The notes beneath the pieces were generated by a model. It was not told the origin of the DNA. It made no database searches and worked only from the letters and a program-made list of their open reading frames with translations. The position numbers were made by a program, and so were the translations under genes. Shown here piece by piece: positions 1 to 64,000 of a stretch of 64,000 bases of DNA; the stretch's first letter is position 1; each line of letters starts with the position of its first letter. The stretch is taken from assembly GCF_014279655.1 (NCBI RefSeq), contig NZ_CP047946.1, forward strand, positions 1,550,001 through 1,614,000, in the 5' to 3' direction. This stretch comes from Synechococcus sp. ROS8604. Lineage in GTDB: Bacteria > Cyanobacteriota > Cyanobacteriia > PCC-6307 > Cyanobiaceae.

Positions 1-246
1 GTAGTCAACAATTTCATCCCGATTACAGACACCCGTGGCGATATGCCATGGGGCAGGTCTGGGATGAGCATGACGAACGTTCTTTTCGAGAAGTGTCAGT
101 AGTCGTGGCAATGCTGTTTTGAGGAATGCACGCTTTCGTTTGGAACACGTGCCATCAAGAGCAACGTCTTCTGTGACAGACCAGATCGTCCAATCCAAGT
201 GGCTTTCAGTTGTACCGATGCCATCGGGGACAAGTTGCGCGCTCAT
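1..246 (-). CDS. Hypothetical protein, truncated by the left window edge
   Basis: On the minus strand an open frame of 82 codons runs from an ATG at 246-244 to the window edge without a stop. Its protein begins MSAQLVPDGIGTTESHLDW and ends at the edge with NRDEIVDY. The ATG shares a base with the TAA stop of the upstream gene (TAATG), a typical translationally coupled pair. I do not recognise the family. It is mixed in character, with no signal peptide or membrane segment in the visible part. Confidence 0.6.
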   Translation of the reverse strand, partial: MSAQLVPDGIGTTESHLDWTIWSVTEDVALDGTCSKRKRAFLKTALPRLLTLLEKNVRHAHPRPAPWHIATGVCNRDEIVDY

Positions 247-722
247 TACACACTAAATGGTTTGAGTGGACGCAAAGGCGAGAGACCCACACGCTGCCTT
301 TCGCTATTCATCACCTGACGACTCTGTTCAAGGAGCTGTCGACGAGCCTGTCGTTGTTTTTCCCTGCAAGTCTTTCCAGCATCAAACGTCTGGGCGCTTT
401 CCAGACAGGTTTGGCCAGAGTTGAGCAGCGCAAGGCGCTGGTCATAACTGCTCAGCAACCAATCACGACGAGCTTCGAAAAGTTGTTGTTTTTGGGTATC
501 GGTGAGCTTCGACTCTTCTTGGAGGCGACGCTTCTCGATGCGCTCCTGAATGCGACGCTCAAAACGAGATTGCGCTTGGACCTCGCTTTGCTGCAGCGTG
601 GCTGCTGTGAGTGCAATGGAAGGAATCAAAAGTGCTGTGCTCAAGCGAACAGACCAATGCGACCTATCCGACTGGCGATCGGTTGAACCAATGCCATCTG
701 AAGCAAATTTTGAGTTCATCAA
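246..722 (-). CDS. Small secreted hypothetical protein, Arg/Gln-rich
   Basis: 158 residues. Basic N-terminus, then a hydrophobic stretch (about residues 28-42, LSTALLIPSIALTAATL) ending near VQAQS, which reads as a signal peptide. The mature part is a charged, probably helical segment with many Arg, Gln and Glu (RFERRIQERIEKRRLQEESK) and two Cys (in GQTCLES and GKTCREK) that could form a disulphide. No known domain recognised. It is coupled to the downstream partial gene by a TAATG overlap, so the two are probably co-transcribed. Confidence 0.65.
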   Translation of the reverse strand: MMNSKFASDGIGSTDRQSDRSHWSVRLSTALLIPSIALTAATLQQSEVQAQSRFERRIQERIEKRRLQEESKLTDTQKQQLFEARRDWLLSSYDQRLALLNSGQTCLESAQTFDAGKTCREKQRQARRQLLEQSRQVMNSERQRVGLSPLRPLKPFSV

Positions 723-1060
723 AGATCAATCCGCCTGTGAAGCGGAGCGTGGTGTTCGGATTTGTTCGAATGTCCTAAGACCCGCCAAAACGGGGATGTC
801 TCTTAAGACTTCTCAAAACTAGCAACACTGTCAAACCCAACCGTGCTGGCAATCTTGTTTCTGAAGGGGGCTATACACAACAAACTCTCGAGCGCTTGGG
901 TGCCAACTTTGAGATACGGATAAACTAAATTAAGAAATGAAAGGTTTTAATTTTTATAAAACTAAACTTTTGCCATGTATCGAAATCATTTTTTACTTTA
1001 AATTTTTAAACTAAACCATCGCTTTCAAACGGCTGTTTTGTTGGCTACAAGCCGAACAAA
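723..1060. other. AT-rich intergenic region
   Basis: 338 bp between two minus-strand genes. The part from about 905 to 1010 is strongly AT-rich (runs of A and T). No coding frame or RNA gene is visible. It should hold the promoter of the 246-722 gene and the 3' end of the 1061-1756 transcript. Confidence 0.5.
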
Positions 1061-1756
1061 TCAAGTGTCAGGCTGAAGTGAGGAATGATGATGGGAAATT
1101 TTCCATTCTCCATCTTCAAGCATGTAGATAAAACTATAGCGAGCTTCTGCCGTGGTTCCATCATGGAAGCTAAAGCTATAGAGCCCAGCATCCTGGATCA
1201 TGTTGCAACCAATAATAATCTCACGCTGATCGATGGAACCCTTGGGGCTTTTCTCTAGAAAATGCTTAAAATAATCGACAATTGTGTCATGGTCGGTTCG
1301 TGGCAAGTCGGACAGTGTAGGGAGCAAGATTGCATCACGGCTATATAACATTGCAACTTGTTCAGGGTCTTTGGTTTGCAATGCTGCATTCCACCGATCA
1401 AAGAGTTGTTGTACCTCACTTTGAGAAATGAGAGCGCATCCACTCACGCCATCTTTGAGCAATTCGTCGTATTGAAGATCAAGCAATTCAAGATCAAGCC
1501 AAATCAAGCTATTTCTCGGTAAGAGCGAGCTGTTGGACAAGCAACTGGGACGGTCCCGCGGGCCCAGGCGCCATCGATACTTCTGTCCCACTGAACTTCC
1601 TAAAAGTTCCGATTCAATCCAATGAGGCAGCTGGCCTTGGCCAATCGCCATTGAAAAAATCTGACGCCCCGTGGACAGCCTCTCACTCAAATCGGTCGCC
1701 TTCATGGAAACCGTCAGTACGGTTTTGGAGCCAGCGGAAGCGGTGGAGTGCATCAT
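1061..1756 (-). CDS. FKBP-like N-terminal segment fused to SnoaL/CaMKII-association-type domain
   Basis: 231 residues. The C-terminal half (from about residue 110) is a recognisable SnoaL-like/CaMKII association domain: helix with FDRWNAALQT, then VAMLYSRDAILLPTLSD, TIVDYFKHFLEKSPKG, and a final strand pair ending in GEWKISHHHSSLQP. The N-terminal half resembles an FKBP/SlyD-type peptidyl-prolyl isomerase without the large flap: a GQGQLPHWIESELLGSSVGQ segment like the FKBP L(I)PGLE..L.GM.VG core, and an LIWLDLELLD terminal strand like the family's VxFDVELLxV. That fusion is my reading, not a database result. The promoter region carries a Zur-type palindrome about 50 bp upstream of the start, shared with the divergent COG0523 GTPase, so a role in metal homeostasis is plausible but unproven. 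Confidence 0.6.
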   Translation of the reverse strand: MMHSTASAGSKTVLTVSMKATDLSERLSTGRQIFSMAIGQGQLPHWIESELLGSSVGQKYRWRLGPRDRPSCLSNSSLLPRNSLIWLDLELLDLQYDELLKDGVSGCALISQSEVQQLFDRWNAALQTKDPEQVAMLYSRDAILLPTLSDLPRTDHDTIVDYFKHFLEKSPKGSIDQREIIIGCNMIQDAGLYSFSFHDGTTAEARYSFIYMLEDGEWKISHHHSSLQPDT

Positions 1757-1802
1757 CAGCAGTTCGAGTCGCTCTTAGCGCTGGCGTTGACCCAAGACTA
1801 TA

Positions 1803-1817
1803 TGAGAATGATTATCA
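1803..1817. promoter_or_regulatory. Zur/Fur-type box 1 (near-perfect 7-1-7)
   Basis: TGAGAAT-G-ATTATCA, a 7-1-7 inverted repeat with one mismatched pair. It lies 47 bp upstream of the start of the minus-strand FKBP-like gene, next to a possible minus-strand -10 (TATAGT, about 1796-1801), and 107 bp upstream of box 2. This is the layout expected of a Zur operator between two divergent zinc-responsive genes. Confidence 0.7.
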
Positions 1818-1924
1818 TTCGTGATCCGCTAGCGGCGATGGCCGGGCTGCAAGCGCGACAAGGGCGAATCCCTTCCTGATCGGAGCGGCACCAACGGGAA
1901 GGACGCCTGCCTGGCAAGATGAAA

Positions 1925-1939
1925 TGAGAATCATTCTCA
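1925..1939. promoter_or_regulatory. Zur-type box 2 (perfect 7-1-7 palindrome)
   Basis: TGAGAAT-C-ATTCTCA is a perfect 7-1-7 inverted repeat. It sits immediately before the preferred start (ATG 1942) of the COG0523 GTPase and contains the alternative upstream ATG (1924), so binding would block transcription or initiation of that gene. Zur control of COG0523 zinc chaperones is established in many bacteria. Confidence 0.75.
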
Positions 1940-1941
1940 TA

Positions 1942-2964
1942 ATGACAAGCTCTCCTGCTTCTGAGGTGCCCGTCACAATCCTCAGTGGATTCCTGGGTGC
2001 TGGAAAGACCACGTTGCTGAACCACATTCTCAGCAATCAGGTAGGCGTGAAGACCGCAGTTCTGGTCAACGAGTTTGGAGAAATCGGCATCGATCATGAC
2101 CTGATCGTTACGACCGAAGACAACATGGTCGAATTGAGCAATGGCTGCATCTGCTGCTCCATTAACGATGAGCTCAAAGATGCCGTCGAGAGGATTCTGG
2201 AAAGACCAGACAAAATGGATTACATCGTGGTCGAAACGACAGGGCTTGCCGATCCTCTCCCGGTTGCGATGACGTTCGGGGCCACGGAATTACGTGACGC
2301 AACACGTCTCGATTCCATCATTACTTTAATCGATGCTGAAAATTTCAACGACGAAGTGCTGCACACGAAGATAGGACGCGCTCAGGTGATTTACGGCGAC
2401 ATCTTATTACTCAATAAAACTGATCTCGTTTCCAAGGAACGCCTTGAAGAAGTGGAAAATAAGCTGCGTGATATAAAAACTGATGCACGAATCATGCACA
2501 CCATCCAAGGGAAGGTACCCCTTCCACTTCTACTGAGCGTGGGCTTGTTTGAGTCTGACAAGATCGTGAATCAGGACGACCACAATCATCACGAACACGA
2601 ACACGAACATCACGGTCATAGCCATCATGACCATGGACATCACCACAGAGATCATCAAGACCATGAAGCCATTGAGGGGTTCACCTCCCTGTCGTTTGAA
2701 AGCGACGGCCCTTTTTCATTACGCAAGTTTCAGAATTTTCTCGACAACCAACTACCGCAAGAAGTATTCCGGTCCAAGGGAATCCTTTGGTTTCAGGAAA
2801 GTGAACGCCGGCATGTGTTTCATTTGACAGGCAAACGCTTCTCAATTAATGACAGCGATTGGACTGGAAAACGAAAAAATCAGATCGTCATGATCGGACG
2901 CGACATCAATCACGATTCTTTGCGAAAACAACTAGAAGCCTGTGTAGCCAAAAATCCGGATTAA
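1942..2964 (+). CDS. COG0523 (CobW/ZigA-type) GTPase, probable zinc metallochaperone
   Basis: 340 residues from ATG 1942; an in-frame ATG at 1924 lies inside the Zur palindrome, so 1942 is preferred. Walker A GFLGAGKTT (about residues 16-24), the family's metal-binding CxCC motif as GCICC (about 71-75), and a NKTD GTP-specificity motif in LLLNKTDLV. A very His-rich linker follows (about residues 213-241, with repeats such as HEHEHEHH and HDHGHHH) before the CobW C-terminal domain. The family uses GTP to deliver zinc or other metals to client enzymes under starvation; the two Zur boxes and the His tract favour zinc. It is divergent from the FKBP-like gene. Confidence 0.9.
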   Translation: MTSSPASEVPVTILSGFLGAGKTTLLNHILSNQVGVKTAVLVNEFGEIGIDHDLIVTTEDNMVELSNGCICCSINDELKDAVERILERPDKMDYIVVETTGLADPLPVAMTFGATELRDATRLDSIITLIDAENFNDEVLHTKIGRAQVIYGDILLLNKTDLVSKERLEEVENKLRDIKTDARIMHTIQGKVPLPLLLSVGLFESDKIVNQDDHNHHEHEHEHHGHSHHDHGHHHRDHQDHEAIEGFTSLSFESDGPFSLRKFQNFLDNQLPQEVFRSKGILWFQESERRHVFHLTGKRFSINDSDWTGKRKNQIVMIGRDINHDSLRKQLEACVAKNPD

Positions 2965-3108
2965 GTAACAGACTAGTTATAATTTCTCTCGTGATCAATT
3001 TCCTCTTAATTCACTACTCGAATTGAAATTCCTGAAATTAAAGATGAAGGACATGGGTTTTTAAGCACTTCAGAACATGCAAACAAAGGGATCTAAAACC
3101 TCACAGCG

Positions 3109-3232
3109 CGACCAGCACTGGCCTTGGTGGCCGCAGCTGCCAATTAGCCCCCAGTTGAAGAGATCAATCTCAAGGGCTTGTTCCTGAGTAGTCCCTGGAA
3201 TTTTGTGCAACTGGACGTGATTGTGGGCTAGT
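3109..3232 (+). repeat. Dispersed repeat, copy A
   Basis: Begins CGACCAGCACTGGCCTTGG, continues GGTGGCCGCAGCTGCC, then AGTAGTCCCTGGAATTTTG and TGCAACTGGACGTGATTGTG. The same blocks recur at 4669, 6149, 12497, 13827 and 21578. Read in one frame the first block gives DQHWPWWPQLPI, matching the other copies and residues near the start of the DUF4336 protein at 34815. Confidence 0.75.
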
Positions 3233-3759
3233 GCTGAGGCGCAGCCTGAATAGCTATCAGTGTGGCCCTTGTCACCACTTTTGAAAGCTGACGCTGAACT
3301 CGATCTAGAAATCGGCGTTCTTGCTAATGGCCGAACGCCTGCACCAGGGGATGTCAGCAAGATGAACGTGTCTGTGGCTGGCAACGATGTCGATGGAGTT
3401 CATTAGCACGCTCGGCTTGTGGGTATGGCATTCCTCTGCGGGATCCAAGCCTTGTCAAAAACCAACCAACAGATTCTGCAGGACGGTTTGAGCAGCCCAC
3501 TGGTGTTTGAGCTGCTGGAGCGACAGGGGGCCAAGACGCCTGAGCAGCGATACGCCGTCATCCAGGGAGCCTGCCGTTCATCCCAGCTGCCTGCGATCGA
3601 CTGTGGAGCGTCGAGACGCCGAAGGAACTACTGATCAAGAGGCGTCTTGGAGTCGTGCTGGCCATCGAGAACCCCCCACCACACGGGGTGTGATGAGGTT
3701 GTCTTGGTTGTCCTTCACCTCTTGCAGGGGCAGGCAGAGCCAGCATCTTCAGAACTCAA
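3233..3759. other. Gene-poor interval with a weak small open frame
   Basis: Nothing here can be called with confidence. A plus-strand frame at 3419-3634 (71 codons, GTG start) contains a plausible helical stretch (QQILQDGLSSPLVFELLERQ) but ends in an Arg-rich non-conserved tail and has no clear ribosome binding site. It could be a decayed gene. Overlapping frames on both strands at 3507-3767 look like chance. Confidence 0.25.
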
Positions 3760-4515
3760 TCATTTGAGATTTAATCCATAGATGGTTGCAAATTCATCCT
3801 GGAACGGAGAGGTTTTAAGAAGTTCGCTGATTCCCAGTTCATCCTGCCAATCGGTGATCGACTTTTCCCAGCCCTCTTCCCAGCGAGGCGAGAACAGTTC
3901 AGGAATTTTCTGGCCAACTGCAATGCCAAAACCGATTGCATCCCAGATCAGCCTGCGCTCAATTGGTGCGTAGGCACCGCGCAGCATCCATGACGTAAGA
4001 GTTCCTATATCAGTGGGGACTGATCCAGTGCTTGCATAAAACGCCGTCGCAGCAGCTTCACCTGCCACTGTGATCGGAAGACCAAGAATCGTGTGGTGAA
4101 TGTCATGCAACCGGAAAGCTCTGGTTCTCGCGAATTCTTCATCAGTTTGAGATTCTGGTATCTGCGATTGAACAACTAAAAAACAAATTCCAAGCTTCTC
4201 AAGGCGACGATGCACGCACCAACCAAGGCTCCCTTGAGGCATAGCAGCCATTTGCTCAAGATCTGGCCATAGTGGTGAAGGCCGGTTGACCAGTAGCTCC
4301 TGAACTTTTGGGGTGGCTAGGATCCTTTCAATACAATCTTTCTGCAACTTGGTACTGCCTGGAATTCCTAAATATCGGCCATGTTGAAAGATCCTTTCAG
4401 GCTGCTTTGCTGTCTGCAGAATCGAAATCCCTAGCTTTGTGACACCCTCTGAAAATGATGAGCGCACGTAGTTCTTTTGTTCTGTAACCATCAGTGGATG
4501 AAACTCTGCAATCAA
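3760..4515 (-). CDS. Coq4-like protein
   Basis: 251 residues. Contains the exact Coq4 zinc-ligand signature H-D-x2-H-x11-E: HDIHHTILGLPITVAGE (about residues 138-154), inside an otherwise helical protein, as expected of Coq4. Coq4 acts in ubiquinone biosynthesis in eukaryotes and proteobacteria, but cyanobacteria make plastoquinone instead, so its substrate here is open. A second, longer Coq4-like protein with the same motif is at 46425. It stands alone, with no operon partner, in a repeat-rich accessory region. Confidence 0.7.
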   Translation of the reverse strand: MIAEFHPLMVTEQKNYVRSSFSEGVTKLGISILQTAKQPERIFQHGRYLGIPGSTKLQKDCIERILATPKVQELLVNRPSPLWPDLEQMAAMPQGSLGWCVHRRLEKLGICFLVVQSQIPESQTDEEFARTRAFRLHDIHHTILGLPITVAGEAAATAFYASTGSVPTDIGTLTSWMLRGAYAPIERRLIWDAIGFGIAVGQKIPELFSPRWEEGWEKSITDWQDELGISELLKTSPFQDEFATIYGLNLK

Positions 4516-4668
4516 TGTTGCTGAAAACCCAGAAGATTTCTTCCCCCGAAAGGGTGATTAGTTTCTGAGACTTTGCTGAGTCAGCAGGGATCTGCTTGAT
4601 AAGTCGAGAGACGGCAGCCGTGGCGCCAAGACGAAGGCCGCACCTGCGGTGAATCTAAAGCCAAACAG

Positions 4669-4750
4669 AGCTGGTCCTGCTGGCCGCTGCTACCACTCAG
4701 CAATGTTTGATTGCAGTGAGGCAACTGGGCAGGTTTATGTGCAACTCGGG
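4669..4750 (+). repeat. Dispersed repeat, shortened copy B
   Basis: CTGGTCCTGCTGGCCGCTGC followed by ACCACTCAGCAATGTTTGAT, then ACTGGGCAGGTTTATGTGCA. Compared with copies C and D the middle (the CCTGAGTTGTCCC block) is missing. The matching reading frame gives SWSCWPLLPL, so the Trp/Pro/Leu motif survives even in this short copy. Confidence 0.65.
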
Positions 4751-4846
4751 AAAACACTAAAGGCAGTACTCAAAACCGAATGAGCCTGTTGTGAATGCGT
4801 TGAAAAACCTCACGAGCAGCGAACCACTCGTGAGGCCAAGTGGAGA

Positions 4847-4975
4847 TCAGAAGTTTGGCCCGAGCAAATCAGCCTGAACCTCGAGATTCTCAGGCTCATC
4901 GCATTGGCTGGCTTTTTCAGCCAGTTGTGCAAAAGCGATTGATTCCGGCTGGAGCGGAACGCCGCACTTGCACAC
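4847..4975 (-). CDS. Possible 42-residue small protein
   Basis: Minus-strand frame with GTG start at 4975 and TGA at 4847-4849: begins MCKCGVPLQPESIAFAQLAE and ends DLLGPNF. The composition (balanced acidic and hydrophobic residues, CxC near the start) looks more protein-like than the other frames here, but there is no clear ribosome binding site and no recognised family. It may be the remnant of a longer Cys-containing protein, since the frame stays open to a stop 14 codons upstream. Confidence 0.3.
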   Translation of the reverse strand: MCKCGVPLQPESIAFAQLAEKASQCDEPENLEVQADLLGPNF

Positions 4976-5342
4976 ATATCTGCTACCGCAAGGAAACGAT
5001 TAAGCATGTAAGTGGGTAGAGCTTTGATGGCTCACACAGCAACTCAGCCCTTGATCAATACTAAAGGTGCTTCGCTGTAACTGATGACAACTCTCCTTTT
5101 TACCCGGTTTAGCGATCAATTCAGCAATCCACAGCACTTTTGAGGTCATACTGCTCACTCATCAACACCTTTTAGCCTTGGATTGATCCCATGAATCAAA
5201 AGCAAATCAATCACTCTTGGCATATTTTTAATATTTCAAGAAAGGCTGAAGCGAGATGACATGATTGATTCCCATATAAAAAGTTACACAGGCAAGCCAA
5301 ATCTGTAGGATGATAAAATAGCGTTTCCTCCCAATCTTTTAA

Positions 5343-5711
5343 TTGTCAGTTACTGATTCACGTCCAATCCCTTTAAACAGACGTGCTGCACTCTTTGAGC
5401 TCTTGCTAGCGATCACTTCTGAGCAAGTAGGAACTGCAGCTATGAAGGCCTCAGAGGGATTTACATCACTTGGGCCAACGATCTTGGCGATTGTTGGTTA
5501 TGTATTTTCGCTAATATTTTTTGGAAGATGCATGCGGATTCTGCCTATGGGTTTTGCCTATGCACTTTGGGTTGGCCTTGGAATGATCACTGCATCAGTG
5601 ATAGGAGTTGTTCTATTTAAAGAGACACTTAGCGTATCTGTCGTCATCGGCCTTGCAGTCATCGCAGCGGGCATTCTTGTACTTAACTCTGCGCAAGGAG
5701 AATCGGTCTAA
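5343..5711 (+). CDS. SMR-family multidrug/small-cation exporter subunit 1
   Basis: 122 residues, TTG start; no better start precedes the first membrane helix. Four transmembrane helices. The essential SMR glutamate sits in helix 1 (AITSEQVGTAAMKASEGFT, aligning with Glu14 of EmrE), and the helix 3 GLG motif is present (YALWVGLGMI). The last codon overlaps the start of a second SMR gene, so the two probably form a hetero-oligomeric SMR transporter. The N-terminus is about 12 residues longer than EmrE. Substrate unknown: quaternary ammonium compounds, guanidinium or polyamines are all possible. Confidence 0.85.
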   Translation: MSVTDSRPIPLNRRAALFELLLAITSEQVGTAAMKASEGFTSLGPTILAIVGYVFSLIFFGRCMRILPMGFAYALWVGLGMITASVIGVVLFKETLSVSVVIGLAVIAAGILVLNSAQGESV

Positions 5712-6058
5712 TGTGGTTTGGGTATCTAATTCTTTTCTTGGCCATCATCTCCGAAAACATCGGAACAACCTCCCTTAAAGGTTCTAATGGTTTAACTCGT
5801 CCTTTACTTGCAGTTGGTGCATTTGCAGGATACAGTCTAAATTTTCTTTTAATGAGTCAGGCACTCAACAGAATCCCACTCGCCATTGCCTATGGAATAT
5901 GGTCGGGATTGGGCATGGCTATCGTTTCACTGCTTGGTGTTTTGATTTATAAAGAGTCGTTTAACTGGAAGATGGCAATTGGGCTTGGTCTCGTCTTGCT
6001 CGGTGTGATTATTATGAGCTCTCCTGAATCCACCAGTCTGCCAAGGATGGTTCAATAA
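5711..6058 (+). CDS. SMR-family exporter subunit 2
   Basis: 115 residues, ATG overlapping the TAA of subunit 1 (TAATG). Four transmembrane helices with the conserved glutamate in helix 1 (LAIISENIGTTSLKGSNGLT) and a GIWSGLGMA helix 3 motif. Paired SMR genes usually form obligate heterodimers with opposite membrane topologies; the tight coupling supports that. Positive residues in loops differ between the two subunits, as expected for fixed opposite orientation. Confidence 0.85.
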   Translation: MWFGYLILFLAIISENIGTTSLKGSNGLTRPLLAVGAFAGYSLNFLLMSQALNRIPLAIAYGIWSGLGMAIVSLLGVLIYKESFNWKMAIGLGLVLLGVIIMSSPESTSLPRMVQ

Positions 6059-6148
6059 TAAGATAGTTTTATTGAGTACGTAAGCCAGTTGAGTATAAAA
6101 GCCAACAGTAGTGAGTCCCCCTTAACTTTAACAAAGAGTGTGGTAGTT

Positions 6149-6335
6149 GGAGCTTGTGTAAATCCTGCCGACCAGCACTGGCCTTGGTGGCCGCTGCTGC
6201 CACTTAAGAGTGTTGGATTGCAGTGGATTTAAGGGGGTGATCCCTAAGTTGTCACCGGTTTGATGTGCAACTGGGGAGGTTTATGGGCAACTGCTCGACT
6301 CCCAAACAGTCATGACAAAGCTAGGGACTTTGAAT
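6149..6335 (+). repeat. Dispersed repeat, copy C
   Basis: Starts GGAGCTTGTGTAAATCCTGC (also in copy F), then CGACCAGCACTGGCCTTGG and TGGCCGCTGCTGCCACTTA, a GATTGCAGTGGATTTA block shared with copy D, and TGCAACTGGGGAGGTTTATG. Similarity to copy D continues past GGGCAACT to about 6335. The frame reads NPADQHWPWWPLLPL and stops 8 codons later. Confidence 0.75.
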
Positions 6336-6779
6336 CGGCGGGGCTGGGATCCGTCGTTGTGACCCTTGTTTCAGTCTTATGGGAATCAAGCGTGAACGGC
6401 TTGAAGAATGGTTCCTGAGGATCTTGAACCCTGGGTTCAGCTCAGTCGTCGATAGCAGCGGAAGAAAGAGGACTCGGTTTGGCTGGTGATCAGGCAAGAA
6501 GGGATATTCATTCAGATCAAGGCCGATGCAGCAACGCGACATGCTCAGTACATTCTCGTGAGCTACTACCCCTTGTCAGCACGACTTGGGAAACCCATCA
6601 GGCAGCAGCGGATTCTTAGCACCTAGGCATCGAAGTATGGATCAACCTGCAGACAATCGGTTGGCAACGCTGCACGCCTCCACAAGAAAAAGAATGCACG
6701 ATCAGGACCAAATTTTTTTTGTAGCTCGAATATCGTTTAAATCAAATAAAACGACTCAATTCAGAGTTTTTTCATCTTT
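6336..6779. other. Intergenic region without a supported gene
   Basis: 444 bp. Short frames on either strand (6321-6542 minus, 6586-6804 plus) have no family character and no ribosome binding site. The last 70 bp is AT-rich and should hold the promoter of the DUF1254 gene at 6780. Confidence 0.4.
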
Positions 6780-8339
6780 ATGCGTGCTCTCCCAATCGCT
6801 TTGACCTTGGGCCTTGTTTTTGGCGGATTGGCTGAGCGGGGACCGATCGCCCATGCTCAATCCGTTGATGTCACAAACATCAAAGATGAACTTAGCCCCG
6901 GTGAGTTCAGGGCCTATGGAGAAAGTTCACCTAAGAAACTGAGGTCTCGCCTTGGTGAACTCACATTTACCAAGGGTGGTTTTGCAGGCGGTTACCCCAG
7001 TCTTGAGACCATCGATACTCTTAAGAATGAGCTCGATTTTCACAAGGCAACACAGGCGTACATCTGGGCCGTTCCGATTGTCAGTTATGCCCGATGGCTT
7101 GAGTCCCATGAAGAGCTTTTCGGGGCCAAGGATGGCCAGATCGTGCGGATGACCTCTCCTAAGGCGAAGCAGGGAATTCTCACGGCAAATGCCACGACTC
7201 CCTATGCGGTTGCCTTTGCCGATCTTTCCAGAACAGGGCCATTAGTTTTCGACATTCCTAAAGGAATGTCAGCAGGGGTTGTCAATGACATCTGGCAGCG
7301 TGGCATTCATGATTTCGGGATGTCTGGTCCGGATCAAGGCAATGGCGCGAAGCTACTCGTCCTTGCGCCTCAGATGGCCATCCCCGATGGGTTGGATACC
7401 AATGAGTACACCGTCATTCGCAATGGCTCGAACATTGCGTTTTTTGGGATAAGGGCTCTGATGCCTGATCCTGCTGAGGCGGATCAGCTGTTATCAAGTT
7501 TCCGCATCTTTCCCTATGCAGAGCGTGCCAATCCCACCCTTCATTCAATCATTGATGTGGATGAAAGCACGGAGTGGGGGCAATGGCAGCCCCATGGGAT
7601 GGCCTACTGGCAGTCATTGAAAAAAATCATGGATCGCGAAGTTTTTGAAGATCGCGATCGCTTCTTTTTGAGCATGCTCGCCTCGCTTGGTTTGGAGAAG
7701 GGCCAACCCTTGCAGCCCACGGCGGCTCAGGCTGAGGTCTTGAAAGAAGCTGCAGTGATCGGTGAGGCCATGATCAAGTCGATCACCTTTGACAAGCCCT
7801 TCTCAAACGATGATCTTTACAAGGGCACGCATTGGGATCAGCTGATGGTGGTCACGGTGGATGACCGAGATGGTGATATGGATCAGCTCTATCGCAGGGC
7901 CGCTTTTACCTGGGAGGCTGTTTCAAGGGGCAAGGCTTATTACATCGAGCAGGCAGGCATCGGACAGCAATACCGGACGGCTTACAAGGACGGCAATGGC
8001 AACTTTTTGGAAGGCGACAAGCACTACAAGCTGACGATGCCGCCCAACGCGCCGGCTGAAGTGTTCTGGTCGATTGTGGTTTATGACGTCAATTCGCGCA
8101 CGCTAATTCTCAACGATGAAGGCAGGGCTGCACTGAGCTCCAGAACGGGTCTGATTGAGAATGACGATGGTTCAGTGACGTTGCACTTCAGCCCTGAATT
8201 GCCGGCCGGCGTTGATAAAGCCAATTGGATTCAGACCAATCCCAAGGAGAGCTGGTTCTCCTACCTGCGCTTTTACGGACCGACTCAGGCCTATTTCGAT
8301 CAGACCTATCCCTTGCAAGACATCATGCTTGTGAACTAA
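6780..8339 (+). CDS. DUF1254/DUF1214 secreted protein 1
   Basis: 519 residues. Signal peptide (MRALPIALTLGLVFGGL, cleavage near AHAQS). DUF1254 region with the typical Tyr/Trp-rich segment ATQAYIWAVPIVSYARWLES (about residues 90-110) and the TTPYAVAFADLS motif; a C-terminal DUF1214 region with VFWSIVVYDVNSRTLI and a final SYLRFYGPTQAYFDQT. The combination of these domains is common in secreted proteins of unknown function across bacteria. It is followed 125 bp later by a paralogue on the same strand, and a third, shorter relative lies at 10193. Confidence 0.85.
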   Translation: MRALPIALTLGLVFGGLAERGPIAHAQSVDVTNIKDELSPGEFRAYGESSPKKLRSRLGELTFTKGGFAGGYPSLETIDTLKNELDFHKATQAYIWAVPIVSYARWLESHEELFGAKDGQIVRMTSPKAKQGILTANATTPYAVAFADLSRTGPLVFDIPKGMSAGVVNDIWQRGIHDFGMSGPDQGNGAKLLVLAPQMAIPDGLDTNEYTVIRNGSNIAFFGIRALMPDPAEADQLLSSFRIFPYAERANPTLHSIIDVDESTEWGQWQPHGMAYWQSLKKIMDREVFEDRDRFFLSMLASLGLEKGQPLQPTAAQAEVLKEAAVIGEAMIKSITFDKPFSNDDLYKGTHWDQLMVVTVDDRDGDMDQLYRRAAFTWEAVSRGKAYYIEQAGIGQQYRTAYKDGNGNFLEGDKHYKLTMPPNAPAEVFWSIVVYDVNSRTLILNDEGRAALSSRTGLIENDDGSVTLHFSPELPAGVDKANWIQTNPKESWFSYLRFYGPTQAYFDQTYPLQDIMLVN

Positions 8340-8353
8340 CGATTGCATGAGAA

Positions 8354-8370
8354 AGCCCCACCAAGGGGCT
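8354..8370 (+). terminator. GC-rich hairpin after DUF1254 gene 1
   Basis: AGCCCC-ACCAA-GGGGCT stem-loop about 15 bp after the stop codon. There is no T-run directly after it, so it may be a stability hairpin or weak attenuator between the two DUF1254 genes rather than a full intrinsic terminator. Confidence 0.4.
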
Positions 8371-8464
8371 GATACCAGATGTTTCTACTCGGGACTCGAG
8401 ATCAGTCCTTCCTTTCACTTCAATGTCTTCGGGCAATCCAACTCAACAATAAGGAGATAAGAGA

Positions 8465-9982
8465 ATGAAAACCAAGCACTTCATCCTCACCGCCGCATTT
8501 CTTGCAGGATCAATTGCCGTTTCACCCCTTCAAGCGCAGGAGAGTCCAACCTATAAAGCGAAGGTTCCCGAGGTATTGCTAACTCCCGACAAGATGGAGA
8601 GCAGCTATCTCGGTGAACTGAGATTTCAAGACGGTTTTCCAACGAAGGAAACTGCCTCCAAAGTGAGCAACTTCGTAGACATCTCCCGTGCGGTCGAACT
8701 GTTCATCAATGGAACGCCAGCCGCTTCGATGTATGGAATGCTGAACGGGCACGTCAAAATCGGGCTCGAGCCCAACCACTCAGTAGGGATCACTGAGGAG
8801 TTGATGAATGCCCGTTCCCTGTGGCTCACGCCACAGACGACCACGCCTTACGTGCATGCGGAAATCGATGTGAAAGATGGCCCCGTGGTGCTCGAGATCG
8901 GTACACCGGTGCTCGGTTTTGTGAATGATGCCTTCTTCCGTTATGTCACGGACCTGGGGGTGGTCGGTGCCGACAAGGGCAAAGGAGGCAAATACCTCTT
9001 GGTGGGCCCTGACTATGAAGGGGAGATCCCCGAAGGATATTTCGTCTCCAGGACATCGACCTACCGTCATTGGGCGTTGATGCGTATTGCCGCCAAGCCC
9101 GGTGAAACCAAGGAGGCCATTGAGGCCTTCAAAAAAACCTTCAAGATTTACCCACTTGCCGACGCCAACAATCCCGAGCCGACTGGGTTTATCAATCTGT
9201 CAAACAAGCAATACAACACCATTCATGCCAATGACGCGAGCTTCTACGACGAGCTCAATGAAGTGATTCAGTATGAGCCCGCGACCGCTTGGGATCCTGA
9301 GCTCGTAGGGCAAGCTGGGGCGATTGGCATCAAAAAAGGACAGACGTTCAAGCCGGACGATCGGATGAAAAAGATCCTCACCGAGGCTTCCACCATCGCC
9401 AATGCCTATGCCCGGACCGTCGTCTTCAGCCCTCGCAATCAAGAGGTGTACTTTTACCCGGGGAAGCGTCAGTGGTATTCACCTCTGGCTGGAGGGAGCC
9501 ATGAGTTTCTCAAAAATGGCGAGCGAGTATTAGATGATCGCCTGATCTTTTACTACTACGCCACGGGCAGCACCCCGATGATGGTCAAGCCAATGGTTGG
9601 CAAGGGTTCGGTCTATGCGATGACAACCACTGATGGCAATGGCGTGCCTCTGAATGGAGCGATGACCTACAAGGTGACGTTGCCAGCGCCGATTCCGGCC
9701 AAAGACTTCTGGTCCTTCATGGTCTACGACAATCAGACTCGTTCGATCCTCGAGACCGATCAGGTTACCGGTGGTTTGGATAGCAACTCAAAAGGTGTGA
9801 AACTGAATGATGACGGGTCTGCGACCGTTTATTTCGGCCCCAAGGCACCGGAAGGACAAGAAGGTAATTGGGTGCAGACCATGCCCGGCAAGGGATACAA
9901 CGCAATCCTTCGTCTCTACGGACCGCTTGAACCATGGTTCGAAAAAACCTGGATGCCAGGCGACTTCGAATCAGTTAAATAG
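8465..9982 (+). CDS. DUF1254/DUF1214 secreted protein 2
   Basis: 505 residues, ATG preceded by a strong AAGGAG site (8452-8457). Signal peptide ending near PLQAQES. N-terminal DUF1254 region (FVDISRAVELFINGTPAASM, TPQTTTPYVHAEIDV) and C-terminal DUF1214 region (KDFWSFMVYDNQTRSILETD, ILRLYGPLEPWFEKTW). It is clearly homologous to protein 1 in domain order and in the closing LRxYGPxxxxF motif, but diverged. Probably periplasmic. Function unknown in this family. Confidence 0.85.
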   Translation: MKTKHFILTAAFLAGSIAVSPLQAQESPTYKAKVPEVLLTPDKMESSYLGELRFQDGFPTKETASKVSNFVDISRAVELFINGTPAASMYGMLNGHVKIGLEPNHSVGITEELMNARSLWLTPQTTTPYVHAEIDVKDGPVVLEIGTPVLGFVNDAFFRYVTDLGVVGADKGKGGKYLLVGPDYEGEIPEGYFVSRTSTYRHWALMRIAAKPGETKEAIEAFKKTFKIYPLADANNPEPTGFINLSNKQYNTIHANDASFYDELNEVIQYEPATAWDPELVGQAGAIGIKKGQTFKPDDRMKKILTEASTIANAYARTVVFSPRNQEVYFYPGKRQWYSPLAGGSHEFLKNGERVLDDRLIFYYYATGSTPMMVKPMVGKGSVYAMTTTDGNGVPLNGAMTYKVTLPAPIPAKDFWSFMVYDNQTRSILETDQVTGGLDSNSKGVKLNDDGSATVYFGPKAPEGQEGNWVQTMPGKGYNAILRLYGPLEPWFEKTWMPGDFESVK

Positions 9983-10054
9983 CTGGACAATTTACATTTA
10001 AGAAACGCATTTGCTTTTGATTGAAGTTGAGAGGAACTGGCTATGTAAGCCAAA

Positions 10055-10102
10055 TTGTCTCTGGTTTTTTGTGCAACTGGTCGTGATTGCGAGCAACCGC
10101 TG
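10055..10102 (+). repeat. Fragment of the dispersed repeat, copy G (tail only)
   Basis: ATTGTCTCTGGTTTTTTGTG then CAACTGGTCGTGATTGCGAG matches the 3' block of copies A, E and F (GTCCCTGGAATTTTGTGCAAC). The Trp-motif half is absent, so this is a decayed or partial copy. Confidence 0.45.
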
Positions 10103-10192
10103 GATGCAGCACCTGCATCCAGTTTTCGAACGGCATGATTGTGCCGCTCGATTCGTCGTTCCTGAAGAAGCAGCTGTCTTAACCGTTTTTCA

Positions 10193-11242
10193 TTACTGCT
10201 TCTGGACCTTCACTTTCATGATCGCTCCAGGGGCTGGCACGTACGCACGAAGGACTCCATAAAAGTCTTTGCCGGTGGGAATTCCGTTTTTTCCACCCCC
10301 ACTAGGACTCAGCGTGATGGTTGTTGTGCCGTCTTGGTTCGGCTCTGAGGAAAATGTGGTCTGATCGTAGATCTTCAGATCGTTTGGGATCAGCAGTTTG
10401 TTATCGGTTCCGTAGAGGGTCACTGAGAAGTAGCCGCCTGAGTTGTAGAGACCAGAGGGCACCGTCAGGGTGTAGGTCGCCTCACCTCGAAGTGGTGCGC
10501 CAGTGTCGTCGACCATGATCGCGCCGTACCGAACCGTGTCCGCTGGCGTTCCTAGTTGACCCAGCTTGACTCCGGCTGCGAGGTCCAGGAAGCTGATGTC
10601 GCCGCTGACCCGACCGAAAGCTTCGTCCGGGTTGAGATAGGAGATCACCGTATCGATCACGGCCTGGGCGTTCTGTGTTGTCTCTGAACTGAATTGCTGG
10701 ACCTCACGCTGCATGTCTCCCTTACCACCCTGCAACTGGAATTGGCTACGGGAGGCGACAACGGCGTCAAGGTTGTCGACAACCACCATCCTGGTCAGCA
10801 CAAGACCCTGATCCGTTTCAAGCTCGACCACCTCAAAGTCACCTGCAGGAACCGCCTGGCCTGGTCGCTTGAGCAGGATCGGCTTTGCTGGGTTGGTGAT
10901 CACAGCCGGCACGTTGTGCTTCATATCGAAGACCGACACCGACAGGAATTTGTCGTAAGTCGGCGTTGTGAGAATCGCCGGGCCGTCTGAGATCGAAAAC
11001 CAGTTGTAGCCGTAGTCAACAGTGGCTTGAGGCGTAACCACCGTCGTGTCGCTGGGATCCACCAAACCGGTGAACTTGAAGCTCCCCTTCTCGTTTTGCT
11101 CCAGCCAAGTGTTCATCATCTTGACCTGTTCCTGATTCGGATACTCCCTCAAGTACGACTCGACAGTTTCCTGCGCTGCTGCGATTGGACACAGAGTCAG
11201 CAGAGGCAGGAGACAGAGAAAACGACGAAGGCGGTGAGACAT
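10193..11242 (-). CDS. DUF1214-type secreted protein 3 (shorter relative)
   Basis: 349 residues, signal peptide MSHRLRRFLCLLPLLTLCPIAAAQ. Contains a DUF1254-like NWFSISDGPAILTTP segment and a DUF1214-like end (GYFSVTLYGTDNKLLIPND, then FYGVLRAYVPAPG). It is about 150 residues shorter than its two neighbours and lacks the Tyr/Trp-rich YxWAxP segment. It is transcribed towards protein 2, so the three do not form one operon. Function unknown; three members so close together suggests local duplication and divergence. Confidence 0.75.
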   Translation of the reverse strand: MSHRLRRFLCLLPLLTLCPIAAAQETVESYLREYPNQEQVKMMNTWLEQNEKGSFKFTGLVDPSDTTVVTPQATVDYGYNWFSISDGPAILTTPTYDKFLSVSVFDMKHNVPAVITNPAKPILLKRPGQAVPAGDFEVVELETDQGLVLTRMVVVDNLDAVVASRSQFQLQGGKGDMQREVQQFSSETTQNAQAVIDTVISYLNPDEAFGRVSGDISFLDLAAGVKLGQLGTPADTVRYGAIMVDDTGAPLRGEATYTLTVPSGLYNSGGYFSVTLYGTDNKLLIPNDLKIYDQTTFSSEPNQDGTTTITLSPSGGGKNGIPTGKDFYGVLRAYVPAPGAIMKVKVQKQ

Positions 11243-11614
11243 CTCAGAAATTCTTGAGGAGAGCGCGGTTTGGCTCCCTGATTGGAATATTTTTGCAGCT
11301 ATCCGACTGATTTCACCGTCTTTGTTATGGACAGCTCAATTCACATTTGGGTTTGATCATCTACGTCTCGAGGTGTTGGTGGTGGCCCTATGAATGCCAT
11401 TGAAGGCAGCTCGGCAAAAGACTCAAGCTGGTCCCAAGTTGCCGCTACTGGCACCATCACGGACCTAAGACATCGATTAATCCACTGCTCCAAGAATTAA
11501 CTTCCGCCGTTGGATTCGTCTGAACCCGATTAGATCAACGGCAGTTTTTGCTTTTCTTTTTGCAGCAATGCATCTGTATTAAAAGCTATTGATCTCACAA
11601 CTAAGCGATCGCTC
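11243..11614. other. Intergenic region, no gene seen
   Basis: 372 bp between two minus-strand genes. No protein-like frame, RNA gene or clear hairpin. It should contain the promoter of the 10193-11242 gene. Confidence 0.4.
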
Positions 11615-11887
11615 TTACCTGGAGGGTTTCAAAAGCATGGCAAGCCCTGACACTGTCACCAAGATGGTGAGCACCCCCAGCAGCATTGGATAAACAGGTT
11701 GGAGATTGATCCAGCCAAACTGCCCGGTATGGACTTTAAGGAGCCAAAAGGCATCAATTCCTTGCTCAAGAAGAAGGCTATAAAGCGAGCCTGTGCTCGC
11801 GGTAAGCAAAAGCGGTAGAGCAGCAAGCGGCACCAACCACCTGTGGATGCGTCGTGCTTTTCGCTGGGTCTGGACTCCCGGTTTCAT
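11615..11887 (-). CDS. Small PepSY-TM-like membrane protein, copy 1
   Basis: 90 residues with two hydrophobic helices: WLVPLAALPLLLTASTGSLY and MLLGVLTILVTVSGLAMLL. A basic RKARRIHRW segment precedes helix 1, as in PepSY-associated TM proteins. Nearly identical in layout to the protein at 22421 (shared cores GSLYSLLLEQ, IDAFWLLK and NLQPVYPMLLG). Its start overlaps the stop of the DUF3721 gene (ATGA), and the same coupling occurs at the second locus. Probably metal-stress linked by that association. Confidence 0.7.
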   Translation of the reverse strand: MKPGVQTQRKARRIHRWLVPLAALPLLLTASTGSLYSLLLEQGIDAFWLLKVHTGQFGWINLQPVYPMLLGVLTILVTVSGLAMLLKPSR

Positions 11888-12108
11888 TGCTTGCGTAGTT
11901 GTTGGTGCAGTTCTCGTTCATCCGCACAAGGCATCCATTTCTCATTGTTTTGATGGACGGTTGTACAGCCAATGTCATCGGCTCGCGCCTGAGCCTCGGC
12001 CTCAGTGGAGTAAAGGCCTTTGCCATGGGCAAGCGCTGGGCTGCTCCCTACAAAGACTGCCACCAGAGCGATCGCAACTGACATCCATGACTCGGTCTTA
12101 ATCATCAA
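11884..12108 (-). CDS. DUF3721 small secreted protein, copy 1
   Basis: 74 residues. Signal peptide MSVAIALVAVFVGSSPALA after a short leader, then a compact domain with two Cys: EAEAQARADDIGCTTVHQNN and EKWMPCADERELH. Paralogue at 22687 with the same motif (IGC.T.HQNN.KWMPCADER). DUF3721 has no assigned function; one copy being in the copper island suggests metal or redox stress. It lies in a three-gene minus-strand operon with 12111-12368 and 11615-11887. Confidence 0.75.
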   Translation of the reverse strand: MMIKTESWMSVAIALVAVFVGSSPALAHGKGLYSTEAEAQARADDIGCTTVHQNNEKWMPCADERELHQQLRKQ

Positions 12109-12110
12109 AT

Positions 12111-12368
12111 TCAGAGGCCTTCGCAGTGTTCAACGGCCTTGAGGTAATTCATTGTGCCGGGAGTTGTTAGCCCCTTGGGGTTGATCGCCACACGCAAAGC
12201 AACCTGCGCATCGACGCAACGGTTGTAGCGATGGGTCTTAACGGCTTGTGGAATCAAAAGAATGGCGCTTGACAGCAAGCTGATGCTGCTGATGAATGCC
12301 AAAACCGTGTAGGCATGCGCCCGAACCATTTCCCGCGCGGTCAATCTTTGATCGGTGTGATCACTCAT
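12111..12368 (-). CDS. Small single-pass membrane protein, unknown
   Basis: 85 residues with one central membrane helix (TVLAFISSISLLSSAILLIP) and two Cys in the C-terminal soluble part (NRCVDAQVALR and AVEHCEGL). First gene of the three-gene operon leading to DUF3721 and the PepSY-TM-like gene. No family recognised. Confidence 0.6.
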   Translation of the reverse strand: MSDHTDQRLTAREMVRAHAYTVLAFISSISLLSSAILLIPQAVKTHRYNRCVDAQVALRVAINPKGLTTPGTMNYLKAVEHCEGL

Positions 12369-12795
12369 GAAACATGTCGACTGTCCTCAACATGACCAAG
12401 ATCGTCGAATGCTCAGTCATGCCAGGTAATTTAAGTGGAATGAATGACAGTTGGATTTCTGTGTTTGCGTGACTCAATCCGGTTCCATAACGAAAACCGA
12501 CCAACGCTGGCTCTGTTGGCCGCTGCTGCCACTTAAACGTATTTGATAGCAGTGGATTTAGGGGGTATGTTCCTGAGTTGTCCCTGAATTTTTGTGCAAC
12601 TAGGCATGACTATGGGCAACTATTCGAGCCTCAAGTAGGTCTGATAAGGCTGGGTACTTGTGAGGTCATTGCACTTCTCTCAAAACTCCAAGCTTCGAAT
12701 TGAAGGCTTGGAAATAAATCCCCCAAATTGTGGATGTGCTCTAGTTCGATTGGGAAGACAGTGAAAAGGCAGGTACTTATGAACTTTGGTCATGC
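12369..12795. other. Intergenic region with repeat copy D
   Basis: 427 bp; apart from the repeat (12497-12662), nothing gene-like. Promoters for both flanking transcription units must lie here. Confidence 0.4.
12497..12662 (+). repeat. Dispersed repeat, copy D
   Basis: CGACCAACGCTGGCTCTGTT, GGCCGCTGCTGCCACTTAAA, AGCAGTGGATTTAGGGGG, CCTGAGTTGTCCCTGAATTT and TTGTGCAACTAGG, with similarity to copy C continuing past GGGCAACT. The frame gives TDQRWLCWPLLPLKRI then a stop. Confidence 0.75.
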
Positions 12796-13119
12796 ATGGA
12801 TCTATCACCGCTACCCCCAACCCTGCGCTTGGGCTCAATGACTGACAGCGACCCACAAAAGGAACTCGAACGGATCGAACGAGAGCTGAACTCCAAGGCA
12901 GCTCCGACTAAGAAAGAGAGCCGCTTAGTGCAAGTCAACCGTAATCAGCCTTACCTAGATGTAGTGCTGATGGGCGTAGTGGCAATGCTTGGCATCGCAT
13001 TCCTGCTCCCGCTTGCCAAGAACCTGGAAGACAAAGACATTGACTCAATCAGTGCGGGGGCCCTCGGAGGTGCAATCGCGCAAGCTGTTGGCTACGGAAT
13101 CGGGAGGTCGAAACGTTGA
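12796..13119 (+). CDS. Small membrane protein, unknown
   Basis: 107 residues (ATG 12796; an alternative ATG at 12838 gives MTDSDPQKELERIEREL). Charged coiled-coil-like N-terminus, then one membrane helix (VVLMGVVAMLGIAFLLPLA) and a Gly/Ala-rich second hydrophobic stretch (AGALGGAIAQAVGYGIG). Its stop overlaps the start of the next gene by 4 bp. No family recognised. Confidence 0.6.
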   Translation: MDLSPLPPTLRLGSMTDSDPQKELERIERELNSKAAPTKKESRLVQVNRNQPYLDVVLMGVVAMLGIAFLLPLAKNLEDKDIDSISAGALGGAIAQAVGYGIGRSKR

Positions 13120-13505
13120 CGCACCTGAACTGTGTTTTTTGCGGTACTGAGGTCAAATCGCCACCAGGACTCAATGAGTCAACCGCCAAGGCGATTTGCG
13201 AGTCCTGCGTCGCTCGCGGTGGTCGGCTCCCCTACATGGACGGACCCAAGCCATGGAATATCAGGGTGGACTCGGAGGGCAGGGCGTATCAATACAGCTA
13301 CGGACTTCAATTCAATAAAGCCTGGATGCGTGGCTATTTCTTTCGGACGCCACTCGATGCTTCGCTCACGACGTTCTCGCTTTTGTTGTTTGGCGGTCTG
13401 CTACTGGCCTTCCTAATTAAGGCTCCACTACCCACCATCAGTTTCTTCGCCCTCATATGGGTGATCTATTGGGCCTGGTCAAAGATTCTCCCCAATTGGA
13501 AGTGA
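13116..13505 (+). CDS. Zinc-ribbon membrane protein, unknown
   Basis: 129 residues, TTG start overlapping the TGA of the previous gene. N-terminal four-Cys ribbon CVFCGTEV ... CESC (CxxC, then CxxC about 19 residues later), a central soluble part, then two hydrophobic helices (FSLLLFGGLLLAFLI and ISFFALIWVIYWAW). It is translationally coupled to the upstream membrane protein and probably works with it. Function unknown. Confidence 0.6.
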   Translation: MTHLNCVFCGTEVKSPPGLNESTAKAICESCVARGGRLPYMDGPKPWNIRVDSEGRAYQYSYGLQFNKAWMRGYFFRTPLDASLTTFSLLLFGGLLLAFLIKAPLPTISFFALIWVIYWAWSKILPNWK

Positions 13506-14145
13506 ACCTATAAATAGAAACGCCGCTGAAAAGGGATGCATATCTCGATGGGGACGAGACGGGGTCGTGAGCAACAACCAGTGTCACCGTGTTTGTTGTG
13601 GGGTTAATAGTTCTTAGAGCCCATTACAAAAGTGGTGACACTTCCAGGGTGATCAGCACATAGCGATAGGACCGAGCCCCCTTCCAGCGAATAAGCATCC
13701 TGTCAACAGTGAACCCGCAATCTTGAGCAGTTCTTTGGCAAACGGGAATCCGCGGCGGGTCTGAGTTCAGCCTGGTGTTGGTCGCGTTTGTGCTGTTGAT
13801 GAGGTGGCAGCAAACGGCTGAGCGGGTGGTGCTGTTTTGTGCCGCGGTTGGTGCTTTCCCCCTGGCCTGATCAATTCGTCTGCAGAATCACTGCATTGAT
13901 GGGGAGCGTGGTATCTGAAGCTGGTGTGAATCCTGCTGATCAACGCTGGAGTTTCTGGCCGCTGCTGCCAATTAGCTCCCAGTTGTTAGAACAGATTTGA
14001 GGGGCTTCTCCTTACATCATCCCTGATATTTTGTGCAACTGGGCTGGATGGTGTGTAACTGAGGCATCGAAGCCCTGGCGGTTTATTGAAGCTGGCTTGG
14101 AATGCGTTTCCTGTTGATTGGCTCTGATGGGTTCAGTCTCAGGTT
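13506..14145. other. Intergenic region before the Nit1C cluster
   Basis: 640 bp without a supported gene. Its 3' part is repeat copy E. A GTCACC...GGTGAC pair (around 13580 and 13635) could form a long-range hairpin but has no terminator T-run. Confidence 0.4.
13827..14062 (+). repeat. Dispersed repeat, long copy E (left flank of Nit1C)
   Basis: Begins TGGTGCTGTTTTGTGCC, continues CCTGGCCTGATCAATTC, TCTGCAGAATCACTGCATTG, ATGGGGAGCG, TGAATCCTGCTGATCAACGC, TTCTGGCCGCTGCTGCCAAT and TTTTGTGCAACTGGG. Every block is present in the same order in copy F at 21578. Copies E and F are the longest copies and lie just outside the two ends of the Nit1C cluster in the same orientation. Confidence 0.8.
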
Positions 14146-15453
14146 CTATGACCCCAGGATTGCCGTGCACTCAAGTCTTTCTTGGGAGGCATCGCGTCGC
14201 TGCAAACGCTGGCTGATGACCCTGGCGAGATAACGCGCATCATCGCTAACTCCACAGAAGCGCCCTGAGCCCCAGGTATGGAGCCATGGCAAACCAATGA
14301 AATACAAGCCGGCGCTTTTGGTGACCCCGCGATCATGGGCAGGGACACCACTCCCATCAAAAACGGGCGCATCAATCCAGCTGAAATCGCTGCGATATCC
14401 CGTACACCAGATCACAGCAGCAAGCGGCTGTGTCTTCAAATCAATCCCAGGGTCTGCCATGGGTAAGGGTTGCCAACAGGGCGAATACGCCGGCTCAACG
14501 GGTGCATCGATACCTTCTTGTTCGATCCAGCTATCAATGCTGGATCGAATGCGGCAATACACCGAATCGGCTTGATCGAGATTGGTGGCCAGGTCATCAG
14601 CGAAACCGATGTATTCGCTGAAAATGGTCGACAGCCGGCCATGCAAATGCATGCCTTCCATGGCCCGATGACGGAGATCAATCTCACGTCCGCCGTCTCG
14701 CCCAGTGAGGTAGTGATTGGTCTTGTCTCGTACGGATCGTGGATCAGCGTGATCGCTGATCGGCATGGCGTAATAGCCCATGCGGTCCAACCAATCCACA
14801 ACATCTTTGCCGCGATAGCGGCGGGGAGATCGTGGCGCTCGACCCACACTTAGATGCACCGTACGTCCTGCAAGGTGCAGGTCTTCAGCGATCTGGCTGC
14901 CCGATTGGCCATTGCCGACGACCAGCACTGGACCATCTGGGAGTGCCTCAGGGTTTTGGTAAGACCGAGCATCCAATTGCTGCACAGCAGCTGGTAGACG
15001 TTCGGCGAATGGATGACGACGGGGAATGTGATAACCCCCAGTGGCAACGATGACGTGATCCGCCTCGATGACTCCTTCACTAGTGTCGAGCCGATAGCCG
15101 TTCACGATGGGTGTCAATCGGGTGACGGACACTCCCTCGCGGAGATCAGGATTGACATGCTGAGCGAAGCGTTGCAGATAATCCACAATCGACGCCTTGC
15201 CCATGAAGCCGTCGGGCTGATCTCCTTTGTAGGGGAAGTCGGGTAAACGACATTGCCAGTTCGGCGTTACAAGGCAGAAGGAATCCCAGCGTTGTTGATC
15301 CCAAGCATGTGCCACACGGTTTTTTTCAAGAACAAGCGGTCGTATCCCTTGTTGCTGCAGCTCATAGCTGGCCGACAAGCCAGCTTGGCCGGCACCGATA
15401 ACCACTACGGAGCGGCGCTGCGGTGAGGACTTGGATTCCAAAATCACTTGCAT
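14146..15453 (-). CDS. nitH: Nit1C FAD-dependent oxidoreductase (NitH-type monooxygenase)
   Basis: 435 residues. N-terminal FAD-binding GxGxxG (VVIGAGQAGLSASYELQQQG, residues 19-38) and a second NADPH-binding motif VVGNGQSGSQIAEDL (about 177-191), the layout of flavin monooxygenases and of the MSMEG_0569-type protein of Nit1C clusters. It is divergent from the rest of the cluster with a 172-bp shared promoter region. In Pseudomonas, Nit1C clusters support growth on cyanide as nitrogen source; the flavoprotein's exact reaction is unsettled. Confidence 0.85.
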   Translation of the reverse strand: MQVILESKSSPQRRSVVVIGAGQAGLSASYELQQQGIRPLVLEKNRVAHAWDQQRWDSFCLVTPNWQCRLPDFPYKGDQPDGFMGKASIVDYLQRFAQHVNPDLREGVSVTRLTPIVNGYRLDTSEGVIEADHVIVATGGYHIPRRHPFAERLPAAVQQLDARSYQNPEALPDGPVLVVGNGQSGSQIAEDLHLAGRTVHLSVGRAPRSPRRYRGKDVVDWLDRMGYYAMPISDHADPRSVRDKTNHYLTGRDGGREIDLRHRAMEGMHLHGRLSTIFSEYIGFADDLATNLDQADSVYCRIRSSIDSWIEQEGIDAPVEPAYSPCWQPLPMADPGIDLKTQPLAAVIWCTGYRSDFSWIDAPVFDGSGVPAHDRGVTKSAGLYFIGLPWLHTWGSGRFCGVSDDARYLARVISQRLQRRDASQERLECTAILGS

Positions 15454-15505
15454 AAAAATATGAAAATAATCTAGAAAAAATCATTTCAGAATAGGCTTAA
15501 ACGTT

Positions 15506-15519
15506 GTAGCGAAAAGCAC
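15506..15519. promoter_or_regulatory. Candidate NtcA site between nitH and nitB
   Basis: GTA-N8-CAC, one base off the NtcA consensus GTA-N8-TAC, located about 105 bp upstream of nitB, with a TATTTA -10-like element roughly 20 bp downstream. Synechocystis homologues of this cluster are nitrogen-starvation responsive, which makes NtcA control reasonable. The match is a single near-consensus site, so confidence is moderate. Confidence 0.4.
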
Positions 15520-15625
15520 TAAATTGCCAATCAAGCTATTTACTCCTTTTGAAGATTTGGTTGCATTAGACACATCACGGATGATGGCCATGGAGTCACT
15601 ATTAAATTGATTGTGAAAACTTTAC

Positions 15626-16108
15626 ATGCCTGCTGTAGATCGTCCAGCCAACCAGCCCGGCGACTTCCTTGTTGATTACGAGGAAAAAGTTTTTCCTGAT
15701 GTCAAAGCCGAGCCTGGAGAGAAAGCTCTTGTCACATTCCATACCGTGGCCTTCGAGGGCTCCATTGGGCTAGTCAATTTGCTCCAAGCCAGTCGTCTGA
15801 TCAATAAGGGCTTTGAAACCTCTGTTCTGCTCTACGGTCCTGGCGTCACCCTGGGGGTGATGCGCGGCTTCCCCAAGCTTGGTGATGCAGCTTTTGATGG
15901 TCATCTGAACTTCAATGCCCGCCTCCAAAAATTCATGGATCAGGGCGGAAAAGTCTATGCCTGTCGGTTTGCCTTGCAGGCCCTGTATGGCCATGGTGAA
16001 AAAGCATTGATGCCTGGAATCACACCCGTGAATCCACTTGATGTTCTCGACATTGTCTTGATGCACCGTAAAGAAAACGCCTTCATTCTTGATACCTGGA
16101 CGCTCTGA
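15626..16108 (+). CDS. nitB: Nit1C conserved protein (MSMEG_0572/Sll0783 family)
   Basis: 160 residues, cytosolic, begins [20 protein letters not shown]. It matches the nitrogen-starvation-response family first gene of Nit1C clusters. The central part ([20 protein letters not shown], then [16 protein letters not shown] and [14 protein letters not shown]) looks like a DsrE-like alpha/beta fold. Disruption of sll0783 in Synechocystis is known to affect PHB accumulation under nitrogen starvation. It is 22 bp upstream of the nitrilase gene and surely co-transcribed. Confidence 0.85.
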
Positions 16109-16130
16109 TTATTTCCGGAGATTCTCCACT

Positions 16131-17129
16131 GTGACCATAGTCAAAGTTGCTGCTGCGCAGATTCGTCCCGTGCTGTTCAGCCTGGATGGATCTCTCCAAA
16201 AGGTGCTGGATGCCATAGCCAAAGCCGCAGTTGAGGGTGTGGAGCTGATCGTTTTTCCTGAAACGTTTCTGCCCTATTACCCTTATTTTTCATTTGTCGA
16301 ACCTCCGGTCTTGATGGGGCGATCCCATCTGGCTTTGTACGAGCAGGCCGTGGTGGTTCCAGGCCCTGTCACCGATGCCGTTGCTGCTGCTGCCCGTCAG
16401 TACGGCATGCAGGTTTTGTTGGGCGTCAACGAGCGTGATGGTGGAACGCTTTACAACACACAGCTGTTGTTCAACAGTTGCGGCGAGCTGGTTCTCAAGC
16501 GGCGAAAAATCACACCGACTTATCACGAGCGAATGGTCTGGGGCCAAGGGGACGGCTCAGGCCTGAAGGTGGTTCCGACGCCATTGGCTCGGATTGGAGC
16601 CCTGGCCTGTTGGGAGCATTACAACCCACTTGCTCGTTTCGCATTGATGGCTCAAGGGGAGGAGATCCACTGCGCGCAGTTCCCCGGTTCGCTGGTGGGA
16701 CCGATCTTCAGCGAACAGACCGCCGTCACCATGCGTCATCACGCTCTGGAAGCCGGGTGTTTCGTGATCTGTTCCACCGGCTGGCTCGACCCCGATGACT
16801 ATGCATCAATTACGCCTGAAACGAGTTTGCATAAGGCGTTTCAAGGGGGGTGTCACACCGCTGTGATCAGCCCTGAAGGCCGTTATCTGGCTGGTCCCCT
16901 GCCTGATGGTGAAGGGATGGCGATCGCCGATCTGGATCTTGCACTGATCACCAAGCGCAAACGGATGATGGACAGCGTCGGCCATTACAGCCGTCCCGAA
17001 CTGCTGTCTCTACACATCAACAGCACGCCTGCGGTTCCCTTTCAAGACATGACCACATCATCAGTTCCGTTGATTCCAGCCTCGGCTCCTGATGGCCTGT
17101 CATCGATGGAGACGCTGAACCATGTCTGA
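16131..17129 (+). CDS. nitC: Nit1C nitrilase
   Basis: 332 residues from GTG 16131, chosen because GGAG lies 10 bp upstream and the protein then starts directly with the nitrilase fold ([13 protein letters not shown]). Catalytic triad: Glu in [11 protein letters not shown], Lys in [12 protein letters not shown], Cys in [23 protein letters not shown] is typical of nitrilases rather than amidases. Family members hydrolyse nitriles to acids and ammonia; in cyanide-degrading Pseudomonas NitC acts on 2-aminonitriles formed from cyanide. Its stop overlaps the start of nitD. Confidence 0.92.
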
Positions 17130-18210
17130 TCTTGGTCGCCTGGTCACTGAACTGCAGGTGCATGGGGTTCGGGTTGACTCCTTAAAGGGAAACCCTGGAC
17201 GACGGGGAGGTGCAGGTCCCTCCGATCACCGTGCCTTGGATCTCAACGGCACCACCGTGATGGTGCCCGTCTACAACGATGCTTCCGCATCCTCTCCCTA
17301 CAAGCTTGCATCCTCTGGTGATGTTCTTGCGATCGAGGGACCCGAGCAACCATGGTCTGCAGAGATCACAACCCCACGAGAGCCAGAGTTTTATGGCTTG
17401 AGCACAGCCGACGGAATCTCCTATCGATCGATTGCCTTGCTGCACAGCAAGGATGTGCTGGCGACCACGCTGCTGCAGACCTGCATCCGCTTCCGAGATC
17501 GATCCCAGTCGTGTCAGTTCTGCGCTATTGAACAGTCGATCGACGATGGTGCCTTGATTCGCAAAACTCCCGATCAGGTCGCGGAGGTGGCAGAAGCTGC
17601 CGTCCGATTGGACGGGATCAAGCAGTTGGTCATGACCACCGGAACGCCCAATAGTGATGATCGCGGTGCTCGTGTGATGGCTGAAACCGCTGAAGCGGTC
17701 AAACGTCGGGTCGATATCCCAATCCAGGGCCAATGTGAACCGCCGGAGGATCCGAGCTGGTACCAACGCATGAAGGAGTCTGGAATCAACAGTCTCGGTA
17801 TCCACCTCGAGGTGGTTGAGCCTGATGTACGGCGTCGGATCCTTCCTGGGAAATCGGAGCTCAGTCTTGAGCGCTACTACGAAGCATTCGCCGATGCCGT
17901 TGCGGTCTTCGGTCGCGGTGAAGTATCGACCTATCTGTTGGCCGGACTGGGTGACAGCAAAGAGGCCTTGCTGGCCTGCAGTCGTCGCCTGATTGAACTC
18001 GGGGTCTACCCCTTTGTGGTGCCCTTTGTTCCGATCTCTGGAACACCACTTGAGAACCATCCATCACCAGACAGCTCTTTCATGGTTGAGGTTTATCAGG
18101 GTATTGCTGCGATGCTGAAAGCGGGGGATCTGCGCTCCGAGCAGATGTCCGCCGGTTGTGCCAAATGCGGCGCTTGCTCGGCGCTCTCTCTGTTCGAGAA
18201 GGCTTCGTAG
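17122..18210 (+). CDS. nitD: Nit1C radical SAM protein (MSMEG_0568 family)
   Basis: 362 residues, start overlapping nitC by 8 bp. The cluster-binding motif is the unusual C-x9-C-x2-C ([14 protein letters not shown], about residues 114-127) instead of CxxxCxxC, as in this radical SAM subgroup. A second Cys group at the C-terminus ([10 protein letters not shown]) could hold an auxiliary iron-sulphur site. The middle carries a TIM-barrel core with TTGTPNSDD and [12 protein letters not shown]. Reaction unknown. It is fixed in the order nitB-C-D-E-F. Confidence 0.9.
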
Positions 18211-18212
18211 TC

Positions 18213-18881
18213 ATGGTTTCGTGTCTTGATCCCAGCAGCTGCGGCATTGGCCGCAGCATCAGCTCCGCACCACATCTGTTCACGCCGTCTGTGCGCAGTG
18301 GCATCGGCATCGATGCCGATGATTTCCGCCTATCCCCCACGGCATGTTCCGAGCGTTTCACCTTTCATCTTCTTCGCCCTGATTCGTCACTGATTCAGGG
18401 ATATTGGTCGTTGCGGCGCGGCATCTTCTGCAGTGAGCAGCATGTATTTGAAGACTCAGATCGTGATGAGCTCGATGCGATCGCCTATCCAATTGCAGCC
18501 TTGCATCACAGCTCAGATCCAGAGCATGACGATGCTGCTGAAACCGATGTGATCGGCGTGGTTCGGATTGTGGAGACGGAACCGCGACTTTGGTACGGCG
18601 GTCGTCTCGGTGTGCATTCCGACTTCCGATGTCATAACCAAATTGGGAAGGGATTGATCTGGAAAGCTGTAACCAGTGCCAATGGTTGGGGATGTGATCG
18701 TTTCCTCGCCACGGTGCAGATTCAAAATGTCCGCTTTTTCCGCCGCTTGCATTGGACCTCGATTGATGAGCTTGAGATCCGGGGCATCCGCCACCACCTG
18801 ATGCAAGCGGATCTCGACTATTACCTGCCCTCACATGAGCATCGGCCAGTCGCCTCGCATCATCCAACAGCTGTGGCGTGA
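18213..18881 (+). CDS. nitE: Nit1C GNAT-type N-acyltransferase
   Basis: 222 residues from ATG 18213, 2 bp after the nitD stop. GNAT core with GVVRIVETEPRLWYGGRLGV and an acetyl-CoA loop region VHSDFRCHNQIGKGLIWKAV (Q/R-x-x-G-x-G/A type), then RFLATVQIQNVRFFRRLHW. Family MSMEG_0567/Sll0786 N-terminal type. In other bacteria the acyltransferase and AIR-synthase parts of this pathway can be fused; here they are separate genes overlapping by 4 bp, which supports a joint function. Confidence 0.85.
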   Translation: MVSCLDPSSCGIGRSISSAPHLFTPSVRSGIGIDADDFRLSPTACSERFTFHLLRPDSSLIQGYWSLRRGIFCSEQHVFEDSDRDELDAIAYPIAALHHSSDPEHDDAAETDVIGVVRIVETEPRLWYGGRLGVHSDFRCHNQIGKGLIWKAVTSANGWGCDRFLATVQIQNVRFFRRLHWTSIDELEIRGIRHHLMQADLDYYLPSHEHRPVASHHPTAVA

Positions 18882-19855
18882 ATAACTTGGGCCTTGTGAA
18901 CGCCTTGAGCAAGTCCAGTGGCCTATGGGCGAAGAGCGATATTCGCTCGGCCGCTGCCACCTTTTGCCATCAGCCTTTTCCGCAACTGGGATTGGCCGGG
19001 ATGCTTGGTGATGACGCTGCTGTGCTGCCCGCTCAGGAAGGTCAACTGTTGCTTGCCTGTGAGGGGATTCATCCCGGACTTGTTGAAGAGGACCCATGGT
19101 TTGCCGGCTGGAGTGGGGTCTTGGTCAACCTCAGCGACATCGCCGCCATGGGTGGCCGTCCTCTGGCTCTGGTGAACAGTGTCTGGAGCACCGGCGCGGA
19201 AGGCATGAGTGCCTTGATGGAGGGAATGCAATTCGCATGCGATCGCTTTGGTGTGCCAATGGTGGGTGGTCACTCCAACCAGCAGAGCTCCTACCAGGCG
19301 CTCTCTGTTTCCGTTCTAGGAGTGGCGGATGGTCCCATTCTGTCCGCTCGCGCAGCACGTCCCGGCGATGAGCTTTGGATGCTGGTGAATCAAGCCGGAG
19401 GCTTTTATCGCCACTACCCCTTCTGGGATGCAGCAACCCATGCCCCTCCCGAGCGTCTTCGTAGCCAGCTCGCACTGCTGCCTGTTCTGGCCGCAGCACA
19501 ACATATACACGCCGCCAAGGACATCAGCATGGGAGGAATCACTGGCACCGCGGTGATGTTTGCCGAAGCCTGCGGGCATCAACTGATCCTTGATCTGGAT
19601 GCTGTGGAAGGTCCTGGTGACGTCCTCAACGAGACCTGGCTTACTTGCTTTCCGAGCTTTGGATACCTCCTGGCTGTTGATCCAACGCGCACTCCAGCCC
19701 TTGAGCAGATGATGGCGAGCGATCCGACACTGATTTGCTGCCGAATTGGAGATTTTGCGGAGGGTGATTGCAGTGTGCTGTTGCAGCACTCCGGGGCGAT
19801 ACATCGCTTCTGGGATGGCAGTCATGCGCTCACTGGTTTTGGCTGTGTTCGATGA
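18878..19855 (+). CDS. nitF: Nit1C AIR synthase-like protein
   Basis: 325 residues, GTG start overlapping nitE (GTGA). Belongs to the PurM/SelD/HypE fold: GMLGDDAAVLP (ATP/Mg site), VLVNLSDIAAMGGRPLAL (the classic N.SDIAAMGG motif) and KDISMGGITGTAVMFAEAC. Such enzymes activate amides, thioacids or formyl groups with ATP. In Nit1C the substrate is unknown. Confidence 0.88.
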   Translation: MNNLGLVNALSKSSGLWAKSDIRSAAATFCHQPFPQLGLAGMLGDDAAVLPAQEGQLLLACEGIHPGLVEEDPWFAGWSGVLVNLSDIAAMGGRPLALVNSVWSTGAEGMSALMEGMQFACDRFGVPMVGGHSNQQSSYQALSVSVLGVADGPILSARAARPGDELWMLVNQAGGFYRHYPFWDAATHAPPERLRSQLALLPVLAAAQHIHAAKDISMGGITGTAVMFAEACGHQLILDLDAVEGPGDVLNETWLTCFPSFGYLLAVDPTRTPALEQMMASDPTLICCRIGDFAEGDCSVLLQHSGAIHRFWDGSHALTGFGCVR

Positions 19856-19907
19856 GACAGCCATTGGCAAAGTTACCGTGCAAAATCAATCAATTCGGCT
19901 GTAATCG

Positions 19908-20189
19908 ATGCCTGAAGTTCGTTTTCAACTGGAGTGGCCAGACGGACAAATCAGCACGTTGTACTCACCTTCCACAGTGATCCTTGATTATTTCCAACCC
20001 GGTGATTCCTTATTGGTTTCTGAGCTTGAGTCGCGTGGCGTTGAAGCCCTTCGCGAAGCATCCGAACGCGTTCGCACCCGTTATGGCTTTGCCTGCACTC
20101 GCACCAATGAGGAGGAATCTCAGCTGCGTGAATGGATCTCCCGCTACAGCTCCGATGACACCGTTCGTGTGACTGGACCACTGACCTAA
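19908..20189 (+). CDS. nitG: Nit1C small conserved protein (MSMEG_0570 family)
   Basis: 93 residues beginning [20 protein letters not shown], the recognisable start of this family (W-P-D-G and a following YSPSTVI). It contains [17 protein letters not shown] and a final RVTGPLT. No known fold-based function. It lies 52 bp after nitF, keeping the canonical cluster order. Confidence 0.85.
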
Positions 20190-20217
20190 TTATCACTTTT
20201 TTATTGAGCTGCCTTCA

Positions 20218-20685
20218 ATGTCTGGAAAACCCCCTTTCCCCCCGTTCACCCTTGAAACCGCTCGCCAGAAAGCGCGCATGGCGGAAAATGCTTGGAACAG
20301 CAAAGATGCCGTCAAGGTTTCACTCGCCTACACCGAAGACAGCCTTTGGCGGAACCGCAGTGAATTCATTCAAGGTCGAGCTGAAATCTTGGCGTTCCTA
20401 CAGCGCAAATGGGCCAAGGAACTGGACTACAAATTGATCAAGGAGGTCTGGGCCTGCAGCGACAACCGAATCGCTGTTCGCTTCCAGTACGAGTGGCGCA
20501 ACGCCGAAAGCCAGTGGTTCCGCGCCCATGGCAATGAAAACTGGGAATTCGCCGAGAACGGCTTGATGTCCCGGCGTGAAGCCAGCATCAACGATGTGCC
20601 GATCGGGGAGAGCGACCGTCTTTTCACCTGGAGTGATGGCCCCAGGCCCGATGATTTCCCAGGGTTGACGGAGCTGGGTCTCTGA
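20218..20685 (+). CDS. DUF1348 NTF2-like protein
   Basis: 155 residues. NTF2-like fold: N-terminal helix [19 protein letters not shown], a strand pair with [19 protein letters not shown], then [27 protein letters not shown] and a [12 protein letters not shown] end. DUF1348 proteins are often annotated as nuclear transport factor 2 family and usually bind small molecules. It is 28 bp downstream of nitG and 4 bp before the DUF3050 gene, so it belongs to the Nit1C transcript here. Confidence 0.85.
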
Positions 20686-20689
20686 GCGG

Positions 20690-21478
20690 ATGGAGCTGAA
20701 TCACCACCCGCTGCCGCAGGCGATCCTCACGATGGCGGATCTCCAGCTGTTCATGGAACACCACGTGTTTGCGGTGTGGGATTTCATGCTGCTGCTCAAG
20801 GCTTTGCAGCAGCAACTGGCTCCATGCGGTGTGCCCTGGGTACCGCCTTCCCACCCGCAGATTGCGGGCTTGATCAACACCCTTGTAGGAGAAGAGGAAT
20901 GTGATGTGCTGCCCGACAGCCTCGGAGGACCGCTGCATCTGTCCCATTTCGCTATCTACCGCCGTGCAATGGGGGAAATCGGGGCTGACACCACAGTGAT
21001 CGATGCAGTCCTCCAAAAAGCTGCAGGCGGCGATCTGGCCAGCGCACTTCTCCACGAAGGGATTCCTGCGCCCTCCGCGCGGTTCATGCGCAGAACGCAG
21101 GCGTTGATCGCAGACGGTGAAATCCATGCCCTGGCAACGGCATTTGCCTATGGCCGGGAGCTGTTGGTTCCGGATTTATTTCGAGGTCTTCTTGATCGCC
21201 TGAGCGTGTTGGCGCTGCCATGTCCAACGTTGCGCTGGTACCTCGAACGTCACATTGCCCTTGATGGCGAAAGCCATGGACCTCTAGCGGAATCGATGGT
21301 TCTCACTCTTGCTGGAACCGATCCTGCTGCTCATGCACAGGTTCAATCAGTTCGTCAAAAGGTGCACGCCGATCGGGCTGCGTTCTGGGATGCAATTAAC
21401 ACCAAGCTTCGGGAGAGGACGCAGATCAATCGATCCAGCAGCGAACCTTCACAAATACTCTGTTCTGGTCTGACCTAA
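20690..21478 (+). CDS. DUF3050, haem-oxygenase-like fold protein
   Basis: 262 residues beginning MELNHHPLPQAILTMADLQL. All-helical with His/Glu positions where haem-oxygenase-like diiron oxidases (HDO type) carry metal ligands: FMEHHVFAVWDFM near the N-terminus, a central EIHALATAFAYGRELLVPDL, and ERHIALDGESHGPLAESM late. DUF3050 belongs to that fold family; metal binding here is my inference. As the last gene of the extended Nit1C operon, it could be an oxygenase acting on the cluster's nitrogenous intermediate. Confidence 0.8.
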   Translation: MELNHHPLPQAILTMADLQLFMEHHVFAVWDFMLLLKALQQQLAPCGVPWVPPSHPQIAGLINTLVGEEECDVLPDSLGGPLHLSHFAIYRRAMGEIGADTTVIDAVLQKAAGGDLASALLHEGIPAPSARFMRRTQALIADGEIHALATAFAYGRELLVPDLFRGLLDRLSVLALPCPTLRWYLERHIALDGESHGPLAESMVLTLAGTDPAAHAQVQSVRQKVHADRAAFWDAINTKLRERTQINRSSSEPSQILCSGLT

Positions 21479-21852
21479 CTCCAAACACCGTGACGGCTAA
21501 GGCGGCCTGTTTGACGTATTGGCACTGGGTTCGTATTGGCTGCGATTTTTACCCGTCTGGTTTGCGGTGATCCTTGATGGTGCTGTTTTGCGCTGGAGTG
21601 ATTATCCCTGGCCTGATCCATTCCTCTGCAGAATCAATGCATTAATGGGGAGCGGGGTGGCTGGAGCTTGTGTGAATCCTGCTGATCAGCGCTGGGGTTT
21701 CTGGCCGCTGCTGCCACTTGGCTTCCAGTTGTTGGAACAGGTCTGAAGGGCTGGTCCCCGAGTTGTCCCTGGAATTTTGTGCAACTGGGTGTGTTTATGA
21801 GCAACTCGCGATAATGCGGAGAGTCGATTCAATTCGCTGCATTGAGGAATCC
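21479..21852. other. Intergenic region after the Nit1C cluster
   Basis: 374 bp dominated by repeat copy F. A 75-codon frame starting at 21519 exists only because it runs through the repeat's Trp/Pro/Leu motif, and I do not call it a gene. Confidence 0.45.
21578..21808 (+). repeat. Dispersed repeat, long copy F (right flank of Nit1C)
   Basis: TGGTGCTGTTTTGCGC, CCTGGCCTGATCCATTC, TCTGCAGAATCAATGCATTA, ATGGGGAGCG, TGAATCCTGCTGATCAGCGC, TTCTGGCCGCTGCTGCCACT, CCGAGTTGTCCCTGGAATTT and TGTGCAACTGGG. Same order and direction as copy E. The frame reads NPADQRWGFWPLLPL, nearly the same as residues 5-16 of the DUF4336 protein at 34815. Confidence 0.8.
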
Positions 21853-22386
21853 ATGAACGCTTCGCGTTTTGCGCATCTGTGTTCAGCTGCCGTGCGACAG
21901 AGCTTGGTTGGAGCCTTTGTAGTCGTCTCGCTGCTTTCAGCGAGTCAACCGCTTGAGGCGCATGGTGATGTGAAAGGGGATGCTGCGATGCCCGTCAACA
22001 GTGGGGCGACCGGGCCTCAGATGACGGTGTATCGATCGGCGAGTTGCGGTTGCTGTACGTCATGGGGATCCCACATCGTTTCAGCGGGATACCGCATTGA
22101 GGACCATGTCACCGAGGACATGGATGCCGTGAAGAAAGCGCGTGGCATCAGCCCACAACAAGCTTCTTGCCATACCGCGGTTGTGGAGGGGTATGTGATC
22201 GAAGGGCATGTGCCCGCTTCTGCGATTCAGCGTCTTTTGACAGAACGGCCCAATATCCGAGGTCTGGCAGTTCCAGGGATGCCAATGGGTTCTCCCGGGA
22301 TGGAGGTGGCTGGCGTCGAGGCTGAACGTTTCGAGGTGCTTGCCATTGCCCATGACGGAACAACCTCCGTCTTCGCGCGTTATTAA
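21853..22386 (+). CDS. DUF411 metal-binding protein, copy 1
   Basis: 177 residues from ATG 21853; the same frame is open further upstream, but only through the repeat. Signal peptide (SLVGAFVVVSLLSASQPLEA), then the DUF411 thioredoxin-like domain: YRSASCGCCTSWGSHI (CxCC), HVTEDMDAVKKARG, SCHTAVVEGYVIEGHVP, and GLAVPGMPMGSPGME. DUF411 proteins are periplasmic and linked to copper resistance; Cys and the conserved His are likely ligands. A second copy lies at 26303. Confidence 0.88.
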   Translation: MNASRFAHLCSAAVRQSLVGAFVVVSLLSASQPLEAHGDVKGDAAMPVNSGATGPQMTVYRSASCGCCTSWGSHIVSAGYRIEDHVTEDMDAVKKARGISPQQASCHTAVVEGYVIEGHVPASAIQRLLTERPNIRGLAVPGMPMGSPGMEVAGVEAERFEVLAIAHDGTTSVFARY

Positions 22387-22420
22387 GCGGTTTCAGGGAG
22401 ACCGCTTCGGGGAACGGGGG

Positions 22421-22690
22421 TCATCGCGATGGTTTTAACAGCATCGCTGCACCCGAAACTGTGACGATGACGGTGAGCCCACCCAAGAGCATTGGGTAGA
22501 CGGGCTGAAGATTCAGAACACCGAAATTCCCGGTGTGGATCTTCAGCAGCCAGAAGGCATCAATGTCTTGCTCCAAGAGCAAGCTGTAGAGAGATCCCGT
22601 GCCTGCGGTGATCAGCAACGGAACAGCGGCGATTGGAACCAGCCAACGGTGAACTTTGCGTGCTCGCCGTGAAAGCGGTCGTTGGTTCAT
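22421..22690 (-). CDS. Small PepSY-TM-like membrane protein, copy 2
   Basis: 89 residues, two membrane helices (WLVPIAAVPLLITAGTGSLY and MLLGGLTVIVTVSGAAMLL). About three quarters identical by eye to the protein at 11615. Start overlaps the stop of the DUF3721 gene (ATGA), last gene of the DUF305-DUF3721-this operon driven from the MerR operator at 23659-23689. Confidence 0.72.
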   Translation of the reverse strand: MNQRPLSRRARKVHRWLVPIAAVPLLITAGTGSLYSLLLEQDIDAFWLLKIHTGNFGVLNLQPVYPMLLGGLTVIVTVSGAAMLLKPSR

Positions 22691-22938
22691 TGCTTGCGAA
22701 GTTGGCGGTGGAGTTTACGCTCATCTGCGCAGGGCATCCACTTTCCGTTGTTCTGATGCAGCGTATTGCAACCAATCTCACTGGCACGTTGTTGCGCGTC
22801 AGCTTTGGATTGGTAGATGCCTTTGCTGTGAGCATGGCTGGCCATGGGATGGACAACGAAAGCAGCGACGAGGGCGAATGAGATGGAGATCCATCCCATC
22901 ATCGTTGTGGTGAAGGCATTAAAAGTGATTGCTTTCAC
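22687..22938 (-). CDS. DUF3721 small secreted protein, copy 2
   Basis: 83 residues from GTG 22938, or 71 from the internal ATG (MMGWISISFALVAAF). Signal peptide ending near ASHAHS, then SKADAQQRASEIGCNTLHQN and GKWMPCADERKLHRQL, with the same two Cys as copy 1. GTG 22938 overlaps the DUF305 stop, which favours that start and a coupled operon. Function unknown; the operon links it to metal stress. Confidence 0.75.
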   Translation of the reverse strand: MKAITFNAFTTTMMGWISISFALVAAFVVHPMASHAHSKGIYQSKADAQQRASEIGCNTLHQNNGKWMPCADERKLHRQLRKQ

Positions 22939-23637
22939 AGCGCGAAAAGGCCATCAAATTTGTAGTAGTCCGGCTTATTCAGTCCTCCGCTTTGCAGCAT
23001 CTTGCGGAGTTCGATGATCTCTTTGCGCTGGGCGACGATGATCTCGCGCGCCAGGCGAAGGACGGTGGGGTTGGTGGAGTTTTGCCGAGCCTCATGGGCC
23101 ATCTGAAGTGCGCCTCCATGGTGCTCAATCATTCCCTCTAAGAACCACTGCACCCTGTTGTCGCGCGTTGGCTTCGTTCCCGACATGCGCATCGCGGCAA
23201 TCACATCAGGACTCATGCGCACCAGATCTGCCATGGAGTTGGGGTCCCCGTTAGGGCGCAATGCCACGGGATAAACCGGTGCATCCGGATACCAGGCTTT
23301 GCGCCATTGGCGCATCGCCTTGATCTCACGGGCCTGCTCGTTCCAGATGCTGTTTGCCAACGCCCCCACCCCAGGGGCGCCGATGTTGAAGACGTACTCA
23401 CTCATCCGCAACGCCCCGGTGTGATGCTCGACCATGCCATCGATAAAGCGCAGGTCGTAGGTGCTGCCTGCTGGTCCCATGCCATGGGCATGGTGCTGAT
23501 GGTTGCCGGAATGGGGGGGGTGCAGCCTCTTTCGTTTTTTCAGGTGCTGGGTGATGCATCCCATGGTCCATTTGGGCCAATGCGACTTGAGGGGGCAGTG
23601 CCGAGATGGCGGCCAGAGCAAAAGCGATTCGACGCAT
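22935..23637 (-). pseudogene. DUF305 protein broken by a C8 frameshift (or switchable)
   Basis: A signal peptide (MRRIAFALAAISALPPQVALAQ, given here as the start at 23637) and a His/Met leader MDHGMHHPAPEKTKEAAP lie in one frame. The DUF305 domain (YDLRFIDGMVEHHTGALRM, then VQWFLEGMIEHHGGALQMAH) lies in another. They meet at a run of eight C on the coding strand (G8 at 23513-23520). Removing one C joins them perfectly (EAAPPHSGNHQHHAHGMGP). Intact DUF305 proteins of copper islands bind metal through the paired EHH/MVEHH motifs. The break could be a sequencing error, a real mutation or slipped-strand phase variation. Confidence 0.75.
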
Positions 23638-23658
23638 GGAAAGAACAATCACGTCGCT

Positions 23659-23689
23659 ATTGTGGAGTCTCCAGTAAGTGGAGAGTCAA
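23659..23689 (-). promoter_or_regulatory. MerR-type operator/promoter for the DUF305 operon
   Basis: Minus strand: -35 TTGACT (23689-23684), 19-bp spacer and -10 CACAAT (23664-23659). Within the spacer is an inverted repeat ACTCTCCA-CTTAC-TGGAGACT (7 of 8 pairs). A 19-bp spacer with a centred palindrome is the signature of promoters activated by MerR-type regulators. It matches the site at 26747-26777 almost exactly. The divergent merR gene begins inside it. Confidence 0.75.
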
Positions 23690-24076
23690 CCCTTCGTGCC
23701 TAAAGCGCCTGGCGATCTACTCAAGATTGGAGTTGTCTCTGCAAGAAGCAACATTTCGGTGAAAACGATTCGTTTTTATTGTGATGAAGGTTTATTGCTG
23801 CCAGTATCACGTACCGATTCCAGATATCGATTGTTTGATGAGTCTGTTTTTGACGATCTTAGTCTAATCCTTCGTCTGCGGGCCATGGACTTGCCTCTTG
23901 ATTTGGTGAAAAAAGTAATTCAGGCACAGCGATCTGGAATCTGTACTTGCAGTGATCTCAAGACCACGATGCGCGAAAAATTAAGCGAGATTCATGAGCG
24001 CCTGGATGAATTGAAGGTGCTGGAGACTGAGATCAAAACGATGTTGAACACCTGGGAGCGCTGCGGCGGCCGTTGA
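23678..24076 (+). CDS. MerR-family metal-responsive regulator
   Basis: 132 residues from GTG 23678; GTG 23696 is an alternative clear of the operator. N-terminal winged helix with ARSNISVKTIRFYCDEGLLL and SRYRLFDESVFDDLSLILRL, coiled-coil dimerisation helix and a Cys-bearing metal-binding end (GICTCSD and a terminal ERCGGR). It is placed between the DUF305 operon and the MCO operon, both of which have matching operators, so it is the likely activator. Its last 39 bp are part of a perfect 73-bp repeat also found at 34643. Confidence 0.85.
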   Translation: MESQPFVPKAPGDLLKIGVVSARSNISVKTIRFYCDEGLLLPVSRTDSRYRLFDESVFDDLSLILRLRAMDLPLDLVKKVIQAQRSGICTCSDLKTTMREKLSEIHERLDELKVLETEIKTMLNTWERCGGR

Positions 24077-24110
24077 TGCGTTGCGCGATCAGCGCAGTGC
24101 TCAGGCTTCG
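24038..24110 (+). repeat. 73-bp direct repeat, left copy
   Basis: 73 bp identical to 34643-34715. It covers the merR 3' end (from ACGATGTTGAACACCTGGG), the 24-bp merR/MCO gap and the last 10 bp of the convergent multicopper oxidase gene (TCAGGCTTCG). Upstream of it the two merR sequences are only moderately similar, so the identity starts abruptly, as expected at a recombination joint. Confidence 0.85.
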
Positions 24111-25558
24111 ATCAAGATGTTGCCCATCATGCCGAGCTCCTCGTGATCGAGGATGTGGCAGTGATACACGCTCTTGCCAGCAAAGTCGCTGAAGCGGGTG
24201 CGCACGCGCACGGTTTCGCCAGGGCGCACCAGCACCACATCCCGCCAGGCCCGGTAGGGCTCAGGCCTGCCATTGCGGCTGATCACCTGCATCGGATTCA
24301 CATGCAGATGGAAGGGGTGATCCATCACGCCTGTGTTCAGCAGCTCCCAGTCCTCTGTGTCTCCCAATTGCACGCGCGTGTCAATGCGCCCATGGTTGTA
24401 GCTCTGGCCGTTGATCAAAAAGGCCATGCCCATGCCTGGTGCCATGCCGTGATTCATCACAAATCGGCGCGTACGCAGCGGGCTGGGGAGCTCCTCCACC
24501 GCTAAGAGCTGCTGCGGCAGAGGCTGCGGCGCTACAACGCCATTGGTGCTCACCGTTGCGATGACATCAGCTTGTTCCTGGCCAGACACCGCTCTCCCCA
24601 TACCCATGCCCATACCCATGCCCATACCCATGCCGCCCATCATTGGGCGCCCCAGGCGCCTGTAGGGGAGGTTGTTCAAGCGAAACCGACCACCTTCGGG
24701 AGCCACCTGCACCAACACATCGGCACGCTCGCCGGGCACCAGCAGCAACTCCTGCAACGGCAGTGGTTGCTCCAGTGCACCACCATCAGTGGCAATCAGA
24801 TGCATGGTGTGACCCTCCAGCGCCAGTCGCCAGAAGCGGGCATTGGAGGCGTTGAGAAGGCGTAGGCGCAGCAAGCCGCCGGCTGCAACCTGCAGCTCGG
24901 GCTTCACCTGGCCGTTCACGCTCAGAATCGAGCCTTCTCGGCCAAGCATCACACCAGAACCGGAGCGCTGGTTGGCGGCTGGAAGATCCTTGAGCACAAG
25001 CACTTCTTCCTGGGCCGCCTGCACTTCAGGGATGCGATCGAGATCGCCTCTCACCAGCAGCGCACCACCCAGGCCACCAAACACCTGGTCAGCCACCGTT
25101 CCATGGTGATGGGGGTGGTAGTAGAAGAGGCCCGCCGGGTGATTGTCCGGCAAGGAGAAGCTGTAGCTCTGTCGCTGGCCAGGAGCAACCCTCAGGAACA
25201 CATTGTCGGCTGCTCCGCTGGGTGGAATGTGCAGGCCGTGGTAGTGCAGATTCGTTGGCTGAGTCAGGCGGTTGTGCAGCTGGATCCGCACCGCATCACC
25301 AGGCTGCAGTTCAAGCTGGGGGCCAGGGAGTAAGCCGTTGTAGGTGAGTGCCCGTCCTGATGTGCCAGGGATGCTGATGGACGTTTCCTGCGCTACCAGA
25401 TCCAGCTCCAGCAGGCCAGCTTGAGAGCGCACTGGCGACGTCGCCGCCGCGTTGATGCTCCTCCGTGGATCTGCGTCCCAGCCATGGCGCAGAGCCGCGA
25501 CTGAGGCTGCTGCAGTGCCACCGGCTGCCAGGGCGAGAAAGGAGCGCCGGCTGATCAC
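24101..25558 (-). CDS. Multicopper oxidase with Tat signal (CopA/CueO-type)
   Basis: 485 residues. Tat signal MISRRSFLALAAGG. Three cupredoxin domains with all copper sites: HYHGLH (type 2/3), YYHPHHHG, a C-terminal DHPFHLHVNPM and the type-1 block YHCHILDHEELGMMG. A Met-rich segment (about residues 305-318, GMGMGMGMGMGM) comes from a 12-bp tandem repeat at about 24595-24640 and probably binds Cu(I). Such enzymes oxidise Cu(I) to Cu(II) in the periplasm. It is last in the DUF411-Grx/MauE-MCO operon (4-bp overlap with the upstream gene). Confidence 0.93.
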   Translation of the reverse strand: MISRRSFLALAAGGTAAASVAALRHGWDADPRRSINAAATSPVRSQAGLLELDLVAQETSISIPGTSGRALTYNGLLPGPQLELQPGDAVRIQLHNRLTQPTNLHYHGLHIPPSGAADNVFLRVAPGQRQSYSFSLPDNHPAGLFYYHPHHHGTVADQVFGGLGGALLVRGDLDRIPEVQAAQEEVLVLKDLPAANQRSGSGVMLGREGSILSVNGQVKPELQVAAGGLLRLRLLNASNARFWRLALEGHTMHLIATDGGALEQPLPLQELLLVPGERADVLVQVAPEGGRFRLNNLPYRRLGRPMMGGMGMGMGMGMGMGRAVSGQEQADVIATVSTNGVVAPQPLPQQLLAVEELPSPLRTRRFVMNHGMAPGMGMAFLINGQSYNHGRIDTRVQLGDTEDWELLNTGVMDHPFHLHVNPMQVISRNGRPEPYRAWRDVVLVRPGETVRVRTRFSDFAGKSVYHCHILDHEELGMMGNILIEA

Positions 25559-26310
25559 AACGCACCCCCAGAAGCAAGAGCCATCACTGGCTGAATCAAC
25601 ATCGCCAAACCCATCAGCCCCATGATCAGATTCTCAGCGAAGCTCACCACCCCCAGCGGTGTGCGGGAGTTGCCGCCCACGCAGGCACAGTTCAGTGCCA
25701 GGTGATCGACGAACACGGCTTTGCCGACGGAGACCATGCCCATCACACCGAGAAGCACTGCTGTCACGCCAATCACAGCTTCAAGGCCCATACTCTCGGC
25801 CGATTGCAGCATCCCAAGTCCCACCAATAGCTCAACAGCGGGATACAGTTTTCCCCAGGCCTGCCAACGCTGCGTGAGCAGGTCATATTTGCGGAAGCTT
25901 GCAGCGAATGCCGCAATATCCATCAGCTTGAGCATCGCCAACAGGCAGATCGCCAGGCCCATGTAGCCCCGGATTTCGCCCCCTAATGCCAGGTTGATCA
26001 ACAGAGCGCTCAGGAACACAGCGATCACTGGTGCGTAGGACACCTCTGCTGTTTCCGCGGTGACACCAAGCCGTTTCGCCAGCTCGGTGTAGCCCCCAAT
26101 GCGCTCCGCGCCGGCAAACACCTGCGGCGTGGTGGTCACACCGTGGGCATGCTTGAAGGCTTCCACCTCCGCCTGGCTGCGCAGAGGATGATCCTCAAAC
26201 GGAATCCCCTGGGCGCGCAGGAGCTGAAGCGCGCGCTGCCCCCACGGACAGGCATGCTCGGGCGTCTCCATCCTGTAGAGACGCACAGCGCTGAGTTCCG
26301 GCTTAGCCAT
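25555..26310 (-). CDS. Glutaredoxin-like/MauE fusion protein
   Basis: 251 residues from ATG 26310, which overlaps the DUF411 stop by 8 bp; the longer frame upstream is an Arg/Pro-rich readthrough of the DUF411 gene. N-terminal glutaredoxin-like domain with a single active-site Cys (HACPWGQRALQLL) and the TTTPQVFAGAERIGGYTEL motif, then a four-helix MauE/DoxX-like membrane domain (from about residue 95) with CACVGGN before its last helix. This fusion is known near mercury and copper resistance genes and probably moves reducing equivalents across the membrane to the DUF411 protein. Confidence 0.85.
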   Translation of the reverse strand: MAKPELSAVRLYRMETPEHACPWGQRALQLLRAQGIPFEDHPLRSQAEVEAFKHAHGVTTTPQVFAGAERIGGYTELAKRLGVTAETAEVSYAPVIAVFLSALLINLALGGEIRGYMGLAICLLAMLKLMDIAAFAASFRKYDLLTQRWQAWGKLYPAVELLVGLGMLQSAESMGLEAVIGVTAVLLGVMGMVSVGKAVFVDHLALNCACVGGNSRTPLGVVSFAENLIMGLMGLAMLIQPVMALASGGAL

Positions 26311-26725
26311 CACCCTCCACCGTCTGGAAGGCTTGGGTCCGGCCGGATTCGGTGAAGGTGAACACCGTGTAGCTCTCTGTCTTGAACGGTGATTCCATGC
26401 CGGGCGAACCGAGCGGCATACCGGGTACGGCAATTCCGGCCACCTGTGGGCGTTCCTTCAGCAGCCGCTGAATCGCCGACACTGGAATATGACCCTCAAC
26501 CGTGTAACCCCCAATCCGGGCGGTGTGACAGGACTGCAGCTGAGGTGGAACGCCGTAGCGCTGCTTGATGCTCGCAAGGTTGCTCGTCACGTAGTCCTTC
26601 ACTGTGAAGCCGGCTTGCCTGAGGTGGTCCAGCCAGCCTTTGCAGCAGCCACAGCTTGGGGAGCGATAGGCGGAAACCACCGCAGGCACAGGTATGGCGG
26701 CGACTGGAGGCATCAACAGAGGCAC
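26303..26725 (-). CDS. DUF411 metal-binding protein, copy 2
   Basis: 140 residues, GTG start at 26725. Short hydrophobic leader (MPLLMPPVAAIPVPAVV), then YRSPSCGCCKGWLDHLRQAG, SCHTARIGGYTVEGHIPVSA and GIAVPGMPLGSPGME as in copy 1. It is the first gene after the MerR-type promoter at 26747-26777 and overlaps the glutaredoxin-MauE gene. Copies 1 and 2 are diverged, so they were probably acquired separately rather than by recent duplication. Confidence 0.87.
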   Translation of the reverse strand: MPLLMPPVAAIPVPAVVSAYRSPSCGCCKGWLDHLRQAGFTVKDYVTSNLASIKQRYGVPPQLQSCHTARIGGYTVEGHIPVSAIQRLLKERPQVAGIAVPGMPLGSPGMESPFKTESYTVFTFTESGRTQAFQTVEGDG

Positions 26726-26746
26726 AGGAGGACGGCGACTGCTTCC

Positions 26747-26777
26747 ACCGTAAACACTCCAGTCGGTGGAGAGTCAA
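26747..26777 (-). promoter_or_regulatory. MerR-type operator/promoter for the DUF411-Grx/MauE-MCO operon
   Basis: Minus strand: -35 TTGACT (26777-26772), 19-bp spacer, -10 TACGGT (26752-26747), inverted repeat ACTCTCCA-CCGAC-TGGAGTGT (7 of 8 pairs). Same arms as the site at 23659-23689. It begins at the 3' end of the histidine kinase gene, so the downstream operon can be read from its own metal-activated promoter or by readthrough from the kinase. Confidence 0.75.
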
Positions 26778-28144
26778 TGGGGTGGCTCAGCCGCCGGAAT
26801 CTCCAGGGAGAAGCAGCTGCCGCATCCAGTCCTGGAGTGCACCTGGATTGCTGCGCGATGGCGGACGGCGATGGCTTGCGCGATGGCCAGCCCCAGCCCA
26901 CTGCCACCCTGGAGGCGTGAGCGAGACGGATCCAGTCGCGTGAAGCGATCAAAGATTCGGCCCTGCATCTCCTCAGCGATGCCAGGTCCGTTGTCGGTGA
27001 TTGAAAGCTGGAAATGGCGACCCTGGTGCTTCAGGGAGACGTCGATCGCGCCACCTGCTGGGCTGTGCTGCATCGCGTTGCTCAGCAGATTGATCACAAG
27101 CCGGCTGAGTTCTGTCTCCGCCCCAAGCACCTTGGCACTGGACATCCATGACGTGTGAATCAGGCTCACCTGAGCAGCCGCAGCTGTCTCTGAAAAATCC
27201 TCCATCACATCGGCCGTGATCTCGGCGAGATCACACACCGTTGCCGGCTCCCGCTCGCAGGGTCGTTCAAGGCTGGCGAGCAACAACAGGTCGCCGATCA
27301 GGTTCTGCAGGCGCCGGCCCTGGACAAGCACCCGATCCCAGCTCTGGATTGACGGCTGTTCAGCCACCATGGAACGTGTGGGGCGTTCTGCCTCCACCAA
27401 CGCCAAGAGATTGGCAAGAGGCGTGCGTAATTCGTGCGCGACGTCAGCGCTGAACTGCTCCTGACGCTGATAGGCCTCTAGCAGTGGTGCGATCGCCAAT
27501 CCAGCCAGCCACCAGCTGGCCGCGCCGATCGCCAAGAGCGCACTCAGAAAGACACCATGACCCAACCACAACACCTGTTGGGCTTCCCGATCGAGATCGT
27601 TCAGGCTGCGTGAAATCTGGAGGAAGCCCCACACCGGTTCTCCGCTGCCGTTGGAGTGGTGGAGATGGATGGAATAGGTGAGCCAGCGCTGGCCGAATGC
27701 TTCTTGCGTGAGCTGCCAACCTTGATCCGCAGCTGGAGATACAGCCTCCGGAGTCCCGGGAGAGCTGGCGATCAGAGCACCGCTTTGATCGAGAACACGC
27801 AGCTTGTAGCGGTCGGGATCAGTGGCACTGATTACATGGCGTTCAACCAGTGAATCTGGTGCCTTGCAAGGCTCTCCTGCGATACAGAGGCCCGGCAGAA
27901 CCGCAACGAGTGCGGATGTGGGCCGGGCTCTCTGCGGCAGGACAGGATTAAGACTGTCGTGCAGGGTTCCGGCAAGAGCCTGCAGTTCACGTCGGATCGC
28001 ACTCTCCTGGCTCTGCAGCAACAGCCTTCCCATCGCGAAACCCGCGCCGTATAGGAGTGCACCCATCACCAGCAAGGAGAGTCCCGCCAGCCTCAATCGA
28101 GCTTGAAACAACAGGCGATGCGCCGGCGTTCGGATGGTCATCAC
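26774..28144 (-). CDS. Sensor histidine kinase (CopS/CusS-type)
   Basis: 456 residues. Two membrane helices (LSLLVMGALLYGAGFAMGRLL near the start; HGVFLSALLAIGAASWWLAG around 195-215) enclose a periplasmic sensor of about 130 residues. HisKA box with the phospho-acceptor in SADVAHELRTPLANLLALVE, N box in RLVINLLSNAMQHSP, then ITDNGPGIAEE and GGSGLGLAIAQAIA. Start overlaps the response-regulator stop (ATGA). By context it senses periplasmic copper or a similar metal and controls the RND pump. Confidence 0.88.
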   Translation of the reverse strand: MMTIRTPAHRLLFQARLRLAGLSLLVMGALLYGAGFAMGRLLLQSQESAIRRELQALAGTLHDSLNPVLPQRARPTSALVAVLPGLCIAGEPCKAPDSLVERHVISATDPDRYKLRVLDQSGALIASSPGTPEAVSPAADQGWQLTQEAFGQRWLTYSIHLHHSNGSGEPVWGFLQISRSLNDLDREAQQVLWLGHGVFLSALLAIGAASWWLAGLAIAPLLEAYQRQEQFSADVAHELRTPLANLLALVEAERPTRSMVAEQPSIQSWDRVLVQGRRLQNLIGDLLLLASLERPCEREPATVCDLAEITADVMEDFSETAAAAQVSLIHTSWMSSAKVLGAETELSRLVINLLSNAMQHSPAGGAIDVSLKHQGRHFQLSITDNGPGIAEEMQGRIFDRFTRLDPSRSRLQGGSGLGLAIAQAIAVRHRAAIQVHSRTGCGSCFSLEIPAAEPPH

Positions 28145-28851
28145 AGCAACACCGCAGCGTGCGGATTCAGCCGATACCCCTTACTCGGGACGGTTTCAAT
28201 CGGGGAAGCAAGCCCATGAGCAGCAAGCTTGCGCCGCAGCAATCGCACTTGAGCTGCAACAACATTGCTGATGGGATCTTGCTGGAGATTCCACAGTTGG
28301 TTGCGCAAGCGAGAGCCTGAAATCACCTGACCTGGGTGATCCATGAGATAGCTCATCAGTTGCTGCTCTTTCGTGGACAGCTCAATACTCATCTCAGCTG
28401 TGGCTGTTGTCACGACCAGTTGCCCCGTGGCGAGATCCAGCCGGAAGCAGCCGGCTTCCAGGACTGGTGCGCGATAGCTGGGATGACGCCGCTGCAACGC
28501 CCGTACCCGTGCGAGAAGTTCCTCCATCGCAAATGGCTTGCTCAGATAGTCGTCCGCGCCGGCATCCAGCCCCTCGACCCGATCGGCTGTGTCGCCGCGT
28601 GCCGTCAGCAGCAAGAGCGGCAGCTCCAGGCCCCGCGATCGCGCTCGCCTACACAGATCGAGGCCGCTGAGGTCTGGGAGCATCCAATCGAAAATCCCCA
28701 GCTCATAGCGGGCCTGATCACTGCCAAGCAGCACCCAGGCGTCCTGGCCGCTGACGCAGTGATCCACCACATGCCCGTGGTCCTGCAGAACGGCCTGGAT
28801 GGATCCCGCCAGATCCGTCTCGTCCTCCACTAACAGGATCCGCATGGGCAT
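28141..28851 (-). CDS. OmpR-family response regulator (CopR/CusR-type)
   Basis: 236 residues. Receiver domain with acidic pocket LLVEDETDLAG, phospho-Asp in LGIFDWMLPDLSGLD, Thr in LLLTARGDTADR and Lys in DDYLSKPFAMEELLARVRAL; then an OmpR-type winged helix with a tail YRLNPHAAVLL. It is divergent from the efflux adaptor gene, and the intergenic gap (about 30-100 bp depending on the start) should hold its operator. Confidence 0.9.
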   Translation of the reverse strand: MPMRILLVEDETDLAGSIQAVLQDHGHVVDHCVSGQDAWVLLGSDQARYELGIFDWMLPDLSGLDLCRRARSRGLELPLLLLTARGDTADRVEGLDAGADDYLSKPFAMEELLARVRALQRRHPSYRAPVLEAGCFRLDLATGQLVVTTATAEMSIELSTKEQQLMSYLMDHPGQVISGSRLRNQLWNLQQDPISNVVAAQVRLLRRKLAAHGLASPIETVPSKGYRLNPHAAVLL

Positions 28852-28883
28852 CAGCGTGGCGGATCAACGAGGCTCAGATCCTA

Positions 28884-29534
28884 GTGCGCGCAGCCGGTTT
28901 CATCTGTTTTTCATCCCGGTTGCGCCATCCTCCGCCCATCCACTGCTTCCTCAGGCCTTTGCTTCTACGAATCCTCCAGCTGGCGGGAAGCGCCAGCCTT
29001 GCTGCAACGGCTCTGCTGGCCTCCCCCATCGCAGCCCCCCTCGCTCTTGCCCATGTGGGCCATGGCGATGAGTTTCAGCAGCAGGGCGACGCACGCCAGG
29101 TGCGCCGCAACGCCGAAACCGATGCCCTGTTGGGGGTGGCCACGGCAACGCCGGAAGAAGGGCCGGATGGGCTCTCGGTTCCCTCCACTGCTCTAGTCGA
29201 TGCGAATGGCAAGCCACTGCTGTTCGTGCAAACCCAGACCACCTACGACCCTGTTCTCGTGGTGACGGGTTCCAGACAGGGTGACCGGGTTGTGATCACC
29301 GAGGGCCTTGATCCCACCGACGAGGTGGTGATCTCTGGCGCCCTCTCGCTGTACGCCGAATCGAAGAAGACACCACAGGCTGAGCCGGCAGCAGATAACA
29401 AAGCCGCTGCGCCACAGGACAGCGCGACGGCGAGCCCGTCCGCTCTACCCATTCCCGCCCTGGCAGCTGGCGCGGTTGTCGTACTCACCGCTGGGGCTAT
29501 CTGGCTGAACCGCCGCAGGAAGACGGATGCTTGA
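28884..29534 (+). CDS. Truncated-type efflux adaptor (C-terminal adaptor domain plus TM anchor)
   Basis: 216 residues from GTG 28884, or 191 from TTG 28959, which directly opens a good signal peptide (LLRILQLAGSASLAATALLA). After an AHVGHGDEF motif comes only the membrane-proximal part of a CusB/CzcB-type adaptor: VPSTALVDANGKPLLFVQTQ, VTGSRQGDRVVITEGLDPTD and EVVISGALSLYAESK. An Ala/Pro linker and a C-terminal membrane helix (AAGAVVVLTAGAIWLNRRRK) follow. No hairpin or lipoyl domains. It overlaps the RND pump gene by 8 bp. Confidence 0.72.
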   Translation: MRAAGFICFSSRLRHPPPIHCFLRPLLLRILQLAGSASLAATALLASPIAAPLALAHVGHGDEFQQQGDARQVRRNAETDALLGVATATPEEGPDGLSVPSTALVDANGKPLLFVQTQTTYDPVLVVTGSRQGDRVVITEGLDPTDEVVISGALSLYAESKKTPQAEPAADNKAAAPQDSATASPSALPIPALAAGAVVVLTAGAIWLNRRRKTDA

Positions 29535-32500
29535 GCGGTTGCTCAACACAACGCTGCGGTTTTCGATCGCTCGCCGCTGGCTGATCGTTGCCGCAGCCAT
29601 CGCCATCAGCCTCTGGGGCCTGCTGGCGGTGAGCCAGATGCCCCTGGATGTGTTTCCCCCCTTCGCGCCGCCGCAGGTGGATGTGCAAACCAGCGCCGCT
29701 GGGCTCTCACCGGAAGAAGTGGAAACCCGCATCACGCTGCCGATCGAATCGGCAGTGAATGGCATTGCCGGGGTGGAGACCGTGCGCTCCTCCTCCAAGC
29801 CGGGTTTGTCGATGGTGCAGGTGGTGTTCAACCAGAACGCCGACATCTACCGCGCCCGCCAATCCGTGGCGGAGCGGCTGCAACAGGTGAGCGCCCAGCT
29901 GCCCGCCAATGCAGATCCCCCCGAGCTCTCCCCGCTGGTGTCGCCACTGGGCACGATCCTGCAGGTTGCCTTCACGGTGACCGGCGATGGCGCCACATCG
30001 CTCATGGATCTGCAGCAGCTGATCCTGCGCTCTTACCGCCAGTCAATCCTGGCGGTGCCCGGCGTCGCCCAGGTCACGATCTACGGCGGCGATGAGCAGC
30101 AGTTTCAGGTGCTGCTTGATCCCCAGGAGCTGCAGGCTCAGGCTGTCTCGCTCCAGGCGGTGATGGAGGGTGTTGGCTCGGCGATGGCTACCAGCCCTGG
30201 GGGCTTCCTGATCGGGGGTGGCCAGGAGCGGTTGATTCGCCCCCTGGCTCAGGTTACGCAGGTGAGTGATCTCGCCGATGCGGCGGTGCAGAGCGAGCAG
30301 GGACGCCCGGTACTGCTCTCCACCTTGGGCCAGGTGAAGCGCGGTGTGGCGCTCAAACGCGGTGATGCCAGTTTCAACGGAAATCCCGCCGTTGTGCTGA
30401 TGGTGATCAAGCAGCCCGATGTGGATACACCCACCGTGACTCGGGCGGTGGAGCAGCGGCTGACTGAGTTGAACCGCACGCTGCCTAACGATGTACAGGT
30501 CCAGACCACATTTCGTCAGAGCAATTTCATCGATAGTGCCATCCGCAATGTGAGCGAGTCGCTGCTCCAGGGGGTGGTGATCGTTTCGGTGGTGATCGTG
30601 CTGTTTCTCATGAACTGGCGCGCCGCCGTGATCAGCCTCATCGCCATTCCGCTGTCACTGCTGATTGGCCTGATGTTGATGAAGAGCCTGGGCCTGGGCA
30701 TCAACACCATGACCCTGGGTGGGCTGGTGGTGGCGATCGGTTCGGTGGTCGACGACTCGATCGTCGACATGGAGAACTGCTATCGGGGGCTGCGCCGCAA
30801 CCGGGCCAGCGACACGCCCAAATCGCCCCTGCAGGTGGTGTTCGACACCTCGGTAGAGGTGCGCCAGCCCGTGCTGTTCTCCACCGTGATCATCGTGGTG
30901 GTGTTTGCGCCGATCTTTTCGCTCACCGGCGTGGAAGGGCGCATCTTTGCGCCGATGGGCCTGGCTTATCTTCTCTCCATCGCGGCCTCCACATTGGTGG
31001 CGGTGACCCTGTCACCCGCGTTGTGCGCGATCCTGCTCGCGCCTGCGGAGCTGCCAGAGGAGAACACCTGGCTGGCTAACCAGGCCGAGCGGCTCTACCG
31101 CCCGATCCTGGATCTAGTCCTGCGCTCACCCCAGCGGGTGTTGGCGATCGCACTGGCCCTGATCGTGGCAACCACCCTGATCTTGCCGGCCTTGGGGCGG
31201 GTCTTTCTTCCGGAATTCCGCGAAAAGTCATTGGTGAATTCGATGTTGTTGTATCCAGGTGTGTCGTTGGAGATGACCAACCGAGCAGGGCTGGCTCTGA
31301 CCCGTTCCCTGCAAGACAACCCTTTGTTTGAGTGGGTGCAGGTGCGCACGGGCCGCGCTCCAGGCGATGCCGATGGAGCTGGTGTGAACCTGGCTCATGT
31401 GGATGTGGAACTGAGTGACAAGGCCATGGCGAATCGGCCCGCTGCCATCGCCGAGCTGCGGCAAGCCTTTCTTAAGCTTCCCGGCGTAGCTCCCAACATC
31501 GGCGGCTTCATCTCCCATCGGATGGATGAAGTGCTCTCGGGGGTGCGCAGTGCCATTGCAATCAAGATCTACGGCACCGATTTAGGCGAACTGCGCCGCA
31601 TCGGTGAGGCGGTGGAGAAGGCCATCAAACCCATTGATGGAGTGGTGGATCTGCAGTTGGAACCGCAGCTGCCGATTCCCCAGGTGCAGATCCACTACGA
31701 CCGCCCGCTCGCGGCGGCGCTCGGGCTCACGGTGGAGGAGCTGTCGCAAGCAGTGGAGATCGCGCTCAACGGCAAGGTGGTGGGCCACGTGGTGGAAGGG
31801 GGTGTGCGCAGCGATGTGCTCGTGCAGCTTCAGGAGAATGCTCGCCAGAACCTGGAGGCCATCCGCTCGTTGCCGGTGGCCTTCAGCAATGGCATGACCG
31901 TTCCTCTCGGCAGTGTTGCCTGGGTTGAGGAAGGTCTGGGGGCCAACATCGTCAACCGAGAAGATGTTTCCCGCTTGATTGTGGTCTCGGCCAATGTCAA
32001 CGGTCGGCCCCTTGGCAGTGTGGTGAAAGATATTCAGCGCACCATCACCCGGGATGTGCGTTTACCTCAGGGCTACACCATTCGCTATGGCGGTCAATTT
32101 GAATCAGAAGAGCGGGCAACCGCGTCTCTGGTCTTCTACAGCGCTGTTGCCGCAGTGGTGATCGGTGTGCTGATGGTGATTTCGGTGAAATCAGTGCCCG
32201 CCACAGTGGCGATCATGCTCAACCTGCCCCTGGCCCTGATCGGAGGTGTGGTGGCGGTGTTGCTCACGGGAGGAGTGCTATCGATCGCCTCGTTGATCGG
32301 CTTCATCACGCTGTTTGGCATCGCCGTGCGCAATGGGTTGTTGCTGGTGGACAACTACAACCGCCGCCACGGCGCAGGGCAACCCCTGGGCGAGGTGATC
32401 CGTGAGGGAAGCCTGGAGCGCCTCAACGCCATCCTGATGACAGCCCTCTCCTCGGCACTCGGAGCCTTGCCTCTTGCACTCGCTTTCGGGGCCGGGAATG

Positions 32501-32658
32501 AAATCCTGCAACCGTTGGCTGTGGTGGTGCTCGGTGGATTGATCACCTCCACGGCCCTGACCCTGCTGGTGCTCCCGGCGCTCTATGCACGCTTTGGCCA
32601 TTGGCTGCTGCCCGCCCGCGACGGTTCGGCGTCGTCTCTTGCCTCTCTCCCGTCATGA
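29527..32658 (+). CDS. RND heavy-metal efflux pump (CusA/CzcA-type)
   Basis: 1043 residues. Full RND architecture: helix 1 (SIARRWLIVAAAIAISLWGL), first large periplasmic loop from FPPFAPPQVDVQTSAAGLSP, helices 2-6 with GGLVVAIGSVVDDSIVDMEN, the heavy-metal-type loop FSLTGVEGRIFAPMGLAYL, second periplasmic loop with GFISHRMDEVLSGVRSAIAI, and a final helix block SLIGFITLFGIAVRNGLLLV. It exports Cu(I)/Ag(I) or divalent metals with the adaptors. No outer membrane channel gene is present in the island, so a TolC-like partner must be elsewhere. Confidence 0.9.
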   Translation: MLERLLNTTLRFSIARRWLIVAAAIAISLWGLLAVSQMPLDVFPPFAPPQVDVQTSAAGLSPEEVETRITLPIESAVNGIAGVETVRSSSKPGLSMVQVVFNQNADIYRARQSVAERLQQVSAQLPANADPPELSPLVSPLGTILQVAFTVTGDGATSLMDLQQLILRSYRQSILAVPGVAQVTIYGGDEQQFQVLLDPQELQAQAVSLQAVMEGVGSAMATSPGGFLIGGGQERLIRPLAQVTQVSDLADAAVQSEQGRPVLLSTLGQVKRGVALKRGDASFNGNPAVVLMVIKQPDVDTPTVTRAVEQRLTELNRTLPNDVQVQTTFRQSNFIDSAIRNVSESLLQGVVIVSVVIVLFLMNWRAAVISLIAIPLSLLIGLMLMKSLGLGINTMTLGGLVVAIGSVVDDSIVDMENCYRGLRRNRASDTPKSPLQVVFDTSVEVRQPVLFSTVIIVVVFAPIFSLTGVEGRIFAPMGLAYLLSIAASTLVAVTLSPALCAILLAPAELPEENTWLANQAERLYRPILDLVLRSPQRVLAIALALIVATTLILPALGRVFLPEFREKSLVNSMLLYPGVSLEMTNRAGLALTRSLQDNPLFEWVQVRTGRAPGDADGAGVNLAHVDVELSDKAMANRPAAIAELRQAFLKLPGVAPNIGGFISHRMDEVLSGVRSAIAIKIYGTDLGELRRIGEAVEKAIKPIDGVVDLQLEPQLPIPQVQIHYDRPLAAALGLTVEELSQAVEIALNGKVVGHVVEGGVRSDVLVQLQENARQNLEAIRSLPVAFSNGMTVPLGSVAWVEEGLGANIVNREDVSRLIVVSANVNGRPLGSVVKDIQRTITRDVRLPQGYTIRYGGQFESEERATASLVFYSAVAAVVIGVLMVISVKSVPATVAIMLNLPLALIGGVVAVLLTGGVLSIASLIGFITLFGIAVRNGLLLVDNYNRRHGAGQPLGEVIREGSLERLNAILMTALSSALGALPLALAFGAGNEILQPLAVVVLGGLITSTALTLLVLPALYARFGHWLLPARDGSASSLASLPS

Positions 32659-33824
32659 ACCTGAGCCTTAACCACCTCACGCATCACCTGCGCCAACCCG
32701 GCGTGCTTCTTCCTCTGGCGATCTCCGCATCTCTGCTGGTTGGAATCGGTGTGGGTCGCCAGAGCAGCCGGCCGGTCTCTGCGCCATCGGTTGCGGCGAT
32801 GGACCGTGCGGATGCCAATGGCAGCGTGGCTCTCAGCGAAGACCAGCTTCGGCGATTGGGATTGACCACTGTTCGCCCCGAACTGAGCTCGGGCACGGAA
32901 CGTCCGATCACTGGTTTTGTTGAAGCAGCAACATCGTCGCGCTCAAGCGTGGGGATGCCTGTGGCGGGACGTGTTTTACGTCTGATGGTGTCACCGGGCA
33001 CCCGTGTTCGTGCTGGCGAACCGATCGCAGAAGTCCAAAGCGCTGATGCGGCTGCTGTACGCGCCGATGCCGATGCAGCGCAGGCCACGGCGCACTCGCT
33101 CGCATACCTGTACCGCCTTGCCGAACCCATGGCACGGCAAGGTGCACTCTCGACCCAGGAGCTGGAAAGCCGCCGCATCGCCAGCGTTACAGCCGCGACG
33201 ACAGCCAGGGCAGCCGCTGCCAAGGCTTCAGCGCTAGGGAAGCCTGATGATTCAGGGCGTCTGTTGATTCGCAGTCCAATTGCCGGTCAGGTCACTGCTG
33301 TGAGCACCTCACCCGGTGCCGTCCTGTCTGTGGGGGAAGACGTGGCCCAGATCAGTGATGTCACAGGGGGTGAGCTTCGCTTCCTCGTGTCACCGGGACT
33401 CGCCACGAACATCAGGACCGGACAGCTGCTGCGCGTTCGAGCGGGAGCTCAGACGCTGCAGGCACGGGTGATCGCTGTGGCACCTGATGCGCAAACCGCC
33501 GGGCGCGTGATGCTGCTCCGCGCGCAACCTATTGATGCTCAACTCCCACCGATCGGAACAGCTATCACGGCCTTTGTGCAGATCCCATCCTCCGAGCAAC
33601 GGTTCATTGTTCCGCAGGATTCCATTGCCCTGATCAATGGATCACCGGTGGTCTTTCGCTATCAACGGGGGGCTGTGGAACAGGTTGCTGTGGTGGTGGC
33701 CCAGCAAACGGCGGGGCAAGCGGAAATCCTTCAGGGTGTTCGTCAAGGTGATGTGCTCCTGAGAGGCAACACGCAGATGTTGCGCAACGCACTGGATGCT
33801 TCCAAGGACAGCAGCCAGAACTGA
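32655..33824 (+). CDS. RND adaptor (membrane fusion protein), CusB/HlyD-type
   Basis: 389 residues from ATG 32655, overlapping the pump stop (ATGA). N-terminal membrane anchor (PGVLLPLAISASLLVGIGVG), beta-barrel/lipoyl half-motifs TSSRSSVGMPVAGRVLRLMV and IAEVQSADAAAVRADADAAQ, helical hairpin, IRSPIAGQVTAVSTSPGAVL, and a membrane-proximal end FIVPQDSIALINGSPVVFRY. It is a complete adaptor, unlike the shortened one at 28884. The next gene starts directly after its stop. Confidence 0.88.
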   Translation: MNLSLNHLTHHLRQPGVLLPLAISASLLVGIGVGRQSSRPVSAPSVAAMDRADANGSVALSEDQLRRLGLTTVRPELSSGTERPITGFVEAATSSRSSVGMPVAGRVLRLMVSPGTRVRAGEPIAEVQSADAAAVRADADAAQATAHSLAYLYRLAEPMARQGALSTQELESRRIASVTAATTARAAAAKASALGKPDDSGRLLIRSPIAGQVTAVSTSPGAVLSVGEDVAQISDVTGGELRFLVSPGLATNIRTGQLLRVRAGAQTLQARVIAVAPDAQTAGRVMLLRAQPIDAQLPPIGTAITAFVQIPSSEQRFIVPQDSIALINGSPVVFRYQRGAVEQVAVVVAQQTAGQAEILQGVRQGDVLLRGNTQMLRNALDASKDSSQN

Positions 33825-34482
33825 GTGAAGTTCAGCAACCCGATCAAACCGATGGCATCCTTGAGATGCGGTCAACTCTCTGGCTTCGCTGCGGCCGTGC
33901 TGTTCGGATGCAGCGCCCCACTGATCAGTACGTTCACGGCCAGCGGTTCGTCCCTGAGCATTGCCGGGTTGCTCTACGCAGGGACGACTCTGGCTCTGGC
34001 GATTGTTCGGCTGATGAAAGGCCGAACCCAGGATGAAAGCCCCCTCCAACGGCGTGATGCGCCTGCCTTGGCTGGGTTGATCCTTCTGGGCGGGATCGTC
34101 GGGCCCGTTGCCCTGGTTCACGGCCTGGCGCGGTTACCAGCCGCATCGAGTTCACTGTTGCTCAACCTTGAGACCGTCTTCACCCTGGCCATCGCTGTTC
34201 TGGTGGGGCGTGAACATCTCGGCAAACGCGGCGCTGCGGCAGCAGCGCTCACCATCGCTGGGGCCATCGTTCTTTCGGATGGATCACTCGGCGGTGTCAA
34301 TGCCACCGGAGCTGCCCTGATCGCTCTGGCGACCCTGGCCTGGGGGATCGACAACAACCTCAGCCAACGCCTGAGTCTGCGCGATCCGATTCAGATTGCC
34401 ACCGTCAAGGCACTGGGTGCATCGCTGCCCATGCTCGTTCTTGCCTGGGTCCTGGGGCATCCCTTTCCACCTGCCGCCGTCT
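33825..34482 (+). pseudogene. EamA-family transporter, 3' truncated
   Basis: A GTG directly follows the adaptor stop. About 216 residues of an EamA/DMT transporter (GFAAAVLFGCSAPLISTF, FTLAIAVLVGREHLG, TLAWGIDNNLSQRLSLRDP) are in frame; the family usually has about 290 residues and ten helices, so the last two or three helices are missing. The frame then runs out of register through a merR remnant and ends at 34652 in non-family sequence. The break is near 34470-34485, where merR homology begins. This marks the right junction of the copper island. Confidence 0.75.
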
Positions 34483-34681
34483 GCGGGCCATGGATCTACC
34501 GCTGGCGACGGTTGGCACTGTGCTGGGTGCACGGCGATCCGGGAATTGCACCTGCAACGATCTCCAGGCCACGATCCGCGGCAAGCTCACCGAGATTCAG
34601 CAGCGCGTCCACGAACTACAGAGCCTGGAAGCCGAACTCAACACGATGTTGAACACCTGGGAGCGCTGCGGCGGCCGTTGA
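34472..34681 (+). pseudogene. merR 3' fragment at the island's right end
   Basis: In the frame starting near 34472 the sequence reads RLRAMDLPLATVGTVLGARR, CNDLQATIRGKLTEIQQRV and NTMLNTWERCGGR, matching the C-terminal half of the MerR regulator at 23678 (RLRAMDLPLDLVKKVIQAQR and so on). It has no helix-turn-helix and no promoter. The first 170 bp are moderately diverged and more GC-rich; the last 39 bp are identical. It is a relic of a second merR gene. Confidence 0.8.
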
Positions 34682-34715
34682 TGCGTTGCGCGATCAGCGC
34701 AGTGCTCAGGCTTCG
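34643..34715 (+). repeat. 73-bp direct repeat, right copy
   Basis: Identical to 24038-24110, including the last 10 bp of the multicopper oxidase gene (TCAGGCTTCG) although no oxidase gene continues here. Similarity stops at once after 34715. The segment between the copies (24111-34642) holds the MCO operon, the two-component system and the RND pump. Confidence 0.85.
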
Positions 34716-34814
34716 GTTGAATCTGGTCTTTTGCTGCGGGTGCTCGATCGGTGATCAAGACCTGTGATCATGGGGGTGGAGCTATCGAATCCAGGGTGCG
34801 CGAGAGGCTTGGCC

Positions 34815-35984
34815 ATGAATAGTCGTGCCGACCAGTACTGGGGTTTCTGGCCGCTGCTGCCGCTGTATCCCTATGGTCAGCGCGCCACCCACGTTGAAGA
34901 GCTGATTCCTGGCCAGGTGTGGAGCTTTGAGCAGCTCCAGGGCGTCTATTACGTGGCCGTGCCGATCCGGCTCACCGTGGTGAAGGTGCCCGGTGGCTTG
35001 ATGCTGGTGAATCCGCTGCCCCCCACTGCTGAATTGCTCGCTGGCCTTAGTGCCCTGGAAGCGGAGCATGGGCCCGTGCTCTCGATCGTGTTGCCCACCG
35101 CATCCGGTCTGGAGCACAAGCTTCCGCTCGGCCCGCTCGCACGCGCCTTCCCCAGGGCTGATGTCTGGGTCTGCCCAGGGCAGTGGAGTTTTCCAGTGCA
35201 ACTTCCCCTGAGCTGGCTCGGGGTGCCGGCAGCACGCACCAAAGTTTTGCTCACGGATGGTGTGCCCCATCCCGAGATCTGCCAATGGATTTCGCTTGGC
35301 CCCCTCGATCTCGGTGTTGGCCGCTTTCAGGAGATCAGTTGCCTGCATCAACCCAGCGGCGCCCTGTTGATTACCGATGCCCTGGTGGGCATTCACGTCT
35401 CACCACCCGCGATCTTTGATCGCGATCCCACCCCCTTGCTGTTTCATGCGCGCGATCGGGGTGATCAACCCCTGAATGATTCCCCCGAGGCTCGCCGTCG
35501 TGGCTGGGCCCGGTTGGTGCTGTTTGCCTCCTATCTGCGGCCCCATTGCCTGCGCGTGCCACCGATCGCCGAGCTGTTGCGCCACGCCTTCCGGCCAGGG
35601 TTACGGTCGTGGAAAGCCCACTTCGGGGTGTATCCCTTCGATTGGCAAACCGGCTGGCGTGACGATGCTGCAGCCTTGATGGGGGAGGAAACCGCCAAGT
35701 TGCAGGTGGCTCCAGTGCTGGAACGGCTGGTGTTACCGCGAGCCCAACAGGCGATCAACGCCTGGCTTGAAAAACTGGAATCCCATGCGGATCTGCGCTG
35801 GTTGATCCCGGCGCATTACAGCGCGCCGCTTGCCTTTAGCGCGCAACATGCATCCGCTTTGCGATCGGAATTGCAACAGAAAAATTGGGCACCCAATGAA
35901 GGCAATTGGAGCTTCCTCAGTGGTATCGATCAGCGGCTTTTAGAGCTTGGAGTTGTACCAGAAGAACCATTAAAAAAAGACTGA
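34815..35984 (+). CDS. DUF4336 protein
   Basis: 389 residues from ATG 34815; the frame is open upstream but the family starts here. It begins MNSRADQYWGFWPLLPLYPY and continues LIPGQVWSFEQLQGVYYVAV, the metallo-beta-lactamase-like DUF4336 fold, common in cyanobacteria and plants and without proven function (VLPTASGLEHKLPLGPLARA, VLLTDGVPHPEICQW). Its residues 5-16 are the peptide motif found in every copy of the dispersed repeat. It lies 100 bp right of the island's 73-bp repeat. Confidence 0.85.
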   Translation: MNSRADQYWGFWPLLPLYPYGQRATHVEELIPGQVWSFEQLQGVYYVAVPIRLTVVKVPGGLMLVNPLPPTAELLAGLSALEAEHGPVLSIVLPTASGLEHKLPLGPLARAFPRADVWVCPGQWSFPVQLPLSWLGVPAARTKVLLTDGVPHPEICQWISLGPLDLGVGRFQEISCLHQPSGALLITDALVGIHVSPPAIFDRDPTPLLFHARDRGDQPLNDSPEARRRGWARLVLFASYLRPHCLRVPPIAELLRHAFRPGLRSWKAHFGVYPFDWQTGWRDDAAALMGEETAKLQVAPVLERLVLPRAQQAINAWLEKLESHADLRWLIPAHYSAPLAFSAQHASALRSELQQKNWAPNEGNWSFLSGIDQRLLELGVVPEEPLKKD

Positions 35985-36067
35985 TTTTTACAAACCAGTC
36001 CATCAATTACGCAATTTTAAAGTCTTTGAAACAGACGGATTGGCCACTTTGAACTAAGAAAAAATGC

Positions 36068-36421
36068 TTAAAGATTGAGATCGTCGTCTGGATTCACGGC
36101 CATTTCATCGTCAGCGAAAAGCGTTTCCTCTAACTCCTTACGCTGCTCCATCTGGCGCAAGAAATAGCCCGTCATCATCGCGGATGCCAGCATGTTGGCC
36201 AAATTGTCTCGATTGGCCGTCACCTTGACCTCAAATTGCTCACCGGGAAGCATGCCCAGCAAACCCTGAACGTTGTGGCGAATAATGTCTTGAATATCGT
36301 TACTGGCAGAACGGGCTACACGCTGCAACACGTCCGGCGATTGGTCCTGGAGGTATTGGATCAAGCCGTTAACGGGCTGGCCATCCTGGCTATCCGTGGT
36401 TAGGAACTCTGGATTGAACAT
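36068..36421 (-). CDS. DUF760 protein
   Basis: 117 residues from ATG 36421; a GTG nine bases upstream (MGRM) is possible. It begins MFNPEFLTTDSQDGQPVNGL and contains NDIQDIIRHNVQGLLGMLPG and NLANMLASAMMTGYFLRQME, the typical DUF760 core. It ends in an acidic tail. The family is found in cyanobacteria and chloroplasts (one plant homologue modulates chloroplast protein turnover); its role here is unknown. Confidence 0.85.
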   Translation of the reverse strand: MFNPEFLTTDSQDGQPVNGLIQYLQDQSPDVLQRVARSASNDIQDIIRHNVQGLLGMLPGEQFEVKVTANRDNLANMLASAMMTGYFLRQMEQRKELEETLFADDEMAVNPDDDLNL

Positions 36422-36436
36422 CCTGCCCACCTGTCG

Positions 36437-37081
36437 TCAGTCATTAGACCCTATCGCAGCTGCTATCTGGGGCACCTCCGAATCTTGGTGTGAGAACCGA
36501 ATCGGACCGAACCGGTTTAAGGGCCAATAACGCCACACCGCGGTGCCAATCACCCGCTCATCAGGTAGCGCTCCCCATACATGGGAATCAAGGCTGGCAT
36601 TACGGTTGTCACCCAGCACCCAGTACTGCCCCTGGGGAACAGTGAGAGGCCCCTGGTCGTACTCCATCTCCGCAGGCTTCCAGTCTTCTGGCACAGGGAT
36701 GTTGTTGCGCAGCAACGCGCCGTCTCGCACTTCAATCGTGTCGCCCGGGCGGCCCACCACACGCTTGATCAAAGCAGCATTGGCGTCGTAGCCAGCCTCT
36801 ACGAGCTGGGGGGGGACCGCAAACACCACGATTTGATCCAGGCCAATCGGTTTGTGCCGTTGACGGTTCAGTTTGGGCGTGATTTTTTCCACCAAGATCC
36901 GGTCTTGCAACTGCAAGGTGGGCAACATCGAACCGGAGGGAATCCAGCGGGGTTCGATCACCTGCCAACGCAGGAGCAGGGCCAACACCATCCACACCAG
37001 CAGGCCTATCCAACTGTTGCGCTTGGGTTCTGAGTTGGGAGTGGGTGCCATGGCAGGTTCTGCGTTAGCCGAGGATCGCAT
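36437..37081 (-). CDS. lepB: Signal peptidase I
   Basis: 214 residues. One N-terminal membrane helix (WIGLLVWMVLALLLRWQ), then catalytic Ser in PSGSMLPTLQL, Lys in LIKRVVGRPGDTIEVRDG, and box E GDNRNASLDSHVWG. It removes signal peptides at the periplasmic or lumenal face of the membranes. Start MRSSANAEPAMAP at 37081; the second Met (residue 11) is an alternative. Divergent from menD. Confidence 0.92.
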   Translation of the reverse strand: MRSSANAEPAMAPTPNSEPKRNSWIGLLVWMVLALLLRWQVIEPRWIPSGSMLPTLQLQDRILVEKITPKLNRQRHKPIGLDQIVVFAVPPQLVEAGYDANAALIKRVVGRPGDTIEVRDGALLRNNIPVPEDWKPAEMEYDQGPLTVPQGQYWVLGDNRNASLDSHVWGALPDERVIGTAVWRYWPLNRFGPIRFSHQDSEVPQIAAAIGSND

Positions 37082-37137
37082 TAGCCATCACCACTCCCCT
37101 GACGCAGGCCCTCACCAATCTGCAGGCTGCTGTCCTG

Positions 37138-38871
37138 TTGCTGCAGACCCTTCAGCAACAGGGTCTGCGCCACGTGGTGCTTTGTCCTGGCAGTCGCTCA
37201 GGCCCCTTAGCTCTTGCGGCCGCTGGCTTGCAGCGTGCTGGATTGATCACGCTCAGCACGGCAATCGATGAGCGCTCTGCTGGGTTTCATGCTCTTGGTC
37301 GCTCCAACGCCTCGGGTGTTGCCACGGCCGTCATCACCACCTCCGGAACGGCGGTGGCCAATCTTCTCCCAGCAGCCGTAGAAGCGGATCGCTCCAGCCA
37401 GCCCCTGCTGCTGATCAGCGCCGATCGGCCCCTAAGGCTCAAAAACAAAGGGGCCAATCAAACTGTGAATCAGGAAGCCTTTTTGATTCCGGTCTGCCGC
37501 TGGTGCGGATCAGGACCGTTGGATGGCCTCAACGCAGGGATGGAGCAGGAGCTGCAAGCCCTGGCTGAGAACGCCTGGCGGCATCTGCATCAGCAGCCCG
37601 GACCTGTGCATCTCAACGTTCCCTTTGAAGAGCCCCTGCTCCCGGATCTGAATCAGCAGAACGCGTTTTGGAGCCAGTGGAAACGCACAGAGCCTGAGTC
37701 CATCACCCCCAACCCAGAGCTCTGGAAGCCCACCAGCCACTCCGCGGCACCTGCCCTCGATCCTGATCAACCAGGAGTGGTCGTTGCCGGACCCTGGCGA
37801 GGATTAAGTGCCACGCTTGCGCCCTACCAACAGGCCCTCACCGCCTTTCAGAAACGCAGTGGCTGGCCTGTACTCGCCGATCCCCTCGCAGCGATCCCAA
37901 ACGGCTTAGGGGGCGTGATTCGCTCTTGGGATCTGCTGCTCCCCAATGGTTTAAGCCAGCTGCCCGCCAACGCCCAGGTGCTGCGCCTGGGCTCGATGCC
38001 GGCCAGTCGACGCCTCGAGGCCTGGCTAGCGAGCCAGCAAGGGCCACAACTTCTGATCACAGAAGGTGATCCACGGCCCCTCGATCCGCTCGACGTCGCC
38101 CAGCAATGGAGCAGCGGCCTAGCGCAGTGGTGGCAACAGCTCAGCCCCCAGCTCAATCGCTCTCCTGCTGAGGCCTCGGCTGGCGCACAGCAAACACGGT
38201 CGCTGCTCAACGGCTGGGAAAACGCAGACGCTGCTGTTGGCAAGCGCCTCTCGGCCCTGCTGCCGATCCAGGGAGCCGCCAATGAACCCGCCTTGATGCT
38301 GGCCTTAGCGCAGCTGTTGCCAGCTGCGCTGCCTGTGATGCTCGCTGCCAGCAGTCCAGTGCGTGATTGGCAAGCCTTTGCCGCAGGCGATACCGGGAGC
38401 CGGCGCTGTTTCAGCTTTCGGGGTGCCTCCGGCATCGATGGCACCCTCTCCCTGGCCCTGGGTCTAGCGGCCGAGCTCGGTCCAACGGTGTTGATCACAG
38501 GTGATTTAGCGCTGTTGCATGACAGCAACGGCTGGCTCCTGGCCAGCGCTAACCAGCTGCCCTTGTTCGTGCTGTTGATCGACAACGCCGGCGGCGGCAT
38601 TTTCGAACAACTGCCCATCGAAACCACCCCCAGCGATGGCTTTGATCAGCTGTTTGCCATGCCCCAACGGGTGGACCCCCTCGCTCTGGCCGCAGCCCAT
38701 TCCATCCCCGTGCGTCAGCTCGCCTGCCTCGACGATCTCCCCACCGCCCTGGAATGGGGGTTGGATAGATCTGGACCAGCACTCCTGAGGGTGTGCACCG
38801 ATCGCCGCAGCGACGCCCAGCTTCGCCGCAATCTGCGTGAGGCGTTACAACAGGATTCCAGCCTTTCCTGA
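37138..38871 (+). CDS. menD: MenD, SEPHCHC synthase
   Basis: 577 residues from TTG 37138. The family sequence continues upstream in frame without a stop to 37066 ([16 protein letters not shown]), so the true start is probably further left at a non-ATG codon, for example CTG 37099; no ATG, GTG or TTG is available there. ThDP enzyme: [22 protein letters not shown] (catalytic Glu), then [14 protein letters not shown] and [14 protein letters not shown] (ThDP/Mg site). It joins isochorismate and 2-oxoglutarate in phylloquinone synthesis and precedes menB by 5 bp. Confidence 0.92.
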
Positions 38872-38876
38872 TCGCC

Positions 38877-39752
38877 ATGCCAGAGCCCGTCATCCGGCAG
38901 GTGCTCCCTGGATCCAGCGGAGTGAACTGGCAGCCCTGGGGAACCTACGAAGATGTGCTGCTGGATCGCTGTGATGAGGGCATTGCCCGGCTAGCGATCA
39001 ATCGACCCACCAAGCGCAACGCCTTCCGGCCTCGAACGGTGTCGGAGCTCTGTGACGCCTTTGCCCGGATCCGCGATGACAGCCGCATCGGCGTGGTGCT
39101 GCTCACCGGTGTGGGCCCCGCCGCCGATGGGGGCTACGCCTTTTGTTCAGGTGGTGATCAAAGCGTGCGCGGCGATGGGGGCTATCTCGACGAAACAGGC
39201 CTGCCCCGCCTCAACGTGCTCGACCTTCAACGCATCATTCGCAGCCTGCCCAAGGTGGTGATCGCTCTGGTGGCGGGGTATGCAATCGGTGGCGGTCAGG
39301 TGCTGCATCTGCTCTGCGACCTCAGCCTGGCGGCAGAGAACGCTGTGTTTGGTCAAACCGGGCCACGGGTTGGCAGTTTTGATGGCGGCTTTGGTGCCGG
39401 CTATCTGGCTCGCGTGGTGGGCCAGCGCAAAGCCAAGGAGATCTGGTTTCTCTGCCGTCAATACGGCGCCGACGAGGCCCTAGGCATGAGCCTTGTGAAT
39501 GCGGTGGTTCCCCTAGAAGCTCTCGAGGCCGAAGGGGTGCGTTGGGCCAGAGAGGTGCTGCAACACAGCCCAACGGCGATTCGCTGCCTCAAAGCAGCGT
39601 TCAATGCAGAAACCGATGGCTTAGCTGGCATCCAGGAATTGGCCGGACAGGCCACCCATCTGTTTTATCGAACCGAGGAGGGCCAGGAGGGCCGCAATGC
39701 CTTCCTGGAGAAGCGCAATCCAGATTTTTCCGACACGCCATGGCTGCCTTAG
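38877..39752 (+). CDS. menB: MenB, 1,4-dihydroxy-2-naphthoyl-CoA synthase
   Basis: 291 residues, ATG 38877. Crotonase fold: [15 protein letters not shown], the MenB-specific [34 protein letters not shown] (oxyanion hole), [15 protein letters not shown] and the terminal [16 protein letters not shown]. It cyclises o-succinylbenzoyl-CoA to the naphthoquinone ring of phylloquinone used in photosystem I. Co-transcribed with menD. Confidence 0.95.
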
Positions 39753-39795
39753 CCACAGAAGTCGCTAAAAAAAGAAAGCTGTTTTGCCCCATCGG

Positions 39796-40485
39796 ATGCG
39801 GTTTCAAAAGCGTGCTCAGTTGATGCCTGCTGCGCTGCTCACCGCCTCGCTGCTCGTCGCAGCGGCAGGAATGGCCTCAGCACAAGAGGTTGGCGAAACC
39901 CTGCGAACAGAGGTGAAGGGCGAGATTTTGCTGGAGGCTCCAGAGGAGAGTCCAAAACGCAAATCCGATCCAATCCCGCCCCTCGCCATTCCAGTGAGCG
40001 ATGCCGCCTCATTGGCCCGTGTACCCGCCGATGTAATGGAGCGCGATGGGCTCCAGCTCGTGCTCGACCGCAAGCACCATCAATTGTTGGTGTTGAGGGA
40101 TGGCCGAATGACACGCCGCTATCCAGCGGCGGTAGGCACCACAGGCTGGGAGACCCCTGCCGGACGCTTCCGGGTGTTTGAAAAGGTGAAGGAACCTGTG
40201 TGGACCCATCCGGTGAGCGGTGACCTTGTGGAGGCTGAAAGCGAAAAAAACCCACTGGGATCACGCTGGATTGGCTTCTACCGCGATTGCAAGGGGCGCT
40301 CGGGCTGGGACGGGGAGCAATACCTGGATATCAATGGCTGCACCGTGGCCGGGTTCCACGGAACGCCCTATCGCTGGACCGTTGGCCGGGCTGTTTCCCA
40401 CGGCTGCGTACGCCTGTATGAAGAGAACGTTCAGGAGGTATTCGATCTCGTGAGGGTGGGGACACAGGTGACCGTGCTCCCTTGA
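39796..40485 (+). CDS. L,D-transpeptidase (YkuD)
   Basis: 229 residues from ATG 39796 (an upstream in-frame TTG adds four). Signal peptide MPAALLTASLLVAAAGMASA, a short Pro/Glu linker, then YkuD: LVLDRKHHQLLVLRDGRMTR, TPAGRFRVFEKV, and the catalytic block HGTPYRWTVGRAVSHGCVRL with Cys and His. It makes 3-3 cross-links in peptidoglycan or attaches proteins to it. Alone between menB and glgA. Confidence 0.88.
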   Translation: MRFQKRAQLMPAALLTASLLVAAAGMASAQEVGETLRTEVKGEILLEAPEESPKRKSDPIPPLAIPVSDAASLARVPADVMERDGLQLVLDRKHHQLLVLRDGRMTRRYPAAVGTTGWETPAGRFRVFEKVKEPVWTHPVSGDLVEAESEKNPLGSRWIGFYRDCKGRSGWDGEQYLDINGCTVAGFHGTPYRWTVGRAVSHGCVRLYEENVQEVFDLVRVGTQVTVLP

Positions 40486-40544
40486 AAGCGATCACAAGGC
40501 GGTTATGCGTCTAAAGTCTCGCGGCTTCTCAGGTTTGATCGTCC

Positions 40545-42101
40545 ATGCGCGTGCTGTTTGCCGCCGCCGAATGCGCCCCGATGGTGAAAGTCGGTGGGAT
40601 GGGCGATGTGGTCGGATCCCTTCCCCCGGCATTGAAGGCTCTGGGGCACGATGTGCGCTTGATCATGCCGGGATACGGCAAGCTCTGGTCCCGACTCGAC
40701 ATCCCTACGGAACCAATCTGGCGAGGCCAGACCATGGGGACCGATTTCGCGGTTTTTGAAACCCGCCATCCCACCAATGGCCTCACCATCTACCTCGTCG
40801 GACATCCGGTTTTTGATCCGGAACGGATCTATGGCGGAGAAGATGAGGATTGGCGCTTCACCTTTTTTGCCAGTGCTGCGGCTGAATTTTCCTGGAACGT
40901 CTGGAAGCCGAATGTTCTCCATTGCCATGACTGGCACACCGGGATGATTCCGGTCTGGATGCACCAGGACCCTGAAATCAGCACCGTCTTCACCATCCAC
41001 AACCTGAAATACCAGGGCCCCTGGCGCTGGAAGCTCGACCGGATGACCTGGTGCCCTTGGTACATGCAAGGCGACCACACCATGGCTGCTGCCCTGCTCT
41101 ACGCCGATGGCGTGAATGCGGTGTCTCCCACCTACTCCAGAGAGATCCGCACCTCGGAATACGGCGAAAAGCTGGATGGGTTGCTCAATTACATCTCCGG
41201 CAAGCTGCGCGGCATCCTCAACGGCATTGATCTTGAGGCCTGGAATCCAGCCACCGATCGGGCCTTACCCGCCACCTTCAGTGCCGATGATTTGTCCGGT
41301 CGCGCCCGCAACAAACAGGTGCTCCAGGAGCGCATGGGGCTTGAAGTCAGGCCAGATGCCTATCTGCTGGGCATGGTGAGCCGTCTGGTTGATCAAAAAG
41401 GCGTCGATCTGCTGTTGCAAGTAGCCGATCGATTGCTCGCCTACACCGACACCCAAATCGTGGTGCTCGGCACCGGTGATCGCGGCTTGGAGTCCGGTCT
41501 TTGGCAGATGGCCTCCCGCCATCCAGGACGCGTGTCGGTGTTCCTCACCTACGACGACGACCTCTCGCGCTTGATTTACGCGGGCAGTGACGCCTTTCTG
41601 ATGCCCAGTCGGTTTGAGCCCTGTGGCATCAGCCAATTGCTCGCCATGCGCTACGGATGCGTGCCGGTGGTGCGCAAAGTGGGTGGTTTGGTCGATACGG
41701 TTCCTCCTCACGATCCAGCACAACAAAGCGGCACGGGCTTCTGCTTCGATCGATTCGATCCCGTGGATTTCTTCACCGCCCTCGTGCGCTCCTGGGAAGC
41801 GTTCCGCCATCAAGACAGCTGGCGCGAGCTGCAGCGACGGGGCATGGAGCAGGACTACAGCTGGGCGCGTTCCGCCCTGGAATACGACCAGATGTACCGG
41901 GAGGTCTGTGGCCTCAAGGAGCCAGGTCCCGATGCCGCTGCCGTGGAACAGTTCTCCCAAGGCCAGGATGCCGATCCCTCCTTGGACCCAGGCCAACGCG
42001 AAGCCCCCACCAGCCCCCCTGAACAACCCAACGAAGATGTGGCTAAAGGACCCGGCTCACGCAACCCATTAGCCAGACTGTTTGGTGGTCAGCGACGCTG
42101 A
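40545..42101 (+). CDS. glgA: Glycogen synthase
   Basis: 518 residues. GT5 fold: ADP-glucose loop [16 protein letters not shown] at residues 15-30, [29 protein letters not shown] and the catalytic [15 protein letters not shown]. An acidic, Pro/Gln-rich tail of about 55 residues follows the family end (from about residue 460), typical of marine picocyanobacterial GlgA. It extends glycogen from ADP-glucose. Clean ATG. Confidence 0.95.
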
Positions 42102-42119
42102 TGCTGCAGGCAAGCACGA

Positions 42120-43001
42120 ATGCAGGATTCCTTCGAACCGCAGCCATCTGACAACGAAAGCGCCCTCCCGGCTCCTTACAACAGTCCCTGGAAGGCCCTC
42201 GGCCAAGATCTGCGGGCCGTTAGCGCCGATCTGCGCTTACGGAGCCAAGAGCTCTGGCGCCGAAACCGTGAGGGCGATCTTTCCGTTCCAGCCTTCTGGC
42301 CAGAGCCATTGGCGTCCCTGTTTTGGCCTGCGCTGCTGGGGTTCATCCTGACGTTGCTTGTCCTGGGCGGGATTCAGCTGCGTGAAATCCTTCACGACCC
42401 GTCGCCACCCTCACCTCCGGAGGTAGAGCGCGTCCGCACCACCCCTCTCCCTGAAGCGCGTCCCCTGCCCATCCCCACGAACCTGGAGACCGATCTCGAC
42501 AACAACGACATGGTGGGCACCCCAACGGACACCAATCCCAGCAGCTCCAGCACCAGCTCCAACACCAGTGGCCCAGAAGCGCTCAGCACCACTGAACAAG
42601 ATCCTGAGCTGAGGAACCAGGAACTCGAGCCGCCTTCGGCAGAGCCATCCTCAGATCTGTTGCGCTTTGATCCTCTGCTCGAGCTTCTGGCAGAAGAAAG
42701 CAGCTCCGATAGCAGCACAGCTGGCAGTTCAGCAGGAATCTCAGCTAGCAGAAAGGGATCAGCCCTGATTGTTTCGGCCCAACCCCAACCGGAGCGCAAC
42801 GCCGTGACCCTGGTCATCGATGCGGAGGCTTGGAGGCAACGCTCTCCAGAGCAACGCCAACAATTAGCCGAAGCCTGGTGGACCCGACTGGAAGACCAGG
42901 GATACGCCGATCTTCGTCTTGTGAATGACCAACAAGATCTCTTGGCTCGACCGGCAAGGATCGGTGGAGGCATGATCGTGTTCGATCCAAAGAGGGTTTG
43001 A
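42120..43001 (+). CDS. Membrane-anchored hypothetical protein with Ser-rich linker
   Basis: 293 residues. Charged N-terminus, one membrane helix (LFWPALLGFILTLLVLGGIQ, about residues 68-87), a long Pro/Ser/Thr-rich disordered linker, and a small C-terminal domain (NAVTLVIDAEAWRQRSPEQ, LVNDQQDLLARPARIGG). No known function. Its stop overlaps the murF start by 4 bp, so it is in an operon with a wall-synthesis gene; a periplasmic or envelope role is likely. Confidence 0.75.
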   Translation: MQDSFEPQPSDNESALPAPYNSPWKALGQDLRAVSADLRLRSQELWRRNREGDLSVPAFWPEPLASLFWPALLGFILTLLVLGGIQLREILHDPSPPSPPEVERVRTTPLPEARPLPIPTNLETDLDNNDMVGTPTDTNPSSSSTSSNTSGPEALSTTEQDPELRNQELEPPSAEPSSDLLRFDPLLELLAEESSSDSSTAGSSAGISASRKGSALIVSAQPQPERNAVTLVIDAEAWRQRSPEQRQQLAEAWWTRLEDQGYADLRLVNDQQDLLARPARIGGGMIVFDPKRV

Positions 43002-44374
43002 AGGTGCTGGATCTCGCTGATCTCATTTCGCTCTGGGGGCCTCCACAACGGGGTGATGGCGCAGCGCCCAACCTCCAACAACGCTTGGGACCAATCTGCA
43101 CGGATAGCCGACTGCTCATTCCAGGCGCCTTTTTTGTGCCGTTACGCGGTGAACGCTTTGATGGCCATCGCTTCCTCGCGTCTGCCACGGAGCAAGGAAT
43201 CCAGGCCGCTGTGGTCGCCCGAGATAGTGAGATCCCAGTGCCGCAAAACTTGCTCCACTGGAGCGTGGACGACACGCTGGAGGCCTACCAACAGATCGCT
43301 TGTCTCGTGCGGCGCAACCTGAACTGCGCTGTTGTGGCCGTCACAGGCTCCGCCGGAAAGACCACCACAAGAGAGATGATTCGCGCCGCACTGGCACCAC
43401 TTGGAGACATTCAAGCCAGTATTGGCAACAACAACAACGACGTGGGTGTTCCACTCACATTGCTCGGGATAGAAGAGCACCACGCCGCTGTCGTGGTGGA
43501 GATGGGGATGCGCGGGCCCGGGGAAATTGAACGCTTATCGCGTTGTGCAGAACCAGAGATTGCCGTGATCACCAATATCGGCACTGCACATATTGGTCGC
43601 TTAGGCAGTCGCGAGGCGATTGCCTCGGCCAAATGCGAGATCACAGCAGCCCTTTCAACCAATGGCCTTGTCATCATTCCCGCTGGAGACCCGCTGTTGG
43701 ATGCGGCCCTTGCTCGCTGTTGGAGTGGTCGCGTCCGGCGTGTGGCCCTGGTTGATGATGCCAACAACTCTGATCAAGGGGCTAATGATCTCGGTGATTA
43801 CAACCCTTCCACTGGGCAGATCACTCTCCGGAATCACCTCTATCACTGCCCCCTAGAAGGAAGACATAATGCGCGCAACCTGATGCTGGCGCTCGCCGTC
43901 GCCGACAGTCTCGGCGTGTCTCCTGCAGATCTTGAACAGCTGGATGTAGACGTACCAGGAGGTCGCAATCGCCGGCGACAGATCGGTGCCTTAACGATTC
44001 TCGATGAGACGTACAACGCTTCACCGGAAGCCATGTTGGCGGCGTTGGATTTATTGGCATCTCAACCAGGTCGACGCTATGCCGTGCTCGGCACCATGTT
44101 GGAGCTCGGAGACGACAGTGTTCGCCTGCATCAGGCGATCATCGATCACGCTGCAAGCTTGAACCTGGATGGATTAGTAGCTGTCGCTAGCGGACGAGAA
44201 GCCCAGGCGATCACAGAGGCAAGTTCGTCGTTGTCACGGTTTCGCTTGGTCGAAACGCCCGAGCAGGCTGCTGAACCTCTCATGGAATGGCTGAAGCCTG
44301 GAGACACCGTGCTCTTGAAAGCCAGTCGAGGGATTGCATTGGAACGGTTGCTGCCGTTACTGCCAGAGCTCTAG
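42998..44374 (+). CDS. murF: UDP-MurNAc-tripeptide:D-Ala-D-Ala ligase
   Basis: 458 residues from TTG 42998 (GTG 43004 is an alternative). Mur ligase: ADLISLWGPPQRG N-terminal domain, ATP loop VVAVTGSAGKTTTREMI, EMGMRGPGEIERL, LDETYNASPEAM and VLGTMLELGDDS. It adds D-Ala-D-Ala to the peptidoglycan precursor in the cytoplasm. Overlaps the upstream membrane protein gene. Confidence 0.94.
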   Translation: MKVLDLADLISLWGPPQRGDGAAPNLQQRLGPICTDSRLLIPGAFFVPLRGERFDGHRFLASATEQGIQAAVVARDSEIPVPQNLLHWSVDDTLEAYQQIACLVRRNLNCAVVAVTGSAGKTTTREMIRAALAPLGDIQASIGNNNNDVGVPLTLLGIEEHHAAVVVEMGMRGPGEIERLSRCAEPEIAVITNIGTAHIGRLGSREAIASAKCEITAALSTNGLVIIPAGDPLLDAALARCWSGRVRRVALVDDANNSDQGANDLGDYNPSTGQITLRNHLYHCPLEGRHNARNLMLALAVADSLGVSPADLEQLDVDVPGGRNRRRQIGALTILDETYNASPEAMLAALDLLASQPGRRYAVLGTMLELGDDSVRLHQAIIDHAASLNLDGLVAVASGREAQAITEASSSLSRFRLVETPEQAAEPLMEWLKPGDTVLLKASRGIALERLLPLLPEL

Positions 44375-44375
44375 C

Positions 44376-44579
44376 TCAGGCGGCTTTGGTCACATCCGCG
44401 TGCTCTTCGCAGCGGATCAAATCAATCGCATGGGGATGATCATGAATGTAGCGAATTTCCTCCATCGCTAAAACCCGCGCTTCAAAGGCATCGCCGGCAT
44501 AAAAGGATTGTTCGTGGCGATCGCTACTGGCATCGCGATAACGAACAGTAAACAGCTTTTGATCAGACATGGAACTCAT
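44376..44579 (-). CDS. Small conserved hypothetical protein
   Basis: 67 residues from ATG 44579 (MSSMSDQKLFTVRYRD); ATG 44570 (MSDQ) is equally possible, and the frame is open further upstream. Compact mixed fold: LFTVRYRDASSDRHEQSFYA, ARVLAMEEIRYIHDHPHAID. Common as a short conserved protein in picocyanobacteria by my recollection. Convergent with murF, 1 bp between the stops. Confidence 0.65.
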   Translation of the reverse strand: MSSMSDQKLFTVRYRDASSDRHEQSFYAGDAFEARVLAMEEIRYIHDHPHAIDLIRCEEHADVTKAA

Positions 44580-44696
44580 AACCTGTCGCCCCACGCTTAC
44601 GCATCCATGAACGCTGGCCAAGGGAACGCTGTGAAAAAAGTCTGTTGATTCGGATCCGCCTTCAACAGACCAGTGATCAAGATCGAAAGTACGGCC

Positions 44697-46040
44697 CTAG
44701 GCGTTCCATCCTTCCTTTGTGAACTGCTTGGCACGACCGATCGCAAGCGAACCATCTGGAACAGCTTTGGTGATCGTGGATCCTGCCCCAATCGTAACAT
44801 TTTTGCCGATCACAACAGGAGCAACCAGCACAGAATTAGCCCCCGTTTTACTGCCCTCCCCAATCACGGTGAGATGCTTCTTCTTGCCATCGAAGTTGGC
44901 GGCAATCGTGCCAGCTCCCACATTCACATTGGCACCTAATTGCGCATCACCGATGTAACTGAGGTGATTCACCTTGCTGCCAGACGTGATCACACTCTTT
45001 TTAATCTCAACAAAATTTCCAATCTTGCAGGAATCGCCAATCTCCGAGGCTGGTCGGATATGGGCGAAAGGCCCAATCGTCACATCGTTGCCGACCCGTG
45101 CATCGCGTACCACAGATTGCACAACCGTGACATCGCAACCGAGTTCGGCATTGTCAAGCAAGCTGCCTGGACCTAGGCGACAGTGATCGCCAATGCGGCA
45201 GGCTCCGCGCAGATGCGTTTGTGGTTCTATCACAACATCACTGCCAAAGCTGCAGTCCTCGCTAAGGGTGCAACTGGCAGGATCCACGAAGGTCACACCC
45301 TCGTCCATCCAATGATCACGAAGGCGCTGTTGCAGAACGCCCTCACACTGAGCCAATTGCCTGCGGTTGTTGATTCCATTCACTTCATCGGGATCACTCA
45401 CCTCCATCTGCATCGCAACATCTAAGAGCTGCACTGTGTCGGTGAGGTAGAGCTCGCCCTGATCGTTATCGGTGCTCAATTTCGGCAAGACCTCGGCCAA
45501 TTTTGCCCAGTTGAAGCAATAGATCCCGGCATTGGTGAGGTTGTTGGACCGTTGCTCAGCGCTGCAATCACGATGTTCAATGATTCCGCTGACCCGACCA
45601 TTCGCATCAGCAAACACCCGGCCATAACCAGTGGGATCCTCAAGCCTTGCCGTTAACAAGGTCACATCCGCCTTGCTATTGCGGTGGGAGCGGACCAGCG
45701 CATCAATCGTCTCCGCACGCAAGAGAGGAACATCCCCGTTGAGCACCAACAACTCACCCTGAAAACCCTTGAGGGGAGCCATCAATTGCTGGACGGCATG
45801 GCCTGTTCCGTTCTGCGGCTGTTGGAGCACAAATTCAAGCCCGCCAATGGAGCTGAGCTGCGCTTCCACCCGTTCAGCTTGATGGCCAACGATCAAGAGT
45901 CGGCGCTCTGGCGCAAGGTTCCTGGCACTGGCGAGCACACGTTCCACCAAGGTGGCGCCCGCTAGAGGTTGCAGCACTTTCGGAAGCGCACTTCTCATGC
46001 GGGTGCCTTTCCCAGCAGCAAGAACGGCAACAGCAAGCAT
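44697..46040 (-). CDS. glmU: Bifunctional GlmU (uridyltransferase/acetyltransferase)
   Basis: 447 residues. N-terminal pyrophosphorylase [17 protein letters not shown], then [16 protein letters not shown] and [13 protein letters not shown]-terminal left-handed beta-helix with hexapeptide repeats ([60 protein letters not shown]). Makes UDP-GlcNAc for wall and LPS synthesis. Confidence 0.95.
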
Positions 46041-46424
46041 GAGACGGGGGCAAGACCGGCGAAATCTACCGGTGATAGCTCACGCTGGGAACACACCATC
46101 AGTCAGCTTCTGCAATCAGATCCCCAGACAACCCTTGAGGGTGAGAGGAAAAGCAATGCCGCCAAGCCATTTCAGCCAAACAAGCAACGCTCAAGACACG
46201 AACCTGACAGAGACAAAAAACTCAACACTGTTCCTTATCGAAAACCGCTAGGAATCAGCAGCATGCATAATCAAGACCCATCAGCAAATAGCCCTTCTGA
46301 TCCGAAAGTTCAACATCCCAAACACACGCCATGGCGCGAGACAATGAGCAAATAAAACAATCTTGAAAAACAGATTTAGAAAAGAAAAACAACCATGTTA
46401 AACTAAAGAAAAGAGACAAAGAAA
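46041..46424. other. Intergenic region between glmU and the Coq4-like gene
   Basis: 384 bp between divergent genes. No gene-like frame; the last 110 bp is A-rich and contains the promoter of the 46425 gene. Confidence 0.4.
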
Positions 46425-47435
46425 GTGCTCAACAATCCTCATCGCCACTCCCTTGTCGCTGGTCTTAAAGACCTGATCGATTGCGATGATCAAGGCACTC
46501 AAGAGCAAATCAGTGTGCTCAAAGCGATCGCCTTAGGGATTTTCAAAATACCGCCTGAAACCTATAACAACCTGCAATCCGTCAGTCAACATCAACTTGC
46601 AGAGACGGTGGAGGAGCCATTCCTACGCAGGCGCTACATCCAACTCGCCATCATGCTGGAACTCTGCAGGCACCCAAAATCCCAACAACAACTCAGCAAG
46701 CTTGAATCAGCAGCCGAATTACTTGGCCTCAGGGGAGATGCACTAACCGTTTGCAGAAACATGATTGACTCCTCGGCCCTTGAAGCAACCACGGATTACA
46801 TCAGACGCTATGAACAATATTTTTTAGCCCTACAGGAACAGCATGGACCTGAAACGTTTAATCACGAAGGTAGCCGCCAATATGATGACTTGTTTTTTCA
46901 AACACTCGATACCTTTTCCAGCATGAGTCCAGGCAGCTTAGGCCGGGAATTTTTCAACTTTTACGAGCGCAATGGAATGCGCTTGCCGAGCAGAGCATCG
47001 ATCAACCCTGGTTACTATGTTTGTCATGATATGAACCACGTCATCGCCGGCTATGAACCAACAGGGATTGGAGAAATTTGCCTAGGTGCTTTTAAATTGA
47101 GCATGAATGATTCTGATGCCAATTGGATGGCATCCATGACCAACTTTTTAATCCATGAAGCCGGTGTTTTTAAACCTGGACACAGCGCTCAATATGAACC
47201 AGTCGGCGCCGATGGAGATCCATTTGACGGCCTGAAGGGGCAGCGCGGTGTCATGACCCTAAAAGGAGCTCCTGAAATGTTGGCTGATGCCTTGGAAAGA
47301 GGATCACAATGCCCGATAGATTTCAGCACGATGGATCATATTGAAATGGCTACGATCCCCCTCAAAGAAATACGCGAAAAATATAATGTTGTTCCTCCAA
47401 TCATCGGTCTTGCGGATTCAAGTATTCGTTGGTGA
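46425..47435 (+). CDS. Coq4-like protein, cyanobacterial long type
   Basis: 336 residues, GTG start after a purine-rich leader. All-helical. The Coq4 zinc signature H-D-x2-H-x11-E is exact in HDMNHVIAGYEPTGIGE (about residues 205-221). The N-terminal 200 residues, absent in the Coq4-like protein at 3760, contain LKAIALGIFKIPPETYNNLQ and LELCRHPKSQQQ. Coq4 is now linked to ring modification in ubiquinone synthesis; a plastoquinone-related role is speculative. Single gene. Confidence 0.72.
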   Translation: MLNNPHRHSLVAGLKDLIDCDDQGTQEQISVLKAIALGIFKIPPETYNNLQSVSQHQLAETVEEPFLRRRYIQLAIMLELCRHPKSQQQLSKLESAAELLGLRGDALTVCRNMIDSSALEATTDYIRRYEQYFLALQEQHGPETFNHEGSRQYDDLFFQTLDTFSSMSPGSLGREFFNFYERNGMRLPSRASINPGYYVCHDMNHVIAGYEPTGIGEICLGAFKLSMNDSDANWMASMTNFLIHEAGVFKPGHSAQYEPVGADGDPFDGLKGQRGVMTLKGAPEMLADALERGSQCPIDFSTMDHIEMATIPLKEIREKYNVVPPIIGLADSSIRW

Positions 47436-47495
47436 CCCACACGAACCATCAGCTCAAAAGAGAGCGGAAGCTCTCAGTCCTTAACACCAAGCCAA

Positions 47496-47807
47496 TTAAC
47501 GTTCATCGATCGGGTCAGGCCAGATCTTCTTACATCCTGAATCTCGGGTTAAGGCGGTGGTCTTCACCTGCTCCAGATCCAGATGGCCGATTTGATGGCC
47601 TTCAATCAATAACAGCAAGCGTTTTAAGGCCTGCCGACCCTGATCAGGTTGAAGCCAACCGAGGCCGTAATACGTGCAAGTGGCATTCAGCCAACCTTGG
47701 GCCTCACCCCGCAACTTGATCTCCAAATCGTCGAGAGCAGGCATTGCGACCGACGGCATGGCAGAGAGCAGACACGTTGCAGCAACGACGATCAATGACT
47801 TGCGCAT
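47496..47807 (-). CDS. Small secreted hypothetical protein
   Basis: 103 residues from ATG 47807. Signal peptide MRKSLIVVAATCLLSAMPSVA, then LDDLEIKLRGEAQGWLNATC, TYYGLGWLQPDQ and SGCKKIWPDP. Two mature Cys could pair. No known domain. 19 bp downstream of the MnmC-like gene on the same strand. Confidence 0.65.
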   Translation of the reverse strand: MRKSLIVVAATCLLSAMPSVAMPALDDLEIKLRGEAQGWLNATCTYYGLGWLQPDQGRQALKRLLLLIEGHQIGHLDLEQVKTTALTRDSGCKKIWPDPIDER

Positions 47808-47826
47808 CGTGAAGCCTCCCAATCCC

Positions 47827-48744
47827 TCAGTATGAACGCCGAAATTCTCCACCCTGCCACTTTCGCTGCCATGCACTGGTGCTTGGACGATCAGCGAAAG
47901 CCTGTTCTTGTTGGCGACGATTCAAAATCAGCGCAGCCGAATCGGTGCCGGTGGGATCTCGGTAGGGCACACCGGCACAGGTCTGTAGATGCTCTTCTTC
48001 CATCGCGCTCAAACCACGCCAACCAGGTCCGATTACGGGACAAGGCTGATGATCATCGCTAGGGCGTAACGCCAAGGTTCCCGCACTCCAGGCTGAACCT
48101 TCCCTTGATTTCGGTAAGAGCGAGCGCAAGGCAAGACCGGCATGGCGCAGGCTATTTCTAACGGCTGCTGCTCTGCAATAGGTCAGCAACCGTCCACTAG
48201 GGGCAAGCAAATCTGCAAGGCTCTGCAGAAATTCCTCACTCCAGAGCTGGGGGCATTTGCTCGGTGAAAAAGCGTCTAAAAAAATCAAATCGAACCGACC
48301 ATCCGCTGGCAATTGCCGAAGCTGCTGACGCGCATCGCCCCAGAGCATCTGAACAGACTGCTGACGATCCGAATCCTGCCAACAGCCCTCAGCAGAAAGT
48401 GCCCCTAAGCAAGCCACAACGTGGGGAGGCCAAAGAGCTTGGAAGGTCGGCTCAGCCAGGGCCAACCGCAAAGGAGCTCGATCCAGTTCTAACCCCCAAC
48501 ATTGCAAGCTTGGACCACCCCGATGGGGAAGCGCCGACATCAGGGCAGCCGTGTTGTATCCCAGCCCAAAACAAACGTCTAAAACGCGCAAATCCCTGCC
48601 ATCAGGAAAGCGATCCAGCTGGGCTGGCAGAACAAACTTGCTGTTCGCTTCTTCAAGGGCACCGTCAGAACTATGGAAGCTTTCGGCAAAGCTGTCGCTA
48701 TGCAAACTGAAGCTTCCATCTGCGGTGAAGCGAGCACTCAGCAC
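47827..48744 (-). CDS. MnmC-like tRNA methyltransferase (DUF752)
   Basis: 305 residues. MnmC N-terminal-type SAM methyltransferase: FHSSDGALEEANSKFVLPAQ, LRVLDVCFGLGYNTAALMSA (SAM motif I), WGLELDRAPLRL, FDLIFLDAFSPSKCPQLWSE and LLTYCRAAAVRNSLRHAGL. The C-terminal FAD oxidase domain of bifunctional MnmC is missing, as usual in cyanobacteria. Likely adds the final methyl of mnm5-uridine in tRNA anticodons. 7 bp downstream of aroA and probably co-transcribed. Confidence 0.85.
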   Translation of the reverse strand: MLSARFTADGSFSLHSDSFAESFHSSDGALEEANSKFVLPAQLDRFPDGRDLRVLDVCFGLGYNTAALMSALPHRGGPSLQCWGLELDRAPLRLALAEPTFQALWPPHVVACLGALSAEGCWQDSDRQQSVQMLWGDARQQLRQLPADGRFDLIFLDAFSPSKCPQLWSEEFLQSLADLLAPSGRLLTYCRAAAVRNSLRHAGLALRSLLPKSREGSAWSAGTLALRPSDDHQPCPVIGPGWRGLSAMEEEHLQTCAGVPYRDPTGTDSAALILNRRQQEQAFADRPSTSAWQRKWQGGEFRRSY

Positions 48745-48751
48745 AGAGGGG

Positions 48752-50071
48752 TCAGCAACGCAATCTCTCTAGATCGTCCCAAAAGTTGGGATAACTCACA
48801 GCCGCTGCTTCGCTGCGGCTCAACCTTGAATCCCCCTCGGCCATCAAACCAGCAACCGCCAGGCTCATCGCCACACGATGATCGGTCTCACTATCCAATT
48901 CAGCACCCTTCAGGGACTGACCGCCTCGAATCGTCAAACCATCCGGATCCTCATCGATATCGGCGCCCATCGCTTTGAGTTGCCTCGCCATCACAGCCAG
49001 TCGATCCGTTTCTTTCACACGCAACTCAGCAGCACCGCTGATACGACTTTCACCATCACAAAAACAAGCCGCCACACTCAAAATTGGAACTTCATCCACC
49101 AAACGGGGCATGATCTCTTCTCCAAACTGAAAAGCCTTCAGGGGTCCGTGGCTCACCTGAAGATCACCCACAGGTTCACCGGCAACATCGCGCCGATTCA
49201 AAACCTGAACAGAAGCACCCATCAAGTCCAAAACTTCGAGAATGCCGGTGCGCGTGGGATTTAAGCCCACATTTTCCACCGTGATATTCGCTCCAGGAAC
49301 GAGGGCACCAGCCACGAGCCAGAAGGCAGCCGAACTGATATCGCCTGGCACCACAACATGTTGTCCCTTCAAGGTGGCGCCTGGTCGCACCACAATGTGA
49401 CGCCCCATCTCACCACCAACTTCAAGGTCAGCACCAAAAGCTTTGAGCATGCGCTCGCTGTGATCTCGAGAGGGCGCTGGTTCGATCACGCTCGTTGCTC
49501 CCTCAGCGGTGAGGGCAGCGAGCAAAATGGCAGATTTCACCTGGGCGCTGGCCACAGGTGTTCCCACCACAGCACCTCTCAGCCTTTGACCTTGAACAGA
49601 AAGCGGAGCCAAATTCCCATGGTCACGCCCACGCACATCTGCCCCTAGTAAAGACAAGGGTTGTCCAACCCTGTTCATCGGACGACGACGGAGAGAAGCA
49701 TCACCGGTCAACACAAAATGGCGACCCTGCCGGCCAGCGAGCAGACCAAGCATCAGCCGCATCGTGGTTCCGGAATTGCCGCAATCGAGAATCTCCGAAG
49801 GCTCTTGCAAACCATCAAGACCAACGCCCTCAATGGTCACCATTTCACCGCTCTGAATCGGCGAAATCATTGTGCCCATCGAGCGCAGGCAAGCAGCTGT
49901 ACTAATCGGATCCTCTGCTGGTAGAAGACCTTCGATTGTGGTTGTGCCCTCAGCGATGGCACCAAAGAGCAGTGCCCGATGAGAAATAGATTTATCTCCT
50001 GGAACACGGACCCGGCCATGGAGGCTGCCACCAGCCTTCAGATCCCTAGGGGAGCCATTTGATCCCGACAC
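48752..50071 (-). CDS. aroA: EPSP synthase
   Basis: 439 residues from GTG 50071, which gives the usual family start ([19 protein letters not shown]). The frame continues upstream to ATG 50197 through 42 residues of unlikely sequence. Motifs: [54 protein letters not shown] and [17 protein letters not shown]. Shikimate pathway step making 5-enolpyruvylshikimate-3-phosphate. Confidence 0.93.
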
Positions 50072-50451
50072 CGTTGAACAGCCTGTGGTTGATGAAAACA
50101 ATCCTATTAGCCCGATCTTCAAAGGCTCAGGCTTGTTGTTAAAGTTGTCACCAACTCCTGCTGTAAAAGCAAAAACCTTCGCTAACAACCCAGACAAAAA
50201 GCAATAACGATCACATCAACAAAGAAATAGCCCTGAAAATATAAACTCAATCATTCCAATATGCTCATAGAAAACAATTAACAGGAGAATAGAGATCACA
50301 TCCAAGCGATGATTAGGTCGCCAAAACCTCCGAATAAAGCCGGCAAAATAACTGTGAGTTGATATATCATTTTATACAATCTGATGATTCATATGACGAC
50401 CATGATGACGTGAAATTTGGGTAAGCTAGCCAGAACATTAGCCAGCATCAA
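50072..50451. other. AT-rich intergenic region upstream of the Crp-type gene
   Basis: About 380 bp (253 bp if aroA begins at 50197), AT-rich, no gene seen. It must hold both divergent promoters. No clear Crp- or NtcA-type palindrome was found. Confidence 0.4.
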
Positions 50452-51048
50452 TTGCATTGCCTCAAAAGGGGTCAGAGTTTAGATATCACATTCTTGGATC
50501 TTGATGAAGCCAAAACTTGTAAATTTTTAGGCATAGAAGAAGGGGTCTTACGCGTCTGCCTCGTCTCAACAATCAATTCCGAACTGTTTCCAATTGGTTT
50601 TTTTGGTTCAGAGTGGTTGAGGCTTGAGAAAAACAGACTTAGAAATTTTGATCTGCGCCTAGAAGCATTAAATGAAGTAAAATTTAAAATAACATCCACC
50701 CATGATTGTGCAAACGAAGTGGATTCCATCTTTCACAATCACTGGCTACTAATATTGTGCATGATAAAATCATCCACTCAAGTTGAGATCAGAATCTGCC
50801 GTTTAATCGCGATTCTAGTATTTTCGTTTGGAAGAAGGAATAAAGAGAGTTATACACTGCCATTCGAATTAAGCCATTCACAAATCGCCCTCTTAGTTGG
50901 CTGCACCCGATCAACTGTGACGCGTCAAATTGGCTTCATGAAAGAGAAGGGATTAATCTGCTCAGACAAATACCAGTTTGGAATCTTAGTTAGCGAGAAA
51001 CTAATCGCGCAGGAATCAACATTTGTAGAGTATTTACAATTCACTTGA
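50452..51048 (+). CDS. Crp/Fnr-type transcription regulator A
   Basis: 198 residues, TTG start. Cupin-like sensor half (RGQSLDITFLDLDEAKTCKF, GIEEGVLRVCLVSTIN, FGSEWLRLEKNRL), long dimer helix, and C-terminal HTH_Crp with SHSQIALLVGCTRSTVTRQI. The sequence lacks the cAMP-contacting residues of CRP and resembles picocyanobacterial orphan Crp proteins. It sits beside a ferritin gene and facing a second Crp-type gene, suggesting metal- or stress-linked control. Confidence 0.82.
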   Translation: MHCLKRGQSLDITFLDLDEAKTCKFLGIEEGVLRVCLVSTINSELFPIGFFGSEWLRLEKNRLRNFDLRLEALNEVKFKITSTHDCANEVDSIFHNHWLLILCMIKSSTQVEIRICRLIAILVFSFGRRNKESYTLPFELSHSQIALLVGCTRSTVTRQIGFMKEKGLICSDKYQFGILVSEKLIAQESTFVEYLQFT

Positions 51049-51156
51049 TTAACCACGACCGCACTTACAATGGCCACCTTTCCACTTCGAACACTTTGAT
51101 TTCTTACAGCCTTTTTTCTTACTAAAAAAGCTCCAAATTGAAAGTTGTTTCGTCAT
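51049..51156 (-). CDS. Tiny Lys/Cys-rich peptide (possible metal-binding peptide)
   Basis: 35 residues from ATG 51156, with a TTGGGAT site about 9 bp upstream. It begins MTKQLSIWSFFSKKKGCK and ends GGHCKCGRG. The last 20 residues hold four Cys and one His among many Lys. The frame is open to 51291, but the extra 45 residues look non-coding. It resembles a micro-metallothionein in composition; function unproven. Convergent with regulator A (adjacent stops) and divergent from the ferritin gene. Confidence 0.5.
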   Translation of the reverse strand: MTKQLSIWSFFSKKKGCKKSKCSKWKGGHCKCGRG

Positions 51157-51330
51157 TTTATCGATCCCAAGGCTTTCTTGTGAACCCTGAAGTCGTGCCA
51201 TTCGAGTCATCTTGAGATTGACTCTCATTATACATGGTCGAAAGCGCACAAAATAAACAATGTTGCTTGACGAAACAGTGGAAAAAGTCAATAATTAATA
51301 AGTGATTTTTGATTCAGAGGAGTGTTCAAT

Positions 51331-51906
51331 ATGACGACTTCAGATTCGTCAACTCAGATTGGAACGAACGTTGCGCAGGGGCCTAACGGACGGGCACTGG
51401 CTGAATCCATGAATCCAGATTTGCTCAGTGCAATCCAGCAACACATTTCAATCGAGAGGCATGCCTCAATCACTTATTTGGCTATGTCCATCTGGTGTGC
51501 TGAACGTGAACTTGCCGGTTTCTATCAATTTTTCGATGGTGAAGCGAAGAGCGAACAGTCCCATGCCGTGCACTTCACCCAGTATTTGATAGCACGCAGT
51601 CAATCCAACGACCTGCAACTATTAGCTGCTCCAAGGCAAAGCTGGGACAATTTGGCTGCATTAATGGCAACAGCCTTTCAGATGGAAGCTGATACAACGT
51701 CTTCGATCCAAAGCGTGTATGCCATGGCTGAAAGAAACAGCGATACCAGAACTACCGTATTCCTAGATCCACTCATTGAAGCCCAAATTCAATCCGAAGA
51801 TCAATTCGCTTACTTGCTCGGGCGGGTGAAGTTCGCGAATGGTGACCCCACAGCGTTGCTTGTCATCGATAACGAATTAAGAGCAGGTCAAACGCAGCGA
51901 GGTTGA
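51331..51906 (+). CDS. Ferritin (SynFtn-like)
   Basis: 191 residues from ATG 51331, chosen for the GAGGAG site 8 bp upstream over GTG 51322. Four-helix ferritin with diiron ligands in [20 protein letters not shown] and [20 protein letters not shown], and [20 protein letters not shown] in helix 4. It matches my memory of SynFtn from marine Synechococcus very closely. It stores iron and detoxifies Fe(II) with O2. Its 3' end overlaps the convergent gene at 51877 by 30 bp. Confidence 0.93.
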
Positions 51907-52164
51907 CCTGAGCATTGCTCGTTTGCTTTGTTCGTAGAGCAAACGAGCACTAATCGTGAGCTGCTCAAGCTTAAGGACGTCAAAAGTATCATAAATTTCC
52001 ACGAGCCTGATGTGAATCGATTCCAAATCGTCTCTTAAACGCTTCTTCAGCAGTGGGCTGATCGATTTAATTGTTCTTTCAATGGCGATGCACTGGTAAC
52101 TCGTTAAATGTTCAACCTCCTGACTCAAGGTCAGAACCAGGCTCTCACTAGCAATTCCTTCCAC
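51877..52164 (-). CDS. Hypothetical helical protein in the Crp-B operon
   Basis: 95 residues, all-helical in appearance ([40 protein letters not shown]). No family recognised. It is 8 bp after the Crp-B gene on the same strand, which suggests an operon, but its end overlaps the ferritin 3' end by 30 bp, so the real 3' part may be shorter or the frame spurious. Confidence 0.45.
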
Positions 52165-52172
52165 GTAATCAC

Positions 52173-52766
52173 CTAAAATCCGAGCGGACTTGATTCAATC
52201 AATCTGGGAGAGAGTTTCATAGAAGCTTCACCAGAGTTGGTCACCAACATTTCACCATTGCGAAGTTTGGAGATCAAGCGCGTAGACGTCACTCTGGTGG
52301 AGCCAATCAATTCACCAATTCGGTCGTGTGTAAGTCGAAAGGGAAGATTGCACCACTCTCCATAGCGCTTGCCCAAGCGATTGACTAACAGACTCAGCAA
52401 GGCGTGAAGTCTCTGTTCTGCTTGTCCTAAGTGACGGATTCTCAGAAGTTGCAGCGTCCACTCATTCACTGAGTCATACCCATTTGGGGATGGCTCCATC
52501 GATTTCGTTTCGATTCTCAGTGGAGTCATCGCTTCAACGCAAATGCCATCACTGCACAAACAATCAGTTCTGAGCTGATCACCCGTCTGTAGGAAGGCAA
52601 GCGTCATCCCTTCTGTTTCTTCGCAAGGGCAATACACCCTGGCAATCCCTTCAAGCACATTTAATTTCATGCAATCACTGCGCCCGTGGGTGTCGACAAG
52701 CACGGTTTGCCCCGTCGGGATTTGGATCGAGGACGTGGGGTCGTCAGGCAGGAAGCGGAAGCTCAC
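52173..52766 (-). CDS. Crp/Fnr-type transcription regulator B
   Basis: 197 residues, GTG start. N-terminal sensor half has five Cys (SDCMKLNVLEG, VYCPCEETEG, RTDCLCSDGI), unlike regulator A, which could be a metal or redox site; a long helix and a C-terminal HTH_Crp with THDRIGELIGSTRVTSTRLI follow. Located between the ferritin and the porin, it may sense iron, copper or oxygen state. Confidence 0.82.
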   Translation of the reverse strand: MSFRFLPDDPTSSIQIPTGQTVLVDTHGRSDCMKLNVLEGIARVYCPCEETEGMTLAFLQTGDQLRTDCLCSDGICVEAMTPLRIETKSMEPSPNGYDSVNEWTLQLLRIRHLGQAEQRLHALLSLLVNRLGKRYGEWCNLPFRLTHDRIGELIGSTRVTSTRLISKLRNGEMLVTNSGEASMKLSPRLIESSPLGF

Positions 52767-53057
52767 GGAGTGATTTTAACGCTAATGAGAATTGATAGCA
52801 ACATAGCCCAAACAGAGTCTTTCTGCAATCGATTCTCAATAGCTATTGCTTGTTGAAGGGGATCGTGTGCGATCTCGACCTTTTTTGATCCAAAACGACT
52901 GACTTTGCGTCTGATCGCCAACAAAGTCATCCCTGCCACCAATGGAGTCACGTCGAACAAGAACGAACGCGACCGCTACAAGCGCTGCGAGAGCGAACAA
53001 AGAGGCTCTAAGTATGAATTTTGTAGTGTCCAAGTCTCGAGTTAATTTCGAGGCCAT
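52763..53057 (-). pseudogene. Possible small membrane protein with a frameshift
   Basis: Two frames seem to continue one another: MASKLTRDLDTTKFILRASL with a membrane helix LFALAALVAVAFVLV (from 53057), then, in the next frame, FDVTPLVAGMTLLAIRRKVS and HDPLQQAIAIENR down to 52763. The join would be near 52960-52970. It may be a frameshifted two-helix protein, or two unrelated chance frames. The end overlaps the Crp-B start. Confidence 0.35.
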
Positions 53058-53238
53058 TGTCTAGCGACAAAAACAGAATTGAATTCGCTTGTATCAAATG
53101 ACGTGCATCAATGTGCCTTATGTAAAAAAGAATTGTGCTGTACAAGGGGACTAAAGTGTCTTTTTTACGTCGCAACTTCGGCAAAGAGCAATTAAATTTG
53201 CGTCGACGCATTTTGCGTCATCTTGTGTGAGGATCAAT

Positions 53239-54849
53239 TTGAAACTTTTCCATCAACTGCTGGTGGCCCCAGCGGCCCTGGGCCTTTTGGCACCTGTGGC
53301 TGCTAACGCCACTGAGCTGAACATCAACGGTGTGTCTGACTACGCCGCTACTGGCGAGCAAGTCACCAGCATCACTCAGTTTTCTGACGTTTACCCAACC
53401 GACTGGGCTTATCAGGCACTCAGCAACCTGATCGAGCGCTACGGCTGTGTTGCTGGTTATCCCAACGGCACCTACCGCGGTAACAGGGCGATGACCCGCT
53501 TTGAAGCGGCTGCTCTGTTGAACGCCTGTCTCGACCGCGTCACCGAAGTGACCGACGAGCTCAAGCGCCTGATGAAAGAGTTTGAAAAGGAACTCGCCAT
53601 CCTCAAGGGCCGTGTTGACGGACTTGAGGCCCGCGTTGGCGAACTGGAAGCCACTCAGTTCTCCACCACCACCAAATTGAGTGGTAAAGCCGTGATGACC
53701 ATTGGTGCCACCTCTTATGGCGGTGACGAGACGGATAATCTCAAGGATAAAGATGGCAATTATGTAGGCGACACGGGAACATCTTTCTCGTACCGCACCA
53801 CCCTCAACCTCAACACAAGCTTCACCGGTAAGGATTTGCTCTACACCAGACTGAGAACTGGTAACTTCGGCAAGAATGCGTTCTCAGGTAGCGGCTACAC
53901 CGGAAAGCAAACCCAAATCGAGCAATCGAAGAGCAGTGCTAACAGCCTGAAAGTTGACAAGCTTTGGTATCAGTTCCCACTCGGAAATGATTTCCAAGTG
54001 TTTGCAGGTCCCCTGATCGAAAACTACTACATGTTGGCCGCCACACCTGGCGTCTATAAGCATGTGTTGAAACAGTTCAAACTCGGTGGTTACTACGGTG
54101 CCTACGGCGCAAGTACCTCACCAGGTGCAGGTATCAACTGGATCGGCAACAGAAATGCTGATTACGGTGATGCCAAACTCAAAATCAGTGCCAACTATGT
54201 CGCTAAAAACGGTCCAAACAGTGACCCCAATAATGGTGGTATCGCTGGTGATCGTTCCAAAGGTAAGTTCCTAAGCCAAATCGCTTACGGATCACCTCAG
54301 TGGCAAGTATCAGCAGCCTATGCTTATTCACAGGCTGGTATGACAGTTGGTGGTGCAGGTACTCCCGCTGGTCTTAACAAAGGAGGATATTCAGACGCCA
54401 ATCAGTTCAACCTAAATGCTTATTACCAGCCCCTAGATAGTGGTTGGATGCCTAGCGTTAGTGTTGGTTGGAGCATCACCAGCTTCAACGAAAAAGATGG
54501 TTTTACTGATGGTGATGTCACCCAATCACAAGGTTGGCTTGTTGGTCTGAACTGGCAAGATGCTTTCATGCGCGGTAATCGCTTAGGTTTCGCAATTGGA
54601 CAACCTCAGTTTGCGACTGCTCTAAAGAATCAGGGTAAAGACGGCAATGGTTATGCAGACGATGGCAACTATGCTATGGAACTGTATTACGATTTCCAAG
54701 TCACCGATAACATCACGGTGACTCCTGCGCTGTTCTACTTGAGCCGTCCTTTCGGTCAAGAGACTGGATCTAGTTTCAAAACAGGTGGTGCAGGTGCAGA
54801 CACCTTTAGTACCCTTGGTGGTCTTGTGCAGACTACATTCAAGTTCTAG
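53239..54849 (+). CDS. SLH-domain outer membrane porin (Som type)
   Basis: 536 residues from TTG 53239, which directly starts the signal peptide KLFHQLLVAPAALGLLAPVA and has GAGGAT just upstream; GTG 53227 adds four residues. SLH domain (DVYPTDWAYQALSNLIERYG, RFEAAALLNACLDRVTEVTD), coiled coil (about residues 105-140), then a beta-barrel rich in Gly/Tyr and ending LGGLVQTTFKF with the C-terminal Phe of outer membrane proteins. SLH anchors it to peptidoglycan. Major porins of this type are typical of Synechococcus. Confidence 0.92.
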   Translation: MKLFHQLLVAPAALGLLAPVAANATELNINGVSDYAATGEQVTSITQFSDVYPTDWAYQALSNLIERYGCVAGYPNGTYRGNRAMTRFEAAALLNACLDRVTEVTDELKRLMKEFEKELAILKGRVDGLEARVGELEATQFSTTTKLSGKAVMTIGATSYGGDETDNLKDKDGNYVGDTGTSFSYRTTLNLNTSFTGKDLLYTRLRTGNFGKNAFSGSGYTGKQTQIEQSKSSANSLKVDKLWYQFPLGNDFQVFAGPLIENYYMLAATPGVYKHVLKQFKLGGYYGAYGASTSPGAGINWIGNRNADYGDAKLKISANYVAKNGPNSDPNNGGIAGDRSKGKFLSQIAYGSPQWQVSAAYAYSQAGMTVGGAGTPAGLNKGGYSDANQFNLNAYYQPLDSGWMPSVSVGWSITSFNEKDGFTDGDVTQSQGWLVGLNWQDAFMRGNRLGFAIGQPQFATALKNQGKDGNGYADDGNYAMELYYDFQVTDNITVTPALFYLSRPFGQETGSSFKTGGAGADTFSTLGGLVQTTFKF

Positions 54850-54878
54850 AACCTAAATCCATTTAGGATCATGATTGA

Positions 54879-54902
54879 GGAGGGTTTAACCCTCCTTTTT
54901 TA
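54879..54902 (+). terminator. Intrinsic terminator of the porin gene
   Basis: GGAGGG-TTTAA-CCCTCC stem followed by TTTTTT, 30 bp after the stop codon. A textbook rho-independent terminator. Confidence 0.85.
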
Positions 54903-54922
54903 TTCTCAAGTCAAATTGCATT

Positions 54923-54952
54923 AAAAAAGGAGGGGCTAATAAGTCCCTCCTT
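54923..54952 (-). terminator. Intrinsic terminator of the 54977-55216 gene
   Basis: On the minus strand AAGGAGGG-loop-CCCTCCTT (54952-54927) followed by a T-run (54926-54921), 25 bp beyond the minus-strand stop. It faces the porin terminator, insulating the convergent genes. Confidence 0.8.
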
Positions 54953-54976
54953 AAAAGCCTGAAAAGAGTCGTTCTC

Positions 54977-55216
54977 TTACCAGCAATTCTCACCCTCACC
55001 AATGGGAATACAAATATCTTGCTCTGCGGCTTTTTTAGCTGCGGCCTTGGCATCAGCATCCTTTTTAGAGGCTGCATCAAGATCTTGGTCCGTGGACCAT
55101 TCCTGAAGGCCTCCGCTGGGCGCTTGATCCGCCTGAACGGGTTCCACGCTTGCTAGCTGACCTGACAATGCAGCTGCACTAGCAAGAAAGATGGAAAGAG
55201 CCGTCGTCTTTTTCAT
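54977..55216 (-). CDS. Small secreted Ala/Asp/Lys-rich protein
   Basis: 79 residues. Signal peptide MKKTTALSIFLASAAALSGQ, mature part with a charged helix (DLDAASKKDADAKAAAKKAA) and a final QDICIPIGEGENCW with two Cys. No family known. Single gene with its own terminator, between the porin and the PiuC-like oxygenase. Confidence 0.7.
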   Translation of the reverse strand: MKKTTALSIFLASAAALSGQLASVEPVQADQAPSGGLQEWSTDQDLDAASKKDADAKAAAKKAAEQDICIPIGEGENCW

Positions 55217-55281
55217 GAGATTGGTGCATCCACTTCAGCTTACTGAACAGAATGCAACGGCCCGAATCTTTTTATACATGC

Positions 55282-55944
55282 CTAGCCACCTAATCTCCGT
55301 AACAGGTTGGTGTAGGCCAAGAAGATCAAATCAAGTTCGTCACTACGACCGTGCTTTGCCAAAACCGCTCGCGCACCACTTTCCAGCTGAAACAAACAAA
55401 GGCGATCATTTTCAGCCTGCACATAACTCTCAATCCAACCCACACAAACCGTGCGAATACCTCTCGTGACCGTACAAACGCGATGCAACGATGTACTGGG
55501 ATAGATCACAATTTCACCCTGCTTAAGCCTGATCGGAAATGACTCAGAAATACTATCGATCTCCAGCTCACCGCCCTCATACCTCGTGTCATCCGTTAAG
55601 GAGAGCGTAAAAGATAAATCACTTCTTCCACTGCTCATATAGGCATTATCAACATGGGTGTCATACCCACCTTCCTTTTCTGTTTTTGTAATTAAGAAGC
55701 GGTGAAGTTTGCGAGGAAGGCAAAATCCTTTCACGACTGGATGGTTCCACATGGCATGTTCGACTCGCTCATGGATGTCTTTTCGCAATGGAGAATCATA
55801 GATAATTTGTAAATTTCTTTTTCCTCCCTTCGCGTGAGCACCAGCGGTGAGTGAACCATCCTGCCATTCTGCATCCTGAGCAAGTTTCTCAAGCAAGTTT
55901 TCACAGGTTTCTTGGTCAAGTAATGGCAAGCGCAAATGATTCAT
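55282..55944 (-). CDS. PKHD/PiuC-type Fe(II)/2-oxoglutarate oxygenase
   Basis: 220 residues. Fe ligands in YDTHVDNAYM (HxD) and the distal His in YPSTSLHRVCTVTRG, with the 2-oxoglutarate-binding Arg in TRGIRTVCVGW. It matches the PiuC/PKHD hydroxylase family, whose members accompany TonB iron uptake genes. It is divergent from the IdiA/FutA gene, so it is probably iron-regulated. Substrate unknown. Confidence 0.85.
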   Translation of the reverse strand: MNHLRLPLLDQETCENLLEKLAQDAEWQDGSLTAGAHAKGGKRNLQIIYDSPLRKDIHERVEHAMWNHPVVKGFCLPRKLHRFLITKTEKEGGYDTHVDNAYMSSGRSDLSFTLSLTDDTRYEGGELEIDSISESFPIRLKQGEIVIYPSTSLHRVCTVTRGIRTVCVGWIESYVQAENDRLCLFQLESGARAVLAKHGRSDELDLIFLAYTNLLRRLGG

Positions 55945-56024
55945 TGTTCAGTCCTTTCATCTCTGGCATGGTTGACGAGCATGGTCATGTGACAAATGAT
56001 TCGGTTGCATCCCAACAGCCTCCT

Positions 56025-56030
56025 ATAGTA
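56025..56030 (+). promoter_or_regulatory. Possible -10 of the idiA/futA gene
   Basis: TATAGT, 21 bp upstream of the ATG at 56051, in a region that should also hold a Fur site. I could not find a convincing Fur palindrome; the best partial match (ACAAATGATTCGGTTGCA) is weak. Confidence 0.35.
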
Positions 56031-56050
56031 AAAGATGCTGTTTTATTGAG

Positions 56051-57055
56051 ATGAAACGTTTTTTGTTTCTCACATCTCTTTTGCCACTCGTTCTTCATAC
56101 ACCAGCACTTGCGGCAGGAGAAGTGAGAGTGTATTCAGGTCGTCATTACAATACTGACCGTCAGGTTTATAAAAAGTTTTCAGATCAAACCGGCATTAAA
56201 GTTCGCTTAGTGGAAGCCTCAGGGATTTCATTGGTTCAGAGATTAAAGAGCGAAGGTAAGAATACAAAAGCTGATGTCATTATCTTAGTTGATGCTGCAC
56301 GCATCAATAATGCAGCCAATGCAGGACTCTTTGGCAGTATTCAATCCTCATCTTTGGATCAATCTGTACCATCTCGCTATCGCGATCCCAAGAAAAGATG
56401 GTTTGGTCTAACGCGACGCGTACGCTCGATTATTGTTAATCCAGCCATCGTTGCCCCATCCTCAGTGACATCATATGCAAAACTTGCAAGCCCATCTTTA
56501 AAAGGCAAAGTATGCCTAAGAAAGCGTAAGAATGTGTACAACCAATCACTGGTTGCTGATCAATTAGCACTTAAAGGGACTGGCAAGGTTAAATCTTGGC
56601 TAAAGGGTCTTACCCGCAATGTGAGCCAGCCCTATTTTGGCGGTGATATCGGATTGATCCGTGCTGTTGCCCAAGGCCAGTGTGGAGTTGGAATTGTGAA
56701 TCACTACTACCTGGCACGCATGAGAGCAGGAGTTAACGGGAAAAAAGATCAGCAATTTGCCAACAAAGTTAAAATCGTAATGCCAAAACCTGCTCACGTT
56801 AATATCAGTGCTGCAGCGATTTCACGCTATTCGAAAAACAAAAAAAATGCAATTAAATTGATTGAGTTTTTAGCATCTCCTCAAGGAAGTTCTGGGCTAG
56901 CTGGACCCACCTATGAGTTCCCACTCAAAGGGGTTGGAGGATCAACGTACTTGAAGGGAATGACAAAATTCACTCCTGATCGAGTCACGATTTCGCAGCT
57001 AAGTAATTACAACAAACAAGCTATCCAGCTCATGACCGAGGCTGGATGGAAATAA
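56051..57055 (+). CDS. idiA: Periplasmic Fe(III)-binding protein (IdiA/FutA)
   Basis: 334 residues. Signal peptide MKRFLFLTSLLPLVLHTPALA without a lipobox Cys, so soluble periplasmic. Family motifs VRVYSGRHYNTDRQVYKKFS, GLTRRVRSIIVNP, and the late GGSTYLKGMTKFTPDRV. The Tyr ligands typical of FutA (RHYN, NHYYLARM) are present. It captures Fe(III) for the FutABC importer, or protects photosystem II under iron limitation. The 3' end overlaps the convergent ubiD gene by 26 bp. Confidence 0.9.
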   Translation: MKRFLFLTSLLPLVLHTPALAAGEVRVYSGRHYNTDRQVYKKFSDQTGIKVRLVEASGISLVQRLKSEGKNTKADVIILVDAARINNAANAGLFGSIQSSSLDQSVPSRYRDPKKRWFGLTRRVRSIIVNPAIVAPSSVTSYAKLASPSLKGKVCLRKRKNVYNQSLVADQLALKGTGKVKSWLKGLTRNVSQPYFGGDIGLIRAVAQGQCGVGIVNHYYLARMRAGVNGKKDQQFANKVKIVMPKPAHVNISAAAISRYSKNKKNAIKLIEFLASPQGSSGLAGPTYEFPLKGVGGSTYLKGMTKFTPDRVTISQLSNYNKQAIQLMTEAGWK

Positions 57056-58589
57056 GCTTGTCCAATACATAACCAAACACGGCAGGATCTGGTTCAGCAT
57101 GATCCAGATCTGCCAAGCCAAGCTCCTCGAGCCGGCCCGATACTTGTTGCTCCAACTCCGCTGGTCGGCTTAAGGGTTCACCCCATTCATGATTCTTCTC
57201 AGGTCCGATCTTGGTGGTGGCATCAACGGCCATTCTTCCGCCAAGTCCGAGTTGTTCGCTAGCAAAATCGAGCGTATCAAAAGGAGTATTTTCTAAGACA
57301 AATAGGTCTCTCTGAGGATCCACTTGTGCAGCAATAGCCCAGACAACCTGACGGGGATCCCGCACATTGATGTGCTTATCAACCACGACAACAAACTTCG
57401 TGTAAGTAAATTGCGGGAGAGCACTCCAGAAAGCCATCGCAGCTCGTTTTGCCTGACCTGGATAGGCTTTATCAATAGAAATAATTGCCAATTTATAACT
57501 TAGTGCCTCCATAGGCAGGAAGAAATCTCTGATTTCAGGGATTTGTTGACGCAAAATTGGCGTATAGATTCTGTTTAAAGCAATGGCCAGCATCGCCTCT
57601 TCTTTCGGTGGCCGGCCACTGAATGTGGTGAGAAAAATCGGCGACCGCCGCTGGGTCATGCAATGGAAACGCACCAAAGGTGAATCCTCCACACCCCCGT
57701 AGAAACCCATGTGATCACCAAAGGGGCCATCTGGGCTGACCTCTCCTGGAGTAATCGTTCCCTCTAACACCACCTCACTGCAACTTGGCACCTGCAGATC
57801 AATTGTTTTGCAGGGGGTGAGCCGCACTCCCTCCCCTGCATAAATTCCTGCGAACAACCATTCACTGAGTTGCACAGGGATCGGTGTTGCTGCCGCCATC
57901 ACAAGCAGAGGGTGAACACCAATAGCGATGGCCACCTCCAGCTTTTTGCCCATCGCCGCTGCCTTCCGCAGGTGACGGGCCCCACCACGAACGCTCAACC
58001 AATGCACCGTCATGGTGTTCACCGATTGACGCTGCAGGCGATAAACCCCCACGTTTGGGACACCGGTTTCCGGATCTTTCGTAATCACAAGGCCCAAGGT
58101 GATCACACCACCGGCATCCCCCGGCCACGGTCTGATCAGGGGGATTTGATCGAGATTGACCTCATCTCCCGAAAAGATCTGCTGCCGGCAGGGAGGGGCG
58201 AGATCGCGGTCTGGTCGTGCCTTCACCAGGTCCCAAAACACCCTGGCGAATTGCTTGGTCTCCTTGAGGTCTTTTGGAGGCCTCGGTTGCTGAAGGATGG
58301 CAAGCCTGGATCCAAGCTCCTCAAGCTGTTCAGCCCGCTCAAGGCCCATGCTCCAAACCACACGCTCCACAGTGCCGAGCGTATTGACGGCCACAGGCAT
58401 GCTGGAGCCAATCACATTTTCAAACAGCAGGGCTGGACCACCGGCAGCAAGCACCCGATCAGCAATGGCTGCCAGCTCAAGGTCTGGATCCACGGGTGCC
58501 GTAATCCGCCGTAGCTGTCCACGCTCCTCCAGCAGCTTGAGAAAGTCCCGCAGATCTCTCGTTCCAGGGCCGGGTCCAATCAAAGCCAT
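57030..58589 (-). CDS. ubiD: UbiD-family decarboxylase
   Basis: 519 residues from ATG 58589; ATG 58616 adds nine. UbiD fold binding prenylated FMN: RDLRDFLKLLEERGQLRRIT, GVYRLQRQSVNTMTVHWLSV, the catalytic EVVLEGTITPGEVSPDGPFG and VVDKHINVRDPRQVVWAIA. In cyanobacteria the homologue decarboxylates 4-hydroxybenzoate-derived precursors of plastoquinone. A UbiX partner is not in the window. Confidence 0.9.
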   Translation of the reverse strand: MALIGPGPGTRDLRDFLKLLEERGQLRRITAPVDPDLELAAIADRVLAAGGPALLFENVIGSSMPVAVNTLGTVERVVWSMGLERAEQLEELGSRLAILQQPRPPKDLKETKQFARVFWDLVKARPDRDLAPPCRQQIFSGDEVNLDQIPLIRPWPGDAGGVITLGLVITKDPETGVPNVGVYRLQRQSVNTMTVHWLSVRGGARHLRKAAAMGKKLEVAIAIGVHPLLVMAAATPIPVQLSEWLFAGIYAGEGVRLTPCKTIDLQVPSCSEVVLEGTITPGEVSPDGPFGDHMGFYGGVEDSPLVRFHCMTQRRSPIFLTTFSGRPPKEEAMLAIALNRIYTPILRQQIPEIRDFFLPMEALSYKLAIISIDKAYPGQAKRAAMAFWSALPQFTYTKFVVVVDKHINVRDPRQVVWAIAAQVDPQRDLFVLENTPFDTLDFASEQLGLGGRMAVDATTKIGPEKNHEWGEPLSRPAELEQQVSGRLEELGLADLDHAEPDPAVFGYVLDKLISIQPRS

Positions 58590-58654
58590 GGAGATGAAAG
58601 GGTGATCAGGAAGCAATCTCGTTACTGTGACGCACGCTGATCGAGATCGTGGCC

Positions 58655-59395
58655 ATGAAGGTGTCCTATTTCCACGTTGCTGGTGAAGTGCCAGACACCA
58701 TCAACGGTCCAGAGGGTCCTGACGCCGCTGTTGTGATCGATGTCCTGCGCGCCACCACCACCATTGCCTGGGCGTTGCACAACGGAGCAGAGGCGATTCA
58801 AACCTTTGCTGATCTCGATGAACTCCGCTCAGAAGCCAACGCCTGGCCCGAGCAAAAGCGCCTGTTGGTAGGCGAACGGGGAGGGGCGAAGCTCGATGGA
58901 TTTGATCTTGGCAATTCCCCCGTTTCCGTGGTCCCCGAAACCGTGAAGGGCAAGCGCCTGTTCATGAGCACCACCAATGGCACCCGCTCCTTGCACCGGG
59001 TGCGAGAGGTGGCCTGTGTGCTCACGGTGGCCTTGCCGAACCGGGAAGCGGTGGCAAAACGACTGATCCAGGATCAGCCCGAGCAGGTCTGGATGGTGGG
59101 AAGCGGCTGGGAAGGCACCTACTCCTTGGAGGATTCCTTAGCCGCTGGTGCCCTCGCCGAATCCCTCCTGGCCGCAGGGGCCAGCGTGGCTAACGACGAA
59201 ATGCAGGCGGCACTCGCTCTGTGGGCCCAATGGAAAGACAATCCCGAGGCCTGTTTACGGATCGCATCCCATGGACAGCGCTTGATTCGCCTGGGGGATC
59301 ACGACGCTGATTTCCAACGCTGTGCTGATCTTGATCAGCTATCGGTGGTGCCGACCCAGGCTGAACCAGGCGTGCTTCGTGCTGTTTCTGGGTAG
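58655..59395 (+). CDS. comB: 2-phosphosulfolactate phosphatase
   Basis: 246 residues from ATG 58655 (GTG 58649 possible). ComB motifs: [52 protein letters not shown] and [20 protein letters not shown]. The family makes sulfolactate from phosphosulfolactate; in cyanobacteria sulfolactate may serve as solute or precursor. Stands before the Nit2-like gene on the same strand (47-bp gap). Confidence 0.88.
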
Positions 59396-59442
59396 CCGCA
59401 CGGCAATAAGCCAATACCATTTGCCAATCGGAAAGAACGCAC

Positions 59443-60264
59443 GTGAGTGACTTTTTGGCTGCGGCCCTTCAACTCACCAGCACAACTGACCCTGAAAGCA
59501 ATTTTGCAGCCGCTGAAGAGCAGATCGATTTGGCGGCGCGTCGTGGCGCAGAGCTGATCGCTTTGCCCGAAAACTTTGCCTTTATGGGTGACGACGCGCA
59601 GCGACTCGAACTGGCACCGGCATTGGCTGAACAGGCAGCGCGCTTTCTGGTCACCATGGCCCGTCGCTATCAGGTCGTGATCCTGGGTGGTGGCTTCCCC
59701 GTTCCCGTCGGTGATGGCCAACGCCACTTTCAAAGGTCACAGCTGGTAGGCCGTGACGGACAAGTGCTGGCTAGTTACGACAAAATCCACCTCTTTGATG
59801 TGGACCTCCCAGACGGGAGCTCCTACCGAGAATCAGCGAGCTTCAGCCCAGGCACATCCCCCCCTCCCGTCGTGGATGTGCCTGGTCTATGTCGGGTGGG
59901 GCTGTCCATTTGCTACGACGTGCGCTTCCCTGAGCTCTATCGCCACCTGGTTGGAGCCGGAGCTGAGTTGTTAATGATTCCCGCTGCCTTCACAGCCTTC
60001 ACAGGGAAGGACCATTGGCAAGTTTTGCTCCAATCACGGGCGATCGAAAACACGGCCTACGTCCTGGCTCCAGCCCAGACAGGCGTGCACTACAAGCGAC
60101 GACAGAGCCACGGGCATTCCCTGGTGGTGGATCCTTGGGGCACGATGTTGTCCGATGCCGGGGTGGCTCCAGGGGCCGCCATCGCTCCCATTGACCCCAG
60201 CCATCTCCAGCGCATTCGCGGGCAGATGCCGAGCCTGCAGCACCGCCAACCCTCGCTGTTCTGA
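59443..60264 (+). CDS. Nit2-like omega-amidase (carbon-nitrogen hydrolase)
   Basis: 273 residues, GTG start. Glu in ELIALPENFAF, Lys in ASYDKIHLFDVDLPDG, Cys in VGLSICYDVRFPELYRHL: the CN-hydrolase triad in the Nit1/Nit2-type context, different from the Nit1C nitrilase. Likely repairs deaminated glutathione or hydrolyses 2-oxoglutaramate. The following gene starts 6 bp after its stop. Confidence 0.88.
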   Translation: MSDFLAAALQLTSTTDPESNFAAAEEQIDLAARRGAELIALPENFAFMGDDAQRLELAPALAEQAARFLVTMARRYQVVILGGGFPVPVGDGQRHFQRSQLVGRDGQVLASYDKIHLFDVDLPDGSSYRESASFSPGTSPPPVVDVPGLCRVGLSICYDVRFPELYRHLVGAGAELLMIPAAFTAFTGKDHWQVLLQSRAIENTAYVLAPAQTGVHYKRRQSHGHSLVVDPWGTMLSDAGVAPGAAIAPIDPSHLQRIRGQMPSLQHRQPSLF

Positions 60265-60269
60265 AGGGC

Positions 60270-61364
60270 ATGGCTCCGCTGACCTTCCGCTTCAGTGCGC
60301 TCGTTCTTGCGGCGGCTGTCCAAGCGTCATCCCTGCTTCTCAGCCTGCCGGCCCAAGCCGCCAGTGCCCTGGCAGCCTGGAAACTCAGTTCTTCAGGGGA
60401 GCTCCTGCTGCGCACCGCGGCGGGTGCGCGACTTCAAGCCTTCTTCGAAGCCGGGGATCGCAACCGCGGTCCAAGGGTGTGGATCGATTTTCCAGGTGAG
60501 CTCAGTCGATCGAGAAGCCTGCCCGGTTCCGGCCCCGTTCGCGAAATTCGGCTTGGCAAACCGAGCGCAGGTGAAACCCGATTGGTGATCGAGTTTCAGC
60601 CAGGGGTCGATCTCGATCCCAGTCAATTGAAATTGATCGGTACCGCTTCCAATCGCTGGAAGCTCAGCTTTCAAGGGCTTTCCACCACAGGGTTAAGGCC
60701 GATCGGGGAAGGAGATCTCAACCGTGCATCCTCTGGGTCCTGGGCGGGTGGCCTACGCATCCAACCCAGCAAAACTCCAGTGAATGCGGCGGGCTTACCC
60801 ACCGTGACCCGAGGCAAATATCGCGTCGTTATCGACCCAGGCCATGGTGGTCCCGATCCCGGCGCTGTGGGAATCCGAGGGATCAGGGAAAGTGAAATCG
60901 TTCTCGATATCTCCCTGCAAGTCGCTCGATTACTGGAAGCCAAGGGGGTCCAGGTGATCATGACGCGAACAGCCGAAGTGGATGTCGATCTTCCGCCTCG
61001 GGTTTCAATTGCCAATCGGGCTGGTGCGGATGCTTTCGTCAGCATTCATGCCAATGCGATCAGCATGGCCAGGCCTGATGTGAACGGGATTGAGACGTTT
61101 TTCTACTCCGACCGTCGTTCAGCCCGCTTGGCCGCTCACCTTCAGCAGCAAATGCTAAATGTGTCGCCCGGCAGCCCGAATCGAGGTGTGAAGCGAGGTC
61201 GATTTTTTGTGATTAGGCGCACCACAATGCCAGCAGCGCTCGTGGAGATGGGATTCGTCACTGGCAACATTGATTCTCCGCGCCTGGCCACCTCGTCCCA
61301 CCGTCAGAGGCTGGCTTTAGCCCTTGCCACCGGCATCCTCGACTATCTGAAAGGAGTGCGTTGA
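60270..61364 (+). CDS. N-acetylmuramoyl-L-alanine amidase with AMIN domain
   Basis: 364 residues. Signal peptide ASSLLLSLPAQAASA, an AMIN-type beta domain (about residues 40-150), and Amidase_3: VVIDPGHGGPDPGAVG (Zn His), EIVLDISLQVARLLEAKG (Glu), FVSIHANAISMARPD (His), and ALVEMGFVTG. It cleaves peptidoglycan during cell separation. The stop overlaps murI by 4 bp. Confidence 0.9.
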   Translation: MAPLTFRFSALVLAAAVQASSLLLSLPAQAASALAAWKLSSSGELLLRTAAGARLQAFFEAGDRNRGPRVWIDFPGELSRSRSLPGSGPVREIRLGKPSAGETRLVIEFQPGVDLDPSQLKLIGTASNRWKLSFQGLSTTGLRPIGEGDLNRASSGSWAGGLRIQPSKTPVNAAGLPTVTRGKYRVVIDPGHGGPDPGAVGIRGIRESEIVLDISLQVARLLEAKGVQVIMTRTAEVDVDLPPRVSIANRAGADAFVSIHANAISMARPDVNGIETFFYSDRRSARLAAHLQQQMLNVSPGSPNRGVKRGRFFVIRRTTMPAALVEMGFVTGNIDSPRLATSSHRQRLALALATGILDYLKGVR

Positions 61365-62152
61365 CCATTCGTCTCGGACTGTTTGACAGTGGCATTGGCG
61401 GGCTCACCGTCTTGCGCAGAATCCTGGAGCGTCACGGTGCCGTGCCGGTGACCTACTTAGGCGACACCGCCCGTGTTCCCTACGGCAGTCGGTCTCCTTC
61501 AGAAATCCGTTCGATTGCCGCTGAAGTGGTGGCCTGGTTGCGAGTCCAAGAGGTCTCCACCGTTGTGATGGCCTGCAACACCACCAATGCTCTCGCCAGA
61601 GATGTCACCGAGGGGCAAGCCGGCGTTCCCGTTGTAGGGCTGATTGGCGCTGCCGCTGCCCTCGTGAAAGAGTCGAGAGTGGGCGTTCTCGCGACCCCAG
61701 CAACGGTGGCCTCAGGCGCCTATCGGGAGAGCATCGAGGCGCTCCATCCAGGAACCTTGGTGGTTCAACAGGCCTGTCCTGATTTTGTTCCGCTGATCGA
61801 GGCCGGAGATCTCGGTTCCGATGAACTGCGCGAAGCGGCGATTCGATACCTCCAGCCCTTGCTTGAAGCCTCGGTTGATTCGGTGGTGCTTGGTTGCACC
61901 CATTACCCCCTGCTGGTGCCACTGCTCGCGAACTTATTGCCCCCTCACATGCGTCTGATCGACCCAGCTGTCGCCGTCGCCACCCAACTCGATGCCTTTC
62001 TTGGCCATCCCTTACCAGGAAGTCATAATCAGCCGGTATCACTGGCCGCAACGCATCTTTGCGTCACAAAAGACGCCGCAGGGTTTGCCGAGAGAGCCAC
62101 GGCTTGGCTGGGGCAAAGGCCTTGCGTTGATCTGGTGAATCTGCAGCCATAG
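61361..62152 (+). CDS. murI: Glutamate racemase
   Basis: 263 residues, TTG start overlapping the amidase stop. LGLFDSGIGGLTVLRRIL, YGSRSPSEI, the catalytic Cys pair in VVMACNTTNALARD and VVLGCTHYPLLVPL. It provides D-glutamate for peptidoglycan. It is coupled to a wall hydrolase gene. Confidence 0.93.
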   Translation: MTIRLGLFDSGIGGLTVLRRILERHGAVPVTYLGDTARVPYGSRSPSEIRSIAAEVVAWLRVQEVSTVVMACNTTNALARDVTEGQAGVPVVGLIGAAAALVKESRVGVLATPATVASGAYRESIEALHPGTLVVQQACPDFVPLIEAGDLGSDELREAAIRYLQPLLEASVDSVVLGCTHYPLLVPLLANLLPPHMRLIDPAVAVATQLDAFLGHPLPGSHNQPVSLAATHLCVTKDAAGFAERATAWLGQRPCVDLVNLQP

Positions 62153-62189
62153 GTCTGCATTTCCTAGGATCTTTGTACCGAGGGGATTC

Positions 62190-63161
62190 ATGGCCACCGT
62201 CACCGAGTTGCTGCAGCCGGTCGAGGCGGATCTTGAGATCCTGCTAAGCGACCTCCGCAGCTTGATAGGAGCCGGTCATCCGATTCTCCAAGCAGCTGCT
62301 GAACATCTTTTCAGCGCTGGAGGGAAGCGCCTCAGACCTGGAATCGTGTTGCTGATTTCGAGGGCGCTTTCCGCAGACGGAGAGTTGAGCTCACGCCATC
62401 GACGTCTGGCAGAGATCACGGAGATGATCCACACCGCTTCGCTCGTTCACGACGATGTTGTGGATGAAGCCTCAACACGACGGGGCGTTGAGACCGTCCA
62501 CAGCCGATTCAATTACAGAGTGGCCGTTCTCGCTGGTGACTTCCTGTTCGCTCAGGCGAGTTGGCACCTAGCGAATCTCGACAACCTGGATGTCGTTAAA
62601 TTGCTGAGTCGTGTGATCATGGATCTCGCTGATGGGGAAGTGAAACAAGGCCTGTTTCGCTTCGACACGGGCCAATCCTTTGAAACCTATTTCGAAAAAA
62701 GTTACTGCAAAACAGCTTCATTGATTGCGAACAGCGCCAAAGCGGCTGGTATTTTAAGCGACTTGTCGGAGCCTCAGCTTGAGTCTTTGTATCACTACGG
62801 CCGGCAGCTGGGTCTGGCTTTCCAGGTTGTGGATGACATCCTCGATTTCACTGGCAGTGATCAACAGCTCGGAAAGCCGGCAGCCAGTGATTTATCCAGC
62901 GGTTATCTCACAGCTCCCGCTCTTTACGCCCTGGAAGAGCGTCCTGCTCTGTCCGGTTTGATTGAACGCGAATTCAGTGAAGAGGGTGATCTTGAAACCG
63001 CTTTGGCGTTGGTTCGCGAGTCAGAAGCCATTCCTCGCACCCGAGAACTGGCCAAAACGTTTGCGCGCGAAGCCCGCGAAGCCTTGGATTGGATGCCCGA
63101 ATCCCCATCACGGTCTGCCTTGCTGGAGCTACCAGATTTCGTGCTTAGCCGTCTGTACTGA
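62190..63161 (+). CDS. sds: All-trans polyprenyl (solanesyl) diphosphate synthase
   Basis: 323 residues. Asp-rich motifs LVHDDVVDEASTRRG (first) and FQVVDDILDFTGSDQQLGKP (second). Residues around the first motif (HTASLVHDDV) point to a long-chain, all-trans synthase that makes the plastoquinone side chain in cyanobacteria. Together with UbiD-like it points to plastoquinone synthesis. Its 3' end overlaps the HAD gene by 17 bp. Confidence 0.9.
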   Translation: MATVTELLQPVEADLEILLSDLRSLIGAGHPILQAAAEHLFSAGGKRLRPGIVLLISRALSADGELSSRHRRLAEITEMIHTASLVHDDVVDEASTRRGVETVHSRFNYRVAVLAGDFLFAQASWHLANLDNLDVVKLLSRVIMDLADGEVKQGLFRFDTGQSFETYFEKSYCKTASLIANSAKAAGILSDLSEPQLESLYHYGRQLGLAFQVVDDILDFTGSDQQLGKPAASDLSSGYLTAPALYALEERPALSGLIEREFSEEGDLETALALVRESEAIPRTRELAKTFAREAREALDWMPESPSRSALLELPDFVLSRLY

Positions 63162-63849
63162 GGCTGTGCCGGAGTTGCTCCTCTCCCTGGCCCAAGCTGG
63201 TGATGAGCGTTAAACGAGGATGTTGCATCGCAGGGGGTTGGATTACAGCGTTTTCACTGAGCGTTTCGACCAACTGCCAGACCCAACAGCCTGCCGCTAA
63301 GGCCGACTGACAACCCGCGTGTGAATCCTCAAAGACCCAGCAATCACTGGGAGACAACCCCAGCCTTTGGGTTGCTAGCAGATAGGGATCAGGAGCTGGT
63401 TTTCCTGCACGCAGGTCCATGTCATCGCCCAACACACGGCTTTGAATTAAATCCAACCAAGGGTGGCCGGTGATTTTGTAGAGCAGCGATGCCTCCTTGC
63501 TGCTGGTGACCAGCACCATGGGCAAATGCTGGGAACTGCAAAACCGGATCAGTTGCTCAGCGCCCGGAACCGCTGGAGCCTCAGCGACTAAACGCTTGGC
63601 AATGGGCTCCCGCGCTTTTAGGAGTTGCTCCGCTATGACTGACTGCTTCAACCATGAGCAAACCAAGTTGGCATTGTCATCCCGGCGACGTCCCTTCAGC
63701 TGTTGAAGTTGCTGCGTCGAGAGGGATCCGTTGAAGCACGCTGCCGCTGCTTTCCAAGCCTCTGCCTGCAACGGTTCGGTATCCAGCAGGAGACCATCAA
63801 GATCAAACAGGCATGCTTTTGGTGCTGACAAGGATCCAGCCTTTGGCAT
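63145..63849 (-). CDS. HAD-superfamily phosphatase (beta-PGM/phosphatase-like)
   Basis: 234 residues from ATG 63849. HAD motif I FDLDGLLLDTEPLQAEAW, motif II VLVTSSKEASLLYKI, motif III/IV GKPAPDPYLLATQRLG and VFEDSHAGCQSALAAG. A four-helix cap with LQQLKGRRRDDNANLV places it near GS1-type/beta-phosphoglucomutase-like enzymes; substrate unknown. Convergent with sds and divergent from the next gene. Confidence 0.85.
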   Translation of the reverse strand: MPKAGSLSAPKACLFDLDGLLLDTEPLQAEAWKAAAACFNGSLSTQQLQQLKGRRRDDNANLVCSWLKQSVIAEQLLKAREPIAKRLVAEAPAVPGAEQLIRFCSSQHLPMVLVTSSKEASLLYKITGHPWLDLIQSRVLGDDMDLRAGKPAPDPYLLATQRLGLSPSDCWVFEDSHAGCQSALAAGCWVWQLVETLSENAVIQPPAMQHPRLTLITSLGQGEEQLRHSLSTDG

Positions 63850-63949
63850 CGTTGCCTGATCACTGTTCTGTGGATTCTGACAACGCGACTGGTGCGGATG
63901 CAGAAAGCGTCGATATTGTTGTGCTGTCAGTGCATTTGAGCAGCAGGCG

Positions 63950-64000
63950 ATGAGTGAGGGTTCCACCATTGAGAGCGTGCTTCAAGAACAACGGGTCTTT
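63950..64000 (+). CDS. acs: Probable acetyl-CoA synthetase, first 17 codons (cut by window edge)
   Basis: ATG at 63950 opens a frame to the window edge: MSEGSTIESVLQEQRVF. This resembles the start of marine Synechococcus acetyl-CoA synthetases as I remember them (IESVLQEQRVFPP). It is an inference from only 17 residues. It is divergent from the HAD phosphatase gene with a 100-bp gap. Confidence 0.5.
   Translation, partial: MSEGSTIESVLQEQRVF

Follow-up and report, generated by a model that had tools for sequence, protein, structure and literature searches.

A candidate accessory module of Nit1C: the NTF2-like (DUF1348) and DUF3050 genes downstream of nitG in Synechococcus sp. ROS8604

Background

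Why are genes for an NTF2-like protein (DUF1348) and a DUF3050 protein placed directly behind nitG in the Nit1C cluster of the cyanobacterium Synechococcus sp. ROS8604, and what might their products do there? To our knowledge, the role of most Nit1C proteins is not settled. It was suggested that Nit1C could allow the majority of marine Synechococcus cells to exploit nitriles or cyanide where waters are warm and iron-replete (PMC10119275; for this and all other papers given by PMC number, statements refer to the parts available to us).

Organization of the extended Nit1C cluster

The genome of strain ROS8604 (G000) is a single contig of 2.88 Mb and is 99.97% complete; the window analysed here is a stretch of 64,000 nucleotides, and positions are counted from its first letter. 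All seven Nit1C families (nitB, C, D, E, F, G and H), known as nitHBCDEFG from cyanobacteria and Pseudomonas, were found in one place with scores above the curated NCBIfam cut-offs. The nitH gene, coding for an MSMEG_0569-family flavin-dependent oxidoreductase (14146..15453, minus strand; TIGR04046, 644 bits, cut-off 498), is divergent from a plus-strand run that begins with nitB (MSMEG_0572/Sll0783-family protein, 15626..16108; TIGR04044, 273 bits, cut-off 110), nitC (Nit6803-family nitrilase, 16089..17129; TIGR04048, 574 bits, cut-off 503), and nitD (radical SAM protein, 17122..18210; TIGR04043, 559 bits, cut-off 304). It continues with nitE (GNAT N-acetyltransferase, 18156..18881; TIGR04045, 213 bits, cut-off 68), whose start is that of the open reading frame as listed and may actually lie further 3', nitF (AIR-synthase-like protein, 18878..19855; TIGR04049, 427 bits, cut-off 321), and nitG (MSMEG_0570-family small protein, 19908..20189; TIGR04042, 112.5 bits, cut-off 79.85). 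Unlike the seven-gene clusters, the run is trailed by a DUF1348 gene, here called ntf2 (20218..20685, plus strand; PF07080, E 4.7e-63, 211.4 bits, cut-off 22.1), and by a DUF3050 gene coding for a predicted HamA-family haem-oxygenase-like dimetal oxidase (20690..21478, plus strand; PF11251, E 4.5e-70, 236.4 bits, cut-off 22.2, with positions 1-233 of the 233 profile positions covered). The coordinates confirm the spacings given in the initial annotation, namely 28 bp from nitG to ntf2 and 4 bp from ntf2 to the DUF3050 gene, all three genes being on the plus strand. Their G+C contents (56.6% for ntf2, 57.2% for the DUF3050 gene) are within the 51.1-58.2% spanned by the nit genes. Among named clusters, that of Synechococcus sp. 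AG-670-B23 is nearest, with a DUF3050 protein 75% identical.

Promoter and terminator scans of the cluster gave nothing beyond chance. The NtcA-type motif GTA-N8-TAC does not occur in its exact form in the cluster; one site with a single mismatch is located in the nitH-nitB gap, where 0.26 are expected. A DUF411 gene (21853-22386, profile match) lies downstream of the DUF3050 gene and is followed by genes that by eye appear to be copper-handling (window positions 21853-25558), among them a multicopper-oxidase-like open reading frame (24101-25558).

The initial annotation had regarded Nit1C as typically ending at nitG, with nitH kept separate. This does not always hold: the three clusters opened on proteobacterial plasmids (L211-L213) have nitH after nitG and, behind it, genes that vary from cluster to cluster. 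At E <= 1e-60, NitC-type nitrilases were matched in 530 plasmid records, with Klebsiella accounting for 373, and in the three records opened, the annotation table of which is incomplete, neither DUF1348 nor DUF3050 was annotated beside NitC. The model of NitG itself is confident (pLDDT 93.1), and nothing in the PDB matched it significantly (Foldseek E 0.42 and Z 4.3 at best), which neither points to a function nor indicates a new fold.

Predicted fold and metal ligands of the DUF3050 protein

A structure model of the DUF3050 protein, computed from 13 sequences, reached a mean pLDDT of 90.9. Its best PDB match is HamA (9vwb; Foldseek E 3.8e-13, Z 28.7, rmsd 2.0 over 232 residues; 37-38% sequence identity), followed by HrmI (Z 19.6), CADD (Z 19.0), and UndA (Z 18.4). 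With these and other haem-oxygenase-like dimetal oxidases (HDOs) such as SznF, the protein has in common a pattern of three histidines and three carboxylates; of the 114 aligned rows, 113 have all of the expected ligands E69, H86, E157, H188, D192, and H196, and one (L072) has E and P at the last two positions. The alignment takes in the window protein and HamA twice (9vwb and L214), while L181, a copy of L085, was left out. In the window protein the last histidine is found at D+4 (HxxxDxxxH), whereas SznF has D315 and H318 (PMC11705231). HamA shares with it not only the fold and the six ligands but also H25, Y90, and Y184.

The model, the PDB matches and the ligand set support the initial assignment to the haem-oxygenase-like fold and to the diiron-type oxidases, and the protein is predicted to be a haem-oxygenase-like dimetal oxidase of the HamA/MgoB/PvfA family. 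From fold and conservation, the six residues probably converge on one metal site. The N-terminal EHH motif, proposed initially as part of the ligand set, is not among these six: H24 is present in 62 of the 114 rows only and is ruled out as a ligand, and H25, although found in 113 rows, lies outside the six. H25 may be a second-sphere or substrate-binding residue.

Distribution and phylogeny of DUF3050

Co-occurrence of the two genes in Nit1C clusters, raised as a question by the initial annotation, extends beyond strain ROS8604. In a draw of 121 genomes of the family, PF11251 was detected in eight, in all of which a DUF1348 gene is adjacent; DUF1348 occurs in 17 genomes, and its overlap with DUF3050 corresponds to a Fisher p of 2.7e-8, kinship being ignored. 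NitC exceeded its cut-off in 20 genomes, seven of which also have DUF3050 (Fisher p 8.8e-6, kinship again ignored). The full nitBCDEFG-ntf2-DUF3050 layout is present in five of the eight (G000, G112, G045, G023, and G069). In G108, the ntf2-DUF3050 pair is on the opposite strand at a distance of about 3.7 kb; G076 carries nitG-ntf2-DUF3050 and nitHBCDEF on different contigs; and G054 has kept the pair, with NitC not over the cut-off and NitG unmatched. Conversely, the Nit1C clusters of G102 and G072 contain ntf2 and lack DUF3050, and the NitC stretches of G118 and G103 stop ahead of nitG, so that their tails are outside the sequence examined. The same nine genes recur in two named genomes (L079 and L080); Ca. 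Regnicoccus frigidus MAG-AL1 also has them on its Nit1C contig, going by a figure legend in PMC9716671 (figure 8). The pair is not discussed in the available text of that paper.

The bond between DUF3050 and NitC does not appear to be a tight one, since 13 of the 20 NitC genomes lack DUF3050, and since G054 as well as G174 have DUF3050 without a NitC over the cut-off. The latter genome, which is 99% complete, contains a ntf2-nitG-DUF3050 run and belongs to a draw of 244 genomes of the phylum, where DUF3050 was found in ten genomes, nitG in 16, and both in three (p 0.021). On a wider scale, DUF3050 is mostly found elsewhere: no ntf2 match was detected in the surroundings of 77 of the best 80 named DUF3050 loci (out of at least 588), the three positive loci belonging to two cyanobacteria and to a gammaproteobacterial MAG (L085). 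In the class of L085, DUF3050 occurs in 20 of 274 genomes, and ntf2 is located within 1.5 kb in two of these, L085's own genome and G409. In the G409 locus, ntf2 is intact, and the DUF3050 gene nearby is reduced to a broken remnant (L234:9970-10226).

In a tree calculated with a quick method from 66 of 115 rows, ten DUF3050 proteins, nine from Nit1C genomes and that of G054, form one clade (SH-aLRT 97, starred). Its sister is L085 (support 94, not starred), and the HamA group stands apart. The surroundings of L085 encode a DUF1348 protein, a cyanate lyase, nitrile-hydratase-type subunits, which from their split order we take to be a thiocyanate hydrolase, and an ABC transporter whose binding protein is of the NMT1 type. 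The DUF3050 protein of G174 is placed elsewhere in the tree. A separate recruitment of it to ntf2-nitG is not claimed, as the p values of the AU test fall on either side of 0.05 (0.051 with L085, 0.041 without).

The DUF1348 protein as a partner of nit and cyn genes

Among solved chains, the DUF1348 protein matched 2imj alone at E <= 0.01 (E 4.4e-63, residues 4-155), an entry deposited as a hypothetical protein and presumably identical to PFL_3262. NTF2-like enzymes include dehydratases, isomerases, and hydrolases (PMC4608573). A literature search for DUF1348 turned up work on a Cercospora protein only, and no link of NTF2 to cyanase or to DUF3050 appeared in the titles and abstract openings surveyed, most subscription journals being outside the scope of that survey.

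Within the family draw, NitC exceeds its cut-off in 13 of the 17 DUF1348 genomes, compared with 20 of 121 overall; put the other way, 13 of the 20 NitC genomes possess DUF1348 (p 1.5e-9). In three family genomes without DUF3050 (G035, G067, and G077), the same NTF2-like protein is encoded next to cyanase, and its position was therefore compared across the phylum draw. DUF1348 was detected in 36 of these 244 genomes (three by weak partial matches) and cyanase in 61; cynS is present somewhere in the genome in 31 of the 36, as compared to 61 of 244 overall. Within 5 kb of the DUF1348 gene, cynS is found in 11 genomes and nitG in five, i.e., in 16 of 36, where uniform placement would lead to an expectation of 0.14 copies. 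These 16 genomes, which include one with a partial DUF1348 match (G241) and one with a frameshifted copy (G045), span seven families (f1, f6, f12, f13, f14, f20, and f23).

The point of insertion differs between genomes: ntf2 lies between nitC and nitD in G134, between nitF and nitG in G239, between an ABC-ATPase-like gene and cynS in G228, G237, and G176, and after cynS in G178, G203, G316, and G320, while ntf2 and cynS are on opposite strands in G067 and G322. An NTF2 tree, calculated from 47 chosen rows with a quick method, resolved neither the nit-labelled nor the cyn-labelled proteins as one clade, and its starred branches force at least four changes of each label (the nit label takes in G054, which has no Nit1C, and G174, which has nitG alone). 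The label changes and the differing insertion places are as expected from repeated joining. Examples of linked loci are L280, L282, L286, L297, L301, L304, L305, and L307. In G045, ntf2 was matched in two pieces in different frames (L049:5394-5838), a frameshift that may be real or due to a sequencing error.

The association has its limits. Both cynS and nitG are absent within 5 kb in 20 of the 36 DUF1348 genomes of the phylum draw; the ntf2 genes of G005, G090, and G113, the products of which are 57-61% identical to that of the window, have no nit or cyn match in 15 kb, and that of G059 has none in 12 kb. Most cyanase genes occur without ntf2, as only three of the 30 best-scoring cynS loci have it within 1.5 kb. 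Seven of 268 DUF1348 plasmid records were opened; these had no annotated cyanase or Nit1C and presented other contexts. Nevertheless, the NTF2-like protein is a more general partner than DUF3050, being encoded in cyanase operons as well, a point missed by the initial annotation. We infer that it is a recurrent partner of nitrogen scavenging from nitriles and cyanate, to which DUF3050 has been added as a lineage-specific oxidase.

Proposed function of the two proteins

The explanation we prefer, to which we give about an even chance, is that ntf2 and the DUF3050 gene form an accessory Nit1C module for scavenging nitrogen from compounds with a carbon-nitrogen triple bond (nitriles or cyanide, and cyanate). 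The DUF1348 protein would probably be an enzyme with an acid-base pocket, turning over a reactive adduct derived from cyanide or cyanate and thus dealing with a reactive species that arises in both nitrile and cyanate use. The DUF3050 protein, added in some lineages, would be an O2-activating dimetal oxidase of the HamA family; conceivably, it oxidises the same nitrogen-bearing substrate or its product, by N-oxygenation or oxidative cleavage. Substrate and reaction of the pair are guesses, the firm parts being the gene linkage and the predicted fold. The initial annotation is thereby supported as to the lengthened gene run, the type of oxidase, and its presence in further genomes, while its idea that the oxidase would act on the product of NitC-NitF, or yield a new small molecule, stays a conjecture. 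That a pocket-protein gene has repeatedly joined operons for nitrile use as well as operons for cyanate use points to a common step that has so far escaped study, and a HamA-type oxidase in Nit1C would widen a young enzyme family from specialised metabolism to nitrogen nutrition. One could go further and picture the pair as an O2-dependent route that starts from cyanide, or from an intermediate derived from a nitrile, ends in cyanate or a carbamoyl product, and so links Nit1C with cyanase, with DUF3050 as a dimetal "cyanide oxygenase" of an undescribed kind and the NTF2-like protein handling the shared reactive intermediate. This is a long shot with very little probability in our view, because G045 has the nine genes and no cyanase match.

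A rival reading is a role in small-molecule tailoring, in which Nit1C would make a nitrogen-rich metabolite, such as a signal or a metallophore, and DUF3050 would N-oxygenate it or assist in N-N bond formation as proposed for HamA. MgoB was placed in DUF3050 and in the haem-oxygenase-like superfamily (PMC3298696), DUF3050 was modelled on CADD with a potential di-iron centre (PMC4520260), and HamA, the predicted haem-oxygenase-like enzyme of the fragin/valdiazen (ham) cluster, was named as the counterpart of MgoB and of PvfA from the pvf cluster (PMC11659414). Since a hamA mutant fed with dihydrosydnone N-oxide made fragin and valdiazen (PMC11659414), HamA probably acts upstream of this compound, and a review counts HamA and/or HamE among the putative enzymes of N-N bond formation (PMC11705231). 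Extra genes of other kinds, e.g., for a glycosyltransferase or an AMP-binding protein, in the proteobacterial plasmid Nit1C clusters also fit with tailoring. However, HamA was called non-essential for the hydroxylamine intermediates (PMC11659414), and an mgoB insertion mutant still produced mangotoxin at a somewhat lower level, with the authors' caveat that part of the gene may remain active (PMC3298696). An NRPS and an AurF-like N-oxygenase, which would be expected alongside in an operon of the mgo/pvf/ham type, were both missing from the ten genes scanned around the DUF3050 gene of strain ROS8604, where NTF2 and Nit1C take their place. The clade of Nit1C-linked DUF3050 proteins is separate from the HamA group, and the occurrence of NTF2 with cyanase in genomes devoid of DUF3050 points to catabolism. 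We therefore consider tailoring rather unlikely.

Alternatively, the pair might be protective, detoxifying what the use of cyanide or cyanate leaves behind (adducts formed by carbamoylation or cyanation, or reactive oxygen) without adding to nitrogen assimilation. The fungal DUF1348 protein 71cR raised the cercosporin resistance of Neurospora in 11 of 27 transformants, but disruption of 71cR in its own host left resistance unchanged (PMC4608573). Likewise, DtpC, another haem-oxygenase-like protein, limits peroxide in dried Acinetobacter, but is not termed DUF3050 in the part of PMC13232832 at hand. In 16 of the 80 loci, DUF3050 is immediately preceded by a gene on the same strand (e.g., L158:9218-9874) that by eye resembles a methionine sulfoxide reductase gene, which would suit protection, whereas characterised HDOs are tied mainly to fatty- or amino-acid conversions; protection, too, appears rather unlikely. 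It is also conceivable that nitrogen-stress genes merely gather in variable islands and share no common pathway. The patchy presence of the genes, the distant pair of G108, the split contigs of G076, and the opposite strands of ntf2 and cynS in G067 and G322 would agree with such loose neighbourhood. The adjacency of the pair in all eight family genomes and the position of ntf2 on the coding strand inside nit and cyn runs of several families, against the low number of copies expected by chance, argue against it and make it, in our judgement, improbable.

Other genomic contexts of DUF3050

Clustering of the open frames around the 80 DUF3050 loci did not reveal, by eye, a common pathway, many of the clusters consisting of antisense frames or housekeeping genes. 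Of 33 DUF3050 plasmid records, five were opened; Nit1C is absent from the flanks in the four that are annotated there, the fifth (B. cenocepacia) being unannotated in this region. Plasmids of Burkholderia glumae and Robbsia (L209 and L215) share a run of DUF3050, hypothetical, SDR, CoF/F390 synthetase-like, hypothetical, and MFS transporter genes, possibly a further DUF3050 biosynthetic cluster. On a plasmid of Mesorhizobium huakuii (L210), DUF3050 is accompanied by genes for two radical SAM proteins, an alanine racemase, a TldD-related protein, and a cytochrome P450. Finally, in G112 the genes convergent to DUF3050 (L048:25-4858) are by eye hypA/hypB-like and accompanied by an ABC transporter, and perhaps represent a nitrogen-scavenging operon.
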